Positions 1 through 64,000 of a stretch of DNA of 64,000 nucleotides are shown piece after piece; within the stretch, counting starts at the first letter, position 1; each line of letters begins with the position of its first letter. This stretch comes from Actinorugispora endophytica (GTDB lineage: Bacteria > Actinomycetota > Actinomycetes > Streptosporangiales > Streptosporangiaceae). The DNA lies in the NCBI RefSeq assembly GCF_004363075.1, contig NZ_SNYN01000007.1, positions 1 through 64,000 of the forward strand. Direction: 5' to 3'. A program made the translations under genes and the position numbers. A model generated the notes under the pieces. That model searched no databases. It had not been told where the DNA came from and saw nothing but the letters and a program-made list of their open reading frames with translations.

Positions 1-187
1 CGGCGCGCAACCAGTGGCGTTCGGAGTCGTAGCGCAGCAGTACCTGGGCGACCGCGACGCAGATGAGTTCGGCGTCGGTGAGCAGGGGCGAGCGGCCCGG
101 TCCGGGACGTTGGTTGGCCGAAGGGATCACGTCATCGTCTAGATGGACGTAGAGTGCTGTCAGAAGGGCGTCAAGGTCAGTTTTCAC
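1..187 (-). CDS. IS982-family transposase, N-terminal part (runs off the window)
   Basis: The minus strand encodes at least 62 residues from GTG at 187, beginning VKTDLDALLTALYVHLDDD and continuing with a GRSPLLTDAELICVAVAQ stretch. This is the usual N-terminus of actinobacterial IS982 transposases. An in-frame ATG at 214 would add nine residues. The gene is cut by the window edge, so I cannot tell whether the catalytic DDE part is intact. Confidence 0.7.
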   Translation of the reverse strand, partial: MKTDLDALLTALYVHLDDDVIPSANQRPGPGRSPLLTDAELICVAVAQVLLRYDSERHWLRA

Positions 188-241
188 ACACCGATCCTCG
201 ACGCCCTTCGCCATGGGCGCAGGCGTTTCAGGGATTTCCCA

Positions 242-1141
242 TCAACGATCTAGGGCGGGAAAGGAACCGGTGTCGATGGAGCAGTTACTCTCGTAGGACT
301 CCAGTCCGAGCATGAGCAGCCTTCTGCGGTAAGCCCATTTCGCGATCTTGCGCCGGTTCGTCACGTCCTTCGGCTTCATCAGAGCAAGGAAGAAGAAGCA
401 CTTCACCATCAGGAAGTCACAGAGGAAACGGCTTAGCGCAAAATCCAGCAGGTCCGTACTCGCCTCGTCAAGGGCCGCGATATAGGCCGAGCGCTGTTCC
501 CCCGTGAAGGCATATCCCCTGCCACCGCCCTTGAACGCGGTGATGTCGAGCATCGGATACACATCGAACCCCACAGGTGCGGGAGCGTGGTGCTGCCAGT
601 CGATCACGCCGTCGGCGAAGGCGTTGGGCAGGCCGTAGTCGAGGTGTCCGTGCGAGAACGGAACAACACCTAACCGCTCCGAAACCGAGTTCAGCACCGT
701 GTGAACCCGATCGGTGTCCAGGTCGGGGTTTTCTGCCAAGACGTTCTCGACGAACCCCGCACGTGCCACCCAGGCCTCCCCTTCGCCTACCGCTCTCGGC
801 CGCACGGTTCGAACCTGAGCCGTCAGCAACCGGATAGAGACCTCGACAGCCATGTCGAGGGTGACCTGACGGACGGCTCCGGTTTCTTCTGTGTCGCACA
901 CAGCCCGGTCATGCAATGACCGATCTCCCACGCTCCTCTCGACGAAGAAACATCGGCCGTCGGCTTCCCCGGTCTCGACCACTGCCGGAACCGGATATCC
1001 CTGGTCAGCCAACATGCTCTGGAAACGTGCCTCGGCGAGCACATCAGAGTCTCCGGTCCGCTTGAACAGTGATCCGCCTGACGAACGCCAGACCGCACCT
1101 TCCGCTGCAGTCCGAGGTTTGACCAGTTCCCAACCGTCCAC
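242..1141 (-). CDS. Aminoglycoside phosphotransferase-fold kinase (substrate unknown)
   Basis: A 299-residue protein of the APH/choline kinase fold. The catalytic loop reads HLDYGLPN (about residues 166-173), matching HxDxxxxN, and the metal-binding Asp is in VIDWQH (about 180-185). The N-lobe is small, with a FKRT segment near residue 27. The GTG start at 1141 has a GGGAGG Shine-Dalgarno sequence six to nine bases upstream. It is transcribed away from the Scr1-type regulator at 1239-2108 but carries the same 16-base element in its leader (1188-1203), so the two may be co-regulated. The phosphate acceptor is unknown. Antibiotic resistance should not be assumed. Confidence 0.7.
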   Translation of the reverse strand: MDGWELVKPRTAAEGAVWRSSGGSLFKRTGDSDVLAEARFQSMLADQGYPVPAVVETGEADGRCFFVERSVGDRSLHDRAVCDTEETGAVRQVTLDMAVEVSIRLLTAQVRTVRPRAVGEGEAWVARAGFVENVLAENPDLDTDRVHTVLNSVSERLGVVPFSHGHLDYGLPNAFADGVIDWQHHAPAPVGFDVYPMLDITAFKGGGRGYAFTGEQRSAYIAALDEASTDLLDFALSRFLCDFLMVKCFFFLALMKPKDVTNRRKIAKWAYRRRLLMLGLESYESNCSIDTGSFPALDR

Positions 1142-1187
1142 ACGCGCCTCCCAGCTTCTTGTCCTCTCCCACCAAGAGCAGTAAATC

Positions 1188-1203
1188 AGACTAAAAGAAG
1201 ACT
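1188..1203 (-). promoter_or_regulatory. 16-base operator-like element in the APH-kinase leader
   Basis: On the minus strand this reads AGTCTTCTTTTAGTCT, two AGTCT direct repeats 11 bases apart (one helical turn). The identical 16-mer lies at 2113-2128 beside the XRE regulator. It sits about 47 bases upstream of the kinase GTG. A shared operator for the neighbouring Scr1-type regulator is the simplest explanation. Confidence 0.5.
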
Positions 1204-1238
1204 GAAAAGAGATTTACTCGTGTCGGGAGAGCCACCTG

Positions 1239-2108
1239 TCAGCTTCGGCCGTCGATGCGGCGGCGCAGCGCCTGGAGGAAGTCGCGACTCTCGGTTTCGG
1301 AAAGCGCGCGTTCGACGAACCGCTGATGGATAGTCCGATAGGAGAGGACCTCGTCAGAATCGGTGAGTACGATCTCACGGGTGTAGGTCTCGACGATGAC
1401 CCTGGGTTCTTCGCTCTCCTCGTACAGCAGGAAACCGTGCGACTGCACCTGCCCTGAAGAAGCATCAAGGGGAAGCACCTGGATGCGGACATTGGGCAGG
1501 GTCCCCAGTGACAGCAGGCGGTCGAACTGAGGGACAAGCGCAACGAGATCCTCGGCGTGCCACCGCAGCGCGGCTTCGGTAATCACGAACTCGAACCGGG
1601 AGCCCTCCCGGTAGAGGGCTTCCTGCCGCTTCAACCGCTCCGCCACAGCCGCCGGTACATCACCACGCCCCGACACATCCGCAAGTTTCAACACCTGCCG
1701 GGCATACTCCGCAGTCTGCAGCAGGCCCGGAACCAGCGCGGGCTGAAACGACCTGACCAGGGCTGCACGCCCTTCGACCGCCCCTATCTCGCGTTGAACC
1801 GAGGCTAGGCCGCCACGGTGGACAACCCTCCAATGCCGGGCCTCCACCAGCGCAGCCTCAGCCAGTTCCGACACCCGGGCCAATGCGGCAGCATCGGCTT
1901 CACACACACGCGCCCAGGATTCGGCATCACGCACCGACGGGCGGGTGCGTGCCCGCTCGATCTTGGAGACCTTCGACTGAGACCACCCCAACGCGGCGGC
2001 CAACTGCTCCCCCGAGTGGCCGCTATCCAGCCGGAGCACACGCAACGCCTCGGCCAACCGAGACCGGGCAACCTGATGATGGATGGATTCGGACAAGGAC
2101 TCTTCCAT
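1239..2108 (-). CDS. Scr1-type XRE regulator with DUF5753 domain
   Basis: A 289-residue protein with an N-terminal XRE helix-turn-helix (about residues 18-72; GEQLAAALGWSQSKVSKIERAR) followed by the roughly 170-residue DUF5753 domain (LVPGLLQTAEYARQVL; FVITEAALRWH; IQVLPL; VVETYTREI). This architecture marks the Scr1/WhiJ-like regulators of actinomycetes, which pair with a small DUF397 protein. It is divergent from the DUF6879 and DUF397 genes that follow at 2211 and 2776. The ATG at 2108 has only a weak Shine-Dalgarno sequence, and the 16-base element begins four bases upstream of it, which suggests autoregulation. Confidence 0.88.
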   Translation of the reverse strand: MEESLSESIHHQVARSRLAEALRVLRLDSGHSGEQLAAALGWSQSKVSKIERARTRPSVRDAESWARVCEADAAALARVSELAEAALVEARHWRVVHRGGLASVQREIGAVEGRAALVRSFQPALVPGLLQTAEYARQVLKLADVSGRGDVPAAVAERLKRQEALYREGSRFEFVITEAALRWHAEDLVALVPQFDRLLSLGTLPNVRIQVLPLDASSGQVQSHGFLLYEESEEPRVIVETYTREIVLTDSDEVLSYRTIHQRFVERALSETESRDFLQALRRRIDGRS

Positions 2109-2112
2109 TTCT

Positions 2113-2128
2113 AGTCTTCTTTTAGTCT
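2113..2128 (+). promoter_or_regulatory. 16-base operator-like element between the XRE and DUF6879 genes
   Basis: AGTCTTCTTTTAGTCT, identical in full to the reverse complement of 1188-1203. Extended on each side it shows TAGTCT direct repeats spaced 11 bases apart. It lies in the divergent promoter region of the regulator and DUF6879 genes, immediately before the regulator ATG. Confidence 0.5.
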
Positions 2129-2210
2129 AATGGAAGTGTTCGGAAGGAACCCCCCATGCCCCCTGGCGAGCCATGAACTACGACCATTCCATGAACCGGA
2201 TAGGAGCACT

Positions 2211-2756
2211 ATGAGCGTCATGCCCGCTTCGGAGTTCGCCGCTGGTTTCCTGTCCCGGTTCCAGGTGTCGGCGTTCCGGTTGGAGACCCTCGACTTCTAC
2301 CTGGCCGACAACGAGCGCGAACCCTACCGCCGCTTCCTGGCCGGCCAGAACCACGATCCCGAGTGGCGTCGCCCCTGGCAGCGGATGGTTCGGGGCATCT
2401 ACGAGAGTGGGCGCGAAATCGGCCGTGTCCACGTCGTTCCCGAGGAGTTGACCGACTACCTCCGGTTCGAGCTCACCCGCGCCTACCCCGCCAGTGTCGA
2501 TGCTGGGGAGGACGTGCGAATCCTCACCCGCAAGGAAGCCGACCGGATCGGGCTTCCCCACGGGGAGGACTACTGGCTGTTCGACGACGAACGTTCCGCG
2601 ATCCTGCGCTACACCCCCGACGGTGAATTCGTCGGGGTCGAGCTTGCCACCTCCGACCGAGTCGGGCAGCACGTCGCATGGCGACAGGCCGCCCAGGCCG
2701 CAGCCGTCCCGCTCTACGACTACCTTGAAGCCGCCACTCTCGCCCCCGCCCGCTGA
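2211..2756 (+). CDS. DUF6879 family protein
   Basis: A 181-residue protein starting at ATG 2211, preceded by AGGAG seven bases upstream. A longer reading from 2130 is possible but has no ribosome-binding site. It resembles the DUF6879 proteins found beside Scr1-type regulators and DUF397 genes: an N-terminal FxxRFQVSAFRLETLDFY stretch, a central GRxxGRVHVV-like segment (EIGRVHVVPEELTDYLRFEL) and a DYWLFDD segment. No catalytic motif is recognisable. It is the first gene of a short operon with the DUF397 gene 19 bases downstream. Its function is unknown; a target or partner of the regulator is inferred from context. Confidence 0.8.
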   Translation: MSVMPASEFAAGFLSRFQVSAFRLETLDFYLADNEREPYRRFLAGQNHDPEWRRPWQRMVRGIYESGREIGRVHVVPEELTDYLRFELTRAYPASVDAGEDVRILTRKEADRIGLPHGEDYWLFDDERSAILRYTPDGEFVGVELATSDRVGQHVAWRQAAQAAAVPLYDYLEAATLAPAR

Positions 2757-2775
2757 CTTCCCAACGGAGACGGAC

Positions 2776-2976
2776 ATGACCGATCACCCGTTCACCGACG
2801 CCGACTTCCACAAGTCCGACCGCAGCGGCGACGTCGGCTGTGTTGAGGCCGCCATCACCCACCACATCCCGGAGATCGTCGGGCTCCGCGACTCCATTCA
2901 TCCCCACAGCACCGTCCTGGCCTTCAGCAACAGGGAGTGGTTGGCCTTCACCACGGGATTAGCCACCACCATCTAG
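2776..2976 (+). CDS. DUF397 protein with probably altered C-terminus
   Basis: A 66-residue protein with the DUF397 pattern: FHKSDRSGDVGCVEAA, a GLRDS segment, and TVLAFSNREWLAFTTG near the end. DUF397 proteins partner Scr1/WhiJ-type regulators. The stop codon (2974-2976) overlaps the stop codon of the opposing IS481 remnant (2973-2975). The last residues, LATTI, do not look like the usual DUF397 end, so the IS insertion probably replaced the original C-terminus. Confidence 0.75.
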   Translation: MTDHPFTDADFHKSDRSGDVGCVEAAITHHIPEIVGLRDSIHPHSTVLAFSNREWLAFTTGLATTI

Positions 2977-3320
2977 GTGTACTGACCTGAGAGGTTGGGA
3001 ACACGGGAGGCGGGAGGGCCGCTGATCGCGGTGTGGAACCGGTGGTGATTGTAATCGTGCAGCCATCCCGGGAACGCCTCCCGCTTCTGGGTCTCGCTGG
3101 TGTAGGGGCGGGCGTAGGCCCATTCCTCGACCAGGGTCCGGTTGAACCGCTCGACCTTGCCGTTGGTCTGGGGCCGGTAGGGGCGGGTGCGCTTGTGCTT
3201 GATGCCGAGTTCGGCCAGGGCATCGCGTCACAGGCGTGACTTGTAGCAGGGCCCGTTGTCGGTCAGCACCCGCTCCACCGTGATCCCCGCTGCGGCGAAG
3301 TAGGCGTGGGCGCGCTGCCG
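2973..3320 (-). pseudogene. IS481-family transposase remnant
   Basis: The minus strand encodes the C-terminal third of an IS481 transposase: AYFAAAGITVERVLTDNGPC, then HKRTRPYRPQTNGKVERFNR, and an end at PNLSGQYT. The reading is interrupted by TGA at the position where relatives have Trp (CYKSRL-stop-RDALAELGI, near 3237), and everything upstream of about 3320 is missing. The retained Asp and Glu of the DDE domain are visible (LTDNG, VERFNR). It is inactive debris that ends in the 3' end of the DUF397 gene. Confidence 0.8.
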
Positions 3321-3448
3321 GACCGGTCACGCAGGGCTTTTGCCTGGTCCGGGCTGGTCGTGCGCATGAAGACGGCCCCTGGTGAGTGCTTGCACCACTC
3401 GCCAGGGGCCTGTGACCCAACTCGCCTGCTACACCAGGGAGCCGAATC

Positions 3449-3761
3449 ATGTCCTACGTTATCCCGCGTCCCGTGGTGGCGCGCACTCTTCCCCTGTGGG
3501 GGCCGGTGGCCGCCCTGGCCGCGTTCCCCGGAGAGCCGTCCGCTCCCGGGCGGGCGCGGCTGTGGGCCGCGCGGGGGCTGGCCCCACTCTCGGGCCATCC
3601 CCGCGCCGCCCGACATCCTGGGCGAGGCGCTCCTGGACGAGTCCGGGCGCGGGCTCGCCCTGGTCGCGCTGCACTCGGCGCGCTACGGCTGGACCGCGTG
3701 CCCGCGAAGCGTCGCGCACACCGTCTGGTGCGAACTCCCCGCCCCCGACCAGGCCGCCTGA
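3449..3761 (+). pseudogene. Broken HATPase-type (anti-sigma-like) protein gene
   Basis: The ATG at 3449 opens MSYVIPRPVVARTLPLWGP and continues like the N-terminus of small actinobacterial ATP-binding proteins. The frame then leaves it. A second frame from about 3597 encodes IPAPPDILGEALLDESGRGLA and ends HTVWCELPAPDQAA at 3761, which is the C-terminal G-box region (DESGRGL) of the same family. The ATP-binding N box and part of the fold are missing, so a deletion with frameshift has joined the two ends. Such ATPases are standard neighbours of Scr1/DUF397 loci. Confidence 0.65.
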
Positions 3762-4027
3762 ACCCCAGCCGCCGGCGGTCGGCCGGACGATCCTCCCGCA
3801 CCCCCGGCCACGGTCCCAGGCCGCGTGACAGTGCGGAGCACCGGCCGTGCGAACCGCGCGGGCCCGGTTCCGCGCCAGTCCTTAGCCACCGGACCGGCGG
3901 ACGGCTCCCGGCGTGGTGCTCGCGCGGCCATCGCTCCGCGAAGTCACGCAACCCCGACCGGCCGGCTCCGGACCAGGAGGATCCTCCGGCTGCCCTCACG
4001 CTCATCGAAGGAAAAGACAGAACACCC

Positions 4028-4546
4028 ATGACCAGCACCGCCACACACGGCGACATCCCCGGCGCCCCCGGCATCCCTGGCACCCGACGGCAGGACGCGC
4101 AGCTCGCCGCGCTCATCCGCCGACTCGCCGGCCTCCGCCCCGAGATCGCCATCGGGTGGACACCGCCCCCGACCCCCGCACCGGCCCCCACGCCCGCCCC
4201 CGCGCCGCGACCGCCTCGCTTCCTGCCCGACCCGCGCTTCCTGCACCCGCTCGAACCGCACCCCGTCACCGGGCGACGGCCCACCCGCGACGACTTCCCC
4301 GCCCCCCGCGACGTCGTGGACTCCATCGCCCGCCTGCGCGCCATCGCCGCCGGAACCCACCGCCCCGGCGACCACTGGCCCGCCCACGCCACACCCGGCT
4401 ACTACGCCCGCAAACGACGGCCCACCCCGCTCCAGCGAGGCATGCGCCACATCCGGCGGTTCCGCGCCGCCGCCCGCGCCGCCGTGGCCTCGCCGATCCT
4501 TCTCGGCGCGGCGGCGCCCCTCTTCGCGTTGGTTACTCATGGTTAA
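4028..4546 (+). CDS. Hypothetical protein with Pro/Ala-rich segment
   Basis: A 172-residue basic protein starting at ATG 4028 after a GAAGGAAAAG stretch. Residues 40-60 are a Pro-Ala-Thr repeat (TPPPTPAPAPTPAPAPRPP). The C-terminus has a hydrophobic run (AVASPILLGAAAPLFALV) after an Arg-rich segment. I recognise no family. Codon usage is typical of the window, and the frame is preferred over others because of strong third-position GC. Confidence 0.5.
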   Translation: MTSTATHGDIPGAPGIPGTRRQDAQLAALIRRLAGLRPEIAIGWTPPPTPAPAPTPAPAPRPPRFLPDPRFLHPLEPHPVTGRRPTRDDFPAPRDVVDSIARLRAIAAGTHRPGDHWPAHATPGYYARKRRPTPLQRGMRHIRRFRAAARAAVASPILLGAAAPLFALVTHG

Positions 4547-4569
4547 CCTTTTTGGGGCATCCTTGTCTC

Positions 4570-4983
4570 ATGCGATTAGAGACCGAACAGGCCCGCGCGC
4601 GCTTCTCCTCGGCGCGGATCGCCCGGCTCGCGACGGTCGATGACGAGTACCCCCATCTCGTCCCGATCACCTTCGCGGTCCACGGCGACACGGTCGTCAC
4701 CGCCTCCGACCGGAGGCCCCGGCACGCCGAGCAGCTGCGGCGACTGGCCGGCATCATCGCGAACCCCCGGGTGGCGCTGCTCGCGGACGAGCACGACGAC
4801 GACTGCTCCCCGCTGTGGTGGGCGCGGGCGGACGGCGTGGCCCACGTCGAGCACGACGGGGAGGAGCGGTCCGCCGCGCTCGACCTCCTCGCCGAGCGCT
4901 ACCCTCAGTACCGCGATGACCGGCCGGACGGGCCCGTGATCCTGATCGGCGTGGCGCGGTGGTCGGGCTGGTCCGCGCGTTAA
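4570..4983 (+). CDS. PPOX-class flavin/F420-dependent oxidoreductase
   Basis: A 137-residue protein beginning MRLETEQARARFSSARIARLATVDDEYPHLVPI. This is the split-barrel FMN/F420-binding fold of the pyridoxamine 5'-phosphate oxidase superfamily. RIARLATV near residue 15 and HLVPITFAV near 33 are typical of the actinobacterial TIGR03668-type proteins. These commonly reduce or bind substrates with F420 rather than oxidise pyridoxamine phosphate. Its substrate cannot be told from sequence. It lies 23 bases after the hypothetical gene at 4028, on the same strand. Confidence 0.75.
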   Translation: MRLETEQARARFSSARIARLATVDDEYPHLVPITFAVHGDTVVTASDRRPRHAEQLRRLAGIIANPRVALLADEHDDDCSPLWWARADGVAHVEHDGEERSAALDLLAERYPQYRDDRPDGPVILIGVARWSGWSAR

Positions 4984-5042
4984 ACCCCCGCGCGCGGGAA
5001 CGGAGCAGTCAGCCGTTCCGCTCTCGACCCCCAGGAGTTCCC

Positions 5043-5477
5043 GTGAGCACCGTCCACCGGATCGCCCTCGCCCTGGCCGTCGTACTCCTCGGCTCCGGCT
5101 GCGCCGTGGAGTACGACGAGGGCTACGCCCCCTCCCCCGAGTCCACGGTCACCCTCGGCGGGGAGCCCTCCGACTCCGGGGGAGCGGATCTGCCCTCCGC
5201 TCCCCCCGCCGACCTTCCCCCCGAACCGGGGCCGGAGGACCGCGCGGACTACCTCGACAGGCTCGCCGAGGCCGACCCCGCGCTGCTGGAGCCGGGCGAG
5301 GACGAGGCCGTGACCCGGGGCCGGGAGGTCTGCCGCATGATCGTGCAGACCGAGGCCATGGAGGACCCCGAGCCCACGCGCCTGCGCCGAGCCCGGGAGC
5401 TGTCCGGCGCCGCCGGCGAGGCGGAGGCGCAGGCCGTCCTCACGGCGGCGCGGACCCACATCTGCCCGGACCTGTAG
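5043..5477 (+). CDS. Putative lipoprotein, DUF732-like
   Basis: A 144-residue protein from GTG 5043, with an AGGAG site at about 5032. It has a signal peptide with a lipobox: ALAVVLLGSGC, Cys at residue 20. The mature part begins with a Pro/Asp/Glu-rich linker, then about 70 residues with two Cys (GREVCRMI and THICPDL). That pattern fits the small helical DUF732-type domain of actinobacterial exported proteins. It is probably anchored on the outer face of the membrane. Function unknown. Confidence 0.65.
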   Translation: MSTVHRIALALAVVLLGSGCAVEYDEGYAPSPESTVTLGGEPSDSGGADLPSAPPADLPPEPGPEDRADYLDRLAEADPALLEPGEDEAVTRGREVCRMIVQTEAMEDPEPTRLRRARELSGAAGEAEAQAVLTAARTHICPDL

Positions 5478-5544
5478 CCGGAGGTTTCGGCGGAGTCCTT
5501 CTGCGGAAAGCGTCCTGGGAACAGGGCTACGGGGGGAGGCGGCC

Positions 5545-6069
5545 ATGGGCGGGGCGGTGACGGCCGGGGCTGCCCGGTCGCCGTTCGGGCGGCTCGCGCG
5601 GCTGCCCTTCCTGGGTGAGACGTGGCGGCGGACGCTGTACGCGGTCGTCTCCCCGCTGGTGGGGCTGTGCTGCCTGCTCGTGGCGGTCGTCGGCGGGCAC
5701 CGGGCCGCCGCGCGGACGCAGCGGCGGCTCGCCGGGCGCCTGCTCGGCGTTCCCCCCGACGCGGACCGCCCCGCCCCGGCGTGGCCTCGGGTGGTGGGGC
5801 ACGGCCTGCTCGGCCTCCCGCTCAACGCGCTCGCGTTCGCGGTCGGCGGTTACGGCTGGGCCGTCGTCGCGCTGAACGTCGCCTACCCGGCCCGGCTGCT
5901 GCTCGGCGAGGACCTCGACGGCCTCCTCGACGGCGCGTGGGGCGGCCCCACCCTGGCGGGGGCGTGGCTGCTGCACGGGCTGGCCGGGCTGGTCCTGCTG
6001 TGGGTCGTCCCGCTGCTGGTCGGCGGGGTCACCCGGGTGCAGGGGCTGCTGGCGCGCGCGATGCTGTGA
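5545..6069 (+). CDS. Membrane sensor-domain protein without a kinase module
   Basis: A 174-residue protein resembling the N-terminal Putative_Sensor domain (PF13796-type) of actinobacterial histidine kinases: GETWRRTLYAVVSPLVGL, then a GYGWAVVALNVAYPARLLL segment. Four hydrophobic stretches are visible (about residues 35-55, 90-115, 135-150, 150-165). The kinase module that usually follows is absent, and a double terminator starts three bases after the stop. It is either a stand-alone sensor module or a relic. Confidence 0.6.
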   Translation: MGGAVTAGAARSPFGRLARLPFLGETWRRTLYAVVSPLVGLCCLLVAVVGGHRAAARTQRRLAGRLLGVPPDADRPAPAWPRVVGHGLLGLPLNALAFAVGGYGWAVVALNVAYPARLLLGEDLDGLLDGAWGGPTLAGAWLLHGLAGLVLLWVVPLLVGGVTRVQGLLARAML

Positions 6070-6071
6070 GC

Positions 6072-6137
6072 GCGGGGGCCCGGTGCCAGACGGGCCCCCG
6101 CATGCGGCTCCCCCGCCACGGACCGCGGGGGAGCCGC
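6072..6137. terminator. Two back-to-back hairpins between convergent genes
   Basis: Hairpin 1 is GCGGGGGCCCG / CGGGCCCCCGC (6072-6101). Hairpin 2 is GCGGCTCCCCCGC / GCGGGGGAGCCGC (6104-6137). Both stems are perfect and lie between the converging sensor-domain gene and the sugar operon, so they probably terminate both. Confidence 0.8.
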
Positions 6138-6141
6138 GGAC

Positions 6142-7161
6142 TCAGATCCCGATCGGATGCCAGACCGTCTTGGTCTCCAGGAACGGGGTGACGCGGGAGA
6201 GCCCCGGGTCGGCGAACCAGTCGGGAGCGGGCTCGGGGCGCACGACCCGCTTGAGGGTGGCGGCCGCGGCCTCCTCCAGCCCGGCGGCCATGTCGTTCGC
6301 GCCGGTCAGGTCCAGGGCGTTGACGTCGGCGTGCGCGGCCAGCGGCGGCGCGAGCTCGGCCGTGCGGCCGGTCAGGATGTTGACGACGCCGCCCGGCAGG
6401 TCCGAGGTGGCCAGCACCTCGGCCAGCGAGACCGCGGCCAGCGGGGCCCGCTCGCTCGCCACCACGACGGCGGTGTTCCCGCCCGCGATGACCGGCGCGA
6501 CCACCGAGACCAGCCCGAGCAGCGGCCCGGACTGCGGCGCGACGACCGCGACGACACCGGTCGGCTCGGGCGCGGAGTGGTTGTAGTACGGCCCCGAGAC
6601 CGGGTTGGAACCTCCGGCGACCTGCGCGATCTTGTCGGTCCAGCCCGCGTAGTAGACCCACCGGTCGATCGCGGCGGACACCAGCGACTCCGCCAGGGAG
6701 CGGTCCACCCCGTCGGCGTCGACGACCTCCTGCACGAACTGGGCGCGGCGGCCCTCCAGCACCTCCGCCACCCGGTACAGGATCTGTCCCCTGTTGTACG
6801 CGGTGCGCTGCGACCAGCCGCCGAACGCCTTGCGCGCGGCCTGCACCGCGTCGCGGGCGTCCTTGCGCGACGCCAGCGCCGCGTTGGCCAGGTGGGTACC
6901 GTCCGCCGAGGTCACCGGGTAGCTCCTGCCCGATTCCGAGCGCGGGAACGCGCCGTTGACGTAGAGCTTGTAGGTCTTGCGCACCGCGAGGCGGCCCGCC
7001 GGGACATGGGCCGCGGCCCGCCGGGCCAGGTCCGCGGAGGGCCGCTTGGGGGCCGCCGGGACCTTCGGCCGCGCGGTCACCGCGACGACGCCCTCGCCCC
7101 GCGCCGCGCCGTCGTCCTTCGCCACGCTCTCGTTCCCCTCGTTCTTCCTCGACTTAGCCAT
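6142..7161 (-). CDS. Truncated aldehyde dehydrogenase-like protein (no catalytic Cys)
   Basis: A 339-residue member of the aldehyde dehydrogenase superfamily, the last gene of the sugar operon. It overlaps the full-length enzyme at 7154-8593 by eight bases. The N-terminal coenzyme region is recognisable (LYVNGAFPRSESGRSYPV; GVVAVVAPQSGPLLGLVSVV; IAGGNTAVVVASERAPLAAV; LPGGVVNILTG). The family is normally about 480 residues. This protein stops after LDLTGAN and lacks the usual ELGGK glutamate and the GQxC nucleophile region. About 60 Ala/Lys/Pro-rich residues precede the domain. It is unlikely to oxidise aldehydes alone and may be a partner or structural subunit of its neighbour. Confidence 0.75.
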   Translation of the reverse strand: MAKSRKNEGNESVAKDDGAARGEGVVAVTARPKVPAAPKRPSADLARRAAAHVPAGRLAVRKTYKLYVNGAFPRSESGRSYPVTSADGTHLANAALASRKDARDAVQAARKAFGGWSQRTAYNRGQILYRVAEVLEGRRAQFVQEVVDADGVDRSLAESLVSAAIDRWVYYAGWTDKIAQVAGGSNPVSGPYYNHSAPEPTGVVAVVAPQSGPLLGLVSVVAPVIAGGNTAVVVASERAPLAAVSLAEVLATSDLPGGVVNILTGRTAELAPPLAAHADVNALDLTGANDMAAGLEEAAAATLKRVVRPEPAPDWFADPGLSRVTPFLETKTVWHPIGI

Positions 7162-8593
7162 TGAGGTACGCCTCCAGGCCGTGCCTTCCGCCCTCGCGGC
7201 CGTAGCCGGACTCCTTGTACCCTCCGAAGGGGCTGGCGGGATCGAACTTGTTGAAGGTGTTGGACCAGACGACCCCGGCCCGCAGGCGGTTCGCGGTCCA
7301 CAGCATCCGCGACCCCTTCTCCGTCCACACCCCGGCGGACAGCCCGTACGGGGTGTTGTTGGCCTTCTCCACCGCTTCCTCGGGGGTGCGGAAGGTCAGC
7401 ACCGACAGCACCGGCCCGAAGATCTCCTCGCGGGCGACCCGGTTGGCCTGGGTGACCCCGGTGAACACGGTGGGCGCGAACCAGAAGCCCCGGTCGGGCA
7501 GCTCGCACGCGGGCGACCAGCGCTCGTTGCCCTCCTCCTCGCCGACCTGGGCGAGTTCGCGGACACGGGCCAGCTGCGCGGCGGAGTTGATCGCGCCGAT
7601 GTCGGTGTTCTTGTCCAGCGGGTCGCCCAGCCGCAGCCGCGAGACCCTGGCCTTGAGCCGCTCCAGCACCTCCTCGGCGACGGACTCCTGCACCAGCAGC
7701 CGCGAGCCGGCGCAGCACACGTGCCCCTGGTTGAAGAAGATGCCGGTCACGATGCCCTCGACGGCCTGGTCGATCGCCGCGTCGTCGTAGACGATGTTGG
7801 CGCCCTTGCCGCCCAGCTCCAGGGTGACCCGCTTGTCGGTCCCCGCCACCGCGCGGGCGATCTCGCGCCCCACCTCGGTGGAGCCGGTGAACGCGACCTT
7901 GTCCGAGCCGGGGTGCGCGACGAGCGCGCGGCCGGTGCCGCCCGCGCCGGTGAGGATGTTCACCACGCCCGGGGGCAGCTCCGCCTCCTGGCAGATCTCG
8001 GCGAACAGCAGCGCCGTCAGCGGGGTCGTCTCGGCGGGCTTGAGCACCACCGTGTTCCCGGCGGCCAGCGCCGGGGCGATCTTCCACGCCAGCATGAGCA
8101 GCGGGAAGTTCCACGGGATGACCTGCGCGGCCACGCCCAGCGGGCGCGGGGACGGGCCGAGCCCGGCGTGCGCGAGCTTGTCGGCCCAGCCCGCGTAGTA
8201 GAAGAAGTGCGCGGCGACCAGCGGGATGTCCACGTCCCGGGTCTCCTTGATGGGCTTGCCGTTGTCCAGGGACTCCAGCACCGCGAGTTCGCGGGCCCGT
8301 TCCTGGATGATCCTGCTGATCCGGAACAGGTACTTGCCGCGCTCGGCGGGGGCCATCGGGCCCCACACGGTCTCGAAGGCGCGCCGGGCCGCGGTGATCG
8401 CGCGGTCCACGTCGGCCTCGTCCGCCACCGAGACCGTGGCCAGCTCCTCCTCGTCGGCCGGGTTCACGGTGGTGATGCGCGCGTCGGTGGGCTCGGTGAA
8501 CTCGCCGTCGATGAACAGGCCGTACTCGGGCCGGATCGACACGACGGCGCGCGACTCGGGCGCGGGCGCGTACTCGAAGATCTTGTCCGCCAT
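7154..8593 (-). CDS. Aldehyde dehydrogenase
   Basis: A 479-residue full-length NAD(P)-dependent aldehyde dehydrogenase. Visible residues are Asn161 (PWNFP), Lys185 (LKPAETTP), the general base Glu259 in LELGGKGANIV and the nucleophile Cys293 in NQGHVCCAGSR. It follows the aldolase gene by three bases. DeoC releases acetaldehyde, so oxidation to acetate is the likely role, although the preferred substrate cannot be read from sequence. Start ATG 8593. Confidence 0.88.
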   Translation of the reverse strand: MADKIFEYAPAPESRAVVSIRPEYGLFIDGEFTEPTDARITTVNPADEEELATVSVADEADVDRAITAARRAFETVWGPMAPAERGKYLFRISRIIQERARELAVLESLDNGKPIKETRDVDIPLVAAHFFYYAGWADKLAHAGLGPSPRPLGVAAQVIPWNFPLLMLAWKIAPALAAGNTVVLKPAETTPLTALLFAEICQEAELPPGVVNILTGAGGTGRALVAHPGSDKVAFTGSTEVGREIARAVAGTDKRVTLELGGKGANIVYDDAAIDQAVEGIVTGIFFNQGHVCCAGSRLLVQESVAEEVLERLKARVSRLRLGDPLDKNTDIGAINSAAQLARVRELAQVGEEEGNERWSPACELPDRGFWFAPTVFTGVTQANRVAREEIFGPVLSVLTFRTPEEAVEKANNTPYGLSAGVWTEKGSRMLWTANRLRAGVVWSNTFNKFDPASPFGGYKESGYGREGGRHGLEAYLNG

Positions 8594-8596
8594 GTC

Positions 8597-9547
8597 CTAG
8601 TCCAGGGTGTAGTAGTCGGGACCGGGGTAGACGCCGGTCGTCAGCTTGGTCCGCTGCATCAGCAGGTCGTTGAGCAGGCTGGACGCGCCCAGGCGGAACC
8701 ACTCCGGGTCCAGCCAGTCCTCGCCCGCGACCTCGTTGACCAGGACCAGGTTCTTGATGGCGTCCTTGGTGGTGCGGATGCCGCCCGCGGGCTTGACCCC
8801 GATCTGGCGGCCGGTCTCGGCCCGGAAGTCGCGCACCGCCTCCAGCATGACGAGCGTGACCGGGAGGGTCGCGGCGGGCGACACCTTGCCGGTGGAGGTC
8901 TTGATGAAGTCCGCTCCGGCCCGCATGGCCAGCCAGGAGGCGCGGCGCACGTTGTCGTAGGTGGCGAGCTCGCCGGTCTCCAGGATGACCTTCAGGTGCG
9001 CGCTCCCGCACGCCTCCTTCACCGCGACGATCTCCTCGTGCACCTTGAGGTAGTCCCCGGCCAGGAACGCGCCCCGGTCGATGACCATGTCGATCTCGCT
9101 CGCGCCGTCGGCGACCGCGCGGCGGGTGTCGACGAGCTTGGCCTCCAGGGGGGCGCGGCCCGACGGGAAGGCGGTGGCCACCGAGGCCACGCCGACCCCG
9201 CTGCCCGCGAGCGCCTCCACGGCGACGGCGACCAGGTCGGAGTAGACGCAGACCGCCGCGACGCGGGGCGCGGACGGGTCCGCCGGGTCGGGGTGCACGG
9301 CCTTGCCCGCCAGCGCCCGGACCTTGCCGGGGGTGTCGGCGCCCTCCAGCGTGGTCAGGTCGACCATGCGGATGGCCAGGTCGATGGCCTGCGCCTTGGC
9401 GCTGGTCTTGATGGACCGGGTGGACAGGTCGGCCGCGCGCGCACGCGCGCCCACCTCGTCCACTCCGGGGAGTCCGTGCAGGAAGGACCGCAGTGACGTG
9501 TTCGACGCCGTTGTCGCGGCCGCCAGTGCTGTGTCAGGCACGAGCAC
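8597..9547 (-). CDS. deoC: Deoxyribose-phosphate aldolase
   Basis: A 316-residue class I aldolase of the long actinobacterial DeoC type. It cleaves 2-deoxyribose 5-phosphate into glyceraldehyde 3-phosphate and acetaldehyde. The Schiff-base lysine is in GADFIKTSTGKVSP (Lys216) and the second active-site lysine is in IGVKPAGGIRT (Lys252). The GTG start at 9547 lies inside the end of the permease gene (14-base overlap); a second GTG lies two codons later. The gene sits between a sugar ABC transporter and two aldehyde dehydrogenase genes, so it may act on a transported deoxy sugar rather than in nucleoside salvage. Confidence 0.9.
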   Translation of the reverse strand: MLVPDTALAAATTASNTSLRSFLHGLPGVDEVGARARAADLSTRSIKTSAKAQAIDLAIRMVDLTTLEGADTPGKVRALAGKAVHPDPADPSAPRVAAVCVYSDLVAVAVEALAGSGVGVASVATAFPSGRAPLEAKLVDTRRAVADGASEIDMVIDRGAFLAGDYLKVHEEIVAVKEACGSAHLKVILETGELATYDNVRRASWLAMRAGADFIKTSTGKVSPAATLPVTLVMLEAVRDFRAETGRQIGVKPAGGIRTTKDAIKNLVLVNEVAGEDWLDPEWFRLGASSLLNDLLMQRTKLTTGVYPGPDYYTLD

Positions 9548-10553
9548 CTCGCTTCTCTATAACCATGTTGAGGATGAGCGCGACCACCAGGATCACTCCG
9601 GTGACGACCATCTGGAAGAACGATCCGAGTCCGAGCAGGTTGCACAGGTTGCGCAGTACCGAGAGTAGGAGAACCGCGACGAAGGTGCCGAAAACACTCC
9701 CGCGCCCGCCGAAGAGGTTCGTCCCGCCGAGCACGACGGCGGCGATCGCGTCGAGTTCGAGGCCGTTGAAGGCGGTGGGCTGGCCGATGGTCAGGCGCGA
9801 CGTCAGCAGCACGCCCGCCAGCGCCGACAGGGCGCCCGAGATCGCGAAGACCGCGGTGATGACGGCCCGCACCGGCAGGCCGGACAGCCGCGCGGCCTCC
9901 TTGTTGCTGCCCACGGCGTAGACGTACTCGCCGAAGGTGGTGCCGCGCAGCACCAGGGCCGCGATGACGGTGACGGCCACGAAGACGATGCCCACGACCG
10001 GCACGTATCCGAGGAAGCCGCCGCCCAGCAGCTGGAACGCCTCGGGGACGTCCCCTCCGGCGGGCTCGCCGTCGGTGAGCAGGTAGGTGAGGCCGCGGAT
10101 GGCCGTGAGGCCCGCGAGCGTTGTCATGAACGCCGGCAGTGTCAGGTAGGCCGACAGCCCGCCCATGATCGCGCCGAAGACCGCGCCGGTGGCGAGGCTG
10201 ATCGCGATCGCCAGGACGAAGTTCATGTCGTTGTCGATGAGCAGCGCCACCGTCATGCCGCCGAAGGCCGCGGTGCTGCCCACCGACAGGTCGATGCCCG
10301 AGGTGAGGATGACCAGGGTCATCCCGATGGCGACGATGCCGGTGAGCGAGGACTGCTGGAGCAGGTTCGCCATGTTGCGCGTGGTGAGGAACTCGGGGGC
10401 GAGCAGCGTCGCCACCACGCACAGCGCCAGGAAGACGATGAGGAGGTTGAACCGGGCGAACAGGTCGGAGCCGCGCTTCCCGCGCGCGCCCGACGGGGGT
10501 CTGGTTCCGCTGGGGGCGGTCGTCGGGTCGGCCGCCGCTGTGGGTGTGGTCAT
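9534..10553 (-). CDS. Ribose-type sugar ABC transporter permease
   Basis: A 339-residue polytopic membrane protein of the RbsC/AraH/LsrC family. After a Pro/Ala-rich N-terminal tail come about nine hydrophobic segments. Family motifs include GMTLVILTSGIDLSVGS near residue 75 and LDAIAAVVLGGTNLFGGRGS near residue 265. Only one permease gene is present, so a homodimer is likely. The ATG at 10553 overlaps the ATPase stop by four bases. Confidence 0.92.
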   Translation of the reverse strand: MTTPTAAADPTTAPSGTRPPSGARGKRGSDLFARFNLLIVFLALCVVATLLAPEFLTTRNMANLLQQSSLTGIVAIGMTLVILTSGIDLSVGSTAAFGGMTVALLIDNDMNFVLAIAISLATGAVFGAIMGGLSAYLTLPAFMTTLAGLTAIRGLTYLLTDGEPAGGDVPEAFQLLGGGFLGYVPVVGIVFVAVTVIAALVLRGTTFGEYVYAVGSNKEAARLSGLPVRAVITAVFAISGALSALAGVLLTSRLTIGQPTAFNGLELDAIAAVVLGGTNLFGGRGSVFGTFVAVLLLSVLRNLCNLLGLGSFFQMVVTGVILVVALILNMVIEKRGARA

Positions 10554-12052
10554 GGCGTCACTCCTGTGATGACGGTGTGCGCGATGGTGTTCTCGGACGT
10601 GTTCCGGGGGTCGAAGCGGGCGACGTTGCGTCCCTCGTGCAGCACCCAGATGGTGTCGGCGTTGGCGGTCAGCTCGTTCAGCTCGCTGCTGGCCAGGAGC
10701 ACCGCGACCCCGCTGTCGGCGAGCTCGCGGACCTGGCGGTACAGGTCGGCCTTCGCGCCGACGTCGAGGCCCCGGGTGGGCTCGTCCAGGAGCAGCACGC
10801 GCACGCCGCCCCTGGTGATCCACTTGGCGAGCACGACCTTCTGCTGGTTGCCGCCGGACAGCTTGCCGACGGGCTGGTCGGGGGAGGCGAAGCGCACCCC
10901 GAGGTCCTTCAGGACCGGGGCGGTGCGGACGCGCCCGGTGCGCCCCGGCAGCAGCCACGGCGGCCGGCCCAGCGCGGTGACGGCGGCGTTGCGCGCCACC
11001 GACAGGCCGAGCATGAGCCCCTGCTCCTTGCGGCTCTCGGGGACCAGCGCCAGACCCGCGCGCACGGCGGCGGCGGGGCTGGACGCCCGCAGCGGGGCCC
11101 CGCCCAGCCGCACGGTCCTGGCCGCCCGGGTGTCCCCGAACAGCGCCCTGAGCAGGGTGGTCCGGCCCGCGCCGCCCAGCCCGGCCAGCCCGGCGACCTC
11201 GCCGGGCCGCACGTCGATCCCCGCGATGTCGATGACCCCGGGGATGCGCACGCTCCGGATCTCCAGCAGCGGCTCGCCCTCGGGCCTGGGCCGCTGGGTG
11301 GTCCGCACGAGCTCGCGCGACTCCCCGATCATGGCCGACACCAGTTCGCCGGGGTCGGTGTCGGCGATGTCGTAGACGCCGACGGTGCGGCCGTCGCGCA
11401 GCACGGTGGCGCGGTCGCCGATCTCCATGACCTCGTCCATGCGGTGCGAGATGTAGATGATCGAGCGGCCCTCCGCGGCCAGGGAGCGGATGACCTCGAA
11501 GACCTTGAGCAGGTCGTTCTCGCCCAGCGTGGCCGACGGCTCGTCCATGACGATGACCCGGGCGTCCGCGGTCAGCGCCCTGGCGATGGCGGTGAGCTGC
11601 TGGGCGGCGATGGGCAGGTCCCGCACGGTCGCGGTGACGGGGAAGTCCCCGCCGACCCGCGCGACGGCCGCGCGCGCCAGCTCCAGCCGCTTCTTCTTGC
11701 GCACGACCGGTCCGACGGCGGGGGCGTGGCCCAGGAGGAGGTTCTGCGCGACGCTCAGGTCGGGGATGAGGTCCAGTTCCTGGTAGATGACGGCGATCCC
11801 GGCCGCGAGCCCCGCCTGGGGGCTGTTGAGCACGACGGGCTCGCCGTCGAGGCGGATCTCCCCCGCGTCGGGCTGGTAGGAGCCCGCGAGGATCTTCATG
11901 AGGGTGCTCTTGCCCGCGCCGTTCTCGCCGAGCAGGCAGTGCACCTCCCCCGCCCGCACGGACAGTTCGGCGCCGTCGCTGGCGACGGTGCCGGGGAACC
12001 GCTTGACGATGCCGCTCATCGTCAGGCGGGGGGTCTCGGCCTCCGTTGTCAT
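10550..12052 (-). CDS. Sugar ABC transporter ATP-binding protein (two-domain)
   Basis: A 500-residue tandem ATPase of the RbsA/MglA/LsrA type. Domain 1 has Walker A LGENGAGKST (residues 41-50) and Walker B VIVMDEPSA. Domain 2 has the signature KLSGGNQQKVVLAKW and Walker B VLLLDEPTRGLDVGAKAD; its Walker A position is degenerate (GLGGAGRTTL), as is normal in this family. It starts at ATG 12052, overlapping the stop of the regulator gene (12049) by four bases. Confidence 0.92.
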   Translation of the reverse strand: MTTEAETPRLTMSGIVKRFPGTVASDGAELSVRAGEVHCLLGENGAGKSTLMKILAGSYQPDAGEIRLDGEPVVLNSPQAGLAAGIAVIYQELDLIPDLSVAQNLLLGHAPAVGPVVRKKKRLELARAAVARVGGDFPVTATVRDLPIAAQQLTAIARALTADARVIVMDEPSATLGENDLLKVFEVIRSLAAEGRSIIYISHRMDEVMEIGDRATVLRDGRTVGVYDIADTDPGELVSAMIGESRELVRTTQRPRPEGEPLLEIRSVRIPGVIDIAGIDVRPGEVAGLAGLGGAGRTTLLRALFGDTRAARTVRLGGAPLRASSPAAAVRAGLALVPESRKEQGLMLGLSVARNAAVTALGRPPWLLPGRTGRVRTAPVLKDLGVRFASPDQPVGKLSGGNQQKVVLAKWITRGGVRVLLLDEPTRGLDVGAKADLYRQVRELADSGVAVLLASSELNELTANADTIWVLHEGRNVARFDPRNTSENTIAHTVITGVTP

Positions 12053-13014
12053 CTCGCCTCGCTTGCGTCGTGATCGAGCAGCCAGGAGGCCGTCCGGTCG
12101 TCGGTGATGAGGGTGTTGCACAGCCGGCTCGCGACGACGGCCCCGCACACCGCGTGCTTGGCCGTGCCGGAGGCGACCGCGATGGAGACCGGCGCGCCGC
12201 GCAGGGCGTCCAGCGGAAGCCCGAGCGTGCGCCCGTTGAGCTCGGGGTCGACGACCTCGCCCCGCCCGTCGATGAAGCGGCCCACCACGTCGCCGACCGC
12301 GCCGTCTTCCGCGAGGCGGGCGACGTCGGCGGCGTCGATGTGGCCGGACTCCACCAGGACCGAGTCCGTGCCGATGCCGCCGGGGCTGAACAGCAGCACG
12401 TCGGAGTCGGCGGCCTGGCCGAGCACCCTGGACACCGTGCTGTCGCCTTCGAGGATCTGGCGGGTGGTCTCGTGGTCGACGATCGCGGGGACCGGCAGGA
12501 GGGTGACCGTGCCGGAGCCCTGGTGGGCGATCCGGCTGGCCACGTCCTGGGCCGTGCTGGGGCGGCGGGACCGGCTGATGCCGCCGTTGATCTGGACCAC
12601 GCCGACCCCCTGCGCCCAGCCGTGCGGGAGGTCGCGGGCGATCAGGTCCAGGGTCCGCCCCCAGGAGACCCCGAGCAGGCGCGGCGCGGGGCGCAGCGCC
12701 GACAGGTACTCGGCGGCGGCCTTGGCGACGTGCTCCCGCAGCTCCTCCTCGTCGGGGAAGGAGCGGGCCGCCACCACGACGGCGTCGCGCAGCCCGAACC
12801 GGTCCCGCAGCGCCTTCTCCAGGTCCCGGACCCGGGCCCTCGGATGCAGGACCTCGATCCGGACGATGCCCGCCTCGCGGGCCTCGACCAGCATGCGGCC
12901 CACCTTCCAGCGCGTGAAGTGCAGCTGGGAGCCGATCTGCTCCTGGGTCCGGTCGTGCTCGTAGTAGAGCGAGGCGACCTGGTAGAGCAGGCTCTCGTAG
13001 TCGGGGTCGCTCAT
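12049..13014 (-). CDS. SorC/DeoR-family sugar-binding transcriptional regulator
   Basis: A 321-residue protein with an N-terminal helix-turn-helix (about residues 8-55; YYEHDRTQEQIGSQLHFTRWKVGRML) and a C-terminal phosphosugar-binding domain (LLGVSWGRTLDLIARDL; GVVQINGGIS; GIGTDSVLVESGHI; GVVAS-like ends). The family includes B. subtilis DeoR (effector deoxyribose 5-phosphate) and LsrR (effector phospho-AI-2). It lies inside the operon it probably controls, overlapping its neighbours by four bases on each side. The palindrome at 16724-16743 is the likely operator. Confidence 0.9.
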   Translation of the reverse strand: MSDPDYESLLYQVASLYYEHDRTQEQIGSQLHFTRWKVGRMLVEAREAGIVRIEVLHPRARVRDLEKALRDRFGLRDAVVVAARSFPDEEELREHVAKAAAEYLSALRPAPRLLGVSWGRTLDLIARDLPHGWAQGVGVVQINGGISRSRRPSTAQDVASRIAHQGSGTVTLLPVPAIVDHETTRQILEGDSTVSRVLGQAADSDVLLFSPGGIGTDSVLVESGHIDAADVARLAEDGAVGDVVGRFIDGRGEVVDPELNGRTLGLPLDALRGAPVSIAVASGTAKHAVCGAVVASRLCNTLITDDRTASWLLDHDASEAR

Positions 13015-14522
13015 CGGCTCCTCCGCTCCGGCGCGCTGAGTCGGTGCGACACCGCGCGGGTGGCCGCGGTGGCCTCCCGGTAGTCGGCGTAGCCGCGCTC
13101 CAGCGCGTCCGCGTGGCGGGGGTTCGGCTCCACGACCCGGACGCGCGGGGCGAACGCCTCGGCGGCCTCGGCCAGCGATCCCGCCCGGCCCGCGCCGACC
13201 GCGGCGATCACCGAGCAGGCGCGCAGCGACAGGTTGTCGCCCGCGACCAGGTTCAGCGGACGCCCGAGCACGTCGGCCGTCGTCTGCAACCACAGCGGGT
13301 TGTGCCGGATGCCGCCGGAGACGAACACCTCCTCCACGGGGACCCCGCCCTCCACGAAGGACTCCAGGACCTGGCGGGTCCCGTAGGCGACGCCCTCGAC
13401 GGCGGCCCGGTAGACCTGCTCGGGCGTGCTGCCCAGGGTCAGGCCCAGGACGGCGCCGCGCAGCCTCGGGTCGCGCAGCGGCGTGCGGTTGCCCATGAAG
13501 TAGTCGAGGACGACGAGGCCGTGCTCGCACGGCGGGAGGGCCGAGGCCGCCTCGATCAGGGCGGGCAGCTCCGCGCGGGGGCGGCCCAGCAGCTGCTCCC
13601 CCGCCCACTTCAGGACCGACCCGGAGGTGACCTGGCCGCCCTCGACCAGCCAGCTGCCCTGGTTGAGCGCGTCGGGGTAGGGGCCCCACACCGTCGGCGG
13701 GAAGACCGGTTCGGCCATCTCGGTGATGAAGGCGGTGGAGGTGCCCGACACGACCGACACCCGCCCGCCGCGCGCGCCGCCGACGGCGAGCAGCGACAGG
13801 TGGGCGTCGATCCCGCCGGAGGAGACGACCGCCCCGCCGCGCACTCCCAGCTCGGCGCGGGCGGCCGCGGTCAGCCCGCCGACCGCCTCGCCGACCGGGA
13901 CCACCCGGTCGGGCAGCTTGGCGCGCAGGTCGGGGACCCCGAGCTCGGCGTAGAGGTCGTCGGGGAAGCCCGAGCCGCGCGGGTCGTAGTTCCACTTGCA
14001 GACGGCGTTCATCTGCGAACCGGCCCACTCGCCGGTGAGGCGCCACACGAGGTAGTCGACCGCCTCGGTGACGCGGGCCGCGGCGCGGTAGGTGTCGGGC
14101 TCGTTGCCCGCCAGCCACATCGCTTTGGGCACCAGCCACTCAACGGCGTCGGAGCCGCCGGAGTAGCGCAGCACCGGGTGGTCCACGGCCGCGGTCCGGG
14201 CGGACTCGGCGCTGGCCCTGCTGTCCATCCACAGCAGGGCCGGGCGCAGCGGACGGCCGTCCGCGTCCAGGACCGCGACCGTGGAGGCGGTGGTGGCGAC
14301 CGCGAGGCCGGCCACCTCGGGGTCACCCGCTGCGGCCAACGCGGTCCTGGTGGCGGCCACGACCGCCCGCCACCAGTCCTCGGGGTTCTGCTCGGCCCAG
14401 CCGGGGTGGGGGAAGGCGGTGGGATAACCGCTCTCCCCCTGGCCCAGAGGCGTCCCGTCCGCCGCGTAGACGGCGACGCGGGCGCTCTCGGTCCCCAGGT
14501 CGATGGCCAACAGCGCGGTCAC
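13011..14522 (-). CDS. FGGY-family carbohydrate kinase
   Basis: A 503-residue kinase of the xylulokinase/gluconokinase/LsrK family. Visible features are the N-terminal phosphate loop AIDLGTESARVAVY, the central GGIDAHLSL segment and the C-terminal signature FVSGGIRHNPLWLQTTADVLG. It phosphorylates an unknown ketose, alditol or deoxy sugar that enters through the operon's transporter. One base separates it from the dehydrogenase gene, and its stop overlaps the regulator start by four bases. Confidence 0.88.
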   Translation of the reverse strand: MTALLAIDLGTESARVAVYAADGTPLGQGESGYPTAFPHPGWAEQNPEDWWRAVVAATRTALAAAGDPEVAGLAVATTASTVAVLDADGRPLRPALLWMDSRASAESARTAAVDHPVLRYSGGSDAVEWLVPKAMWLAGNEPDTYRAAARVTEAVDYLVWRLTGEWAGSQMNAVCKWNYDPRGSGFPDDLYAELGVPDLRAKLPDRVVPVGEAVGGLTAAARAELGVRGGAVVSSGGIDAHLSLLAVGGARGGRVSVVSGTSTAFITEMAEPVFPPTVWGPYPDALNQGSWLVEGGQVTSGSVLKWAGEQLLGRPRAELPALIEAASALPPCEHGLVVLDYFMGNRTPLRDPRLRGAVLGLTLGSTPEQVYRAAVEGVAYGTRQVLESFVEGGVPVEEVFVSGGIRHNPLWLQTTADVLGRPLNLVAGDNLSLRACSVIAAVGAGRAGSLAEAAEAFAPRVRVVEPNPRHADALERGYADYREATAATRAVSHRLSAPERRSR

Positions 14523-14523
14523 G

Positions 14524-15579
14524 TCATCCCCCGTTCGGCATGAAGAGGACCTTGGAGCTGAAGACGGAGCGCTCGCCGAGCTTGTGCATCGTGTCCGGGA
14601 GCGCGTCGAGGCCCAGTTCGTGCGTGATCATGAACTTCCAGTTCAGCTCACCGCTCGCCATGGCCCGCGCGGCGACACGCCACTCGTCGCCCGGGAACGG
14701 CGCGGAGAAGGAGTTCCAGGCGCCGTGCAGGGTGACCTCGCGGCGCAGGAAGTTGCTGAACGTGGACTTGGGCAGCACCACCGGGTCGTGCGGGATCCCG
14801 ATGAAGACGGCGTGCCCGTGCCGGGCCACCAGGGAGACCGCCTGGTCGACGGTGGCGGGCACCCCGGCGGACTCCACGATCACGTCGTAGCCGAGTCCGG
14901 CGAGCTCCCCGGCCTGCTCGGGGGTGGTCGCGGTGTGGGTCGCGCCCGCCTCGCGCGCCATCTCCGCCTTCTGCTCGCTGACGTCGATCGACAGCACCTC
15001 GGAGGCGCCCGCGAGCCGGGCCCACTGGATGGCGAACAGGCCGATCGGGCCCGCGCCGACGACCGCGACGCGGTGGCCGGTGCGCAGCTTGGTGCGCCAG
15101 ATCGCGTGCAGCGCGATGGCGGCCGGGTCGAGCATCGCGGCGGCGCGCGGGTCGAGGTCGGCGGGCACCACCATGAGGTTGCCCTCGGGCACCGTCACGT
15201 ACTGGGCGTAGGCCCCGGCGCGGCGGCTGCCGAAGTAGTCGTAGTCCTCGCACAGGCTGAAGTGGCCCTGGGTGCAGGGGGTGCAGCGGCGGCACGGGAT
15301 CAGCGGGGGGACGGTGACGAGGTCGCCCTCCTTGACGGTCCCCGCGGCGGCGAGCCCGGAGCCCAGCGCCACGACGTGGCCGGAGAACTCGTGGCCGCAG
15401 ATGAGCGGCAGGTGGTAGGCGCCGCCGGGGCGCAGCATCCGGGGGATGTCAGATCCGCAAACGCCGCAGGCCGCGACGCGCACCAGGGCCTCGTTCGGTC
15501 CGGGTTCGGGCACGGGTACCTGTTCGACCCGGATGTCCCCGGGGGCGTGCAGCACGGCGGCCTGCATGGTCTCCGACAT
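14524..15579 (-). CDS. Zinc-dependent medium-chain dehydrogenase (polyol type)
   Basis: A 351-residue MDR-family alcohol or polyol dehydrogenase. Catalytic zinc ligands are Cys41 region (CGVCGSD) with His63-Glu64 (CGHEFSGH). The structural zinc site has four Cys (C96, C99, C102, C110 in CRRCTPCTQGHFSLC). The NAD site is VAVVGAGPIGLFAIQWA. Galactitol-phosphate or sorbitol dehydrogenases are the closest types I recognise. It probably converts a polyol to a keto sugar ahead of the kinase. Confidence 0.87.
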   Translation of the reverse strand: MSETMQAAVLHAPGDIRVEQVPVPEPGPNEALVRVAACGVCGSDIPRMLRPGGAYHLPLICGHEFSGHVVALGSGLAAAGTVKEGDLVTVPPLIPCRRCTPCTQGHFSLCEDYDYFGSRRAGAYAQYVTVPEGNLMVVPADLDPRAAAMLDPAAIALHAIWRTKLRTGHRVAVVGAGPIGLFAIQWARLAGASEVLSIDVSEQKAEMAREAGATHTATTPEQAGELAGLGYDVIVESAGVPATVDQAVSLVARHGHAVFIGIPHDPVVLPKSTFSNFLRREVTLHGAWNSFSAPFPGDEWRVAARAMASGELNWKFMITHELGLDALPDTMHKLGERSVFSSKVLFMPNGG

Positions 15580-15608
15580 GTCTTTCTCAGTTCCCTTCCA
15601 GGAGGTGG

Positions 15609-15644
15609 GCCCCGGTGCCGGCGGTGTGCCGCCGGTACCGGGGC
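15609..15644 (-). terminator. Internal operon hairpin after the binding-protein gene
   Basis: A 16-base-pair stem, GCCCCGGTGCCGGCGG / CCGCCGGTACCGGGGC with one G-T pair and a TGTG loop, sits between the binding-protein gene and the dehydrogenase gene. There is no T-tract. Partial termination or 3'-end protection here would raise binding-protein output over the rest of the operon. Confidence 0.6.
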
Positions 15645-15658
15645 GACGGGGGCGCGGG

Positions 15659-16651
15659 TCAGTTCCCGGCGAGGGCGAAGGTGGTGTCGCCGACGTAGTC
15701 CGAGGCGTTCCCGGTGTCGACCAGGGCCGTCCCGGCGTCGACGTACTCCTCGACGTCCTCTCCGGCCTGTGCCTTCAGCACCGTTTCGACGGCGACCTGA
15801 CCGAGCGAGATCGGGTCGTTGAGGGCGGTCGCGACGTAGGGGCCGTCGTCCGCGATGGCTTCCACGGCCTCCATGAGGCCGTCGACCCCGGCGACGATGA
15901 CGTCGTCGCGGCCGTTCTCGTCGAGGACCTGGAGCGCGCCCAGCGCCATGTCGTCGTTGTGCGCGTAGACGGCCTTGACGTCGGGGTTGGTCTGGATGAG
16001 GTCCTGCATGGCGGTGACCGCGTTGGAGCGGATGTAGTCCGCGTAGGGGCCCTCGACGATCTCGATCTCGTCGTTGCCCTCGACGGCCTCGTGGAAGCCG
16101 TCGCTGCGGTCGCGCGCCACGGCGCCGCCGGCGTCGCCCTGGATCTCGATGATCATGCCGCCCTCGTCACCGAGTTCCTCGGCCACGCGCTCGCCCACGA
16201 GGGCGCCCATGGCCTTGTTGTCCCGGCCGACGTGCGCGACGGCGCCCTCGGGCACCGGGCGGTCGACGGTGACGACGGGGATGCCCGCGGACTCGGCGGC
16301 CGCGATCCCGGCCTTGACGCCCTGCGGGTCGACGGGGTTGACCAGGAGGACGTCGACCTGGCGGGTGATCAGGTCCTGGATGTCGTCGTTCTGCTTGGTG
16401 ACGTCGCCCCCGGCGTCGGAGAAGTAGAGTTCGGCGCCGGCCTCCTCGGCGGCCTGCTCGGCCCCCTCGCGGAGCTGGACGTAGAAGGGCGACTGCTGCG
16501 TCGCCTGGCTGAAGCCGATGACGACGGAACCGTCGTCCGCGCCACCGCCGCCGCTGTCGGAACCGCCCGGCGTGGTGGACAGCGAGCAGGCGGACAGCGC
16601 CGCGAACGCCACCGTCGCGGTCACCGTGCCGAAAACGCGTGTAAGACGCAT
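15659..16651 (-). CDS. Sugar ABC transporter substrate-binding lipoprotein
   Basis: A 330-residue periplasmic-binding-protein-1-like lipoprotein of the RbsB/LsrB type. Its signal peptide ends in the lipobox LSAC (Cys22), followed by a Ser/Gly linker. Family features are VVIGFSQATQQSPFYVQLREG, DVLLVNPVDPQGV, VYAHNDDMALGALQVL and VIVAGVDG. As first gene of the operon it follows the palindromic operator. An acidic surface and short length fit ribose-type proteins, but the ligand is unknown. Confidence 0.92.
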   Translation of the reverse strand: MRLTRVFGTVTATVAFAALSACSLSTTPGGSDSGGGGADDGSVVIGFSQATQQSPFYVQLREGAEQAAEEAGAELYFSDAGGDVTKQNDDIQDLITRQVDVLLVNPVDPQGVKAGIAAAESAGIPVVTVDRPVPEGAVAHVGRDNKAMGALVGERVAEELGDEGGMIIEIQGDAGGAVARDRSDGFHEAVEGNDEIEIVEGPYADYIRSNAVTAMQDLIQTNPDVKAVYAHNDDMALGALQVLDENGRDDVIVAGVDGLMEAVEAIADDGPYVATALNDPISLGQVAVETVLKAQAGEDVEEYVDAGTALVDTGNASDYVGDTTFALAGN

Positions 16652-16723
16652 GGGGCCTCCAGATGTGATCCTGGCAACGAACCGTAAATCGGGATTTCAC
16701 TTGTGCGCAACACATGGGGCGGT

Positions 16724-16743
16724 TTTTGCTCACATGAGCAAAA
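16724..16743. promoter_or_regulatory. Perfect palindromic operator upstream of the sugar operon
   Basis: Nine-base half-sites TTTTGCTCA and TGAGCAAAA are perfect inverted repeats separated by CA. The site lies 73 bases upstream of the binding-protein ATG. It is the best candidate operator for the SorC/DeoR-family regulator encoded in the operon. Confidence 0.75.
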
Positions 16744-16781
16744 TGTTGGCAACAGCCCGTTGATCTGCGGTGACGCGACCC

Positions 16782-16811
16782 GAAGGGCCCGCCGGCGACG
16801 GCGGGCCCTTC
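16782..16811. terminator. Strong hairpin between the SARP gene and the sugar operon promoter
   Basis: A perfect 13-base-pair stem, GAAGGGCCCGCCG / CGGCGGGCCCTTC, with a GCGA loop. It insulates the sugar operon promoter from transcription arriving from the SARP regulator and repeat region upstream. Confidence 0.75.
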
Positions 16812-16907
16812 ACGGACGGCGTTCCCGGAGAGATCCGGCGCACTCGGCACGGTGTCCGGCGCCACGGACGGCTTTCGGTGGCCTCGCCCCTTCCGGGCCC
16901 CTGGGGA

Positions 16908-17203
16908 GGCTCCGGCGCGGGGGTGTTTCGGGCCCTGTCGGAGCAGGGTCCACTCGAGACCTCGAGGGCCGGTCCCACCCCACCCGGAACGATCATGGGC
17001 TTTCCGCCCTTCAAGGCCCCGAAACGGGCAGAAAGCCCACAACCGTCAACGGAACCCTCACGCAACGGACATCATGGGCACGGCCCCGGCCCCCGGCCCC
17101 CGCCCGCCGTCGCCGCCCGCCGTCACCTCGCGATCCGCACGGCAGGAGGCCGAAAGGCCCCCCGAAGCACCGGTACAAGAACCACCCCCGCGCCGGAGGC
17201 TCC
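16908..17203 (-). repeat. Long copy of the dispersed hairpin element
   Basis: An intergenic repeat with a central hairpin at 16996-17039 (ATGGGCTTTCCGCCC / GGGCAGAAAGCCCA; loop contains GGCCCCGAAAC). The flank running to 17203 matches, in reverse complement, the flank of the copy at 38509-38745 over about 200 bases, and it matches the copy at 26049-26396. The ends share CTCCGGCGCGGGGGTG in inverted orientation (16910 and 17186-17199). It directly follows the SARP gene stop in the direction of transcription. Confidence 0.75.
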
Positions 17204-17234
17204 CTCCCGCTCCCGGCCCCCGGCAGGGCCGCGA

Positions 17235-18857
17235 TCACCAGGAGAACCGGGGTGCCAGTACCAGCCTTCGGAAGAACCGCGCCTGGTCGACGGTCAGCGA
17301 CCGGTGGGACGGGGAGAAGTCCGCCGCGACCGCCTCGTCCCCGCCTGCCGACAGGCCCGCCAGGCCGTCGTCCGAGCGCAGGAGCCGGACCATCGCGCCG
17401 ATGTCCGGCGGGGGCCCCGCTGTGACGGCGTTCGCCGCGGCCAGCCGCAGCACCAGGGGGAGGTGCCCGCAGACCTCGGCCAGCTCCGCCGCGGCCTCCG
17501 GTTCGGCCGCCACCGCGTCCGCTCCGAGAAGGCGCGCCAGGAGTTCGACGGAGTGGCCGGGGCTCAGGGCGCCGAGCGGGACGGGGCGGGCGCCGTGCCG
17601 CGCAGTGAGTCCGGCGAGCCGGCGCCTGCTGGTGACGAGCACCGTGCTTCCGCTGTGGCCCGGCAGCAGCGGGGCCACCTGGTCGGCGGTCGCGGCGTTG
17701 TCCAGGACCACGCAGATCCGCCGCCCCGCCAGCCGCGACCGGTAGAACCTGGCCAGCTCCCCGGTGTCGCGGGGCAGGTTCCGCGGGTCGCTTCCCAGCC
17801 CCCGCAGCAGCGCGCGCAGCGCTGTCGCGGGTTCCATGGGGGCGTGCCGGGCGCTGAACCCGCGCAGGTCGATGTAGAGCTGCCCGTCGGGGAAGCGGTC
17901 CACGACCGAGTGCGCCCAGTGCAGGGCGAGGGCGGTCTTGCCGACCCCGGCCGCCCCGCTGACCACCCAGATCTTCGGCCCCTCGCCCGGGTCCCGCTCG
18001 GCCTGGCCGAGAGAGGCGTCCAGGAGGTCCAGCTCCGCCCGGCGGGCGACGAACCCGGGGATGTCGTGCGGCAGCTCGGCCGGACAGACGACAGACGTCC
18101 GATCATGGGCTCTCCCCTGCCCCACCGCCGCGACTCCGCCCCTGAGGATGCACCGCTGGAGTTCCTGGACCGACTCCCCCGGTTCGATCCCCAGCTCCTC
18201 GGCGAGCCGGGTCCGGAGCGAGGCGTACACCTCCAGCGCCTCGGCGGTGCGGTCGGCGCGGTGCAGGGCGAGCATCAGATGGCCGCAGAGCCGCTCCCGG
18301 TGCGGGAACTCCCCCAGGAGCTGGCGCAGCTCGCCGACGACCTCGACGCCCCGGCCGCGTGCCAGCTCGGCGTCGTAGAGCTCCTCCACGGCCGCGGCCC
18401 GCAGGTCGTCCAGCGCGGGGCGGCCGATGTCGGCGAGGGCCGGTTCCACCCCGCCCAGGGCCGGGCCGGTCCACAGCGCCAGGGCGTCGCGCAGCGCCGT
18501 GATCGCGGTGTCGACCCGGCCCGCCTCCCGGGCCTCGCGCGCCTGGCCCGCCAGCGACTCGAACCGGTCGCGGTCGACCTCGCCGGGGCGCGTCAGGATC
18601 GTGTAGCCCGGAGGGCGGCGCAGGATCGTCTGCCTGCCGAGCAGGGACCGCAGTTCGGACACGTGCACCTGGAGTTGCGCGCGGGCCTTGGCGGGCGGCC
18701 GGTCGCCCCAGGTCCGGTCGATGAGGTCCTCGTCGGTGACGACCTGGTTGGCCCTCATGAGCAGCGCCGCCAGCACGGTGCGCCGTTTGGGGCCTCCCAC
18801 GTGCAGGACGCGTTCGGCGTCGCGCACCTCGACCCCGCCGAGAATCCGGTACCGCAT
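17235..18857 (-). CDS. SARP/AfsR-type transcriptional regulator with NB-ARC domain, no TPR domain
   Basis: A 540-residue regulator from ATG 18857 (MRYRILGGVEVRD); a start further upstream is possible. An OmpR-like winged helix covers about residues 1-95 and a bacterial transcriptional activation domain about 100-245 (RFESLAGQAREAREAG; LAEELGIEPGESVQELQ). An NB-ARC ATPase follows from about 270 with Walker A VVSGAAGVGKTALALHWAH. The protein ends soon after the NTPase (RRLVLAPRFSW). AfsR-like relatives carry a further TPR domain, so this is a short SARP form or a truncation. SARPs activate secondary-metabolite genes; no such cluster is visible next to it. Confidence 0.87.
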   Translation of the reverse strand: MRYRILGGVEVRDAERVLHVGGPKRRTVLAALLMRANQVVTDEDLIDRTWGDRPPAKARAQLQVHVSELRSLLGRQTILRRPPGYTILTRPGEVDRDRFESLAGQAREAREAGRVDTAITALRDALALWTGPALGGVEPALADIGRPALDDLRAAAVEELYDAELARGRGVEVVGELRQLLGEFPHRERLCGHLMLALHRADRTAEALEVYASLRTRLAEELGIEPGESVQELQRCILRGGVAAVGQGRAHDRTSVVCPAELPHDIPGFVARRAELDLLDASLGQAERDPGEGPKIWVVSGAAGVGKTALALHWAHSVVDRFPDGQLYIDLRGFSARHAPMEPATALRALLRGLGSDPRNLPRDTGELARFYRSRLAGRRICVVLDNAATADQVAPLLPGHSGSTVLVTSRRRLAGLTARHGARPVPLGALSPGHSVELLARLLGADAVAAEPEAAAELAEVCGHLPLVLRLAAANAVTAGPPPDIGAMVRLLRSDDGLAGLSAGGDEAVAADFSPSHRSLTVDQARFFRRLVLAPRFSW

Positions 18858-19119
18858 CGGAACCCAGCCCCGTACCACCGCGCTCCCCTCGTTCGAAGGT
18901 CCCTCGGCCCAAGGGAAAAACGCTGACAGTATGGCACCAGTCAACGGACTGTGACAGACATACCGCGCGGAAAGTCCAATACGAGCACAATTGTCGTCAC
19001 CCAGGGGTCACACCGGCCTCGTTGCGCACTCCCGCACCACACGGACCGCGAACGCCGGCGGCGCGGCGCGCGGACACCGTGCCGGTGGCCGCGCGCCGCG
19101 CCGGATTCCCCTGCGGGGC

Positions 19120-19527
19120 TCAGCCGCAGTTGGTGGCGCCCCGCTCCGCGAGCGTGCCGGAGATCTCGCCGACCCAGTCCATGCAGGAGTCCGCGCCGTA
19201 GACGTAGACCGGTCCCGCGTACGTGGTGTAGTTGCCCACGTCGGACTTCCACGCGCCGCTGGGGCTCGTGGCCAGCCACACGCCCATCCGCACCGCGCTC
19301 CCGGAGCTGTTGCGCACGGTGACGGCGCAGTTGTAGCCGTTGGAGCTGTTGTAGGTCAGGAACACGGTCCCCTTGCTCCCGATGGCCGCCGAGTTGACGA
19401 CGGCGTAGCCCTCGCCGCACGCCCCGTTGTAGGCCGCGGCCGACGCCGGGGCCGCCACCGCCAGCGATCCCGCCGCCGCGGCGCCCGCCACCAGACCGAC
19501 CGCCGCCAGCTTCTTCATGAGCCTCAT
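19120..19527 (-). CDS. sapA: Secreted spore-associated protein A-like protein
   Basis: A 135-residue exported protein from ATG 19527. It has a Sec signal peptide (MKKLAAVGLVAGAAAAGSLAVA..ASA, cleavage near AAA-YNG). The mature part matches the SapA family: YNGACGEGYAVVNS, GTVFLTYNSSNGYNCAVTV, TYAGPVYVYGADSCMDWVGEI. Four Cys are conserved and may form two disulfides. SapA proteins are found on Streptomyces spore surfaces; the molecular function is not established. Confidence 0.82.
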   Translation of the reverse strand: MRLMKKLAAVGLVAGAAAAGSLAVAAPASAAAYNGACGEGYAVVNSAAIGSKGTVFLTYNSSNGYNCAVTVRNSSGSAVRMGVWLATSPSGAWKSDVGNYTTYAGPVYVYGADSCMDWVGEISGTLAERGATNCG

Positions 19528-19780
19528 GTCCGTGCACACCTCCGCGGGAGGCGCCGCCCCGTGCGGCGCGCGGACGAAACCGTCTCAGGGGGCGCTTCGA
19601 ATCGGCTTCGGATCTCCTTGCCCCGGGCTTCCCGCCGCCCGGGCGGAAGGGCGCGCGCGTCCGGCGCGTCGGTGGAACCCCTGGTGGGGCAATCATCCCG
19701 TCTCCATTGCGCCAAGCGTGAATCTTCCGGGATTTCCCGGGCAGTCCAGGAGTAACCGAGACAGACGCAGGAGGTACAGC

Positions 19781-20062
19781 ATGGAGATCGGTGGCGGTTT
19801 CTTCGGCACCATTATCAGCGCCCTCGTCGTCGGCCTGATCGTCGGTGCGCTCGGACGGCTGATCGTTCCGGGCAAGCAGGACATCCCCATCTGGCTGACG
19901 ATCGTGATCGGTATCGTCGCCGCTCTGATCGGAACCGCGATCATGGCGAGCTTCACCGGGTCCTTCTGGTTGACCCTGATCGTCCAGTTGATCCTGGCCG
20001 CGATCGGTGTGTACCTCGTCGCGATGATGCGCGGTGGGGGTCGCCGCCAGAGCCACGCCTGA
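19781..20062 (+). CDS. GlsB/YeaQ/YmgE family membrane protein
   Basis: A 93-residue membrane protein from ATG 19781 with a CAGGAGG ribosome-binding site. Three hydrophobic helices are visible: IISALVVGLIVGALGRLIVPG, IWLTIVIGIVAALIGTAIM and FWLTLIVQLILAAIGVYLVAMM. The GxxxGxLxxxIVPG pattern is typical of this transglycosylase-associated, general-stress family. Function is unknown beyond stress association. Confidence 0.85.
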   Translation: MEIGGGFFGTIISALVVGLIVGALGRLIVPGKQDIPIWLTIVIGIVAALIGTAIMASFTGSFWLTLIVQLILAAIGVYLVAMMRGGGRRQSHA

Positions 20063-20081
20063 CGTCCGCCCACACGGACGA

Positions 20082-20110
20082 GGAGCCCGCGCCGGAACGG
20101 CGCGGGCTCC
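20082..20110. terminator. Bidirectional hairpin between convergent genes
   Basis: A perfect 12-base-pair stem, GGAGCCCGCGCC / GGCGCGGGCTCC, with loop GGAAC. It lies between the GlsB-type gene and the glucanase gene, which converge. Confidence 0.8.
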
Positions 20111-20142
20111 CTTCGCTTCGTCGGGCCGTGCTTCCCCCGGGG

Positions 20143-21414
20143 TCAGGCCGGCAGGGTCCACCTCTGGCCCTGGCCGCCGTGGCAGTGCCAGATGATCAGC
20201 TTGTTGCCGTCGGTCAGGTTGCCGTTGTAGGCGTCCAGGCACTTGCCGGACTGCGGGTTGCGCAGCGACCGGTCCGCGCTGGAGTAGACCCACTTCTGGG
20301 CCCCGGTGCCGTTGCAGTCCCACAACTGGACGCGGGCCCCGGCCTCGACGCTGCCGCTCTCCACGTCCATGCACTTGCCGAAGGCGCGGAGCGTGCCGTC
20401 GGCCGCCACGGTCCAGTTCTGGGCCTGGTTGTTGTTGCAGTGGGCGAGCTGGATGGTGGTGCCGCTGGCGGTGTTCGCCCCGGCCACGTCCACGCAGATG
20501 CCGTTGGGCGCGGTGATGCGGCCGGTCCCGCCGGGGGTTCCGCCGGTGCCGCCGTCGTAGACCCGCACGTAGTCCACGAGCATCTGCTGCGGGAACTGCG
20601 TGGAGCCGTCGGGGTAGCCCGGCCACTGGCCGCCGACCGCGACGTTCAGGATCATGAAGAAGGGGTGGTCGTAGACCCACTGGTTGCCGCGCACGTCGGC
20701 GGGGGTGAAGGTCTGGTAGGGGACGTCGTCGACGTACCAGGTGATGGAGTCGGGCGTCCAGTCCACGGCGAAGGTGTGGAAGTCGTCGGCGAACGACCAG
20801 CCCTGCGGGTGCATGTAGGAGCCGGTGACACCGTTGCCGCCGGAGTAGCCGGGGCCGTGCAGGCTGCCGTGGACCAGGTGGGGTTCGCGGCCGATGTTCT
20901 CCATGATGTCGATCTCGCCCGAGTTCGGCCACTGGGTCTCGGGGAAGTTGTCGCCCAGCATCCAGAACGCGGGCCAGATGCCCTGGCCGCGCGGGAGCTT
21001 GATGCGGGCCTCGTACCGGCCGTAGGCCCGCTCGAACTTGTCCTTGGTGATCATCCTGGCCGAGGTGTACGAGCCGTCGCCCTCCCGCCTGGCGGTGATG
21101 ACGAGGTTGCCGTTGCCGTCGAGCGCGGAGTTCGCCCTGCTCGTGGTGTAGTTCTGGAGCTCGGCGTTGCCCCAGCCGTGGGCCCCGGTCTCGTGCGTCC
21201 ACTTGCTCGCGTCCGGGGCGCTCCCCGCGGAGCCGTTGAACTCGTCCTGCCACACCAGCTGCCCCTCGGCCGCCACCGGTGTGACCTCCACGGCCTCGGG
21301 CGCGGGGGCGTCCGGGGCGCCCACCGCCACGAGGCCCGCCGCGGCGAGGGCCGCCAGGGACAGCGACGCGGACCAGAGCCCGCGCGCGACGCTTCGGGAT
21401 CTTCTTCGGCTCAT
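20143..21414 (-). CDS. Secreted GH16 beta-glucanase with ricin-type lectin domain
   Basis: A 423-residue exported enzyme. After a twin-Arg/basic signal peptide region (residues 1-50) comes a glycoside hydrolase family 16 domain (about 52-285). Its catalytic signature is GEIDIMENIG, with Glu167 as nucleophile, Asp169, and Glu172 as acid/base. The pattern fits endo-beta-1,3-glucanases (laminarinases). A Thr/Gly linker leads to a ricin-B/CBM13 domain (about 297-423) with repeated QxW-type motifs (GQGQRW at the end). It should cut beta-glucans outside the cell. A CelR-like operator lies 170 bases upstream. Confidence 0.9.
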   Translation of the reverse strand: MSRRRSRSVARGLWSASLSLAALAAAGLVAVGAPDAPAPEAVEVTPVAAEGQLVWQDEFNGSAGSAPDASKWTHETGAHGWGNAELQNYTTSRANSALDGNGNLVITARREGDGSYTSARMITKDKFERAYGRYEARIKLPRGQGIWPAFWMLGDNFPETQWPNSGEIDIMENIGREPHLVHGSLHGPGYSGGNGVTGSYMHPQGWSFADDFHTFAVDWTPDSITWYVDDVPYQTFTPADVRGNQWVYDHPFFMILNVAVGGQWPGYPDGSTQFPQQMLVDYVRVYDGGTGGTPGGTGRITAPNGICVDVAGANTASGTTIQLAHCNNNQAQNWTVAADGTLRAFGKCMDVESGSVEAGARVQLWDCNGTGAQKWVYSSADRSLRNPQSGKCLDAYNGNLTDGNKLIIWHCHGGQGQRWTLPA

Positions 21415-21583
21415 TCAGATCTCCTGATCTGGGCCTCGCGGTCCGCGCGCGGCACTGGGGCCACAACGGGGTGACACGGTCCGCCAGGCTCGGGTGGAGG
21501 GTTACGGCGGGCGGGCCTTCTCCGCCGTACGCGCGGAGGCCGCGTACGAACGGAGCGGACTCGTCCCGTCAGGTGTTGACAAC

Positions 21584-21597
21584 TGGGAGCTCTCCCG
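21584..21597. promoter_or_regulatory. CelR/CebR-like operator upstream of the GH16 gene
   Basis: TGGGAGCTCTCCCG matches the known CelR/CebR operator TGGGAGCGCTCCCA at 12 of 14 positions. CelR is the LacI-family cellobiose-responsive repressor of Thermobifida cellulase genes. The site is 170 bases before the glucanase start and 189 bases before the divergent SDR gene. Confidence 0.6.
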
Positions 21598-21785
21598 TCA
21601 CCCTTCGAATTGGAAAGTGACTTTACTTTTTACCTGTTCCTAACACAAGCCTTCGGAGGGCCCAACCTGGCGGCGCTCCCGGGCGCGCCTCCCCACCGCC
21701 AAGGCCCCGGAGCCAGGAGCGAAAAACCCTCGTCCTTCGTTCGACCGTCCGGGAGGAACGACGTCCGAGCACGAAGGAGCGGCCC

Positions 21786-22727
21786 ATGCCGAACGAAGCC
21801 TGGACCCGCCGGCCGCTTCCCGACCGGAGCGGCACGGTCGCCGTGGTGACCGGCGCGAACTCCGGACTCGGCCTGGCCACCGCGCACAAGCTCGCCGAGG
21901 CGGGCGCGCACGTCGTGATGGCCTCGCGGGACGAGGACAGGGGGCGCGCGGCCGTCCGGGACGTCCTTCGACAGGTCCCCGGGGCCTCGGTGGAACCGGG
22001 GCTCCTGGACCTGGCCGACCTCTCCTCGGTCCGCGCCTTCGCCGAACGCCTCCCGCACGACCGCCTGGACCTGCTGGTGAACAACGCCGGGGTGATGGAC
22101 ATCCCGCTGCGGCGCACGGCCGACGGCTTCGAGGCGCAGTTCGGCACCAACCACCTGGGCCACTTCGCGCTCACCGGCCTGCTGCTGCCCGCGCTGCTGG
22201 CCGCCCGGGGGACCGCGCGGGTGGTGACCGTCAGCAGCGGCATGCACAGCATCGGCCGGATCGTCCCGGACGACCTCAACTGGGAGCGGCGCCCCTACCG
22301 CCCGATGCGCGCCTACGGGCAGTCCAAGCTCGCGAACCTGCTGTTCACCGCCGGACTCGACCGCCGCGCCGCCGAAGCGGGGGCCGACCTGCTGAGCCTG
22401 GCCGCGCATCCCGGCTACGCGGCCACCAACCTCCAGGCCGTCGGGGCCCGGGAACGCGGTTCACGGCTGCGCGCGCTCGTGGCCGGGGCCGGGAACCGGC
22501 TGTTCGCGCAGAGCGCCCTGGCCGGGGCCTGGCCCGGCCTGCACGCCGCGACGGCGCCCGATGTGCAGGGCGGCGACTACTTCGGGCCGCGCCGGGGCCA
22601 CGCCGGTCCGCCCGCCAGGGCCTCCCGGTCCGCCGCCGCCTCCGACCGGGCGACCGCCCGCCTCCTGTGGCACGCGTCCGAGGAGTTGACCACGGTCAGG
22701 TACGACTTCACCCCTGTCGGTACCTGA
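21786..22727 (+). CDS. Short-chain dehydrogenase/reductase
   Basis: A 313-residue SDR related to retinol-dehydrogenase/WWOX-like oxidoreductases. It has the cofactor loop VVTGANSGLGLATAHKL, the NNAGV motif at about residue 98, and the active-site Ser (VTVSSGMHS) with YGQSK as the Tyr-x-x-x-Lys motif. A purine-rich AAGGAG site precedes ATG 21786. The substrate is unknown. Confidence 0.85.
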   Translation: MPNEAWTRRPLPDRSGTVAVVTGANSGLGLATAHKLAEAGAHVVMASRDEDRGRAAVRDVLRQVPGASVEPGLLDLADLSSVRAFAERLPHDRLDLLVNNAGVMDIPLRRTADGFEAQFGTNHLGHFALTGLLLPALLAARGTARVVTVSSGMHSIGRIVPDDLNWERRPYRPMRAYGQSKLANLLFTAGLDRRAAEAGADLLSLAAHPGYAATNLQAVGARERGSRLRALVAGAGNRLFAQSALAGAWPGLHAATAPDVQGGDYFGPRRGHAGPPARASRSAAASDRATARLLWHASEELTTVRYDFTPVGT

Positions 22728-22830
22728 CTCGCCCCCGGAAACCGGAAAGAAATACCCGTTTCGGGCATGTGGCGCGCATTGTCGTTTCCCCGCTGGGTAG
22801 CCCGTTCCTCGTACCAGCACGAGGCTACGG

Positions 22831-23331
22831 ATGGTGGTGCGAATGAGAGACGACGACTTCTTCCCGATCCGGGCGGCACGGACCTTTCCCGGAACGGCCG
22901 ACAGGTGCGGGGAGGCGCGGGCCTGGATCCGCGGGCTGCTGCACCCTTTTCCACACGCCCGCGACGCGGTGGAGCTCGTGGCCAGCGAACTCTTCGCCAA
23001 CGCGGTGCGGCACACGGCGTCGGGGGAGCCCGGGGGTGAGATCGAGGTGACCCTGACCCTGAGCGGCGAGGACCCCGAGACCCTCCGCCTGGAGGTCGTG
23101 GACCAGGGACCGGGCAACAGCGTTCCCAAGCAGGCCGCCCGCGCCATACTGCCCGGGGCCGACGCCCAGAACGGGCGCGGGCTCTTCATCGCCTCGATCC
23201 TGTCCCGCGCGTGGGGCCGCTTCCCCGCCGACCACCGCCGGTCCGGCCTCGAACGGGGGCATCCGGACTCGATGGTCACCTGGGCGGAGTTCTGCACCCA
23301 CCGGGACATGGAGATGGCCGGGAACCCGTAA
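22831..23331 (+). CDS. ATP-binding protein of the HATPase_c (RsbW-like) family
   Basis: A 166-residue GHKL-type ATPase. It has the N box VELVASELFANAVRHT, the G1 box LEVVDQGPGN and the G2 box NGRGLFIASIL. Such small proteins resemble anti-sigma factors, but most actinobacterial members have no assigned partner. ATG 22843 is an alternative start. It belongs to the second Scr1-type locus, facing the paralogue at 23683-24171. Confidence 0.8.
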   Translation: MVVRMRDDDFFPIRAARTFPGTADRCGEARAWIRGLLHPFPHARDAVELVASELFANAVRHTASGEPGGEIEVTLTLSGEDPETLRLEVVDQGPGNSVPKQAARAILPGADAQNGRGLFIASILSRAWGRFPADHRRSGLERGHPDSMVTWAEFCTHRDMEMAGNP

Positions 23332-23412
23332 CGGGTCCCGGCCATCCCCCTTTCCGCGGCCTCACCGGCATCCCTGCGGCGTCCGAAGGAGGGACCTGCT
23401 CGATGATCTCGA

Positions 23413-23450
23413 CGTTATCGCCCCAAAAAAAGGGATTTGGAACGATAACG
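23413..23450. repeat. Variant copy of the dispersed hairpin element
   Basis: The stem is CGTTATCG / CGATAACG around a loop that contains CCCCAAAAAAAGGG. The left flank (about 23392-23412, ending CTCGATGATCTCGA) and right flank (AACGGAGCCCTCGTGAAACG) match the flanks of the other copies, but the stem sequence is different. The long flanks continue to about 23530. The rest of the intergenic stretch 23332-23682 shows nothing else. Confidence 0.6.
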
Positions 23451-23682
23451 CCACGATCATCAACGGAGCCCTCGTGAAACGGACATCGCGGGCGCGGCCT
23501 CGGCCTGGCCGTCACCACGGCCGGCATTCTCCTCCGGAGAAGTCATGGGCACACCCCCCTTTCCCGGCTCTGTCCTGCCTGCTCCCAGCACACCGTGCCG
23601 GATGGGAGGAGAGACCCCGGACGACCCGCACGGCCGTACACGACGTCGAACGCGGGAGACGGCCGTCTCCTCACTTCAGGGG

Positions 23683-24171
23683 TCAACCCCTGGGCGGCGC
23701 GGCGCTCGTGGTGAAGTCGGCCCAGGTGACCATCGGTCCGGTGTAGTCATCGGGGCTGCGGTCGAAGATCCCATAGGAACCGTCAGCGGGGGTGCGGCCC
23801 CACTCGCGGGCCAGTGCGGCGGTGAGGAACAGGCCGCAGCCGCCGGGACGGCCGGGGTCGGGGAGCATGACCCGGGCCGCCGTGCGGGGGCGGTCGGTGC
23901 GCGGTCCCTGGTCCACGACCTCCAGGTGCAGGGTTCCGTAGACCAGGCCGACCAGGCTGACGAAGACCTCGCCGCCCGCCTGACCCGACGCGGTGTGGGC
24001 GAGCGCGTTGCTGAAGAACTCACTCACCACCAGCTCCACCGCCTCGATGACGTCGTGGAACGGTGCGACGAGCGCGCGGGTCCAGGACCGGGCGGCGGCG
24101 CACTCCTCGGCGAGGCCGGGGAAGGTGCGGCTCTCCTTGAGCGTGTAGATGGAGAACGCCTCCACGGTCAC
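23683..24171 (-). CDS. ATP-binding protein of the HATPase_c family
   Basis: A 162-residue GHKL ATPase from GTG 24171. It has the N box VELVVSEFFSNALAHT, the G1 box LEVVDQGP and the G2 box GGCGLFLTAALAREWG. It is clearly related to the gene at 22831 (both begin with a SRTFPG or ARTFPG segment and end MVTWA-F). The start overlaps the stop of the upstream 117-residue gene by four bases, so the two are translated together. Confidence 0.78.
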   Translation of the reverse strand: MTVEAFSIYTLKESRTFPGLAEECAAARSWTRALVAPFHDVIEAVELVVSEFFSNALAHTASGQAGGEVFVSLVGLVYGTLHLEVVDQGPRTDRPRTAARVMLPDPGRPGGCGLFLTAALAREWGRTPADGSYGIFDRSPDDYTGPMVTWADFTTSAAPPRG

Positions 24172-24521
24172 GCCACCACCCTGAGGGCTCCGCGCGGCTG
24201 CGGACGGCGGGCGGCCGGCCCGCGCCGCCGTCCCCTGTCGGAGCCGCTGAGGACGCGCGCGGCCGCTTCGACGGAGTCGGCGGCGGCCTGCCCGTTCCTC
24301 CCCCAGAGGAACGACCAGGCGCTTCCGGTCTGTACGGCCACCACGGCGGTCATCCCGCCGCCGTCCCGCGTGACGTAGAGAACGGGGTGGTCGGTGCCGG
24401 ACAGCGCGATCAGCGCCCGGCATCCCCGCTCCCGAAGCCCGACAGCAAGCCGTTCGAGCAGGGAGCGCCTGGTGAGCCCCCGCGAGTGTCCACCAGAGTC
24501 AAAAGTTCCGTTGGAAGACAT
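24168..24521 (-). CDS. Hypothetical protein paired with an HATPase
   Basis: A 117-residue protein from ATG 24521 with a strong AGGAGG site eight bases upstream. It contains ALIALSGTDHPVLYVTRDGGG and a basic C-terminus. I recognise no family, but similar small genes sit beside HATPase genes in actinomycete Scr1 loci. It overlaps the ATPase gene by four bases. Confidence 0.65.
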   Translation of the reverse strand: MSSNGTFDSGGHSRGLTRRSLLERLAVGLRERGCRALIALSGTDHPVLYVTRDGGGMTAVVAVQTGSAWSFLWGRNGQAAADSVEAAARVLSGSDRGRRRGPAARRPQPRGALRVVA

Positions 24522-24557
24522 GCGTGCTTCCTCCTAGAAGTCAGGGTCGCTACATCT

Positions 24558-24575
24558 TCAGCTAGAATTAGCTGA
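24558..24575. promoter_or_regulatory. Palindromic operator of the second Scr1 locus
   Basis: TCAGCTA, GAAT, TAGCTGA: a perfect seven-base inverted repeat in the AT-rich divergent region between the 24168-24521 and 24711 genes. It differs from the operator-like motifs at the first and third loci. Confidence 0.6.
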
Positions 24576-24710
24576 GCATATATTCTCGACATAGTCTAGA
24601 TATTCTTGAACCTTGTGGATCTCTCGCGTCGTTCCAGCTCTTGGTGCCACCAGGCTCAAAGCACCGCTTGTCGCTAGGCTCGTGTCACTTCAGGGAGAGT
24701 AGGGAGTCCG

Positions 24711-25556
24711 ATGAGTGCGGATCAGCCAACGGTGACCAGTCGTGGCCTGGGAGCAGAACTGCGCTCGCTTCGCAAAGAGCGCAGGCTCAGCAGCACCAAG
24801 ATCGCCGAGCAGCTCGGCTGGGTGCAGTCGAAGATCTCCAAGATCGAAACAGGCAAGCAGAAAGTCACTCCGACAGACGTCGCATCGCTGCTCGCTGTCT
24901 ACGGTGTGACCGGCCACGAGCGCGACCGGATGATCATCAAGGCCGAAAACGCCGGTGAACTCGGCTTGTGGGAGAAGCAGGGCGGAATGTCGCGGGACTC
25001 CCACACCCTGATCCAGCTGGAGGCCGAAGCAACCAGCATCTTCAACCTTGAGCCGTTGGTTCTCCCCGGCCTGCTGCAAACTCCTGACTACACTCGCGCG
25101 CTGATGAAGTCCGGGAACATCCCCGAGAGCGACGTGGAAGTCAGAGTCGCTGCCCGGTTGGGCCGCCAGGCGATCCTGAGCCGTGATGACGCGCCAGCGG
25201 TCGAGTTCGTCATCGACGAAGGAGTCCTCCGCAGACTGATGGTCCCGGCGAAGCCGATGGCCCGTCAGCTCCGTCACGTAGTCGAGACGAGTGAGCGGCC
25301 GAACGTCACCGTCAGGGTTCTCCCCCTCAGCTTGGGAGGGCACAGCGGTCTTGACGGCTCGTTCATGCTGCTCGACTTCGCCAGGCAGAAACCCGTGGTC
25401 CACGTCGAGCACAAGATCTCAGCCCTCTTCCTGGAGGAACCACATGAGATCGAGGTCTACCGCTCAGAGGTCGCTAACCTGAGAGAGATTACGCTGAAGC
25501 CAGCCGCTTCAGTCGATTTCATCTCAGCCATAGCAAGAGAACTTGATCAGGAATGA
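24711..25556 (+). CDS. Scr1-type XRE regulator with DUF5753 domain
   Basis: A 281-residue protein from ATG 24711 with a GGGAG ribosome-binding site. The XRE helix-turn-helix (STKIAEQLGWVQSKISKIETG) occupies about residues 15-70, followed by the DUF5753 domain (LVLPGLLQTPDYTRALM; FVIDEGVLRRL; VRVLPLSLGGHSGLDGSF). The stop overlaps the DUF397 start (ATGA). The 25 bases before the stop are copied with the DUF397 gene in the downstream tandem duplication. Confidence 0.9.
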   Translation: MSADQPTVTSRGLGAELRSLRKERRLSSTKIAEQLGWVQSKISKIETGKQKVTPTDVASLLAVYGVTGHERDRMIIKAENAGELGLWEKQGGMSRDSHTLIQLEAEATSIFNLEPLVLPGLLQTPDYTRALMKSGNIPESDVEVRVAARLGRQAILSRDDAPAVEFVIDEGVLRRLMVPAKPMARQLRHVVETSERPNVTVRVLPLSLGGHSGLDGSFMLLDFARQKPVVHVEHKISALFLEEPHEIEVYRSEVANLREITLKPAASVDFISAIARELDQE

Positions 25557-25768
25557 GGGTGCCGGAGATGAACGCGCCGACACCGCAGCACACCGACTGG
25601 CGCAAAAGCTCCTACAGCGGAACGAACACCAACTGCGTCGAGTGCGCCCGCCTCCCCCGCTCCGCCACCGCCGTCCGGGACTCCAAGCACCCCGACGCCG
25701 GACACCTGGCCTTCACCGCCGCCGAGTGGTCCGCCTTCCTCGCCACCGCGCGGAAACACGCCCTCTAG
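25553..25768 (+). CDS. DUF397 protein, copy 1
   Basis: A 71-residue DUF397 protein: TDWRKSSYSGTNTNCVECAR, AVRDSKHPDAGHLAF and EWSAFLATAR. The start overlaps the regulator stop by four bases. DUF397 proteins act with Scr1/WhiJ-type regulators, as antitoxin-like or co-regulator partners. Confidence 0.88.
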   Translation: MRVPEMNAPTPQHTDWRKSSYSGTNTNCVECARLPRSATAVRDSKHPDAGHLAFTAAEWSAFLATARKHAL

Positions 25769-25828
25769 GCACCCGCCTCACCGAAACGAGTCCTTCCGAT
25801 CAGCCATGACAAGAGAACTCGATCAGGA

Positions 25829-26044
25829 ATGAGGACGGCGGAGATGAACGCGCCAACACCGCAGCACACCGACTGGCGCAAAAGCTCCTACAGCGGCACC
25901 AACGCCAACTGCGTCGAGTGCGCCCGCCTCCCCCGCTCCACCACCGCCGTCCGGGACTCCAAGCACCCCGACGCCGGACACCTGGCCTTCACCGCCGCCG
26001 AGTGGTCCGCCTTCCTCGCCACCGCGCGGAAACACGCCCTCTAG
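25829..26044 (+). CDS. DUF397 protein, copy 2
   Basis: A 71-residue near-identical copy of the protein at 25553. It differs only at a few residues (for example NANCV for NTNCV, and MRTAE for MRVPE at the start). It is not translationally coupled to a full regulator gene. Its leader holds only a copy of the regulator's last codons. Confidence 0.88.
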   Translation: MRTAEMNAPTPQHTDWRKSSYSGTNANCVECARLPRSTTAVRDSKHPDAGHLAFTAAEWSAFLATARKHAL

Positions 26045-26048
26045 GGAA

Positions 26049-26396
26049 CCTCCGGTGCGGGGGCGTTCGGGGCTCTGTCGGGTCGGGGTCCGCTCGGGGC
26101 CTGTTACAGCGGGCGGCGACGGCGGGCGGGGGCCGGAGACCCGCGCGTCCCCACCGGATGTCCGTGACACGGCGGTTCGAGTGCCGGTCCCGCCCCCGCT
26201 CGGAATGATCTTGGGCTTTCTGCCCTTCCCGGCCCCGAAACGGGCAGAAAGCCCAAGACCGTCAACGAAACCCCACACACAACGGTCATCGTGGACGCGG
26301 CCGCGACCCTCACCCGCCGTCGCTGCCCGCCGTGACCTCGCGATCCGCGTGGCGTGAGGCCGAAAAGGCCCCCGAAGCATCGGTGCCCGAATTCAC
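26049..26396 (-). repeat. Long copy of the dispersed hairpin element
   Basis: The central hairpin at 26210-26257 (CTTGGGCTTTCTGCCC / GGGCAGAAAGCCCAAG) is flanked by sequence that matches the copies at 16908-17203, 38509-38745 and 51598-51765. It starts four bases after the second DUF397 stop, so it could terminate that transcript. The intergenic region 26045-26501 holds nothing else I can support. Confidence 0.75.
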
Positions 26397-26501
26397 CACC
26401 GCGACGCGCCCTGCCGGGGGCCGTCCCGCCGGTGACGGGTAGAGTCGCGGCGCGGCGGGGCCGTCGGGTTCCGTTCGGGTGTTCCACGGTGGGAGTGAGC
26501 G

Positions 26502-26855
26502 ATGCAGGACCGGCTTCCCGGACCCGTGCGCTGGGCGCGGATCCTGATGTTCGTGATCGCGGGGCTGGCGTTCGCCTCGGCCGCCGTGGTGTTCGTCCAG
26601 AACGGGCCGGCGGCGGCGCTGGACGCCCTGGTGTTCGCCGCCCCGTCCGGGGCGGCCCAGCTGCTCCTCGGCCTGCTCGTGCGCAGGAGGGGCCCGGCCG
26701 TGTTCACCGCCGTCCTGATCGTCCAGGCGGTCTCCATCGCCTCCACGCTGCTCTCGCCCAGCCCGGCGGCGTCGCTGACCCAGCTCCTCCTGCCCGCCGT
26801 GGTCGTCGGGCTGGCGCTGAGCCGGACCTCCCGGGACTACTTCCTGCGCTCCTGA
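26502..26855 (+). CDS. Small membrane protein, hypothetical
   Basis: A 117-residue protein with three or four hydrophobic helices (RILMFVIAGLAFASAAVVFV; ALVFAAPSGAAQLLLGLLV; AVFTAVLIVQAVSIASTLL; LLLPAVVVGLALS). A GGGAG site precedes ATG 26502. I recognise no family. Confidence 0.6.
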   Translation: MQDRLPGPVRWARILMFVIAGLAFASAAVVFVQNGPAAALDALVFAAPSGAAQLLLGLLVRRRGPAVFTAVLIVQAVSIASTLLSPSPAASLTQLLLPAVVVGLALSRTSRDYFLRS

Positions 26856-26965
26856 CCGGGATCCGGCCGCGCGGCGCATCCCCCGGTGCGGAATCCCCGG
26901 TTTGTGTAGGGTCTGACCCACAACGCGATGAGACCGCTGCTTCCCCCTCCTTGAAGAAGGACTCC

Positions 26966-27322
26966 ATGGGTCACCGAGAATTCATCGTTCCCGCAGACCA
27001 GAGCTTCGTCGACCACATCGGGGTCGCTCCCGACCGCACACCGGGAGGCGACGAGGTCGCCAGCATCACCCTCGACACCCCCGCCGGGGAGAACGTCTGC
27101 TTCTCCTACGACGTCCCCAACGGCTCGATCGCCCTGCGCGTCTCCCGGGGGACCGAGACCCTGCTCTCCCTCTACCGCGAGGGCGCCACCCTGCTGTCCC
27201 TGGAGCCGCGCGACTCCGGGTGCGTGCTGCACGTGGACTTCGCGCGCGCCGACTGCGTCGGGAAACTGAACATCGAGACCAGCCCGCAGTTCAAGATGAG
27301 CGACCAGCTGCTCTGGACCTGA
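26966..27322 (+). CDS. Hypothetical protein
   Basis: A 118-residue soluble protein from ATG 26966 with a GAAGAAGG site nine bases upstream. It contains many beta-strand-like segments (ENVCFSYDVPNGSIALRVSRG; GCVLHVDFARADCVGKLNI). No family is recognised. Codon usage is native. Confidence 0.6.
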   Translation: MGHREFIVPADQSFVDHIGVAPDRTPGGDEVASITLDTPAGENVCFSYDVPNGSIALRVSRGTETLLSLYREGATLLSLEPRDSGCVLHVDFARADCVGKLNIETSPQFKMSDQLLWT

Positions 27323-27331
27323 CCGGCCCCG

Positions 27332-27571
27332 TCAGCGGTCGTCCCGGTCGCCCCCGCCGGGGGCGAAGTCGTCGTCGGGCGGGCCCTCCAGGTCCGAGCG
27401 GTCCTCCGTGTCGCCGTCGGCGGGGACCGACGTGGGAACCCCCGTTCCCGTGACCTTGCGCCCCCGCGCGCGGTCGCGGTCCGACGCCTGCGGTTCGTCG
27501 TCGTCCCGCAGCACCGGCGCGAAGAAGCGGTCGCGCTCCCGCTCGGTCCCGCGCTCCGGTGTCTCGGACAC
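27332..27571 (-). CDS. Small acidic hypothetical protein
   Basis: A 79-residue protein from GTG 27571 with GGAGGAG five bases upstream. It is rich in Asp, Arg, Glu and Pro and lacks hydrophobic core segments, so it is probably disordered. Its stop lies ten bases from the stop of the converging gene at 26966. The real start is chosen on the ribosome-binding site. Confidence 0.45.
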   Translation of the reverse strand: MSETPERGTERERDRFFAPVLRDDDEPQASDRDRARGRKVTGTGVPTSVPADGDTEDRSDLEGPPDDDFAPGGGDRDDR

Positions 27572-27600
27572 GCCGCTCCTCCCGTCTCCGTGAAAAGGAA

Positions 27601-27640
27601 AGCGGGCGGTGGTATATCCCCCCGAAAACCACCGCCCGCT
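27601..27640 (-). terminator. Terminator of the two-component operon
   Basis: A perfect 13-base-pair stem, AGCGGGCGGTGGT / ACCACCGCCCGCT, with a 14-base loop, located about 96 bases after the response regulator stop on the minus strand. Confidence 0.75.
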
Positions 27641-27735
27641 GCCATCCCCCGCTAGGGATCCTGACCTGGGAATCCCGTCCCAAACATCACGCGCGAAAAA
27701 CTTCCTTCCGGCGGACGCGGCGCCCGCCGTCCCGG

Positions 27736-28413
27736 TCACCGGCGCAGCGACTTGGCCAGCGCGACCGCCTCCAACTGGGACTGCACGTTGAGCTTGGCCA
27801 GGATCGACCGGATCTGGGAACGGACCGTGGAGATGGAGACGAACGACTCCTGGGCGATCACGGTCGCCCGCTTGCCCTCCTCCAGCGCGCTCAGGACCTG
27901 GCGCTCGCGCCTGGTCAGCCGGCCGAGCACCTGCTCGCCGGAGCGCCGCTCGGCCTGGACCGCGCGGTACTCGGCCAGGAGCCGCTCCCGCTCGTTGACG
28001 TCCATCACCGGGCGGCCCGCGAAGCCGTCCAGGATGGTGTAGATCAGGTCGTCGAAGGGCACGGCCTTGGACAGCCAGCCCGCCGCCCCCGCGGCGACCG
28101 CCGCGGCGACGCGCTGGCGGTCGGTGCTCCCCGTCAGGATCAGCACCGTCCAGCCGTCGGCGGAGAGCCCCCTCGCCAGGGTGGTCCCGTCCATGGGCCT
28201 GCCGTCGGCGTCGGCGCCCAGGTCCAGGTCGAGCAGGACGAGAGCGGGCCGCAGCCGCGCGGCCAGGGACCGGACCTCCTCCGCCGCGAGGGACTTGGCG
28301 CGCACCGCGTTGATGCCGCGCCCCCGGAGCGTCACCTCGACGGAGGTGCTGAAGAGCACGTGGTCATCGACGATGAGCACGGCGGGGGAGGTCTGGTGGT
28401 CAGGTGTCGGCAT
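27736..28413 (-). CDS. NarL/LuxR-type response regulator
   Basis: A 225-residue regulator. The receiver domain (about residues 12-125) has IVDDHVLF, the phosphoacceptor Asp in LVLLDLDLGADAD and the conserved Lys near LSKAVPF. The LuxR-type helix-turn-helix is at about 160-222 (LTRRERQVLSALEEGKRATVIAQ; SISTVRSQIRSILAKLNVQSQLEAVALA). Its gene overlaps the kinase stop by 14 bases, and it sits next to the signal-peptidase/fibre locus, which is a candidate regulon. Confidence 0.9.
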   Translation of the reverse strand: MPTPDHQTSPAVLIVDDHVLFSTSVEVTLRGRGINAVRAKSLAAEEVRSLAARLRPALVLLDLDLGADADGRPMDGTTLARGLSADGWTVLILTGSTDRQRVAAAVAAGAAGWLSKAVPFDDLIYTILDGFAGRPVMDVNERERLLAEYRAVQAERRSGEQVLGRLTRRERQVLSALEEGKRATVIAQESFVSISTVRSQIRSILAKLNVQSQLEAVALAKSLRR

Positions 28414-29902
28414 CGCCGCTCCCGGTACTCGTGGAGATGGTGGACGTGGCTGCCCCCGCGCGCGTCCGGGCCGGCAGGTCGATGACGACGAGGCAGCCGG
28501 GACCGTCGAGGCCGGACGACTCCAACCGCAGCCGGCCGCCGTGCTCCACGACCAGATCGTGGCACACGTGCAGCCCGATCCCGTCGCCGACCGAACCCGC
28601 GCCCTTGACCCCGCGCCGCAGCATCTCCCGCTCCTGCCCCGCGGGGATTCCCGGGCCGTCGTCCCGCACCTCGATACGGGCCGTGTCGCCGGTCCGGTAC
28701 GCCTTCACCCGCACGCGCGCGCCGGGGGCGTGGCGCTCGCAGTTGGCCAGGACGTTGCTGAGGACCTGCGCGACGACGTTCGGCGGCACGCCGGCGGCCA
28801 GGTCGCCGTCCGCCGAGAGGGCGATCCGGACTCCGTTGTTGGTCCAGATCCTCACCGAGTGCTCCAGCAGCGGCTTGATCCTGACCGGTTCGCTCCTCGG
28901 GCGCGCGGACTCGGACGACAGCATGGAGCGCATCCGGTCCAGCTCCGCGGACAGCGCGGCGCGCAGGGCCGCGCGGTCGGCCGGGTCCCCGGGGTCGTCC
29001 GACGTGAGCAGCCGCACCGCCCCGTCCACACCGGCCAGGGCGTTGCGGAGCTCGTGCGCCTGCACCGACATGCGCTCGCGCGCCTCGACGGCCTCGGACT
29101 CGGCCTCGGCGAGCCGCTCCCGGTCGCCTTCGAGCCGCTGGTACGTCCGGTAGGCGACCCGGAGCACGGCGACGATGATGAGGCCGAGGCCGACCAGCCG
29201 CATCCCGGGGTTCAGCAGCGGCGAGGACAGCAGCGGGTCGCCCACCACGAACGCGGAGAGGTGCCCGAGGACGATGGCGGTCTCACCGACCCCCATCCAC
29301 ACCAGCAGGCGCCGGCGCCGCAGCAGGCCGGAGAGGAGGGTGATCACTCCGACGTTCAGCCACAGCGTCGAGGTGCTGTAGACGAGAGCGGGCGAGCTGA
29401 CGACCGAGTAGGCGGTCTCGGGGAAGAACCCGGCGGCCGTGCCCCCGGCCGCCGCGCACCCCAGCGTCACGAGCAGGGCGCGCAACCCGGTGGAGGGCGC
29501 GCGCAGGCCGCGCACGGGCCACGGCCTCGGCCGGTCGAAGGTGGCCACCGCGAGCAGGAGCAGGACGACCACCGCGAGCGTCGCGATGTGCCGGACCGAC
29601 GCCACGACGATGGTGTCCACGGTGTTCGGGGCCCCCGCGGTCCCCGCGGCCGTGGCCGGGACGACGATCAGGCCGCAGACCATCATGGCGGCCGAGATCC
29701 TGCGCAGGGCGGGCCGGTCGGCGAGCCGGGCGACCGCCTCGGCGGCCAGTCCGGCCGCGACCGCGACCGCCGCCGAGGACATCGCCAGGGCCGACCGGAC
29801 CCCCTGGGACGGCGTGACCCAGCGCTCCAGGTGGTCCAGGCCGAACGCGACGGCGACGACCACGACCAGCAGGACGGCCGATTCCAGGACGAGTTTGCGC
29901 AC
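28400..29902 (-). CDS. Membrane sensor histidine kinase
   Basis: A 500-residue kinase from GTG 29902 (an open reading to 30016 exists but lacks a better start). About eight hydrophobic segments lie in the N-terminal half, then a dimerisation helix with the phosphoacceptor His in AHELRNALAGV. The HATPase domain is at about 370-480 (N box VAQVLSNVLANCERHAPGA; G1 VRDDGPGIPAG; G2 GDGIGLHVCHDLV). It is upstream of its response regulator. The 43-base gap to the signal peptidase gene suggests one transcription unit. Confidence 0.85.
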   Translation of the reverse strand: MRKLVLESAVLLVVVVAVAFGLDHLERWVTPSQGVRSALAMSSAAVAVAAGLAAEAVARLADRPALRRISAAMMVCGLIVVPATAAGTAGAPNTVDTIVVASVRHIATLAVVVLLLLAVATFDRPRPWPVRGLRAPSTGLRALLVTLGCAAAGGTAAGFFPETAYSVVSSPALVYSTSTLWLNVGVITLLSGLLRRRRLLVWMGVGETAIVLGHLSAFVVGDPLLSSPLLNPGMRLVGLGLIIVAVLRVAYRTYQRLEGDRERLAEAESEAVEARERMSVQAHELRNALAGVDGAVRLLTSDDPGDPADRAALRAALSAELDRMRSMLSSESARPRSEPVRIKPLLEHSVRIWTNNGVRIALSADGDLAAGVPPNVVAQVLSNVLANCERHAPGARVRVKAYRTGDTARIEVRDDGPGIPAGQEREMLRRGVKGAGSVGDGIGLHVCHDLVVEHGGRLRLESSGLDGPGCLVVIDLPARTRAGAATSTISTSTGSGDADT

Positions 29903-29945
29903 GGAGGAGCTGTCCTTCAGCGAGACGGGGGGTTCTGGGCACGGT

Positions 29946-30653
29946 TCACCGGGGGGTCTCCTCGCTCTTCCGGTCGGTCTTCCTCCCGGGACCGCCGCCC
30001 GGCTTCTCGTCGTCATCGTCGCTCAGGGCGATGCCGAGAAGCCAGACGCCGAAGACGAACAGCAGTCCCGCGAGCACGTAGAGGGTCGTCGGCCCCTGGG
30101 TCATGGCCTGCTGGGCGTAGCCGAAGTAGGGGATGTGGTACCAGACCCGGCCGCGGACATCGGCGGCGGGGACCGGCGGTTCGTCGGGGACCGTGTTGGC
30201 GTCGCCCTTGGTGTGGAAGAGCGCGCCGTCCTCGGTCTCCTCGATGCCGATGACGCGGTGGGTCACCAGCGGCGAGGTCTCCGGGTCGAACATCTCGGTC
30301 TCCGCCGGGTCGCCGTGCGTGAACGTGATGACGTCGCGCACCTCCACCTCGGCGGGATCGACCGGACCGGCGACCACGACCGCGCCCACCGGAATCGAGG
30401 GCTCCATGCTGCCGCTGAGCACGATCAGCGCCTGCGCGCCGGTCACGCGCGGCAGGACCGAGACCGAGAAGACGACGGCCAGCGCGACGAGCACGAAAAT
30501 CGCCACGACGACCCGAAATGACGCGGAGAGAATGCGGAGGATTACCGACCGCGCCTTGCGGCGGCCCTTTCCCTCCGGTTCGTCCTGATCATTCGGGGAA
30601 GCCCCTTCGGACGTCCCGGAGCCGTCACCACGTGGCTCAACGCCGCTACTCAT
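29946..30653 (-). CDS. sipW: ER-type (SipW-like) signal peptidase I
   Basis: A 235-residue membrane peptidase of the S26B type. The N-terminal helix is ILRILSASFRVVVAIFVLVALAVVF, the active Ser82 lies in VLSGSMEPSI and the catalytic His132 in LVTHRVIGIE, with Asp151 in KGDANT. This Ser-His arrangement matches B. subtilis SipW and ER signal peptidases and lacks the Lys of ordinary bacterial enzymes. A C-terminal helix (LYVLAGLLFVFGVWLLGIAL) follows. ATG 30653 has a GAGGGGAGG site. Neighbouring proteins with SipW-type signals are its likely substrates. Confidence 0.88.
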   Translation of the reverse strand: MSSGVEPRGDGSGTSEGASPNDQDEPEGKGRRKARSVILRILSASFRVVVAIFVLVALAVVFSVSVLPRVTGAQALIVLSGSMEPSIPVGAVVVAGPVDPAEVEVRDVITFTHGDPAETEMFDPETSPLVTHRVIGIEETEDGALFHTKGDANTVPDEPPVPAADVRGRVWYHIPYFGYAQQAMTQGPTTLYVLAGLLFVFGVWLLGIALSDDDDEKPGGGPGRKTDRKSEETPR

Positions 30654-31057
30654 CCGGCCTCCCCTCCTCGCCCGCGCACCCTCCGGGGCCGACCGCCGAC
30701 CCCGGTCCATCGTCCCGGACGGTCTTCGGCCACCCCGACCTGACCTGGCGGAAGCCCCTCCCCTCCACCGGCGCGCCGGACACCTGGAAAACAGCGGACG
30801 CGGAAATACCACGCCCCCCGGATGATTTTACGAAGAATCCATATTGGAAGCGCAGATATCGCACAGGATTCTCGGCCGTTCAGGTCCCGATTGGGGAACG
30901 GACCGCGACCGCCGTCCTCTCTCACAGGGTTCCGGCGGCGATGGCGGGCGGAAAACAGGCCCGGCCGCCACGCCGGGCACGGGCGCGCCGACGGTCCCGG
31001 GCCGCCCCGGGTTCGGCGTTCGCCCCCCTCAATGTCCGCGGTGTCCGTTTTTCCGCC
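30654..31057. other. Intergenic promoter region
   Basis: This 404-base stretch precedes the signal peptidase gene. It includes an AT-rich patch near 30828-30875, where a minus-strand promoter is likely. I see no defined -10/-35 pair, no RNA motif and no gene. Confidence 0.4.
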
Positions 31058-31113
31058 GACCGTGGCCTTTTCGGGGTCTCAATCACCTCCGAGACCCCGA
31101 AAAGGCCACGGTC
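31058..31113. repeat. Dispersed hairpin element (23-base-pair stem)
   Basis: A perfect 23-base-pair stem: the left arm begins GACCGTGGCCTTTTCGGGG, the right arm ends AAAAGGCCACGGTC, with loop AATCACCTCC. It overlaps the stop codon of the LAXTG gene on the minus strand, so it can act as its terminator. The stem core CCTTTTCGGGGTCTC is the same as in the copies at 42812 and 54745, while the outer pairs differ (CGTGG instead of TTGA) and still pair. Confidence 0.85.
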
Positions 31114-31879
31114 AGCGGGAGACCGGGTCCGCGCGACCGTCGCCGCGCAGGACGACGACCAGCAGCGCGCCTCCCGCCAGCAGGACCATCGCCACGCCCA
31201 CGAGCAGCATCACCCGCGCCCCGGTCATGGCCAGCCCGCCGCCGTCGCTGCTGCCGGCGGCGTCCGAACGCACCTCCACACCGCCCTCGGCCGGAGCGCC
31301 GGCCGTTCCCGGGAACGCCTCGGCCCGCCAGACGAGGGTGAAGCCGACCGAGTCGGTCTGCACCACGTTTCCCGTCCCGGCCGGCAGCCGGAGGCCGATC
31401 ACCACCTCGACCTCCCCTCCCCCGGGTACCGTGAGGATCTGTCCGCTGCCCTCCCCCGCCGCGTCCAGCGTGGAGCTGAACAGCCGCTCGTTCTCCGGAA
31501 CGCCGACGTGCATCCTCAGGTGCGCGCCCAGCTCCCCGTTCCCCGCGCCGCAGGTGTCGTCCTTCAGGGCCTCCGGAGCGCTGCACCCGTTGTCGTCGTT
31601 GTCCGGGCCCTCCACCCGCAACCCGACGGTCACCGGCTCGGCCCGCTCGTTGACCACGGTCACGGACCACGACTCCTGGTACCCCGGGGCGATGTCCGGC
31701 ACGTCGATGGAGTGCATACCGCTGACGTCGACGTCCGCGCCGATCCGGACGACGCCTCCCGGACCGGGGTCGGAGGCGAACGCGGCCCCGCCGGAGGCGG
31801 AGACCAGCGCGCAGCACAGCACGGGTACGACCATCCGCGCGGCCGCCGCGCGGGGCCTGCCGCGCTCACGCCGGATCAT
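31112..31879 (-). CDS. LAXTG-anchored exported surface protein
   Basis: A 255-residue exported protein. After a signal peptide (to about FAS-DPG, residue 36) comes a beta-rich ectodomain with two Cys (NGCSAPEALKDDTCGAG). The C-terminus has LAMTG (216-220), a hydrophobic helix and a basic tail (LRGDGRADPVSR). This is a sortase signal of the LAXTG type, used by class E actinobacterial sortases. Wall anchoring is inferred. No sortase gene is in the window. It ends within the strong hairpin and follows the 31898-32419 gene by 18 bases. Confidence 0.82.
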   Translation of the reverse strand: MIRRERGRPRAAAARMVVPVLCCALVSASGGAAFASDPGPGGVVRIGADVDVSGMHSIDVPDIAPGYQESWSVTVVNERAEPVTVGLRVEGPDNDDNGCSAPEALKDDTCGAGNGELGAHLRMHVGVPENERLFSSTLDAAGEGSGQILTVPGGGEVEVVIGLRLPAGTGNVVQTDSVGFTLVWRAEAFPGTAGAPAEGGVEVRSDAAGSSDGGGLAMTGARVMLLVGVAMVLLAGGALLVVVLRGDGRADPVSR

Positions 31880-31897
31880 GGGAGCCGCCTCTCGGTC

Positions 31898-32419
31898 TCA
31901 CAGGGACGACCCCGCCGAGGCGTGCGGGTGTCCGTGGGGGGAGAAGTCCCCTTCCCCGGAGCGGCCGGGGCCGTCCTGCCCGTCGTGCTGCCCGTCGGAT
32001 CCGCCCGGCTCGGACGTTCCGGGGGAGTCGGGGAAGCCCGGGGAGTCGTCCTCCTGCCCCTGCGTGGCCTCGGCGTCGGGGACGCTCCCACCGCCGTCCG
32101 GGCCCGTTTCCCCGGTCGGCCCGGTGCTGGGGCCCTGGGAGGGCGTCGACGAGGGCGAGGGGGACTGCGAGGGGGACTCGGACGCCTCCGGGGACGGGCC
32201 GACCACCTCCAGGGGAGGCGTGGTCGCGCGCACCGTGAAGGCGGCTTCGGTGCCGTGCGGGTGGGAGAGCGTCACGGCGGCCGCGACCGAGACGGCCGCG
32301 ACCAGCAGCACCGGTCCGAGACGGCGGGCGCCCCGGCCGCGGCCTTTCACGGCGCCCGTCGACGGGGGCGGATCCAGCGCCGGGCCGCCGACGGCCCCGT
32401 CAGCGCGATTCACGTCCAT
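31898..32419 (-). CDS. Exported low-complexity protein with SipW-like signal
   Basis: A 173-residue protein from ATG 32419. After an Arg/Lys-rich N-terminus comes a hydrophobic segment, LGPVLLVAAVSVAAAVTL, and the post-helix motif HGTEAAFTVRATTPPLEVV. This resembles the gene at 34204 (STQAAFTARTTGATLPI). The mature part is Ser/Pro/Thr/Gly/Asp-rich (SESPSQSPSPSSTPSQGP), so it looks like a disordered stalk. It is co-transcribed with the LAXTG gene. Function unknown. Confidence 0.7.
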   Translation of the reverse strand: MDVNRADGAVGGPALDPPPSTGAVKGRGRGARRLGPVLLVAAVSVAAAVTLSHPHGTEAAFTVRATTPPLEVVGPSPEASESPSQSPSPSSTPSQGPSTGPTGETGPDGGGSVPDAEATQGQEDDSPGFPDSPGTSEPGGSDGQHDGQDGPGRSGEGDFSPHGHPHASAGSSL

Positions 32420-32884
32420 GATCTCGATCCTCAACCGGGTCGCGCCGTCCGGTGACCAGGCCCGGCGGCTCATCCGCGACGAACGCGAATATGGTGCCTT
32501 ACACTGCCGTTCGCGGCCACGCTGATCATCGCCAAAAAAGGGGGAAACGACTTCGTTCACTTTGAGGATGACCAGAACCCCCGCCACCGGCAAAGTTTTT
32601 CCCAGCAGACTGGAAGGATCGGTGGCAGGAGGTATTCGCGGACGCGATCTCGCCAATGAGCGTATGCCTTCTGGGTGCGGACAAAGCGTCACATCCCCCT
32701 GACCGTCCCGCTGCACCGGTCCTCGCACCGCGCGTCACACCGCGGGCGAGAGGACCCGGCAACGGGACGGTTCGACGCATGCTCATCCCCCCGCCGCCCG
32801 GCGCGTCTCACGGGCCCACCGCCTTCCGTCGGCCCATCCCCCATGCTTCGCCTGGCAGTGCAGCTTGAAAGGAAGTGGACCTTC
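32420..32884. other. Divergent promoter region of the fibre locus
   Basis: The 465-base region separates the minus-strand gene at 32419 and the plus-strand gene at 32885. It is less GC-rich than its surroundings. I can support no specific operator. Two minor ORF readings inside are antisense shadows. Confidence 0.45.
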
Positions 32885-33505
32885 GTGGCCACCAGCAAGA
32901 GTAGAAAACTCATCGCAGGACTGGGCGCGGCCGCGGTCATCGGCGCGGCGGTGGCTATCACCGGTGGCACGTACGCCTACTTCACCGACAGCGCGCAGAC
33001 CCCCGAGCAGACCATCACCGCGGGCGACCTCACGGTCCTGGTCGGCCAGAACGGCAGCGGCCCCGCGGACAAGCCCGTCAGGGTGCAGAACGCCGCGCCC
33101 GGCGAGGTCTACGTCCAGGACCTGACCCACCCGTGGTTCGGCGAGGACTGGTACCGCATGAGGGTCACCAACGACGGCAGCATCGACGGCGAGATCAACT
33201 CCCTCGAGATCACCGAACTGGCGGGCAGCACCCCCAACCTGGCCGACCGCCTCCAGATCCGCGCGGTCGTCAAGCCCCTCGACTGGGAGCCCGGGTCGTG
33301 GGAGGCGAGCAGCTTCGAGTCCCTGGACACCGGCGCGCTGACCAGCCTGCCGGGCGACCGGACCCTCCTCTCCGGGGAGTCCACCTACATTTACTTCCAG
33401 ATCCAGTGGCCCAACGGCACCCCCGAAGAGGACAATCCGTACAAGAACGCCACCACCTCCTTCACGTTCCAGGTCAACCTGGACCAGAAGAACCAGGGGC
33501 GCTGA
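32885..33505 (+). CDS. TasA/CalY-like exported protein with SipW-type signal
   Basis: A 206-residue protein from GTG 32885, with AAGGAAG about nine bases upstream. The signal (KLIAGLGAAAVIGAAVAITGG) ends in TYAYFTDSAQTPEQTITAGD (residues 29-48), the signature of SipW-dependent TasA/camelysin-family proteins. The mature domain is beta-rich and has an ITAGDLTVLVGQNGSG strand and a DFTFQV-like end (TTSFTFQVNLDQ). No metalloprotease HExxH motif is seen. It may form surface fibres, inferred from the signal type and neighbours. Confidence 0.85.
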   Translation: MATSKSRKLIAGLGAAAVIGAAVAITGGTYAYFTDSAQTPEQTITAGDLTVLVGQNGSGPADKPVRVQNAAPGEVYVQDLTHPWFGEDWYRMRVTNDGSIDGEINSLEITELAGSTPNLADRLQIRAVVKPLDWEPGSWEASSFESLDTGALTSLPGDRTLLSGESTYIYFQIQWPNGTPEEDNPYKNATTSFTFQVNLDQKNQGR

Positions 33506-33589
33506 CACCGACCGGAGGCCCCGCACCGGATCCCCCGCCCGGTGCGGGACACCGCGCGCCAGCTGCGACCGTCGAGATGAGGCGCGAGA

Positions 33590-34177
33590 ATGAGGAAGAG
33601 GACCGCCCTGGTCTTGGGCGCCGCCGCGACCGCGGCGGCGCTGCTCCTGTCCGCAGGCGGCACCTACGCCTACTTCGCCGCGAGCGCGGTCTCCCTCCCC
33701 GGTGAGATCACGGCGGGCGACCTGACGGTCGAGGTGGACCACCGCGCCCCGGACAGCGGCAGCGGCCCCGTCGGTCTCAGCGAGGCCGCGCCGGGGAGGC
33801 GCTGGCCCGCGTCGGCCGAGGAGTCGTACGGCCTGGTCATCACCAACACCGGCTCGATCCCCGCCGGTATCGACTCGATCGACCTCGTGGTGGCCGATGG
33901 CAGAGCCGTCCCGGACCTCAGCGAGGCGCTGGAGATCCGGTACAGTCTCACCCCCGCCGGGCACGACCCGGACTGGTCTCGCGGCAGCGGCTGGACCGGG
34001 CTCGCCTCGGGCCCGGTGCTCGACCTGCTGCCCCGGCGGCCCACGGTGCTGCGTCCCGGCCGGTCGGGCGAGCTGCACTTCCAGCTCCGCTGGCCGGACG
34101 GCGCCCCCGAGTACGACAATCGCTTCCAGGGCGCGGGCACCGAGTTCGTGTTCAACGTCGGGCTCGGTCAGGCTTGA
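33590..34177 (+). CDS. TasA/CalY-like exported protein with SipW-type signal
   Basis: A 195-residue paralogue from ATG 33590. The signal ends with GGTYAYFAASAVSLPGEITAGD. The mature part carries ITAGDLTVEVDHRAPDSGSG and ends with EFVFNVGLGQA, as in the neighbour at 32885. It is 84 bases downstream on the same strand. The two probably form one fibre or surface layer together. Confidence 0.83.
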   Translation: MRKRTALVLGAAATAAALLLSAGGTYAYFAASAVSLPGEITAGDLTVEVDHRAPDSGSGPVGLSEAAPGRRWPASAEESYGLVITNTGSIPAGIDSIDLVVADGRAVPDLSEALEIRYSLTPAGHDPDWSRGSGWTGLASGPVLDLLPRRPTVLRPGRSGELHFQLRWPDGAPEYDNRFQGAGTEFVFNVGLGQA

Positions 34178-34203
34178 TGCGGTCTCTTGGTGGGGGGAAG
34201 CGG

Positions 34204-34794
34204 ATGAGGCTACGGAAGCCCGCGCTGGTGGCGGTCAGCGCGGTCGCCGTCATCGCCGCCATCTGCGGCGTCCTGCTGAGCACCCAGGCCGCTTTCACGG
34301 CGCGCACCACCGGTGCGACGCTGCCGATCACGGCGGGACGGCTCGCCGTGGAGCTCACGACCTCCTCGGGCACGCGGGAGCCGGTCTCCGTCGACCTCTC
34401 CGAGGTCGGCCCCGAGATGATGTGGCCCGAGGCCGACTCCCTGCCGATCTCCCTGGACAACACCGGCGACCTCGACTGCGTGCTCACCCGGTTGGAGACC
34501 GTGGAGGTCCGGGACGGCGGCCCGGAGGGCGCTCCGCAGCTGAGCCGGGTCCTGGAGGTCGCCGTCAGCGGCGACCCCGCCCAGGACTGGCACGACCCGG
34601 CGCTGGAATGGCACCGCGTCGCCACCGAGGCCGAGCCGGAGGGCCGCTCCATCGCCTCGGAACTGGGCGACCTCCCTGTCGGGGCCACCCGGACGCTCTA
34701 CCTCAAGGTGCGTTTCGGCGCGGACGAGGCCGCCGCGTACTCCGCGTCCACGGCCGCCTTCCGACTGGTCGTCACGGTGCGGCAGCTCCTCTGA
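34204..34794 (+). CDS. TasA-like exported protein with divergent SipW-type signal
   Basis: A 196-residue protein from ATG 34204, chosen because of GGGGGGAAG a few bases upstream; longer readings from 34174 exist. The hydrophobic signal (LVAVSAVAVIAAICGVLL) leads to STQAAFTARTTGATLPITAGRLAVEL. The AYF tyrosine motif is replaced by AAF. The mature part shares the LPITAG strand and the AFRLVVTV end with its neighbours. Third in the plus-strand fibre operon. Confidence 0.75.
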   Translation: MRLRKPALVAVSAVAVIAAICGVLLSTQAAFTARTTGATLPITAGRLAVELTTSSGTREPVSVDLSEVGPEMMWPEADSLPISLDNTGDLDCVLTRLETVEVRDGGPEGAPQLSRVLEVAVSGDPAQDWHDPALEWHRVATEAEPEGRSIASELGDLPVGATRTLYLKVRFGADEAAAYSASTAAFRLVVTVRQLL

Positions 34795-35123
34795 CCGCCT
34801 CCGCCGTGCCCCTGCCCGTGCGGTGCGGGGAGACGTCGGCCGGGCCCGCCGGACGACCACGGCGGCGACCGGGCTCCGGACGCGCGGCGGCGCGCACCGA
34901 ATATTAAGCAACCGTTGATCCGTTCGTTACGCGGGCTTTTCCATCTCCCACAAGGGAGTATTCATCGTCTTCGCGTAAGGTCGCGCATCTCTCACGCGCT
35001 TTTCATGTGGAGTCTCGTAAGATCGACCTGCCCGTCCGCTGCCGTTTCCCTCGGCGCCTCCCTGACCGGGCCCCACCGCTTGGCGTTTTTCCCAGCCCCC
35101 GCCCATAGAAGGCCCCCCAGCCC
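34795..35123. other. Intergenic region before the LCP gene
   Basis: A 329-base region with an AT-richer patch near 34900-35010 that probably holds the LCP promoter. No operator, hairpin or RNA motif is convincing. Confidence 0.4.
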
Positions 35124-36356
35124 ATGTCCGATGACGCCTCCGAATCCGCCGCGCCCTCCCCAGACGCCGCCCCGCCCCGCCGCCGCAGGTGGCCGCGAGT
35201 ACTCGCGTGGACCGCCGCGTCGCTGGTGGTGGCGCTGCTGGCGTGCCTGGGAACGGCGTACGCCTACTACCAGTCGCTCCGCTCGAACATGGTCCAGCAC
35301 GATCTGGGCACGGCCCTCGTCGAGGAGGAGCGGCCGCCCAAGATCGGCGACGACATCAACATCCTCTTCATCGGGTCGGACGGGCGCGAGGGCGGCAACG
35401 CCGAGTACGGGGGCCGGGACTTCGTCGGCGAGCGCTCCGACTCGCTGATGCTGGCGCACATCTCCCCGGACAACGGCGTCACCGTCGTCAACTTCCCCCG
35501 CGACTCGCTCGTCCAGCTGCCCGAGTGCCCGGCGTACGAGGGCACCGAGGGCACCTCGGGCTACTACGGCATGATCAACGCCGCCCTGTTCCACGGCGGG
35601 CCGCCGTGCGCGGTCAAGACGATCGAGACGCTGTCCGACATCCGCATCGACCACTTCGTGCACCTGAACTTCGTCGGGTTCCGCGACATGGTCGACGCGG
35701 TCGGCGGGGTGGAGATGTGCATCCCCGAGCCCATGAAGGACCAGCGCTCCAAGCTCGACCTGGAGGCCGGCAACCAGGTCCTGAGCGGCGAGGACTCGCT
35801 GGCCTTCGTGCGCGCCCGCTACGAGATCGGCGACGGCGGAGACCTCGGCCGGATCGACCGCCAGCAGATGTTCCTCGGCGCGATGGCCTCGCAGGTGACC
35901 AGCGGCGACGTCCTGACCAGCCCGACCAGGATGACCTCGCTGCTCACCGCCGTCACCGAGCACACCGCGACGGACGCGGACCTGACCCTGGACACCATGA
36001 TCTCGATCGGCGCGACGCTGTCCGACGTCGAGCCGAGCGACATCGCCTTCTACACGGTGCCGTGGTGGCAGGCCCCCTACGACCCGAACCGGGTGGTCTG
36101 GGACGAGGAGAAGGCCGACCAGCTGTTCCGGGCCATCAACAGCGACCAGGCCGTGGGCGACGCGCTGCTGGAGACCGGCGAGCCCGCGGCCCCCGAGTCG
36201 TCCCCGTCGGCCGAGCCCTCCCCGTCCTACCCGGCGGAGCCCTCCACCGAGCCCGTCCAGGAGCAGCCGAGCCAGCCGCCCGCGAACGCGATCGAGGGCC
36301 GCGACGCGACCTCGAACCCCTGCGTCAACGGCCTCGGCCTGGGCACCGAGGAGTAG
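35124..36356 (+). CDS. LytR-CpsA-Psr (LCP) family ligase
   Basis: A 410-residue membrane-anchored protein. A cytoplasmic Arg tail (PRRRRWP) precedes one helix (VLAWTAASLVVALLACLGTAYAYY), then the LCP domain (about 75-300) with INILFIGSDGREGG, ERSDSLMLAHI, NFPRDSLVQLP and the later DxR-type EDSLAFVRARYEIGDGGDLGRIDRQ. LCP enzymes move undecaprenyl-linked glycopolymers to peptidoglycan. The Pro/Ser/Glu-rich tail (320-390) is a wall-spanning linker, and the last 20 residues have one Cys. It lies after the fibre genes; a joint role in surface assembly is inferred. Confidence 0.9.
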   Translation: MSDDASESAAPSPDAAPPRRRRWPRVLAWTAASLVVALLACLGTAYAYYQSLRSNMVQHDLGTALVEEERPPKIGDDINILFIGSDGREGGNAEYGGRDFVGERSDSLMLAHISPDNGVTVVNFPRDSLVQLPECPAYEGTEGTSGYYGMINAALFHGGPPCAVKTIETLSDIRIDHFVHLNFVGFRDMVDAVGGVEMCIPEPMKDQRSKLDLEAGNQVLSGEDSLAFVRARYEIGDGGDLGRIDRQQMFLGAMASQVTSGDVLTSPTRMTSLLTAVTEHTATDADLTLDTMISIGATLSDVEPSDIAFYTVPWWQAPYDPNRVVWDEEKADQLFRAINSDQAVGDALLETGEPAAPESSPSAEPSPSYPAEPSTEPVQEQPSQPPANAIEGRDATSNPCVNGLGLGTEE

Positions 36357-36361
36357 GCCCC

Positions 36362-38089
36362 TCAGCCGCCGGGGGCGTCCGCGCCCCCGGCGACCGGCAC
36401 GGTCCACTCCAGGACCGTGCCGCCGCCCGGGCGGGGGGCCGTGGTGAAGCGGCCGCCCAGGGCCTCGGCCCGGTCGGCCATGTTGCGCAGGCCGCTGCGG
36501 CGCCCCTCCCCGGTGATCCCGACGCCGTCGTCGGCGACCTCCAGGCGCAGCGTCCCCCCGGACGCGTCCACGCTGACGTGCACCTCACCGGCGTGGGCGT
36601 GCCTGGCCACGTTGGACAGCGCCTCCCGCAGCACGGCGAGCAGCTGCTCGCCGGCCTCCCCGGGCACCGACGCGTCGATCGGCCCGTCCAGTGCCACCCC
36701 CGGCCGGCAGGGCAGGACCCGCGCGGCGCTCTCCACCTCGCCGAGGATCCGGCCGCGCAGGGACGTCTCCCTCGGGACCGGCGAGGTCTGGAGCGCGAAC
36801 ACCGTGGAGCGGATCTCCCGGATCGTCCCGTCCAGGTCGTCGATGGTGTGCTGCACGCGCTCGCCCGCCTCGGGGTCGGCGATCAGCCGGATCGTGCTCA
36901 TCAGCGTCATGGCGGAGGCGAACAGCCGCTGGATGACGATGTCGTGCAGGTCCTTGGCGATGCGGTCGCGGTCCTCCAGGACGACGAGGCGCTCGGCGTC
37001 GCGGCGCGCCTCCGCGAGGTCCAGCGCGACCGCGGCCTGCCCGGAGAAGGCCGTGAGCACGCCGCGCGCCGCCGAGTCGAACGGAGTGCGCGGCTCTTCC
37101 CTGCCCAGCAGCAGCACGCCGCGGGTGTGGCCCGGCGCGCCGAGCGGGACCAGCAGGCCCGGGCGGAAGTCCTGCCCGGCGAACAGCGGCGGGGTCGCCT
37201 CCCGCAGGTCGGGGATGGTGACGGCCGTGCCGCTCCGGTACACGCCGCCGCACTCGGTGCCCTCGACCGGTATGTGCGCGCCCAGGACCTCACCGCCGCC
37301 GTCGCCCTCGATGATCTCGGCGACGAGGTGCGAGCCGTCCGCGTCGGGAAGCAGCACCACGGCGACGTCCGCCCCCGCCATCCTCCGGGCCTGCTCCGCC
37401 AGGTGGCCCAGGACGTCCTCGGCGGCCGCCCCGGACAGCAGCCGGGTGGTGATCTCGGTGGACGCCGACAGCCAGCGCTCCCGCCGGCGGCTGTCCTCGT
37501 ACAGGCGGGCGTTGGCGATGGCGACCCCGGCCGCCGTGGCCAGCGCCGTCACGACCGCCTCGTCGTCCTCGTCGAACTCCCCGCCGCCGTGCTTCTCGGT
37601 GAGATACAGGTTGCCGAACACCTCGCCGCGGACCTGGACGGGCACGCCGAGGAAGGTCCTCATCGGCGGGTGCCCCTCGGGGAAGCCGCCGAAGTCGGGG
37701 TGGTCCTCGATACTGCTCAGGCGCAGGGGGCGGAGGCCCCGCGTGGTGTGGGCCAGGAGGCCCCGGCCCTCGGGGCTCCGGGTCACGCCCCGGACCTGCT
37801 CGTCGGTCATGCCGATGGGGATGAACTCGGCGATCCCGCCCTCGCCGTCCAGCACGCCGAGCCCGGCGTAGCGGGCGTCGACCAGCCGCGCGGCGGCTTC
37901 GGTGAGCCGGCGCAGGACCGTGGCGAGGTCCAGGTCGCCGCCGATGGAGACGACCGCCTCCAGCAGCGAGTGGATCCGGTCCCGGGTGGAGAGCGCGTCC
38001 TCCAGGCGGGCCTGGACCTCGACGAGGAGTTCGTCCAGCCTCGTCTTCGGGAGCAGCGGGCGCTCGGAGCTCTCCGGGGCCTCGGGCAC
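36362..38089 (-). CDS. DevS-like two-GAF sensor histidine kinase
   Basis: A 575-residue soluble kinase from GTG 38089 with GGAGG nine bases upstream. Two GAF domains cover about residues 45-200 and 220-370 (LDVARYAGLGVLD-type starts; PVQVRGEVFGNLYLTEKHGG). Dimerisation helix: RIAKDLHDIVIQRLFASAMTL (HisKA_3 His). HATPase: LSNVARHAHAGEVHV, VADDGVGI and SGLRNMADRAEALGG. It resembles DevS/DosS oxygen and redox sensors. No partner regulator is adjacent; the NarL-type gene at 43392 is the nearest candidate. Confidence 0.85.
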   Translation of the reverse strand: MPEAPESSERPLLPKTRLDELLVEVQARLEDALSTRDRIHSLLEAVVSIGGDLDLATVLRRLTEAAARLVDARYAGLGVLDGEGGIAEFIPIGMTDEQVRGVTRSPEGRGLLAHTTRGLRPLRLSSIEDHPDFGGFPEGHPPMRTFLGVPVQVRGEVFGNLYLTEKHGGGEFDEDDEAVVTALATAAGVAIANARLYEDSRRRERWLSASTEITTRLLSGAAAEDVLGHLAEQARRMAGADVAVVLLPDADGSHLVAEIIEGDGGGEVLGAHIPVEGTECGGVYRSGTAVTIPDLREATPPLFAGQDFRPGLLVPLGAPGHTRGVLLLGREEPRTPFDSAARGVLTAFSGQAAVALDLAEARRDAERLVVLEDRDRIAKDLHDIVIQRLFASAMTLMSTIRLIADPEAGERVQHTIDDLDGTIREIRSTVFALQTSPVPRETSLRGRILGEVESAARVLPCRPGVALDGPIDASVPGEAGEQLLAVLREALSNVARHAHAGEVHVSVDASGGTLRLEVADDGVGITGEGRRSGLRNMADRAEALGGRFTTAPRPGGGTVLEWTVPVAGGADAPGG

Positions 38090-38235
38090 GGGTCCACACC
38101 TCCAACGCGGTCCAAGCCGTCCCCCGGGCCCCGCTCCGGAGAGGGGCCCCCGGTCGTCCAGGACCGAGGAACCCCTGCGGGCGAACGTCCTCCGGCCGGG
38201 CCGACCGCGCCCGCCCCGTCCGCCGGAAAGCAGGA

Positions 38236-38268
38236 GGGCGGCCCCGAGCGCTTCGCTCGGGGCCGCCC
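38236..38268. terminator. Strong hairpin upstream of the sensor kinase gene
   Basis: A perfect 14-base-pair stem, GGGCGGCCCCGAGC / GCTCGGGGCCGCCC, with loop GCTTC. It lies about 150 bases before the sensor kinase start and is therefore either a promoter insulator or a leader structure. Confidence 0.55.
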
Positions 38269-38508
38269 GATGTCCGGCGCCCCGGCCGGGTCCGCGCTCC
38301 CGACCGGGGCCGCTGGGGGGTGCGTATCGACCGTCGCTGTCTGCCGCCACGGCCGAGAGGGGGGCTCGTCCGCACCCCGGCCCCGCAGGGCCTCCTCTTC
38401 ACCGCGGCCGGGGACCGCACGTCCCGGCCGCTTTCTCTAGTGAACCCCACAGCCCGGGGGCGCGGCAGCGGCACAAGGGCCGGACATTCGGGGGCCTTTG
38501 GTCCCTGT

Positions 38509-38745
38509 GGAGCCTCCGGCGCGGGGGTGGTCCGCGCACGGGTGCTTCGGGTGGGCCGTTCGGCCTCGCGCCACGCGGACCGCGAGGCGACGGCGGGCGG
38601 CGACGGCGGGCGCCGGTCGATGCCGCGCCCACGATGTCCGTCGCGTGAGGGTCTCGTTGCCGGTCGCGGGCTTTCCGCCCGTCTCGGGGCCGGGAGGGGC
38701 GGAAAGCCCGTGATCATTCCGAGCGAGGGCGGAACGGGCCCTCGA
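38509..38745 (+). repeat. Long copy of the dispersed hairpin element, opposite orientation
   Basis: It begins at AGCCTCCGGCGCGGGGGTGG and contains the hairpin 38667-38710 (CGGGCTTTCCGCCC / GGGCGGAAAGCCCG). It matches the reverse complement of 16908-17203 over more than 200 bases. The rest of the intergenic stretch 38269-38929 is non-coding; an upstream promoter for the gene at 38930 is expected near 38850-38910. Confidence 0.75.
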
Positions 38746-38929
38746 ACCCCGCGGCGCGGCCACCACCGGGTCCCGCATCGGAGGCTTCCCGCTCTCCGTT
38801 CGCCCCCGGTCGATTTCCGGGAACCCGCCCACGTGCCGGGGAGATCATGCTACGGTCACTGTTCGTAACGGAGCGAACTGTCAGCTACCGTTTCGTCACT
38901 CAAAGCATTCGTCCAGTGGGGAGTCGTCC

Positions 38930-39721
38930 GTGGAGTGGAGCAGTCGGGGGGAGCGCGCACCGCGCCTCACCGGCGACGCCCGCGCCCGGGCGGCCTCCGC
39001 CGTGCGCCGCCTCGTCGTCGCGGGCGGTTTCGCGCTGGCCGCCTGGGCTCTCGGATCGGCCGCTCCGGCCTGCGCCGACGCGCTCGACAGCATCACCGAG
39101 ACGACCCAGGCGGTGACCGGGGCGCCCACCGGGCACCGCACCGCCGGCCCCGGCCTTCCGGCCGTGGCCGAGGCCGCGGAAAGCGTTGTGGACGGGACCC
39201 GGACGGTCACCGCCGACGCGGTGCCCGTCCCGACGGTGGCCGAGCGGATCCCCGAGCCCGACCTCCGCGTCCTGCCGGACGCGCGCGTCCTCCCCTCCGA
39301 GCCCGCCCCTGGCGAGCACGGAAGGGTCGCGGTCCCGGACGGCGACGAGAGCGTCCCGGCGGCGGTCACCGTTCCCGACCCCGAACCGGCGGCCGCGCCC
39401 GCCGGACGGCACGACGTCCCCGGCGGGAAGCGGACCGGCTCCGCGCACCACGTCCCCGACACCGGGGCCACCGCCGAGGACCCCGCGGACACCGGCACCG
39501 GCGCCGGGTCTCTGCCCGGCGTTCCGGACCGGGCTCCCGCGAAGTCCGTCCCGCCCAACTCCGCCCCGGGCCAGGCCCCCGCCTTCACCGGCGTGTTCGT
39601 CGGGTACCTGACGCACCTGCCCGCCGCGCCCGGTCCCGCCGCGCCCGCGTCGCTCACCGGGCACGCCCCGGCCCTCGTCCCGCAGCAGCACGCGGACGAG
39701 CACTTCTCCTTCCCCGACTAG
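38930..39721 (+). CDS. Secreted low-complexity protein, hypothetical
   Basis: A 263-residue protein from GTG 38930 with GGGGAG upstream. The signal peptide is LVVAGGFALAAWALGSAAPACA. The mature part is rich in Pro, Ala, Thr, Asp and Gly, with no recognisable domain. The three-gene cluster with 40026 and 40994 all encodes exported proteins with little Cys, suggesting cell-surface or spore-coat roles. Inferred only. Confidence 0.6.
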   Translation: MEWSSRGERAPRLTGDARARAASAVRRLVVAGGFALAAWALGSAAPACADALDSITETTQAVTGAPTGHRTAGPGLPAVAEAAESVVDGTRTVTADAVPVPTVAERIPEPDLRVLPDARVLPSEPAPGEHGRVAVPDGDESVPAAVTVPDPEPAAAPAGRHDVPGGKRTGSAHHVPDTGATAEDPADTGTGAGSLPGVPDRAPAKSVPPNSAPGQAPAFTGVFVGYLTHLPAAPGPAAPASLTGHAPALVPQQHADEHFSFPD

Positions 39722-40025
39722 GGCCGACCGCCGCCGACGACTCTCCGGCGGCAGAACGGGGAGCCCGCACCGCCGCCCGACGGCGCGCGCCCCTCCCCCG
39801 CCCCACGGCGCCCTCCCAGCCCCGCCTCTGGGGGCTGTCCTGAGCCCCGTGCGCACATCCCGCACGAGGTTCAGGTCAGCCGGTGGTCCGCCAGACCTCT
39901 TCGCTGACACCCCGGCACCCGCCCGCGCGTCATTCCGGGCGGCCCTGCCGCCGACGACCGGACACCCTCCTGCGGAACGGCGCCACCGCGCCCCGCAGCA
40001 TCCGTCACGACAACACGGAGGACCC
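39722..40025. other. Intergenic region with no supported features
   Basis: A 304-base gap between exported-protein genes. Only the CGGAGGACCC ribosome-binding site just before the 40026 start is clear. Confidence 0.5.
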
Positions 40026-40883
40026 ATGTTCACGTTCGCCCGCACGACCGCCAAGGCCGTCATCCTCGCCGCCGGAACCGCCGGGTTCATCGCCCTGGGC
40101 GCCGGCATCGCCTCCGCGGCGGTCCTGGACGGGGCCGCCGAAACGCGGCCGCAGCTCTCCCCGGAGGAGCTGACCAGCGTCCCCGGGGACCTCGTCGGCC
40201 CGTACTCGCCCACCCTGGCGTCGCTCTCCGACCAGGTCGGCGGCGAGGTGAGCGACACGGCCGGGGTCCGGGACGCGCTGCGGCTGGTCCCGGCGGACTC
40301 CGCGCGGCTCCTTCCCGTCCAGGAGCGCCACGCGCAGCGCTCCGCCCAGCCGGACCGCGACATCCCCACCGTCGACGGCCTGCTCGACGAACTCGCCGGC
40401 ATCGACGCCACGTTCACCCCCGTCACCGACACCAACCGCCACGCGCAGCACTCCGTCCTGCCCGACCGCGACATCCCCACCGTCGACGGCCTGCTCGACG
40501 AACTCGCCGGCATCGATGCCACGTTCACCCCCGTCACCGACACCAACCGCCACGCGCAGAGCGACCGGGGCTTCGTCGAGCGCCAGGTCGTCGGCTCGCC
40601 CGTCACCGAGCTGCCCGGCGACGTCCCCGGCCTGGTCCAGGCCGCCGCGGACGACCTGCCCGTCAGGGTTCCCACCCAGCTGGAGAACGTCGGGACCGGC
40701 GTGCTGAACGCCCAGCCGCCCGTGGGACGCCAGAGCCAGGTCTCCCCGCTCCCCCTCCGGGTGTCCACCCCGCCCACGCGCCCCGGATCGGCCGACCTCA
40801 CGGTCTGGCCCGGCACCATCACCGAGACCGAGACCGCCCGCACCGCCGAGCAGACGGTCGACGGCCTGGTCCCGAGCCTCTAG
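40026..40883 (+). CDS. Secreted protein with 37-residue internal repeats
   Basis: A 285-residue exported protein from ATG 40026. The signal peptide is MFTFARTTAKAVILAAGTAG followed by FIALGAGIASA. Residues 101-174 are two 37-residue repeats containing DRDIPTVDGLLDELAGIDAT; a third starts at 175 and breaks off after four residues. No Cys and no known domain. A strong terminator follows at 40888. Confidence 0.65.
   Translation: MFTFARTTAKAVILAAGTAGFIALGAGIASAAVLDGAAETRPQLSPEELTSVPGDLVGPYSPTLASLSDQVGGEVSDTAGVRDALRLVPADSARLLPVQERHAQRSAQPDRDIPTVDGLLDELAGIDATFTPVTDTNRHAQHSVLPDRDIPTVDGLLDELAGIDATFTPVTDTNRHAQSDRGFVERQVVGSPVTELPGDVPGLVQAAADDLPVRVPTQLENVGTGVLNAQPPVGRQSQVSPLPLRVSTPPTRPGSADLTVWPGTITETETARTAEQTVDGLVPSL
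40326..40547 (+). repeat. Two 111-base in-frame direct repeats
   Basis: Units 40326-40436 and 40437-40547 (each begins CGCCACGCGCAG) are nearly identical, with a 12-base remnant of a third at 40548. Each encodes 37 residues. Confidence 0.9.
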
Positions 40884-40887
40884 CCCC

Positions 40888-40927
40888 TGACCGGGGGCAC
40901 CGTCCCGGAAGGCGGCGCCCCCGGTCA
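40888..40927 (+). terminator. Terminator after the repeat protein gene
   Basis: TGACCGGGGGC / GCCCCCGGTCA, perfect 11-base-pair stem, 18-base loop, just after the stop codon at 40883. Confidence 0.75.
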
Positions 40928-40993
40928 ACGGCCCGGGCCGCGCTCCCCGGAGCGCCGCCCGCCTCGTCCACACACCGAAAAGGAACCCCTGAC

Positions 40994-41518
40994 ATGTTCA
41001 CGTTCGCCCGCACGACCGCCAAGGCCGTCCTCCTCGCCGCCGGAACCGCCGGGTTCATCGCCCTGGGCGGCGGCGTCGCCTCCGCCGCCCTCCCGGCCGA
41101 CGACGTCACCAGCCCGCTCGACGGGGTCCGGACCGTCCTGCCGACCGATCAGGTCTCCCCCCGCTCCCTGACCGGCCTGCCCGAAGCGGTCGGGGTCCCC
41201 CAGAGCGCTCCGGCCGACACGGGGATCATGCCCACCGTCGACGACGCGGACGACCTCGACCACCGCCTGTCCGAGCTGTCGGACCTGCTGGCCCCGGCCA
41301 CGACCGCGGAACTCGCCCACCAGGCCCGGGTCCAGCAGAGCAAGGTCGAGGCGGTCCTCGGCGACGCGACCGAGCTGACCTCCACCAGCGACCTCGTCGG
41401 CGCCACCACCGGCTCCCTGGGCGCCCCCGTGCCGCAGTCCGGGTCCGACGCCGTGCTGCCCCCGATCGGCGGCGCGACCGACCTGCTCGGCTCCCCGCTG
41501 GGCGGCCTGTCGCTCTGA
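40994..41518 (+). CDS. Secreted protein sharing the signal peptide of its neighbour
   Basis: A 174-residue exported protein from ATG 40994. The first 31 residues (MFTFARTTAKAVLLAAGTAG...) are nearly identical to those of the gene at 40026, also at DNA level, but the mature sequences differ. It has DDLDHRLSELSDLL and no Cys. The two genes probably arose from one ancestor, with strong conservation of only the signal. Confidence 0.62.
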   Translation: MFTFARTTAKAVLLAAGTAGFIALGGGVASAALPADDVTSPLDGVRTVLPTDQVSPRSLTGLPEAVGVPQSAPADTGIMPTVDDADDLDHRLSELSDLLAPATTAELAHQARVQQSKVEAVLGDATELTSTSDLVGATTGSLGAPVPQSGSDAVLPPIGGATDLLGSPLGGLSL

Positions 41519-41527
41519 GCGTCCCTC

Positions 41528-41564
41528 TGACCGGGGCGGGCGGCCTGGCCGCCCGCCCCGGTCA
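41528..41564. terminator. Bidirectional terminator at the tenA stop codon
   Basis: A perfect 18-base-pair stem, TGACCGGGGCGGGCGGCC / GGCCGCCCGCCCCGGTCA, with a single-base loop. The right end overlaps the stop codon of the minus-strand tenA gene, and it also follows the plus-strand gene ending at 41518. Confidence 0.85.
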
Positions 41565-42263
41565 GCCCCCGTTCGGCGGAGTCCAGTCCTCAAGGGACCA
41601 CGCCATCTCCCAGAACCGGATCTCGTGGTGGCAGCTGACCTCGAAGGCCCGCTCCATCCGCTCCCGCTCGGCGGGACCGGCCCCGGCCGCGAGGCCGTCC
41701 AGGAGGGAGCGCATCGTGGCGACGGCCTCCCCGCCGGAGGGCTCCGCGTAGAACGACCACCAGCCGTGGAAGGGGTGGTCCTCGCCGGGTGCGGCCTCGG
41801 CCGCGAAGCGCCGGGCCGCCCAGCCGTAGGTCCACGGGCAGGGCAGCAGCGCCGCCACCAGCACGCCGAGCGTGTCCCGGCCCGCCGCCGACATGTGGTC
41901 CACGTACGCCTGGGCGCTGGGCGCGAGCCGGTCCACCTGCGCGTCCTCGTACGCGGTGCCCGCGAACGCGCACAGCGCCTCGTGCGCCTGGCCCTCCTCG
42001 CCGAGCGTGTAGGCCACGCTGTCGTGGAAGAACCGCATCCACTCCCGGTCGGGGGAGAGCGTCAGGCCCAGTCCGTAGCAGCGGACGTAGGCGGTCAGGT
42101 ACGCGTGGTCCTGTCCGACGTAGTGCAGCACCTGCTCCCTGCCCAGGGTTCCGTCGCGCATGCCCCCGAGGAAGGGGTGCCGGTAGAACGCCTCGAACAG
42201 GTCCGCGTGCCGACGGCCCAGATCGGCCGTGAATCCGGTCTCGTCAATGGCGACGGGAAGCAT
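41562..42263 (-). CDS. tenA: TenA-family thiaminase II
   Basis: A 233-residue all-helical protein from ATG 42263 (GTG 42269 is the alternative). Features of TenA are visible: HPFLGGMRDGTLGREQVLHYVGQDHAYL, ALCAF, LLPCPWTYGW with the active Cys142, and FEVSCHHEIRFWEMAW with the catalytic Glu. It hydrolyses aminopyrimidine thiamine-breakdown products for salvage. A TPP riboswitch in the leader supports this role. Confidence 0.9.
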   Translation of the reverse strand: MLPVAIDETGFTADLGRRHADLFEAFYRHPFLGGMRDGTLGREQVLHYVGQDHAYLTAYVRCYGLGLTLSPDREWMRFFHDSVAYTLGEEGQAHEALCAFAGTAYEDAQVDRLAPSAQAYVDHMSAAGRDTLGVLVAALLPCPWTYGWAARRFAAEAAPGEDHPFHGWWSFYAEPSGGEAVATMRSLLDGLAAGAGPAERERMERAFEVSCHHEIRFWEMAWSLEDWTPPNGG

Positions 42264-42273
42264 GCCCACCGTT

Positions 42274-42356
42274 CTCCGCTCGTGTGAACGAGATCAGGTT
42301 CGACGGGTTCGGGCGCGCGGCCCGTCTCAGTCCCCCGGTGGGACACCCCGCGTGGT
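42274..42356 (-). promoter_or_regulatory. TPP (thiamin pyrophosphate) riboswitch
   Basis: In the tenA leader, minus strand: GCGGGGTGTCCC, then GGGGGACTGAGACGGG, ACCCGTCGAACCTGATC and the AGCGGAGAACGG end. The CUGAGA and ACCUGAUC blocks are the conserved core of the THI box. The helix that pairs with GCGGGGTG is present. The switch ends about ten bases before the start codon, so it probably blocks translation when thiamine pyrophosphate is plentiful. Confidence 0.9.
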
Positions 42357-42369
42357 TACGCCCGTCACG

Positions 42370-42756
42370 TTAGCGGACCGCCTCCGCGCCGGTTCGACCG
42401 GTGCGGTCGATCCCGCTCACGGCGCAGAACTCGTTGCCCTCGGGGTCGAGCAGGACCTGGAAGCTGCCCGCGGTGTCGGTGACGATCCCCCCGACGAGAC
42501 GCGCGCCGAGCGCCGCGAGTTCGGCCGACGCCGCGTGGATGTCGGCGACGGCGACGTCGATGTGCAGCCGGTTCTTGCCGCTCTTGGGCTCGGGGACGCG
42601 CTGGAAGGCGACCCTGGTCTGCCCGGGCGGGTCCACGTAGGACCAGTCGGGGCTCCGGTCCACCGGCTCGCCTCCCAGGACCCGCGCCCAGAAGACCGCG
42701 AGGGAGGCCGGGTCCGCGCAGTCGACGACGATCTCGTCAAGCTCTCCCACTGCCAT
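42370..42756 (-). CDS. VOC (glyoxalase/bleomycin resistance) family protein
   Basis: A 128-residue protein of the vicinal oxygen chelate fold: LDEIVVDCADPASLAVFWARVLG, LHIDVAVADIHAASAEL and VLLDPEGNEFCAV. The terminal Glu of the metal site is in PEGNEF. The substrate is unknown. It is upstream of tenA but the riboswitch separates the two genes, so it may not be part of the thiamine unit. Confidence 0.8.
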   Translation of the reverse strand: MAVGELDEIVVDCADPASLAVFWARVLGGEPVDRSPDWSYVDPPGQTRVAFQRVPEPKSGKNRLHIDVAVADIHAASAELAALGARLVGGIVTDTAGSFQVLLDPEGNEFCAVSGIDRTGRTGAEAVR

Positions 42757-42811
42757 GGGGGGAGTCTAGGGAGTCTCCGACCCGGGGGCGACTCGGGCTC
42801 CACCTCCCGCT

Positions 42812-42867
42812 GATCTTGACCTTTTCGGGGTCTCAGAGACGGTTGAGACCCCGAAAAGGTCAAGATC
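42812..42867. repeat. Dispersed hairpin element (perfect 23-base-pair stem)
   Basis: The left arm starts GATCTTGACCTTTTCGGGG and the right arm ends AAAAGGTCAAGATC, with a 10-base loop. The same core occurs at 54745-54800, and it is related to 31058-31113. It lies between two minus-strand genes. Downstream, ACACCCCCGCGCCGGAGACTC matches the outer ends of the long copies. Confidence 0.85.
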
Positions 42868-42917
42868 ACCGGAGAGAGCGCCAAACACCCCCGCGCCGGA
42901 GACTCTCCAGGGCGTGC

Positions 42918-43349
42918 TCAGGAGGGGATCCGGCGGCCGGTGATGATGTCGGTCACGATGCGGATGAAGTGGGACCGGCGTCCGGGCGCCCACGGCCGCA
43001 GCGGAAGTTCCTCGAGCACGGCCAGTTCGCCGGGGTCGGTCACCGCGCGGCCGAGCCCGACCACCATCACCGACCAGCCGGTGCGCCCCTGAACGTCGTA
43101 GTCGTCCACCTCGAACGCGACCACCGTGTCGCGGGTGGCCCGCGCGAGCTTGGAGTCGGGCGACGTGCGGATGACGATGTCCACGCCGTGCATGGTGAAG
43201 TTGACCGGTTGGACCGCGGGCAGGGCGCGGTCGGTGAAGACGATGCGCCCGATCGGCGCCTGGGCCAGCAGCCGCAGGCACTCGTCCCGGTCGAGCACCT
43301 CCAGTCCGGCCGTGTCGGTGGTCTTCGTGTCCTGCTCCTCCACGCTCAC
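42918..43349 (-). CDS. PPOX-family flavin-binding protein
   Basis: A 143-residue split-barrel protein: LLAQAPIGRIVFTDRALPAVQPVNF, HGVDIVIRTS, VAFEVDDYD and GWSVMVVGLGRAV. This is typical of pyridoxamine-phosphate-oxidase-related proteins in dormancy-type (DevR) regions of actinomycetes. It lies 42 bases after the NarL-type regulator and is probably co-transcribed with it. Confidence 0.8.
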   Translation of the reverse strand: MSVEEQDTKTTDTAGLEVLDRDECLRLLAQAPIGRIVFTDRALPAVQPVNFTMHGVDIVIRTSPDSKLARATRDTVVAFEVDDYDVQGRTGWSVMVVGLGRAVTDPGELAVLEELPLRPWAPGRRSHFIRIVTDIITGRRIPS

Positions 43350-43391
43350 GCCCGCCTCCCTTCCGGATGACTCCCCACCCCTCGGCGGGGA

Positions 43392-44054
43392 TCAGTTGCC
43401 CCTGTTGCGCAGTTGGGCGACGAGGACCGCCGCCTGCGTCCGGCGCTTGAGGTCGAGCTTGGCGAGCAGGCTCGACACGTAGTTCTTGACGGTCTTCTCC
43501 GCCAGGTAGAGCCGGTCCCCGATCTGCCGGTTGGTCAGCCCCTCGCCGATCAGTTCGAGGATCTGGCGCTCCTGCGGGGTGAGCGAGGCGAGCGGGTCGG
43601 TCCTGCCGCCGTTCCCGCGCAGCCGGTCGAGCATGCGCGCGGTGCTCTTCGGGTCCAGCAGCGAACCGCCCGCCGCGACGGTGCGGACCGCCCCGACCAG
43701 GTCGGCGCCGTGGATCTGCTTGAGCACGTAGCCGGCGGCGCCCGCCATCACCGCGTCGAAGAGCGCCTCGTCGTCGGCGAAGGAGGTGAGCATCAGGCAC
43801 GCGATCTCGGGGTGCCCCGAACGGATGTCGCGGCACACCCCGACACCGGAGCCGTCGGGCAGCCGGACGTCGAGCACCGCCACGTGCGGGCGGACGGTGG
43901 GGACCCGGCTCATGGCCTGCTCCGCCGTTCCCGCCTCGCCGACGACGCGCATGTCGTCCTCGCCCTCCAGAAGCGCGGCGACGCCCCTGCGCACCACCTC
44001 GTGGTCGTCGACCAGGAACACCCTGATCGGGTCAGGCGTCACCGCCTGCGACAT
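43392..44054 (-). CDS. NarL/DevR-type response regulator
   Basis: A 220-residue regulator. The receiver domain has VFLVDDHEVVRRG, the phospho-Asp in VAVLDVRLPDGSG, LMLTSFADD and YVLKQIHGAD. The C-terminal LuxR helix-turn-helix has LTPQERQILELIGEGLTNRQI and KTVKNYVSSLLAKLDLKRRTQAAV. This matches DevR/DosR of mycobacteria well. The orphan GAF-domain kinase at 36362 could be its partner. Confidence 0.88.
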   Translation of the reverse strand: MSQAVTPDPIRVFLVDDHEVVRRGVAALLEGEDDMRVVGEAGTAEQAMSRVPTVRPHVAVLDVRLPDGSGVGVCRDIRSGHPEIACLMLTSFADDEALFDAVMAGAAGYVLKQIHGADLVGAVRTVAAGGSLLDPKSTARMLDRLRGNGGRTDPLASLTPQERQILELIGEGLTNRQIGDRLYLAEKTVKNYVSSLLAKLDLKRRTQAAVLVAQLRNRGN

Positions 44055-44403
44055 CGCTCGCCTCCACGTCTCTCGTCCCCCGCCACGACCGTAACCCTCC
44101 GGATCGGAGCGGGCCGCGCCGAACGGCTCGATTACCCCGCCGAAGGTCCCGAACCGGACGAAAGGGACTTCCGGGTGCGGAGGCCGGGCGGGCCCCGGCG
44201 AAAAGATCGCGGGCGGGGAATTCGGCGGGGGGCAGGGTCGTTGTGCAGGGTGCGGGTCGGTGCGGTAGCAAGTGTCCCCCGGGCTCCATCACAAAGCCTT
44301 CGCGGAATACCGCGTCCGGTGTCCACTCCGGTGGCCGTCCGGACGGTCCTGAGAGCCGCGTTGCGCAACCCGCCGTGAGGCGACCGCCGTACCGGCCCGC
44401 ACC

Positions 44404-44440
44404 CCGAGGCCCCGACCGGTCCACCCGGCCGGGGCCTCGG
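44404..44440 (+). terminator. Hairpin upstream of tRNA-Arg
   Basis: CCGAGGCCCC / GGGGCCTCGG, 10-base-pair stem. The 480-base gap 44055-44533 holds no gene; the tRNA promoter is expected shortly after this hairpin (TAGAGT near 44488). Confidence 0.5.
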
Positions 44441-44533
44441 ACATCCGCGCTCCGGACAACCCGTCCGGGCCGCACCCCGCGCTGTGCTAGAGTTTTCCCC
44501 GTTGGCCAGCACAGCCGACACAACCGAATACAC

Positions 44534-44606
44534 GCACTCGTAGCTCAACGGATAGAGCATCTGACTACGGATCAGAAGGTTGGGGGTTCGAGTCCCTCCG
44601 AGTGCA
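44534..44606 (+). tRNA. tRNA-Arg (anticodon ACG)
   Basis: A 73-base tRNA. Acceptor GCACTCG pairs with CGAGTGC. The anticodon loop is CTACGGA with anticodon ACG (44567-44569). The T arm is GGGGGTTCGAGTCCCTC. The discriminator is A and CCA is not encoded. Confidence 0.95.
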
Positions 44607-44625
44607 CAGTGCTTCAACAGCGAAA

Positions 44626-44664
44626 ACGAGCCCCTGACCAGGCATGACAAGGTCAGGGGCTCGT
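44626..44664 (+). terminator. Terminator after tRNA-Arg
   Basis: A perfect 14-base-pair stem, ACGAGCCCCTGACC / GGTCAGGGGCTCGT, with an 11-base loop, 20 bases after the tRNA. The stem runs into a short T-rich end. Confidence 0.85.
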
Positions 44665-44829
44665 TCGTTGGCATCCGGCTGAGAGCGACCGAATCCGGTC
44701 GTTTGCGGCTGCTTGCGGCGAATACGCGGTGAAATCCCCGGGCCCTTCACCGCAGAGGGCTCACCAGGACGGGCATTCCCCCGGAGCGCGGACACCTGAT
44801 GATTAGGCGGCGAGCTCCCCCTAGCGCTG

Positions 44830-45215
44830 GTGAGCAGCATGTTGGGCCGGTGCCTGAGGGGCGCCGGCGACCTGCCTCGGGCCAACAACGTGCTCGCAGG
44901 TGCCGAGCACCGCTGGCAGACCCTCCATCAGCCGCGTGGCCAGGCAGATACCGCACAAGCCCTGGGCGATGTGGCGCTCCTGGACGGCGACGCAGGCCTG
45001 GCGGAAGCCCGATTTCGTCATGCTTTGGCGTTGTACGCCGAGCTGGGTGACGAGCGGGGGATCTAGCGGATTCGGTACCTGCTAGGCCAGACCTACCTCG
45101 TCCAGGGGCGGTACGGTCGGGCCGCCCAATACCTGGACGACGCCCGGTCCTGGTACGCCGACCACGGCGACCAGGACCGTGCCTTAGCCGCGGCCAGAGG
45201 GCTGGAGCACGCCCA
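44830..45215 (+). pseudogene. TPR-domain protein fragment
   Basis: The reading from GTG 44830 encodes tetratricopeptide-like helices (LGRCLRGAGDLPRANNVLAG; QALGDVALLDGDAGLAEARFRHALAL). A TAG stop at 45064-45066 cuts it. The same frame continues with IRYLLGQTYLVQGRYGRAAQYL. It is a fragment of a larger TPR protein, such as a SARP or NB-ARC regulator, with no start region. Confidence 0.5.
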
Positions 45216-45231
45216 CCGTTGCCAGGGACGC

Positions 45232-45440
45232 CGCGACCGGGCGCTGCGTGCCCGCTCCGGCGCCCAGAGTGGTCTTGCCGACTCCGCCGCAGCTTTCCAA
45301 GGTGAGGGGTGTGTGGCCGTCGGCCCAGTCCAGCGGTGATGTCATGGCCGGGGCTACGGAAGCTGGTGGAGAGATGACCGGCTGTACCGCCGGGGTGGGG
45401 CCGACGTTGTGGCCGCCGCAGCCGACGACAGCCGAGGCGT
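45232..45440 (-). pseudogene. NB-ARC P-loop fragment
   Basis: On the minus strand, ESCGGVGKTTLGAGAGTQRP resembles the Walker A start of NB-ARC regulators (TGxGGVGKTxL). Nothing else of the domain follows. It lies opposite in orientation to the TPR remnant, so the original gene has been broken and rearranged. Low support. Confidence 0.3.
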
Positions 45441-45544
45441 GACCTGGGAAGGCGCAACTGTCCGACTGTGCTAAAGCTGAGGACGCCAGGCGTGCCAGGA
45501 TGAAGACACTGGCACCGCGACCTCGTGTGAGAGGCAAACTCCTC

Positions 45545-46414
45545 ATGTCAGACGTTGCCCCCCAGGCTCATTCGGTCAAGCCCATCCAAGACTTCCACCA
45601 GCAGGACCACGAAGACGTTCTCCTGCTGGTTGAGAACTGGTTGGACGTCGAACTCGACAGAAGCAGCGCGGCCTACGGCAACACCGGAACCACCGTCGGG
45701 TTCCGCTCGAACACCGGAATGTGGGTGCGGATCCAGTGGCGCCGCGCCGACCGGATGAACGGTCAGTCCTGGACCGGTGCTGAATGCGCCTCGGTCCTGA
45801 CCGGGGTGTCCAAGCCACAGCTCCGGCGCTCCGTGCGTTGGCAGGACGAGGCCCGCGGCGCAGTGTGGCGCGCCGACGAGATGACGATGGTCGAAGCACC
45901 TGTCATCGCGGAGAACGGGAGCATCACCGCCAACCCCGAGCTGGGTGATGCATGGTGGTCCGAGCTGAAGGCGTCCTTGACCGCGCTGGCCTCCCACAGG
46001 ACCAACCGGGTGGGTATGGGCCAGACCCACCTCACCCGCCGCCTCACCGAGGTCTTCGGCGACGCCGTGGACACGGATGTGGATGAATGGAGTACCGCGC
46101 ACGCCGACCTGCACTGGGGCAACCTCACCGCCCCGGATTGCCACCTGTTGGACTGGGAGGATTGGGGGGCGGCGCCGCGCGGCTACGACGCCGCCACCCT
46201 GTGGGGGTTCTCGCTGGGTGTGCCGTCGGTCGCTGACCGCGTCCAGCACGAGTTCCGACAAGACCTTTGCACCCGGGCGGGAAGGTTGTCTCAGTTGTTG
46301 TTCTGTGCCAACGTGCTGCGGGCCCATTCCCGCAGCGGGAAAACCATGCCCTTCACCGAACCGGCACGCCGTGCAGCCGACTCCCTGATCGCCCGGCTCC
46401 GGGCAGAGCCGTGA
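45545..46414 (+). CDS. APH-fold phosphotransferase
   Basis: A 289-residue kinase-fold protein from ATG 45545. The catalytic loop HADLHWGNL (186-194; Asp188, Asn193) and the metal-binding Asp203 in LLDWEDWG are intact. It has no N-terminal signal. It lies next to, and converges with, the aldo/keto reductase-JmjC-peptide genes. APH-fold enzymes phosphorylate small molecules, and some act in peptide (RiPP) pathways. The substrate here is unknown. Confidence 0.75.
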   Translation: MSDVAPQAHSVKPIQDFHQQDHEDVLLLVENWLDVELDRSSAAYGNTGTTVGFRSNTGMWVRIQWRRADRMNGQSWTGAECASVLTGVSKPQLRRSVRWQDEARGAVWRADEMTMVEAPVIAENGSITANPELGDAWWSELKASLTALASHRTNRVGMGQTHLTRRLTEVFGDAVDTDVDEWSTAHADLHWGNLTAPDCHLLDWEDWGAAPRGYDAATLWGFSLGVPSVADRVQHEFRQDLCTRAGRLSQLLFCANVLRAHSRSGKTMPFTEPARRAADSLIARLRAEP

Positions 46415-46433
46415 GACGGCTATGTGTGGGGGT

Positions 46434-47306
46434 TCACACGGGCTGGCGGTTGCTGGAAGAGGTGGCCAGCAGGGTTCGATAGCTGGCGATCGCCGCTTCG
46501 CTGGCTGGCAGTTGTGCGGCCTGGAGCAGTTCACGAAGGTGGCCGAGGTGGTTGGTTCCGATTGCTACCCGGCTGACCTTCGGGAGCTCGTAGGAGGCAC
46601 GGAAGGCCGCGGCCAGGTTCGAGCAGGATGACTCGTCTGGCAGGAACGCACGGGCGTTGACCTGGTCCCACACCCGGTCCGTGCTGTGTCCGGCGAACGG
46701 GCTCATCCCCCACCGTTGGTCTGGGGAAAGGTCCCACAGTGCGGCTGCTGCTTCAATGGCGTCCAGAGTCCGGGAGCTGACGATCAGGCCCGCGCGCGCC
46801 ATGAACACCTGTGGGGCGGGCGCGTCCCGCGGTCCTTTGATCGCGGGGAGAAGGGGGCGAGGGTTCCACGACGCGATGCCCCAGGAGGCGCATAGTCCAC
46901 TGGCCACTGCGGCTTCCAGTTCAGCGTTGGCGGCAGCCAGGACGTCGCTCGCTTGCTCGGGTTCCAGATGTGTGAGGGTGTGCTCGGGGTTGTGCAGGAA
47001 CATCACGTCCGGGGGCACGCCGAGTTCCTCTGCAGTCTTCTCCACGGCCTGCCGTAGGCGCTGGGGGTCCAGGGAATGCTCGCTGTGGCCAGTTCCGGTG
47101 AGGAAGAAGCCGACCTTGGTGGAGATCGACAGGTCTGGCAGCAGGTCGCCCGCCCGTTGGGCGAGAGTCCGATGAGCGGCGAAGCCGAGGTAGTTGTAGC
47201 TGGTGTCGATCCGGTGGACCCCGAGTCTCAGTGCTCCTTCGAGGAGGTCTCGCTCGTAACGAGACCGGTATAGCCCGAGGACAACTCCGGGGTCAGCTGG
47301 GCGCAC
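46434..47306 (-). CDS. Aldo/keto reductase
   Basis: A 290-residue TIM-barrel oxidoreductase. Catalytic residues fit the family: Asp34 and Tyr39 in IDTSYNYLG, Lys64 in STKVG and His105 in LHNPEH. The start at GTG 47306 lies inside the end of the JmjC gene (79-base out-of-frame overlap), so translation is coupled. It reduces an unknown carbonyl with NADPH. Confidence 0.82.
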   Translation of the reverse strand: MRPADPGVVLGLYRSRYERDLLEGALRLGVHRIDTSYNYLGFAAHRTLAQRAGDLLPDLSISTKVGFFLTGTGHSEHSLDPQRLRQAVEKTAEELGVPPDVMFLHNPEHTLTHLEPEQASDVLAAANAELEAAVASGLCASWGIASWNPRPLLPAIKGPRDAPAPQVFMARAGLIVSSRTLDAIEAAAALWDLSPDQRWGMSPFAGHSTDRVWDQVNARAFLPDESSCSNLAAAFRASYELPKVSRVAIGTNHLGHLRELLQAAQLPASEAAIASYRTLLATSSSNRQPV

Positions 47307-48451
47307 AGCTCCTCCTTGACGAGGACGTCGGCGAGTTGCGCGGCGTCAATATCTGTTTGCTCGGCGACATCGGCCACGTGAGCTGGGGTGCCGCTGAGCA
47401 GCATGCGCAGCGCCGGGGCTGCCTTGGCTGCGAAGGTGATCTTCTTCCCCGCAGCCTGGACGGTGACGACGTCGTCGGCCTCGTGGACGTGTGGGGGGAA
47501 TTCGGTCACGCACACGACGTCGGTGAGGTTCCCGAAGATCGGTAGGTGAGGGATGTGGCGCGGAGCGGGCCGCTGTTCTTCCCTGGCGGAGAGGAACTCC
47601 GCGGGAGGGTGAGCCTTGATCAGTTCCGTGGCAGCCTGGGTGAGTGTCTCCTGCTGGACCTCGATGGATGCGCTTGTAGTCCACCGCTCCAGGTCGTGGC
47701 GGAACAGCTCATGTTCGCGTGCGCGGTCCGCGAGCCAGGCGATCCAGTTGGCTCCTGCGCGCTTGACGAAGCCGAACGTCGCGTGGAGGCTGAAGCCGTC
47801 TCCCCGGTCGGTGCGGGTAGCCTGGTGCCAGTAGCCGCGGGGGATGTGCATGACGTCGCCGGGACGCATGGTCCCGGCCCAGAGCACGTCCTCGGGGGGC
47901 TCGTTGTTGGGCTCGGCGTCCCGATACATCGGCGCGATGCGGGAAGCTCCACGCACCTCCCAACTCTTCTCCCCGGCCAACTGGACGATCACCACGTCAT
48001 GGTCGTCCCAGTGGAGTGAGAACCCGGCCGCGTCCTGGGTGGTCAGGTAGGTGTTGACCTGAACGAGTTCGCGCGACCACCACTGCAGGGCACGACACGC
48101 CACTTCCATCGTGGGGTCGAAGAAGTTGACCTCGTCAAGCACGAGGGTGCATCCGTCGTCGAGCAGACGGCCGAGCCTACGCATGTCGGGGACACGAATG
48201 CTCTGGCCCCTGCGGCTCACCAAGTCGCTGAGGAATCGGGACGGATGCAGTTCCTCGCCTGCCCGGAAGCACCGGAACTGCGGGACCGACAGGCTTCGCC
48301 TCATGATGACGTCGAGCAACTTGTGAGGGGTCAAAAGGCGGGTGGGGAGACGAGTGTCGCTGATGCTCCCACGCGCGAACTCCTTGCCCAACATACTCGG
48401 CCCTGGCCAGCTGAGCGCCTGCTCGATTTCCCGCACGAACCGATGTTCCAT
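47228..48451 (-). CDS. JmjC/cupin-type Fe(II)/2-oxoglutarate oxygenase
   Basis: A 407-residue JmjC-domain oxygenase of the ribosomal-oxygenase (RoxA/MINA-like) type. Metal ligands are His147 and Asp149 (LHWDDHDVV) and the distal His209 (HIPRGYWHQA). The C-terminal third has a winged-helix-like part (VADVAEQTDIDAAQLADVLVKEEL), common in protein-hydroxylating members. Such enzymes hydroxylate protein or peptide side chains. A 49-residue peptide is encoded 64 bases upstream on the same strand and is the obvious candidate substrate. Confidence 0.85.
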   Translation of the reverse strand: MEHRFVREIEQALSWPGPSMLGKEFARGSISDTRLPTRLLTPHKLLDVIMRRSLSVPQFRCFRAGEELHPSRFLSDLVSRRGQSIRVPDMRRLGRLLDDGCTLVLDEVNFFDPTMEVACRALQWWSRELVQVNTYLTTQDAAGFSLHWDDHDVVIVQLAGEKSWEVRGASRIAPMYRDAEPNNEPPEDVLWAGTMRPGDVMHIPRGYWHQATRTDRGDGFSLHATFGFVKRAGANWIAWLADRAREHELFRHDLERWTTSASIEVQQETLTQAATELIKAHPPAEFLSAREEQRPAPRHIPHLPIFGNLTDVVCVTEFPPHVHEADDVVTVQAAGKKITFAAKAAPALRMLLSGTPAHVADVAEQTDIDAAQLADVLVKEELCAQLTPELSSGYTGLVTSETSSKEH

Positions 48452-48515
48452 GAGTCTCTTTTCAGGAGAATCGATTTCTGAACTATGGACGAGTGCTGTT
48501 TGTTTCTAGTGAGCG

Positions 48516-48665
48516 CTAGGGCTCGATGTGGGTGAACCCGTCACGGTTCTCCCCGTCGTCGCCTACCGAGGTTCCCGTGGGATCGGAGTGCTCAGCGTCG
48601 AAGCGGTCGTGGACTCCAGCCAGGACCTCTACGTTCATCACCAGATCACTCGTGTGTTCGCTCAC
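48516..48665 (-). CDS. Small peptide, candidate modified-peptide precursor
   Basis: A 49-residue peptide from GTG 48665, preceded by GGAAGGTGAG about six bases upstream. A longer reading from ATG 48722 exists but lacks a good ribosome-binding site. The N-terminal part (SEHTSDLVMNVEVLAGVHDR) looks leader-like; the C-terminal part (DPTGTSVGDDGENRDGFTHI plus EP) is rich in Asp, Gly, Thr and Ser. No Cys. It precedes the JmjC gene in the same direction. A precursor role is inferred from size and context only. Confidence 0.55.
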   Translation of the reverse strand: MSEHTSDLVMNVEVLAGVHDRFDAEHSDPTGTSVGDDGENRDGFTHIEP

Positions 48666-48780
48666 GATGTTCTCACCTTCCGTCAAGACCAAAGCGAGAT
48701 GAGGATATTTTCGCTCTGCCATCGAGTCAATGGGTTGATTAGCACCCCCTCCATAACCTCAGGTCAGCGACTTTATTTCT

Positions 48781-49021
48781 TTACAAGACTATCCAGCATA
48801 ATGCACCTGAGGCAGATGAAACTAGTGGTGTCCATGTGAAACTATCTGCACTCGACGGCAAATATGAGCGATAATAGATTGCCTTGAGGACGCAGCTTTC
48901 TGTGGCCACGCTGCGGAAGTACAGGTCCTGCCATCCCCGCTGTTCAACCAGGGCGCGAAAGTCGTTAGTGAAACACGAGTGCCCGCACTTGTCGATCACC
49001 GCGGTGGCGTCGGTGACGTGG
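48781..49021 (-). pseudogene. Isochorismatase-family hydrolase remnant cut by ISAs1
   Basis: From the left end of the IS, the minus strand reads TAVIDKCGHSCFTNDFRALV..QRGWQDLYFRSVATESCVLK. This matches the core of isochorismatase-like cysteine hydrolases (ATESC region with the catalytic Cys). The sequence then loses similarity and stops at 48781. The 5' part is absent beyond the IS, so the gene is truncated at both ends. Confidence 0.7.
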
Positions 49022-50409
49022 CAGGGCCCCGCTGTGTTTGGGAATTGTGTGGGTTTGTCTTTGCTGGGCCAGGTCACGAGACGAGAACGGGCACGGTGCC
49101 CGCGATCATGGTGTTGTCTAAGCTCATGACCCGCAGGAAGCACCGTGCCCGTGTCTTCATCATCACTCATCTCAGACGAGGATCTCCAGCCGTCACCGGA
49201 TCTGCTGGAGCGTTTCTCGACCATCACCGACCCCCGCGATGCGCGGGGGCGCCGCCACAGCCTGACCTCGATTCTGGGCGTCTGCGTCTGCGCACTGGCC
49301 GCCTCGGGCCATGACCATCCCGCGGCGATCGCCGAATGGGCCGCTCGCACACCCCAAGACATCCTGGCCGAGCTGGGAGTACGGCGCGACCCGTTGAGCG
49401 GTCGGCACCAGCCGCCCAGCGAGACCACGATGCGCACCCTGCTCAAACGCCTGGACGCCGACCAGATCGAGACAGCGGGATACGCCCACCCGGCCGACCT
49501 GACACGCACCACCGTCGAGCGCCGACCGCGCCCCGGCGAACGCGAGCAGCGCAAAATCTCCACCCCAGACCCCGACCCGCGACACCGGCCACGCCACCGG
49601 GGGATCGCGGTGGACGGCAAAGCGCTGCGCGGCGCCCGCACCGGCCCCGACCGGCGCGTCCACCTGCTCCAGGCGGTGCGCCACCACGACGGAACGACTC
49701 TGGCCCAACGCCGCATCGATGGCAGGAAAGGCGAGATCACCGGCTTCGTCCCGCTCCTGGCGGGCCTGGACATCACCGGCGCCGTCGTGACGTTTGGCGC
49801 CCTGCACACCCAACACGCCCACGCCGAGCGGATCCACCAGGCCGACGGCACTACATCGCGGTTCTCAAAACCAACCATCCTCGGCTCCACGCGCGAGTCA
49901 GCGCGCTGCCGTGGGCGCGGGTTCCCCGAGCGCACCGGGTCAAGGAATCCGGGCACGCACGGATCGAGATCCGCTCGCTCAAGGTGATCCCACTCAACAA
50001 CGTGGCCTTCCCCCACGCCCGCCAAGTTCTACAGATCGTGCGCAAGCGTCGCACCCGTCACCAGCCGCGCTATCGCAGCGAGACCGTCTACGCGCTGACC
50101 GTCCTGCAAGCCCACCAGGCGGGTGGAGCCGATCTGGCCCGCTATATCCGCGAGCACTGGTCAGTGGAGAACAAAAGCCATCACGTCCACGACACCACCT
50201 TCACCGAGGACGCCTGCCGGGTCCGCGTCGGCTCGGCTCCACAGGTACCGGCCCGCCTGCGCAACCTGCTCATCGGCGTGTTTCGCCACTACGGATACGC
50301 CAACATCGCCTACGCCCACCGAGAACACACCAATCCCAACACCGCCCTCACCCTGCTATTCAGACCAAAACCACAAACCCGGACCTAACCCAAACACAGC
50401 GGGGCCCTG
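49022..50409 (+). mobile_element. ISAs1-family insertion sequence
   Basis: 1388 bases bounded by inverted repeats: left CAGGGCCCCGCTGTGTTTGG and the right end in reverse complement with the same CAGGGCCCCGCTGTGTTTGGG. No target-site duplication is visible (left flank ends GGTGACGTGG, right flank begins GGGTCACCCC), so the region was rearranged or the element inserted by deletion. Confidence 0.85.
49145..50388 (+). pseudogene. ISAs1 transposase, frameshifted
   Basis: The N-terminal frame (GTG 49145) has LLERFSTITDPRDARGRRHSLT and GIAVDGKALRGARTG. The C-terminal frame (from about 49850) has HYIAVLKTNHPRL, HARIEIRSLKVI and the EHWSVENKSHHVHD signature. One base is missing at about 49850, where ADGTTSRF replaces ADG-HYIAVLK. 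Both parts match one transposase of about 400 residues. It is probably inactive. Confidence 0.8.
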
Positions 50410-50637
50410 GGGTCACCCCGGCGGTCCGGCCCCGACGAGGAAACGGATCGCGCGGCCCACCGGGCCCGCGCGGCAGTTCAACCTCGCCCGCGGGACCGGC
50501 CAGGTCTTCGCGGCACAGGACGGGGACGTCGTCATCCACCGGACCGGCCCCTCCGGAAGGACGGCAGACCCTCCTCCGTCCCCGTGATAGAGAACTGTCG
50601 TCTCCGCTTCGTGTCGGGCGCGCCCGAGGTGGTGGGG

Positions 50638-50795
50638 CCCGCGTTTTCCGGAGTCGGTTTTCGAGTCCTCGGAGGCCTTCCACAACCGGAGACGACGGCA
50701 CTCGGCGATCAGCCGGCTCACACCCGTAGGATCCGAGTCACAGACAACCGGGCATCGTAGCCCGAGAATCCGAAAACGGCTCCGAAAAACGCGGG
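50638..50795. repeat. Long imperfect inverted repeat (MITE-like)
   Basis: Arms 50638-50672 (CCCGCGTTTTCCGGAGTCGG and onward) and 50761-50795 are inverted repeats matching at most of 34 positions, about 88 bases apart. The rest of 50410-50894 contains no gene I can support. Confidence 0.5.
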
Positions 50796-50894
50796 ACGCA
50801 CCAGGACGCAACGAGCGGGGTTCCCGACCATTCGGCGTCCGCACTCCGCCGACGGATCGAGGCTGGTACCCCGCCTTGAGAGACTCCCTGGGCC

Positions 50895-51092
50895 TCATGC
50901 TTCGGTCGGACCGCCAAGGCGGTCCAGGATGTGCCGGGCGTGGGCTTTCAGTGCGGGAACCGCTCGTTCGGCCACCTCACCGGCCCGCACGTACTCGGTC
51001 GTGTAGGAAAAGGTGGGATCGTCGCCGGAGGTTCTGCGATCCAGATGTCCCACGACCTGGCCTGAGAGCAGGACGGCCAAGCGCTCAGCCAT
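50895..51092 (-). pseudogene. hipA: hipA toxin remnant with large internal deletion
   Basis: A 65-residue reading begins MAERLAVLLSGQVVGHLDRR, the usual HipA N-terminus, and after EYVRAGEV jumps to a HipA-like C-terminal helix (ALKAHARHILDRL). HipA kinases are about 420 residues, so the whole kinase core is missing. Its start overlaps the hipB stop by eight bases, the normal hipBA arrangement. Confidence 0.72.
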
Positions 51093-51486
51093 CGTCGTCG
51101 CTCCTGGTGCCGGTGACGGGCAGGCCCCAGGAAGCCCGACGTGCTTCCGAGGCCGCGCGCAGACCGGCGCCGACTCCGTCCGGCGGGTCCTGGGGGGGTG
51201 ATGGCCTCTCCATGGACGCGGCGCGGTCCCGGTCGGGGCGCGGCCGCGTCTGCCTCCGCGCGTCAGCGTTCGATCGCAGGGTCAGGGTGAGGTCCAGAGC
51301 GGCCAGCAGCCGGAGGAGAGGCTCCAGTTCGACGCCGCGGTGGCCGGCCTCGACACGGGCCAGCCAGGAGCGGGCGACGCCCGCCCGGGCGGCCAGGGCC
51401 ACCTGGCTGAGGCCCTTGGAGAGCCGGGTGTCGCGGACCAGGCCACCGAGCTTCGACCACCCCGTAAGAACGAACTCCTCCGACAT
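51085..51486 (-). CDS. hipB: HipB-like XRE antitoxin
   Basis: A 133-residue protein from ATG 51486 with a GGAGGAG site. It has an XRE helix-turn-helix (RLSKGLSQVALAARAGVARSWLARVEAGHRGVEL). The C-terminus is Arg/Pro-rich. It should bind the triple palindrome upstream. With hipA deleted it is an orphan antitoxin/repressor. Confidence 0.8.
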   Translation of the reverse strand: MSEEFVLTGWSKLGGLVRDTRLSKGLSQVALAARAGVARSWLARVEAGHRGVELEPLLRLLAALDLTLTLRSNADARRQTRPRPDRDRAASMERPSPPQDPPDGVGAGLRAASEARRASWGLPVTGTRSDDDG

Positions 51487-51498
51487 CACGTCTCCTCC

Positions 51499-51568
51499 GT
51501 CCTCGTTCGAGGACATTTTACGTGTGTCCTCGAACGAGGACAATTGAGGTGTGTCCTCGAACGAGGAC
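51499..51568. promoter_or_regulatory. Three palindromic operators upstream of hipB
   Basis: GTCCTCGTTCGAGGAC at 51499-51514 and GTCCTCGAACGAGGAC at 51526-51541 and 51553-51568. Each site is a 16-base palindrome and successive starts are exactly 27 bases apart. The middle and outer sites are identical. The arrangement resembles HipB autoregulation. Confidence 0.85.
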
Positions 51569-51597
51569 AAAACCATCTTCGAACAGAGACAGAGCGA

Positions 51598-51765
51598 TGG
51601 GTGGGCGTCCGTGGAAGGGACTTGCTCGATGATCTTGAGCTTTCTGCCTGTTCCGGGGCCTGAAAGGGCGGAAAGCCCATGATCGTCGCAAGCGAGGGCA
51701 GGTCTGGTCCCCGGGCCGCCGCGTCACGGACACCCGGCGGGTACGCGCAGGCATCCAGCTGCCTC
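51598..51765 (+). repeat. Copy of the dispersed hairpin element
   Basis: The hairpin at 51636-51679 (GAGCTTTCTGCC / GGGCGGAAAGCCC, with mismatches) is preceded by GGGACTTGCTCGATGATCTT, as at 23392. The right flank (GCGTCACGGACACCCGGCGG) matches the right arm of the copy at 26049 in reverse complement. The rest of 51569-52008 shows nothing else. Confidence 0.7.
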
Positions 51766-52008
51766 ACCACCGTGTCGGAGGGCAAAGACGAGCACGCCAT
51801 CCTCATCAGGGTTTGCTGCCGTGGCCGCGGCCGCAGCCGTGGTCGGTCGGAGAAGCCGCTTCCCGACCTTCGGGACTGACGGGGGGCGGTCGTTCGTTTC
51901 TTCGGCGCGCTCCCGGACCGGGTCCGGCACACCGCGCCGTCCGGCGGCGCGGGCGGCGACCGTTGGAGCGACCGCCGCCCGCGTCCGCTCGGGATGCCCG
52001 GGGACCGC

Positions 52009-52458
52009 TCACCCCGCGATCCTCAAGTGGTGCCGGACCAGCACCCCCCGGTCGGCGTCCCGGCCGCCGCGCCGGGCGGGACGCCGGTGGCGGCCCTGGT
52101 AGGCGGGGGCCTCCGCCCCGGTGCCGGACTCCGCCCCGGCCCTGGCATCGCGCATCGCCACCCACCGGCGGATCGCCGACGCGAGTTCGCACTCGGCGGA
52201 CGGGGCGTCCTGCCTGTTCTCCTCGACGGGGCCTCCGATCGGCGCGGCGGCCGAGACCTCTTCCCCGTCATGTCCGGCCCGCACGTGAGGGCGGCTCCGC
52301 TCCGCAGGACCGCCCCCCGCACCGCGCGGCGACCGGGGCGCGACCGGATCAGGGACGAACACCCGTTCCAGCAGCTCCGCGAGCCGCCACCGCAGCCGCG
52401 CGGCCAATCCGCGCGGCTGCGGCTTCCGATGCCTGGGACCATCGATACGCTGTTCCAT
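52009..52458 (-). CDS. Hypothetical basic protein of the third Scr1 locus
   Basis: A 149-residue protein from ATG 52458 with a GGTGGAG site. Arg/Pro/Ala-rich, with an LRWRLAELLERVFVPDPVA stretch and a C-terminal basic region. No family recognised. Similar small genes follow HATPase genes in such loci. Confidence 0.5.
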   Translation of the reverse strand: MEQRIDGPRHRKPQPRGLAARLRWRLAELLERVFVPDPVAPRSPRGAGGGPAERSRPHVRAGHDGEEVSAAAPIGGPVEENRQDAPSAECELASAIRRWVAMRDARAGAESGTGAEAPAYQGRHRRPARRGGRDADRGVLVRHHLRIAG

Positions 52459-52804
52459 GTCTCCACCTGTTCGTCCAGGTCGGGGGCCGTGCCCCGGAGG
52501 TGTGAGCGCACCTGCCGGGGTCTTCTCTCTCATCGGTTGGAGGCCGTGGCGGCGGCCCGGATCGGGGAGAACCGGCTGCGGCCGCTGGGGGATGGGGAGG
52601 GCCGCCTACCGCCGCCACGGCGGTTCACGAAGGGATCACCGATCCCGGACAGGTCCCGACGGGAGAAGACGCGCGTCCCGGGCAGGGGCCTCGACCATCG
52701 GGAGGGTCCCGGCCACGGCGTCGCACCGCACGGCGCGCCCACCGGGCAGGACTTCTGGTTCCGCACCCCCGGACCGGCCTGTCGACCGCCGGGACCGACG
52801 CGGG
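52459..52804. other. Intergenic region with no supported features
   Basis: 346 bases between the ATPase remnant and the small gene. Both strands carry only shadow readings; no hairpin or operator is convincing. Confidence 0.45.
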
Positions 52805-53373
52805 TCAGACCAGCGGGGGAGCGCTTCTGTCCTCGGTCGTGGCCGAACGGGGCAGCGGGACGATCCCCCGCGCGGGGAGGCCGGTCCCACCCGGCCGCGC
52901 GGAAGCACCGAGCCTCCGCTCGTTGCGCGCCCTGACCAGTACGGACAGCTCACCGGCGGACAGGACCGGCGCGCCGGACGCGAGCGCGAACCACACCGTC
53001 TTCCCGCCGGGCAGCGGCTCCACCCCGCACAGGCCGCCCGAGTAGGCCGTGACCACGGGCAGCCCCCGGCCACCCTCCGCGTCGAAGGCGACATCGGCCG
53101 GCGCCACCGGCGAGGGCAGCACCGGCCACCCGGCCCCCGCGTCCCGGACCTCCACCACCACGCAGCCCGCCGCCCAGCGCCACACCGCCAGCACGACCGG
53201 CGCCTCCCCGTAGCGCACCGCGTTGGCCACCAGCTCGCCGACCATCACCCGGGCGTCGTCCGCCCGCGCGCCCGTCACCCCGAACGACGCCAACCGCGAG
53301 CCCCCAAGGCCCGCGCCCCCGCCACACACCCCCGCTCCCGCGTCACCCAACGCGCGACGACATCGGCATCCAT
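52805..53373 (-). pseudogene. HATPase-family gene with a one-base frameshift
   Basis: The start with a strong GGGAGGG site is ATG 53373, reading MDADVVARWVTRERGCVAGA. That frame ends within about 33 codons. The ATPase body (ASFGVTGARADDARVMVGEL, VANAVRYG, VEVRDAG, GRGLPVV, GKTVWFALA) is in the next frame. One base is missing near 53300. Either the gene is broken or the sequence has an error there. It is the ATPase partner of the Scr1-type regulator at 53543. Confidence 0.75.
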
Positions 53374-53478
53374 AGACCCTCCCAAGTGGGCAGACAACGT
53401 TCGGCGATGGAACGGTCACCATCCCCTCACTCAGCATGCACAACATTTTTACGGTTCGCAATAAATTCGCATAGGAAA

Positions 53479-53494
53479 ATTTACGATAGTAAAT
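53479..53494. promoter_or_regulatory. Palindromic operator of the third Scr1 locus
   Basis: ATTTAC, GATA, GTAAAT: a perfect six-base inverted repeat in the AT-rich divergent region between the ATPase and regulator starts, 49 bases before the regulator TTG. Confidence 0.55.
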
Positions 53495-53542
53495 GTGGCA
53501 AGCTGAGTGCGCCCCTCAGGCATCCAGAACCGAGGAGAAGCC

Positions 53543-54403
53543 TTGATAGGAGACGAACCATCGCTGCGGCAGCGCTGGCTGGGCGCCCGGCTCGCGGAAC
53601 TGCGGCGGGAGAAGGCCTTCTCTCTCCAGGAGGCCTCACGTCGGGCCGAGCGCTCCATCGCCTCGTTGAGTCGGGTCGAGAACGGTCTGGTCGCGCTTCC
53701 GCCTCGCGACGTGCGCCCTCTCCTGGACGCCTACGGAATCTCCGACACCGACCTGCGCGAGACCCTGATCTCGGTGGCCGGCGAGGTCCAGGCCGAGCGT
53801 CGCGGCTGGTGGGTCGAACACGACGACGCCCTTTCGCCGTCCTACCTTGACCTGGTCCGCCTGGAAGCGGCGGCCACGGGGATCCACACCTTCGAGAACG
53901 GAGTGTTCCCCGGCCTCCTCCAGCATCCCGACTACGCGCATGCGGCCGTGCGCGCGACCGGAAGCGTCGATCTCACCGACGAGGAACTGGACCACTTCGT
54001 CTCGGTGCGCAGGCAGCGCCAACAGGTCCTCACCCGTGACGAGGACCCCGTCGCCTTCCACGCCGTCCTCCACGAGTCACTGCTCCACCAGCGGCTCGGC
54101 GGCTCCGAAGTGTTCGCCGCCCAACTCGGCCACATGCTGGAGTGCGCTCAACGACCCAACATCACCGTGCAGATCCTGCCTCTGGAGACCAGCGCCCACC
54201 CCGCGCTCGCAGGACCCTTCACCGTGCTGAGCATGGCCCGGCTCGATTTCGTGCATGTCGAACTCATGACCAGTGACGTCTACATCGAGGACCCCGCCAG
54301 TGTGCGGCGCTATCAGGACGCCTTCGCAACCTTGGGCGACCTCGCGCTGGGGCCAGCCGAATCGACACGGCTGATCGCTGACAAAATCGTCACAACAGTA
54401 TGA
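53543..54403 (+). CDS. Scr1-type XRE regulator with DUF5753 domain
   Basis: A 286-residue protein starting at TTG 53543, chosen because GAGGAGAAGCC precedes it. The XRE helix-turn-helix (KAFSLQEASRRAERSIASLSRVENG) is at about residues 20-70. The DUF5753 domain has VFPGLLQHPDYAHAAVRATG, FHAVLHESLLHQ and VQILPLETSAHPALAG. The stop overlaps the DUF397 start by four bases. Confidence 0.87.
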   Translation: MIGDEPSLRQRWLGARLAELRREKAFSLQEASRRAERSIASLSRVENGLVALPPRDVRPLLDAYGISDTDLRETLISVAGEVQAERRGWWVEHDDALSPSYLDLVRLEAAATGIHTFENGVFPGLLQHPDYAHAAVRATGSVDLTDEELDHFVSVRRQRQQVLTRDEDPVAFHAVLHESLLHQRLGGSEVFAAQLGHMLECAQRPNITVQILPLETSAHPALAGPFTVLSMARLDFVHVELMTSDVYIEDPASVRRYQDAFATLGDLALGPAESTRLIADKIVTTV

Positions 54404-54618
54404 AAACGACCGGACACCGCGAGGCGAGCACGATGTCGAACGCCCACTGGCGCAAGAGCAGCTACAGCACCGCCCAGAGCAACTGCGTCGAGGTCGCTGA
54501 CCTCCCTGAGCGACAGCACGCCGTGCGCGACACCCAGAACCGCGCGCAGGGCGGCCATCTGTTCCCCCGAGAGGAGTGGACCGCGTTCATCCAGGCGGTC
54601 AAAGCCACCGGGTTCTGA
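54400..54618 (+). CDS. DUF397 protein
   Basis: A 72-residue protein with HWRKSSYSTAQSNCVEVADL, AVRDTQNRAQGGHLF and EEWTAFIQAVK. ATG 54400 overlaps the regulator stop; ATG 54433 is an alternative. It is the partner protein of the regulator at 53543. Confidence 0.87.
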   Translation: MKTTGHREASTMSNAHWRKSSYSTAQSNCVEVADLPERQHAVRDTQNRAQGGHLFPREEWTAFIQAVKATGF

Positions 54619-54744
54619 CCCGCAGTCCCGCAACCCCAGCGGCACCGCTCCCGGCCGGAGGCCGCTCGGCCGCCTGCGGTACCGGAAGAGCCAGCGACAA
54701 GCTCCGCCCGCGCCGACGTCGGTTGCTCCGGTGGTTCTCTCGGC

Positions 54745-54800
54745 GATCTTGACGTTTCCGGGGTCTCGGAAGCGGTTGAGACCCCGAAAAGGTCAAGATC
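54745..54800. repeat. Dispersed hairpin element between convergent genes
   Basis: A stem beginning GATCTTGACGTTTCCGGGG and ending AAAAGGTCAAGATC, with a 10-base loop and two mismatches. It is the near twin of 42812-42867. It lies between the DUF397 gene and hsdR, whose ends converge, so it could terminate both. Confidence 0.85.
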
Positions 54801-54828
54801 ACCGGTGGGATGGGGTGGGGGCCTGCGG

Positions 54829-57800
54829 TTACTCCGCTCTCGGCGCCCACTGGTTGGCGAAGGTCTCCATCTGCCTGATGACCAGGTCGACGGCCTCGCG
54901 TTCCGCTTCGGGCGGGTAGTCGAACTTCGCCAGCACCCGGCGGATGCGGGTCCGTAGCTTGGCGCGCACCGGCTCGCGGGAGAGCCAGTCGACGGAGAGG
55001 TTCTTGCGGATGTCGGAGACGAGCGCCCGCGCGATCTTGGCGAGCGTGTCGTCTCCTCCGGCCACGAGCTCGGCCATGTCCCGGTAGGCGACCGCGTCGT
55101 AGAAGGCGAGTTCGGCGTGGCTGAGCGGCGGGTCGAAGCGCTCACCGCGGCGGGCCTCCTCCGACACCTCACGGGCCATCGCGGCGAGTTCGGCGATCAC
55201 CTGGGCGCTGGTGAGCTGGTCCAGCATGTAACGCTTCATCAGCTCGTCCATCCGCTGGGCGAAGCTCTCATGGCGGACGACGTTGTGCTTGGTCACCTCC
55301 CGCATCTTCTGCTGGATCATGCGGCGCAGCGCCTCGGCGACCAGGTGCGGCGTCTCGGAGTTCTCCAGCTTGCGCAACTGGGTCTCGTTGAGGCGAGTGA
55401 TGTCGAGCCGCCCGATCCCGGCCTCGGCGTACAGGTCGGTGATGTCGTCGGCGTCCACGACGGAGGCGGCGAGCTGTTCGAGGTAGAGCCGGACCTCGGC
55501 GGTCAGCGGCTGCCCCTTGGCCTCGCGGTCGGCGGCGTCGAGTTTGACCATCCAGGCCCGCACCTCGGCGAAGAACGCGATGTCACGCCGCCAGTCGTCC
55601 AGGTCCGCGCAGCGTTCGACGATCTCCCGGCTCATCGAACAGATTCGGTAGAAGCGGTCCAGGCGGGCGGCGCTCTCCTTGAAGCGGGTGGAGAGCGGTT
55701 TGGCGCCGGGCTCCACCTTGTTGCCCGGGGTCTTGAAGTCGCGCAGGTAGTTCGAGGTCAGGCGCAGGGCGCGCCTGCGCGGGTCCGGGTGGGCGGTGTC
55801 GGCGAGCAGCTCCCGCCAGCGGGTTCCGGCCAGCAGGCCCTTGATGGTGCCGAGCTCGTTCCTGACCTCGGTGATGGCGCGGTCGATGTCCGCGCCGAGG
55901 GTCTTGTCCTGCTGGTCGCTGGACGAGTACTCCTTCAGCGCCTTGTTCAGCTTGTCGGTGAGCGGGGCGTAGCCGACGAGGAGGCCGTCCTGCTTGCCGC
56001 GGAAGCGGCGGTTGACGCGGGCCAGGGCCTGCATCAGGTTGGCGCCCTGCATGGGCCGGTCCATGTAGATGGTGTGGACGGGCGGCGCGTCGTAACCGGT
56101 GAGCAGCATCGAGTGCACGATGAGCAGTTCGAGTTCGTCCTCGGGGTTCTTGGCGCGGGCCTGGACGGTCTTCTGCTGGGACTTGCGCAGGGCGTGCGCG
56201 CGCAGGTGCTCGGGGTCGGTGCGATCGCCGTGGAAGACGATCTTCATGACACCCTTGTCGACCTCGCCGCTGGCCCACTCGGGACGCCGCTCGGCCAGCG
56301 CGTCGTACAGCCGGACGCAGATCTGCCGGGTGGCGCACACCACCATCGCCTTGCCGGGGCCGCCGATCTGCGGCTTCATCAGTTCGCGGCGCTGCTCCCA
56401 GTGGGCGATGAGGTCGTCGGCGAGGGTCGCGATCCGGTCGGGCGCGCCGTAGACGGTGTTCATGGTGGCCGCGTACTGCAAGGCCCGACGGCGCTCGGCG
56501 TCGTCCATTTCCTCGGTGAGCGTGTTGGCCTGCTCGTCGATGGTGTCGGGGTCGATGCCGGGCGGCAGGGACACGTCGATGACGCGCGGCTCGTGGTACA
56601 CGCGGACGGTCGCGTCGTCGTCCACGGCCCGCTTGAGGTCGTAGACGTCGATGTAGTCGCCGAACACCGCGCGGGTGTCGGCGTCCGCCCTGGAGATCGG
56701 GGTTCCGGTGAAGGCGATGAGGGTGGCGTGCGGGAGCGCGTCGCGCAGGTGGCGGGCGTACCCGTCGAGGCTGTCGTAGTGCGAGCGGTGCGCCTCGTCG
56801 ACGACGACCAGGATGTTGCGGCGGTCGGAGAGCAGCGGGTGGCTGACGCCCGCGGCCTTCTCCTCCTTGCTGAGGCCGAACTTCTGCAACGTGGTGAAGA
56901 CGATCCCGCCGGTGCGGCGGTTGGTCAGTTCGGTGCGCAGCCCCTCGCGGGTGGTGACCTGGAGAGGGGTCTGGCCGAGCAGGGGCCGGCTGTCCTGGAA
57001 GGTGTCGTAGAGCTGGTCGTCGAGGTCGTTGCGGTCGGTGATCACGACGATGGTGGGGTTGTTCAGCGCCGGGTGCCGCGAGACCAGGGCGGAGGTCTGC
57101 ACCATCTCCTCGGACTTGCCCGCGCCCTGGGTGTGCCAGACCACGCCTGCCCGGCCGTCGGTGCGGGACGCCTCGACGATCGCCTTCACGGCCTCGCGGA
57201 CCGCGTGGAACTGGTGCGGCTTGGCGATGCGCTTGCCGGTGGGGGTGAAGTTGACGAAGTTGACCGTGAGGGAAAGAAGGCGCTCCTGGGTGAACAGGCC
57301 GTGCAGCGCGAGGGAGAGGGCGTCCGCGCCGTCGTAGTCGGGCGCGTTGGTGTCGACCCGCTGGCCGTCCTCGTCCACGTTCCACGGCGCGAAGTGCTCG
57401 TAGGGGGTGAAGACCGTGCCGTACTTCGCGGTGATCCCGTCCGAGACCAGGCACAGCACGTTGTAGCGGAACGCGGTCGGGAACTCCGCGACGTACGTCT
57501 GGAGCTGGGCGTGCGCGTCCTTGACCGTGGCGTTCTCGTCGGCGGCGCTCTTCAGCTCGACGACGGCGAGAGGCAGGCCGTTGACGTAGAGGACCACGTC
57601 GAAGCGGCGGTGGCGGCCGTCGCTGTCGCGGACGGTCACCTGGTTGGCGGCGAGATAGGTGTTCGCCTCGGGATCGGTGAAATCGACCAGCCGGACAGTG
57701 GGGGTCCGCTCCGCGCCGAAGTCGTCGGTGTAGGTGATCCGGACACCGGAGGTTAGATGGGCGTGCGCCTGCTTGTTCTCCGGGTACGCCTCACGGGATG

Positions 57801-58038
57801 CGGGGTCGATCGCGATCTGAAGGGCCTCGGCGACGGCCGTCGGCGGAAGCTCGGGGTTCAGCCGCTCGATGGCCGCCCGCAGCTCGCCGTGCAGAACCAG
57901 GTCGTCCCAGTCCTCGCGGTATTCGCTACCGGGGGCGATGTCCTTGCCGGGCCGCACCTCCCAGGCGAGCTCGGCGAGCTCGTCCATGGCCAGGTGCTCC
58001 CAGGTGGACTCGGTCATCTTGCCGTTGTCGCCGGTCAT
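54829..58038 (-). CDS. hsdR: Type I restriction endonuclease subunit R
   Basis: A 1069-residue motor-nuclease subunit. The N-terminal nuclease has RFDVVLYVNGLPLAVVELK (146-163, the D...ExK core). Helicase motifs follow: Walker A TQGAGKS (303-309), DEAH 414-417, FTGTPIS, and the later LLTGYDAPP and QALARVNRRF. It cleaves unmodified DNA away from the recognition site with HsdM and HsdS. It overlaps hsdS by four bases. All core motifs are intact. Confidence 0.92.
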   Translation of the reverse strand: MTGDNGKMTESTWEHLAMDELAELAWEVRPGKDIAPGSEYREDWDDLVLHGELRAAIERLNPELPPTAVAEALQIAIDPASREAYPENKQAHAHLTSGVRITYTDDFGAERTPTVRLVDFTDPEANTYLAANQVTVRDSDGRHRRFDVVLYVNGLPLAVVELKSAADENATVKDAHAQLQTYVAEFPTAFRYNVLCLVSDGITAKYGTVFTPYEHFAPWNVDEDGQRVDTNAPDYDGADALSLALHGLFTQERLLSLTVNFVNFTPTGKRIAKPHQFHAVREAVKAIVEASRTDGRAGVVWHTQGAGKSEEMVQTSALVSRHPALNNPTIVVITDRNDLDDQLYDTFQDSRPLLGQTPLQVTTREGLRTELTNRRTGGIVFTTLQKFGLSKEEKAAGVSHPLLSDRRNILVVVDEAHRSHYDSLDGYARHLRDALPHATLIAFTGTPISRADADTRAVFGDYIDVYDLKRAVDDDATVRVYHEPRVIDVSLPPGIDPDTIDEQANTLTEEMDDAERRRALQYAATMNTVYGAPDRIATLADDLIAHWEQRRELMKPQIGGPGKAMVVCATRQICVRLYDALAERRPEWASGEVDKGVMKIVFHGDRTDPEHLRAHALRKSQQKTVQARAKNPEDELELLIVHSMLLTGYDAPPVHTIYMDRPMQGANLMQALARVNRRFRGKQDGLLVGYAPLTDKLNKALKEYSSSDQQDKTLGADIDRAITEVRNELGTIKGLLAGTRWRELLADTAHPDPRRRALRLTSNYLRDFKTPGNKVEPGAKPLSTRFKESAARLDRFYRICSMSREIVERCADLDDWRRDIAFFAEVRAWMVKLDAADREAKGQPLTAEVRLYLEQLAASVVDADDITDLYAEAGIGRLDITRLNETQLRKLENSETPHLVAEALRRMIQQKMREVTKHNVVRHESFAQRMDELMKRYMLDQLTSAQVIAELAAMAREVSEEARRGERFDPPLSHAELAFYDAVAYRDMAELVAGGDDTLAKIARALVSDIRKNLSVDWLSREPVRAKLRTRIRRVLAKFDYPPEAEREAVDLVIRQMETFANQWAPRAE

Positions 58039-59200
58039 ACGGCGTCCTCCACGATCCGCTCCGCGTCCCGGACCCGCAGCTTCCCGGACATGAGCTGAGG
58101 AAGGAGGGTGTCACGCAGGGAGGCGAGAGTGCGGTTTTCGGCTGCACCACACTCTGCTTTCTTGATCAAAGGAACCGCGATTTCCTCAAAGCGGGCTACT
58201 TTCACCGGTTCGGCCCAAGGGGCTTGGAATTCGGCAAGATCAGACCACTTTGCGCGCGGCATTCGCGTACCATCACTCCGCGCCGTCGCATGTGCGACAA
58301 CCTCGTCGCTCGACAATGCCATCAAAAGCCAAGACCGACACCCATCTTCCAGCGCCCGCACCACAATAATGTCAGTGGAGCAAACGCCAGAAATTTGAGC
58401 AATTCCCACCTTGTGAAAATATGGACGCAGCTTCCCAAAAAGGATATCCCCATCTTTAAATGCGCTCTTGACGCTGCTCACCCCCGACGCCTCTCCCCAA
58501 GAGTTAAGCCAGATACTCTTACGCGGCATATGCTCCAAGCCAATATACGGCTCGCCACCGGATAGGGAATCAGGTTTTATTGAGTCGCGAACCAAGTTGC
58601 CAACTTGGCCAATGCGGATCGTTCTCCTACCCACGCTGAGTGATGTGTAGATGCTACGCAACAGGGTCTCAATGTCAGCCGCGATGCGCCCGTTGACCGC
58701 GATCTTGTCGTCCAGCGCCCCGAGCGCCTCGGCAATGGCTTCCTGTTCAATCAATGGCGGAAGCTGCAAAGTCAACTCTTTAGCTGAAGCAATATTGAAG
58801 TGCTGCTGAACTGCCCCTACCGTGTGAGCTTTGATAAATTCATGAGCGGTTTCGTTGATGGCATAACACAAGAACCGAACATCAACATCTGGCCCTGGTT
58901 TTGCAATCACAAGATCAGAGCAGTTCACCTTCCCCAGACCTTCCGGGATTACAGCAGCCACACCAGGTTCCCCTGTGCGGACAATCACCAAATCTCCCGC
59001 ACTAAGATCTGATTTCGCCAAATGCCGGTGAAATTCTTCGTCAATATATTTGAGCGAAGAAAGATCAATGCGCCCGGGCTTAACGTTCTGCGATCGCAGA
59101 AACGGCACCCCTTTAGTTACGTAACGGGATGCCATTGAACCGACGTGTCCAACTGTGATCTTTGTGCACAGATCACCAAGTTTACGAATAGGCCACTCAC

Positions 59201-59204
<4 letters not shown>
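58035..59204 (-). CDS. hsdS: Type I restriction specificity subunit S
   Basis: A 389-residue specificity protein with two target-recognition domains, each followed by a central coiled coil (IEQEAIAEALGALDDKIAVNGRIAADIETLLRSIYTSL and the C-terminal KKAECGAAENRTLASLRDTLLPQLMSGKL). The DNA is much richer in AT than the flanking hsdM and hsdR genes, so the recognition part may have been exchanged horizontally. Its target sequence cannot be predicted. Overlaps both neighbours by four bases. Confidence 0.9.
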
Positions 59205-60832
<1,628 letters not shown>

Positions 60833-60873
60833 CGTTGCCTTCCTTGCTGTGTCGGTTGTTCTCGCGGTCTGGT

Positions 60874-63027
60874 TCAGCGCGGTTCGAGGGTCAGGGTGCC
60901 GTCGGCGAGGCCCGCCACCGTCATCCGCCGCGCGTCGGCGAGCGCGTCGGCCTGGGCGCGCAGCATCCTCTCCCGGTGTTCGATCTCGGCGAGCAGCGCG
61001 TCGAAGCGTTCGACGTCGCCGGGGTCGAGGTCGGGCAGCGGGTAGTCCTCGATGCGGCGGACGGGGCGCACCGCGCTGGGGCTGCGTCCGGCGCCCCGGG
61101 TGGCGCCGAGCAGCGCGGCCAGTACGCGCGGGGGGATCGGGCGTTCGGCGTCGGGGTTGACACGCAGCACCCGGGCGGGGAAGGCGGCGACGCCGAGGCC
61201 GTCGTGACCGACACGGATGCCGAGTTCGGGGGCCAGGGTGTAGACGATGTCACCGGGTTCGGTGAGCGCCGCGTGCTCGTAGTGGGCGGCCAGCACCAGC
61301 CGGTCGATGCGGCGCGCTCCGACGGGGGCGCGTCCGGTGAGCTCCGGAGGGCCCAGCACCGGGTAGTGGCCGTCGCCGCTGATGTGCCGCTCGTCGAGGC
61401 GGTGGCCCTTGAGCCGGGTGACCCGCCCCTGGGTGATGAGCGCGCCGAGGGTGGTGCGCCGGGGGCGCGGGCCTGTGCGGCGCAGCACGTCAGCACGGTA
61501 GGGGCCGTGCGCGTCGTCGTAGGAGCGGGCCTGGGCGGCGGCGCGTTCGAGGGCAGCCTCGGCTTCGCCGATGAGCGCGGGGCGTTCGGTGACGGTGCGG
61601 GCCAGGATCTGGGAGGCGGGCGGCGCGGGCGGGGTGAGCGGTCCGCCGAAGGCGCGGTCGAGGTCGGCGACGCGCACCGCCCGCCCGTAGCGGGGGTCGT
61701 GGCCGTCGTGTGCGCGGAAGCCTTCGGCGCGCCACAGCAGGACGTCCTCGGCGAGCCGGTCCCGCACGGACGCGGTCAGGGGTTCGGCGCCGATATCGGC
61801 GAGCAGCACGTTTCCCCGCGCCGCCGGGACGGGGTCCCTGGTGAGGATCCACAGGGCGGTTCGGTAGCCCGGCCGGTAGGGCAGCATGCCGCCGGGGAGG
61901 GTGACGACGGCTTCCACGATGTTGCCGCGCAGCAGGGCCGAGCGCAGTCGGGCCTCCTCCGTTCCGGGCAGGGCGTCGACGAGGGCGTCGGCGGGGCCCA
62001 GGACGAGGGCGGTGCAACCGGGGCCGAGCAGGTCGGCGATGCGCTCGATGTCTTCCAGAGTGGTGAGCACCTCCCGGTCCTCGCCGGAGCGGTACGGGAG
62101 CCGGGTAGCGATGAGGTCGGGGTCGGCGAGGCGTTCTTCCAGATCGCGGCCGGTCTGCACGTCGAGGGCGAGTTCGTCGACTCCGGCGAGCAGCAGGCGG
62201 CGCCGGGCGACGCGGGCCATCCACTCGTCCGGGTCGGCGGCCAGGGCGGTGATGTGCTCGGGGTTCTCGATGCCGCCGATGAGGGCGGCGAGCAGGTCGC
62301 CGGTACGGGCGTGCGGGTCGGCGACGGTGACGGACTCCCCGCGTTCGATCCGGGCGGGCAGGTCGGCGAGCTGGACGAGGAGGCTCTGGAGTTCGGGGGC
62401 CACGGCGTCGGCGGCGAGGGTGTGCAGCCCCAAGCGGGATCGCGCGGCGAGCAGCCACTCGTAGGCGCTCCGCTCGCTGTAGGCGGCTTCGACCATGTCC
62501 TCGGCGAGCCGGGCGAGCGGTGCGGCCTCTTCGCCGGCGGAGCGCAGTTCGCGCAGGACGAACTCGTCGTCGGGGTCCATCCGCTCGGCCCGGTGCAGGA
62601 CCGCGGCCCACAGCGCCCGCTCCTCCCCGATCCCGGTACCGTCCGCGCCGTCACCGGCCAGGGGGCGTTCATCGAGCTTGCGCAGGCACAGCAGACTGCC
62701 GAGAAGCTCGACCAGTCGTCTCGGACCGAAGCGGTCGGCCCGAGCCGCGATGCCGTGCAGAGCGATCTCGGCTCTGAGCTGGTCGGAGTCGGCGTTGCCC
62801 AGTCCGGTGGAGAGCAGCCACCCGGCCACCTGCGCGCCGTCGAACAGCGGACGTTCGGCGGTTTCGCTGACAGGAGCGGGGAAGTCGGCGTAGCGTCGTC
62901 GCCAAGTGGTGACTACCGGGCGTTTCACCCGGGCGAAAGCAGCGATGTCCGACATCGACACCAGGGGAGCGCCGCTTCCGCGCGACGGTGTCGAAGAGGG
63001 CGGAACCGCTTCCGGTAGATGGGCCAT
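60874..63027 (-). CDS. HTH-degenerate N6-methylase-like protein
   Basis: A 717-residue protein from ATG 63027, with GGAGGAG nine bases upstream. The N-terminus carries a MerR/AlpA-like helix-turn-helix (SMSDIAAFARVKRPVVTTWRR). The middle resembles an HsdM methylase, but the SAM motif is VADPHARTGDLLAALIGG, lacking the usual CGSG, and the NPPF position reads TRLPYRSG. It is therefore probably catalytically dead. The C-terminal 200 residues resemble a specificity (TRD) domain ending in a helix with EIEHRERMLRAQADALADAR. It precedes hsdM by 41 bases in the same operon and may act as a regulator or recognition factor. Confidence 0.75.
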   Translation of the reverse strand: MAHLPEAVPPSSTPSRGSGAPLVSMSDIAAFARVKRPVVTTWRRRYADFPAPVSETAERPLFDGAQVAGWLLSTGLGNADSDQLRAEIALHGIAARADRFGPRRLVELLGSLLCLRKLDERPLAGDGADGTGIGEERALWAAVLHRAERMDPDDEFVLRELRSAGEEAAPLARLAEDMVEAAYSERSAYEWLLAARSRLGLHTLAADAVAPELQSLLVQLADLPARIERGESVTVADPHARTGDLLAALIGGIENPEHITALAADPDEWMARVARRRLLLAGVDELALDVQTGRDLEERLADPDLIATRLPYRSGEDREVLTTLEDIERIADLLGPGCTALVLGPADALVDALPGTEEARLRSALLRGNIVEAVVTLPGGMLPYRPGYRTALWILTRDPVPAARGNVLLADIGAEPLTASVRDRLAEDVLLWRAEGFRAHDGHDPRYGRAVRVADLDRAFGGPLTPPAPPASQILARTVTERPALIGEAEAALERAAAQARSYDDAHGPYRADVLRRTGPRPRRTTLGALITQGRVTRLKGHRLDERHISGDGHYPVLGPPELTGRAPVGARRIDRLVLAAHYEHAALTEPGDIVYTLAPELGIRVGHDGLGVAAFPARVLRVNPDAERPIPPRVLAALLGATRGAGRSPSAVRPVRRIEDYPLPDLDPGDVERFDALLAEIEHRERMLRAQADALADARRMTVAGLADGTLTLEPR

Positions 63028-63162
63028 GACCGGGTTCTCCTCCCGTGATCGTCGCAGTGGATGCGCGGGTATCCGCCGGGACCGCTTCGGCCTCTCCGGC
63101 GGGCTCCGGCACGCGCTCTTGGGCACTCTACAAGCAACCGCCGTTTCGCTTCCTGCAAGTGA

Positions 63163-63182
63163 CTGATAACAGGGGTTATCAG
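63163..63182. promoter_or_regulatory. Palindromic operator between the defence genes
   Basis: CTGATAAC, AGGG, GTTATCAG: perfect eight-base inverted repeats with a four-base spacer. It lies in the divergent promoter region of the degenerate methylase operon and the DndB-like gene. The HTH protein next door is a plausible binder. Confidence 0.65.
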
Positions 63183-63306
63183 ATAAGCAGTGGCTCTTTC
63201 GGCTCCGGGATGTGATTCTCGACGCGTACACCCCCGCTGTCCATCAGTTACCGCGAGCGAGACAGCGACACCCCCGCCCCCACGGCAGACGAGAGAGAGC
63301 CCCGCC

Positions 63307-64000
63307 ATGACCATCACCATGCCCACCGCGGCCGTCGAAGGAATCCAGCTCATCGTGACCCCGTTCCGCCCCGACGCGGTGATCGGCACGGTGGGGCTCC
63401 CGGCCCTGTTGCAGCTCGTCCCCTCCCCCAAGACCGAGGAGGACAAGCGGGCCCTGAAGTACGCCTCCGGCTCCCTGCGCCGTCACGCCGAGGTGCGCGC
63501 CCTGGTGCAGCGGATGCTGAAGTCCACCCAGAAGGGCCGCAACGTCACCTCCTACGCGGCCTACATCGCCGCGGCGGTCAACGGCGAGTACGGTTCCGGG
63601 TGGTCCACCCCTCCCATCACGCTCTGGCTGGACGGCCGGCCCGGCGCGATCAGCGACGAGCTGGTGCCCGGCAGCGGCATCCGCACGATCACCGTGCTGC
63701 CCGCCTCTCCCGTCGTCGCCATCGACGGCGAAACCCAGGTGGCCGCCTGGCACGAACTGTTCGACGACCCGGAGCGCTTCGGGATCTCGTACGAGAAGCT
63801 CAGCGCCATCCGGATCCCGTTCGAGCTGTACTTCGGACTCAGCGTCGAGGACGCGCGGCAGATCTTCTACGACCGCAACGTCGAGGGCGTGCCGGTCGCG
63901 AAGAACCTGGCCATGTCCATGGACCAGCGCGACATCGGCACCCGCCTCGCCCACCGCGTCGCCGAGATGGTGAAGGTCGAGCACGACGGGAAGATCATCC
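63307..64000 (+). CDS. DndB-like (DGQHR-domain) protein, partial
   Basis: The first 231 residues of a protein resembling DndB/DGQHR proteins of DNA phosphorothioate loci. It has ALKYASGSLRRHAEVRALVQRML, a segment IDGETQVAAWHEL (about 139-151) at the place of the usual DGQHR, and ARQIFYDRNVEGVPVAKNLAMSMDQRD with a GTRLAHRVA stretch. The Gln-His-Arg of the motif is replaced by Glu-Thr-Gln. It runs off the window, so its partners are unseen. Confidence 0.7.
   Translation, partial: MTITMPTAAVEGIQLIVTPFRPDAVIGTVGLPALLQLVPSPKTEEDKRALKYASGSLRRHAEVRALVQRMLKSTQKGRNVTSYAAYIAAAVNGEYGSGWSTPPITLWLDGRPGAISDELVPGSGIRTITVLPASPVVAIDGETQVAAWHELFDDPERFGISYEKLSAIRIPFELYFGLSVEDARQIFYDRNVEGVPVAKNLAMSMDQRDIGTRLAHRVAEMVKVEHDGKII

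Follow-up and report, generated by a model that had tools for sequence, protein, structure and literature searches.

The question raised by this locus of Actinorugispora endophytica is what is made, if anything, by four genes that place a short, precursor-like peptide next to a JmjC oxygenase, an aldo/keto reductase (AKR), and an APH-fold kinase-like protein. In the following, the window denotes the whole stretch of DNA that was analyzed (64,000 nucleotides). The answer that we favor, with a probability of roughly 75 %, is that the cassette makes a ribosomally synthesized and post-translationally modified peptide (RiPP) of an undescribed class, whose core would be hydroxylated by the JmjC enzyme and then acted on by the AKR and APH proteins. 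An earlier reading, made from the letters of the window alone (hereafter the sequence-only reading), had already proposed a modified-peptide cluster, and this is supported by the co-occurring homologous peptides and by their leader/core pattern, while the hydroxylation itself is still something that we infer. The features on which the argument is built are as follows.

45529–48773, no strand assigned: extent of the four-gene cassette, from the DNA alignment with the Nocardiopsis metallicus locus
45545–46414, plus strand: APH-fold kinase-like gene, 289 aa, motifs HADLHWGN...LLDWE, convergent on the AKR gene
46434–47306, minus strand: aldo/keto reductase gene (Pfam), 290 aa, tetrad D34, Y39, K64, H105
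47228–47306, minus strand: overlap of the JmjC and AKR genes, 79 bp, with overlap in many orthologous loci too
47228–48451, minus strand: JmjC_2 oxygenase gene (Pfam and alignment), 407 aa, ligands H147, D149, H209
47297–47521, minus strand: segment of the JmjC gene, mapped from the AlphaFold (AF2) model of L034
48516–48587, minus strand: peptide core and tail, residues 27–49, SDPTGTSVGDDGENRDGFTHIEP, with columns S27, D28, G35, D36, and D42 conserved in the family
48516–48665, minus strand: precursor-like peptide, 49 aa, MSEHTSDLVMNVEVLAGVHDRFDAEHSDPTGTSVGDDGENRDGFTHIEP, from an internal GTG start at 48665
48516–48722, minus strand: longer alternative of the peptide frame, 68 aa, from an in-frame ATG at 48722
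48588–48665, minus strand: peptide leader, residues 1–26, motif L-V/L-x-x-V-E-x-L-x-x-V-H-D-R, from family conservation
48672–48681, minus strand: Shine-Dalgarno-like GGAAGGTGAG, 6 nt 5' of the GTG start

All four genes thus lie where the sequence-only reading had put them, and its further claims of a 79-base JmjC/AKR overlap, of a kinase gene converging on the reductase gene, and of a Cys-free 49-residue peptide with a good internal GTG start and Shine-Dalgarno sequence were all borne out: GGAAGGTGAG stands just upstream of the start and the peptide contains no Cys. Moreover, the 49-aa form has the same length and start as its N. metallicus orthologue. When 24 kb of the window (36–60 kb) were compared with the N. 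metallicus locus, 45529–48773 aligned at 84.6 % identity, and no alignment was found outside these borders within that range. The GC content of the cassette is 65 % vs. 71 % for the window, a tRNA-Arg gene lies approximately 0.9 kb away, and copies of the cassette are also carried by Streptomyces, Nocardia, and Pseudonocardia plasmids. Taken together, this looks like a mobile unit of four genes. A phage origin was considered and rejected, as matches to PHROGs were confined among the cassette proteins to JmjC and led to families of unknown function only; a role in anti-phage defense was likewise rejected, with no match in PADLOC.

How firmly the peptide belongs to the enzymes can be judged from its distribution. 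Scans of genome collections returned 110 loci that encode a close relative of JmjC (ca. 51–92 % identity; a few represent the same genome reached twice), from Streptomyces, Kitasatospora, Streptacidiphilus, Amycolatopsis, Actinokineospora, Kibdelosporangium, Actinophytocola, Actinomadura, Nocardiopsis, and Frankia. A peptide homologue is encoded directly upstream of JmjC in 110/110 of these loci, an AKR in 103/110, and an APH protein in 98/110, which shows, as far as gene content can, that the peptide gene is tied to the JmjC, AKR, and APH genes and that all four travel as a unit. The sequence-only reading had suggested looking for peptide homologues beside JmjC and AKR genes in other actinomycetes, where they were indeed found, and had regarded loci without the peptide, or JmjC genes amid unrelated neighbors, as evidence against itself; in this JmjC subfamily, neither was encountered. 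When 251 genomes from another family were searched at E ≤ 1e-100, no relatives were found; lacking a positive control, this result carries little weight. The plasmid records name the enzymes merely 'cupin domain-containing protein', 'aldo/keto reductase', 'phosphotransferase', or 'hypothetical protein', and only one of the three records includes the peptide gene; the cassette offers a likely role for genes annotated just as 'cupin', 'aldo/keto reductase', or 'hypothetical'.

The peptide itself is a protein under purifying selection, because most differences between close pairs fall on the third position of a codon (window vs. N. metallicus: 5 differences at first, 2 at second, and 11 at third positions). 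Its leader is strongly conserved over residues 8–21 (L-x-x-x-V-E-x-L-x-x-V-H-D-R; consensus LLVAVExLxxVHDR), with L8, V12, L15, and R21 near-invariant and R21 identical in 111/111 sequences. The core, by contrast, is Asp/Gly-rich and varies by lineage around the pattern SD...GD...DG; it spans 8 to about 30 aa in many lineage types, with C-terminal forms such as SDPTGTSVGDDGENRDG, SDNAGSSGDAPWPGGDG, SDGAQDAGGDGHGDAGGDG, and SDPPPDGGGDDPWPEGD, and in Frankia only SDSDGSDG, whereby Asp at columns 28, 36, and 42 and Gly at column 35 are retained wherever these columns are present. A conserved leader joined to a variable core is, judged by sequence, the pattern of a putative RiPP precursor. Of the earlier expectation of a conserved leader with a variable Asp/Thr-rich core, the leader and the variable Asp core held up, whereas a Thr-rich core occurs only in some lineages.

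An alternative that draws on the genomic neighborhood is that the peptide stays inside the cell as a regulatory or signaling molecule whose activity is tuned by the enzymes and whose target is an XRE regulator in the vicinity, no natural product being exported. XRE-type regulators are encoded in 46 and HATPase_c proteins in 35 of the 79 gene-called loci, the window has an XRE/DUF5753 gene (53507–54403) and a HATPase gene (52805–53461), and no dedicated peptidase or exporter recurs among the neighbors of class A (the JmjC subfamily of this cassette), all of which would suit such a peptide. However, actinobacteria commonly encode XRE and HATPase regulators, the spacing and orientation of these genes differ between loci, and the N. 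metallicus alignment stops short of both genes; as a core that varies by lineage also suits a product better, we regard a purely regulatory peptide as unlikely.

The JmjC protein matches Pfam JmjC_2 (1.7e-21), and its metal ligands H147, D149, and H209 are invariant in an alignment of 70 sequences that includes paralogues of ca. 30 % identity; the intact metal ligands noted in the sequence-only reading are confirmed, and both the fold and the His-x-Asp...His triad are those of a JmjC_2 Fe(II)/2OG oxygenase. The closest solved folds are NO66 (Z ca. 21), MINA53, YcfD, and YxbC, all of them known or putative protein hydroxylases. With NO66, MINA53, and YcfD/RoxA, the cassette enzyme shares the JmjC_2 fold and a C-terminal winged-helix domain (Z ca. 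17–21), but these are single enzymes acting on ribosomal proteins and are, unlike the cassette enzyme, not known to be coupled to a small peptide gene, AKR, or APH. The kinship to ribosomal oxygenases would also be in line with a JmjC enzyme directed at a ribosomal protein or at some other protein, the peptide being its inhibitor or cofactor rather than its substrate. Three observations speak against this very improbable scenario: the core changes from lineage to lineage around a constant leader, the peptide also occurs beside AKR and APH without JmjC, and distant JmjC paralogues pair with other Asp-rich peptides.

At several loci, the stop codon of the peptide is in frame with JmjC, and reading through it in the DNA yields a natural fusion of peptide, linker, and enzyme. 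Two distant fusions of this kind were modeled with AF2, one from N. metallicus and one from a class B locus (see below) in the window's own genome. In the former, the leader was modeled as a β strand at residues 9–14 (block mean pLDDT 83), in the latter at residues 9–12 (pLDDT 85 for the first block), and in both the core, linker, and remaining peptide were disordered. The elements of the JmjC C-terminal domain follow the order of an RRE in both classes, and the partner of the leader strand was absent from the output. Since a β strand does not stand alone and the peptide offers no second one, the leader strand should pair with the enzyme in these models, and the C-terminal winged-helix domain of JmjC is predicted to bind it (DLVMNVEVL) in the manner of a RiPP recognition element. 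If so, relatives of the JmjC ribosomal oxygenases may be able to read leader peptides with their winged-helix domain.

The two remaining enzymes likewise have conserved active-site residues. The AKR matches Pfam Aldo_ket_red (4.9e-12) and its D-Y-K-H tetrad is kept in 99 % of the orthologues. The APH-like protein reaches PF01636 with E = 5.7e-4 and a score of 20.1, which is below the Pfam cut-off of 23.2, although a plasmid orthologue scores 25.0 (L215) and the H/D/N/D kinase motif, comprising the Brenner motif HxDxxxxN and the metal-binding Asp, is conserved in 100 % of ca. 100 orthologues. Sequence searches of the PDB gave weak or no matches for AKR and APH. Loci that lack the peptide can likewise encode members of the APH subfamily (L236–L240), so that this family alone is not diagnostic of the cassette.

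Gene losses give hints as to which enzyme acts where. A few lineages lack AKR or APH, and JmjC is missing from two or three Frankia loci, from which we conclude that the cassette is modular; two Frankia genomes have peptide, AKR, and APH without JmjC (L242, intact, and L243, possibly decaying), which speaks against the RiPP explanation, although both hold a class A JmjC gene at another locus. On the JmjC tree, three AKR losses fall on the same branches as three losses of Ser27 at the start of the core (3/3), with both present in 102 loci and both absent in six (three broken loci left out). For example, the Frankia core reads ADPDGSDG in loci without AKR vs. SDSDGSDG in those with AKR, and Actinokineospora auranticolor and Amycolatopsis taiwanensis, without AKR, have GDPSK. 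A perfect link is not upheld, since three events are too few for significance (sign test, p = 0.25) and include one at the decaying locus L166; moreover, a distant relative on a plasmid (L234) encodes an AKR and yet shows Gly-Asp in place of the Ser-Asp of its kin. Clusters that lack APH have shortened cores, in two events only. From these patterns, the JmjC, AKR, and APH steps are probably separate and partly independent.

A pathway for the RiPP can be outlined from these data. With slightly less than even odds, the Fe(II)/2-oxoglutarate-dependent JmjC enzyme would hydroxylate side chains of the core, most likely the β-carbons of the invariant Asp residues; Asp adjoining Gly or Ser is common to all JmjC-linked peptides including those of distant classes, and Asp β-hydroxylation is for this reason the likeliest first step. 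A little less assured is that the kinase phosphorylates the core, be it as a lasting mark or as an activation step, rather than conferring self-resistance, and more tentatively still, the AKR may catalyze a redox reaction in which the Ser-Asp that opens the core takes part. Trimming could be left to a general host peptidase, given that class A clusters have no dedicated one; a peptidase or exporter gene is frequent in RiPP clusters but does not define them, and that neither recurs in class A counts against the RiPP explanation. The final peptide may serve to bind metal, as a signal, or as an antibiotic.

Precedents exist for single parts of this scheme. In biphenomycin biosynthesis, the JmjC enzyme BipG/BpmG hydroxylates Orn in a ribosomal precursor peptide (PMC12707348) and thus provides a precedent for a JmjC Fe(II)/2OG enzyme acting on a precursor side chain. 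However, biphenomycin clusters comprise an MNIO, a B12-radical SAM enzyme, an arginase, TldD, and an aromatic FRF core, none of which is found in the cassette, while AKR and APH belong to the cassette and not to biphenomycin clusters. Membership in the biphenomycin family was rejected accordingly, as there is no MNIO, B12-rSAM, or arginase among the four proteins or the recurrent neighbors and no FRF core. In thioamitide or class V-type lanthipeptide clusters (sprPT/sprH3), an APH-fold phosphotransferase adjoins the precursor peptide (PMC7794033), but that kinase has a HopA1-like partner, its targets are Ser/Thr, and the core contains Cys. The core of the cassette has no Cys, and a Pfam scan of the four proteins and the recurrent neighbors showed no HopA1 protein, and membership was rejected here as well; the comparison to thioviridamide made in the sequence-only reading therefore stands for the kinase fold but not for the rest, as none of the four genes encodes a HopA1 partner. 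Finally, one sentence in Bregman et al. 2025 (PMC12710340) places bacterial homologues of eukaryotic RRE-like proteins, with JmjC (PF08007), in RiPP-like contexts; what this statement shares with the cassette is a JmjC_2 protein with an RRE-like domain, predicted in the case of the cassette, and it comes without a precursor family, AKR, APH, or gene cassette. The exact gene set was not found in the literature searched, which covered few subscription papers and preprints. As the known JmjC RiPP differs as well, genomic evidence argues strongly that the cassette represents a new RiPP class. It would be a widespread one, with an enzyme set absent from the papers searched, a small peptide and small enzymes, and natural variants at hand.

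Beyond class A, distant JmjC paralogues (30–41 % identity) pair with different short Asp-rich peptides. Class A' (L024, L025, L192, L234, L235) retains AKR and APH-like genes. Next to a diverged relative (L217, 41 % identity) lie the gene of an Asp-rich peptide of 51 aa, two genes for M16-like peptidases, and one for an MFS transporter, and at yet another locus (L033) the leader has a Gly-Gly-like motif and the core consists of Asp-rich repeats. It is conceivable, albeit on balance doubtful, that the JmjC_2 proteins of the NO66/RoxA fold include a large and so far unrecognized clan of RiPP enzymes, in which the winged helix would serve as leader RRE, the substrates would be short and Asp/Gly-rich, and the products would contain β-hydroxyaspartate, possibly as metal ligand and altered further by AKR and APH in the present case. 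At least four cluster types would then exist, marked by AKR/APH, by a POP peptidase (with FhuF nearby), by M16/MFS, and by a leader of the Gly-Gly type joined to a core of Asp-rich repeats.

In class B, the order POP peptidase, peptide, JmjC is found in 28/28 loci, with the peptide motif M-x-EVEVEDL-x-EVTSRDITAGGDSDGTDSSSDFI, and an FhuF-like ferric reductase gene follows in 27/28 at a distance of 1.3 to 7.5 kb. This arrangement, together with the three conserved Asp residues within a Gly-rich core and the fact that β-hydroxyaspartate is a known siderophore ligand, would fit a special case of the RiPP explanation, in which the product is a ribosomal metallophore that chelates Fe(III) or Ca(II) through β-hydroxy-Asp. 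However, the iron-box-like sites precede FhuF and not the peptide/JmjC unit, and no iron genes are among the recurrent neighbors of class A; we regard a metallophore as improbable. With no iron genes among these neighbors, iron regulation of class A was dismissed too, iron boxes having been scanned in class B only, and FhuF was rejected as a member of class B, as its adjacency is loose and the iron-box-like sites are its own; it remains a lead only. One of the 28 class B loci (L022, with its peptide at L022:7124-7238) lies in the window's own genome, which thus holds a second system of this kind.

The genome of A. endophytica harbours a second JmjC system (locus L022, in G000:C28), which comprises a POP (S9) peptidase, a 37-aa peptide, a JmjC protein and an FhuF-like protein. 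Peptide, POP and JmjC occurred together in each of the 28 loci of this type examined, across which the peptide core is almost invariant.

L022:7124-7238, peptide of the second JmjC system, 37 aa, MDPNQFEVEVEELPEVTSRDVTAGGDSDGSDGSSDFI

A further relative resides on a plasmid of Streptomyces sp. NBC_01343, where the JmjC (41% identity) is accompanied by an Asp-rich peptide of 51 aa. The locus also contains an MFS transporter and a pair of genes for M16-like peptidases, and it looks like another RiPP type.

L217:2241-6191, plasmid-borne JmjC locus

In locus L033, a distant JmjC gene is preceded by a peptide ORF (258 to 7 bases upstream), whose leader (...LSEDDIETVTGG) is followed by a long repeat rich in Asp/Ala (DGDASD).

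Two Frankia genomes contain peptide-AKR-APH clusters without JmjC, and in both a peptide-JmjC cluster is present elsewhere.

L242:6852-8734, JmjC-less peptide-AKR-APH cluster
L243:5638-7758, JmjC-less peptide-AKR-APH cluster

In Amycolatopsis taiwanensis, a cluster without AKR (L107:11183-12935) carries a tandem pair of APH genes, and a Nocardiopsis-like genome (L161) holds a truncated cassette copy with the peptide intact, JmjC shortened, and AKR and APH absent.

Immediately upstream of the cassette in the window lie transposase-like ORFs (49145-50388), apparently IS remnants with a split reading frame. Positions 40024-41518 encode a tandem pair of secreted proteins sharing a common signal region (MFTFARTTAKAV...), the first of which contains an additional internal direct repeat of ~38 aa.
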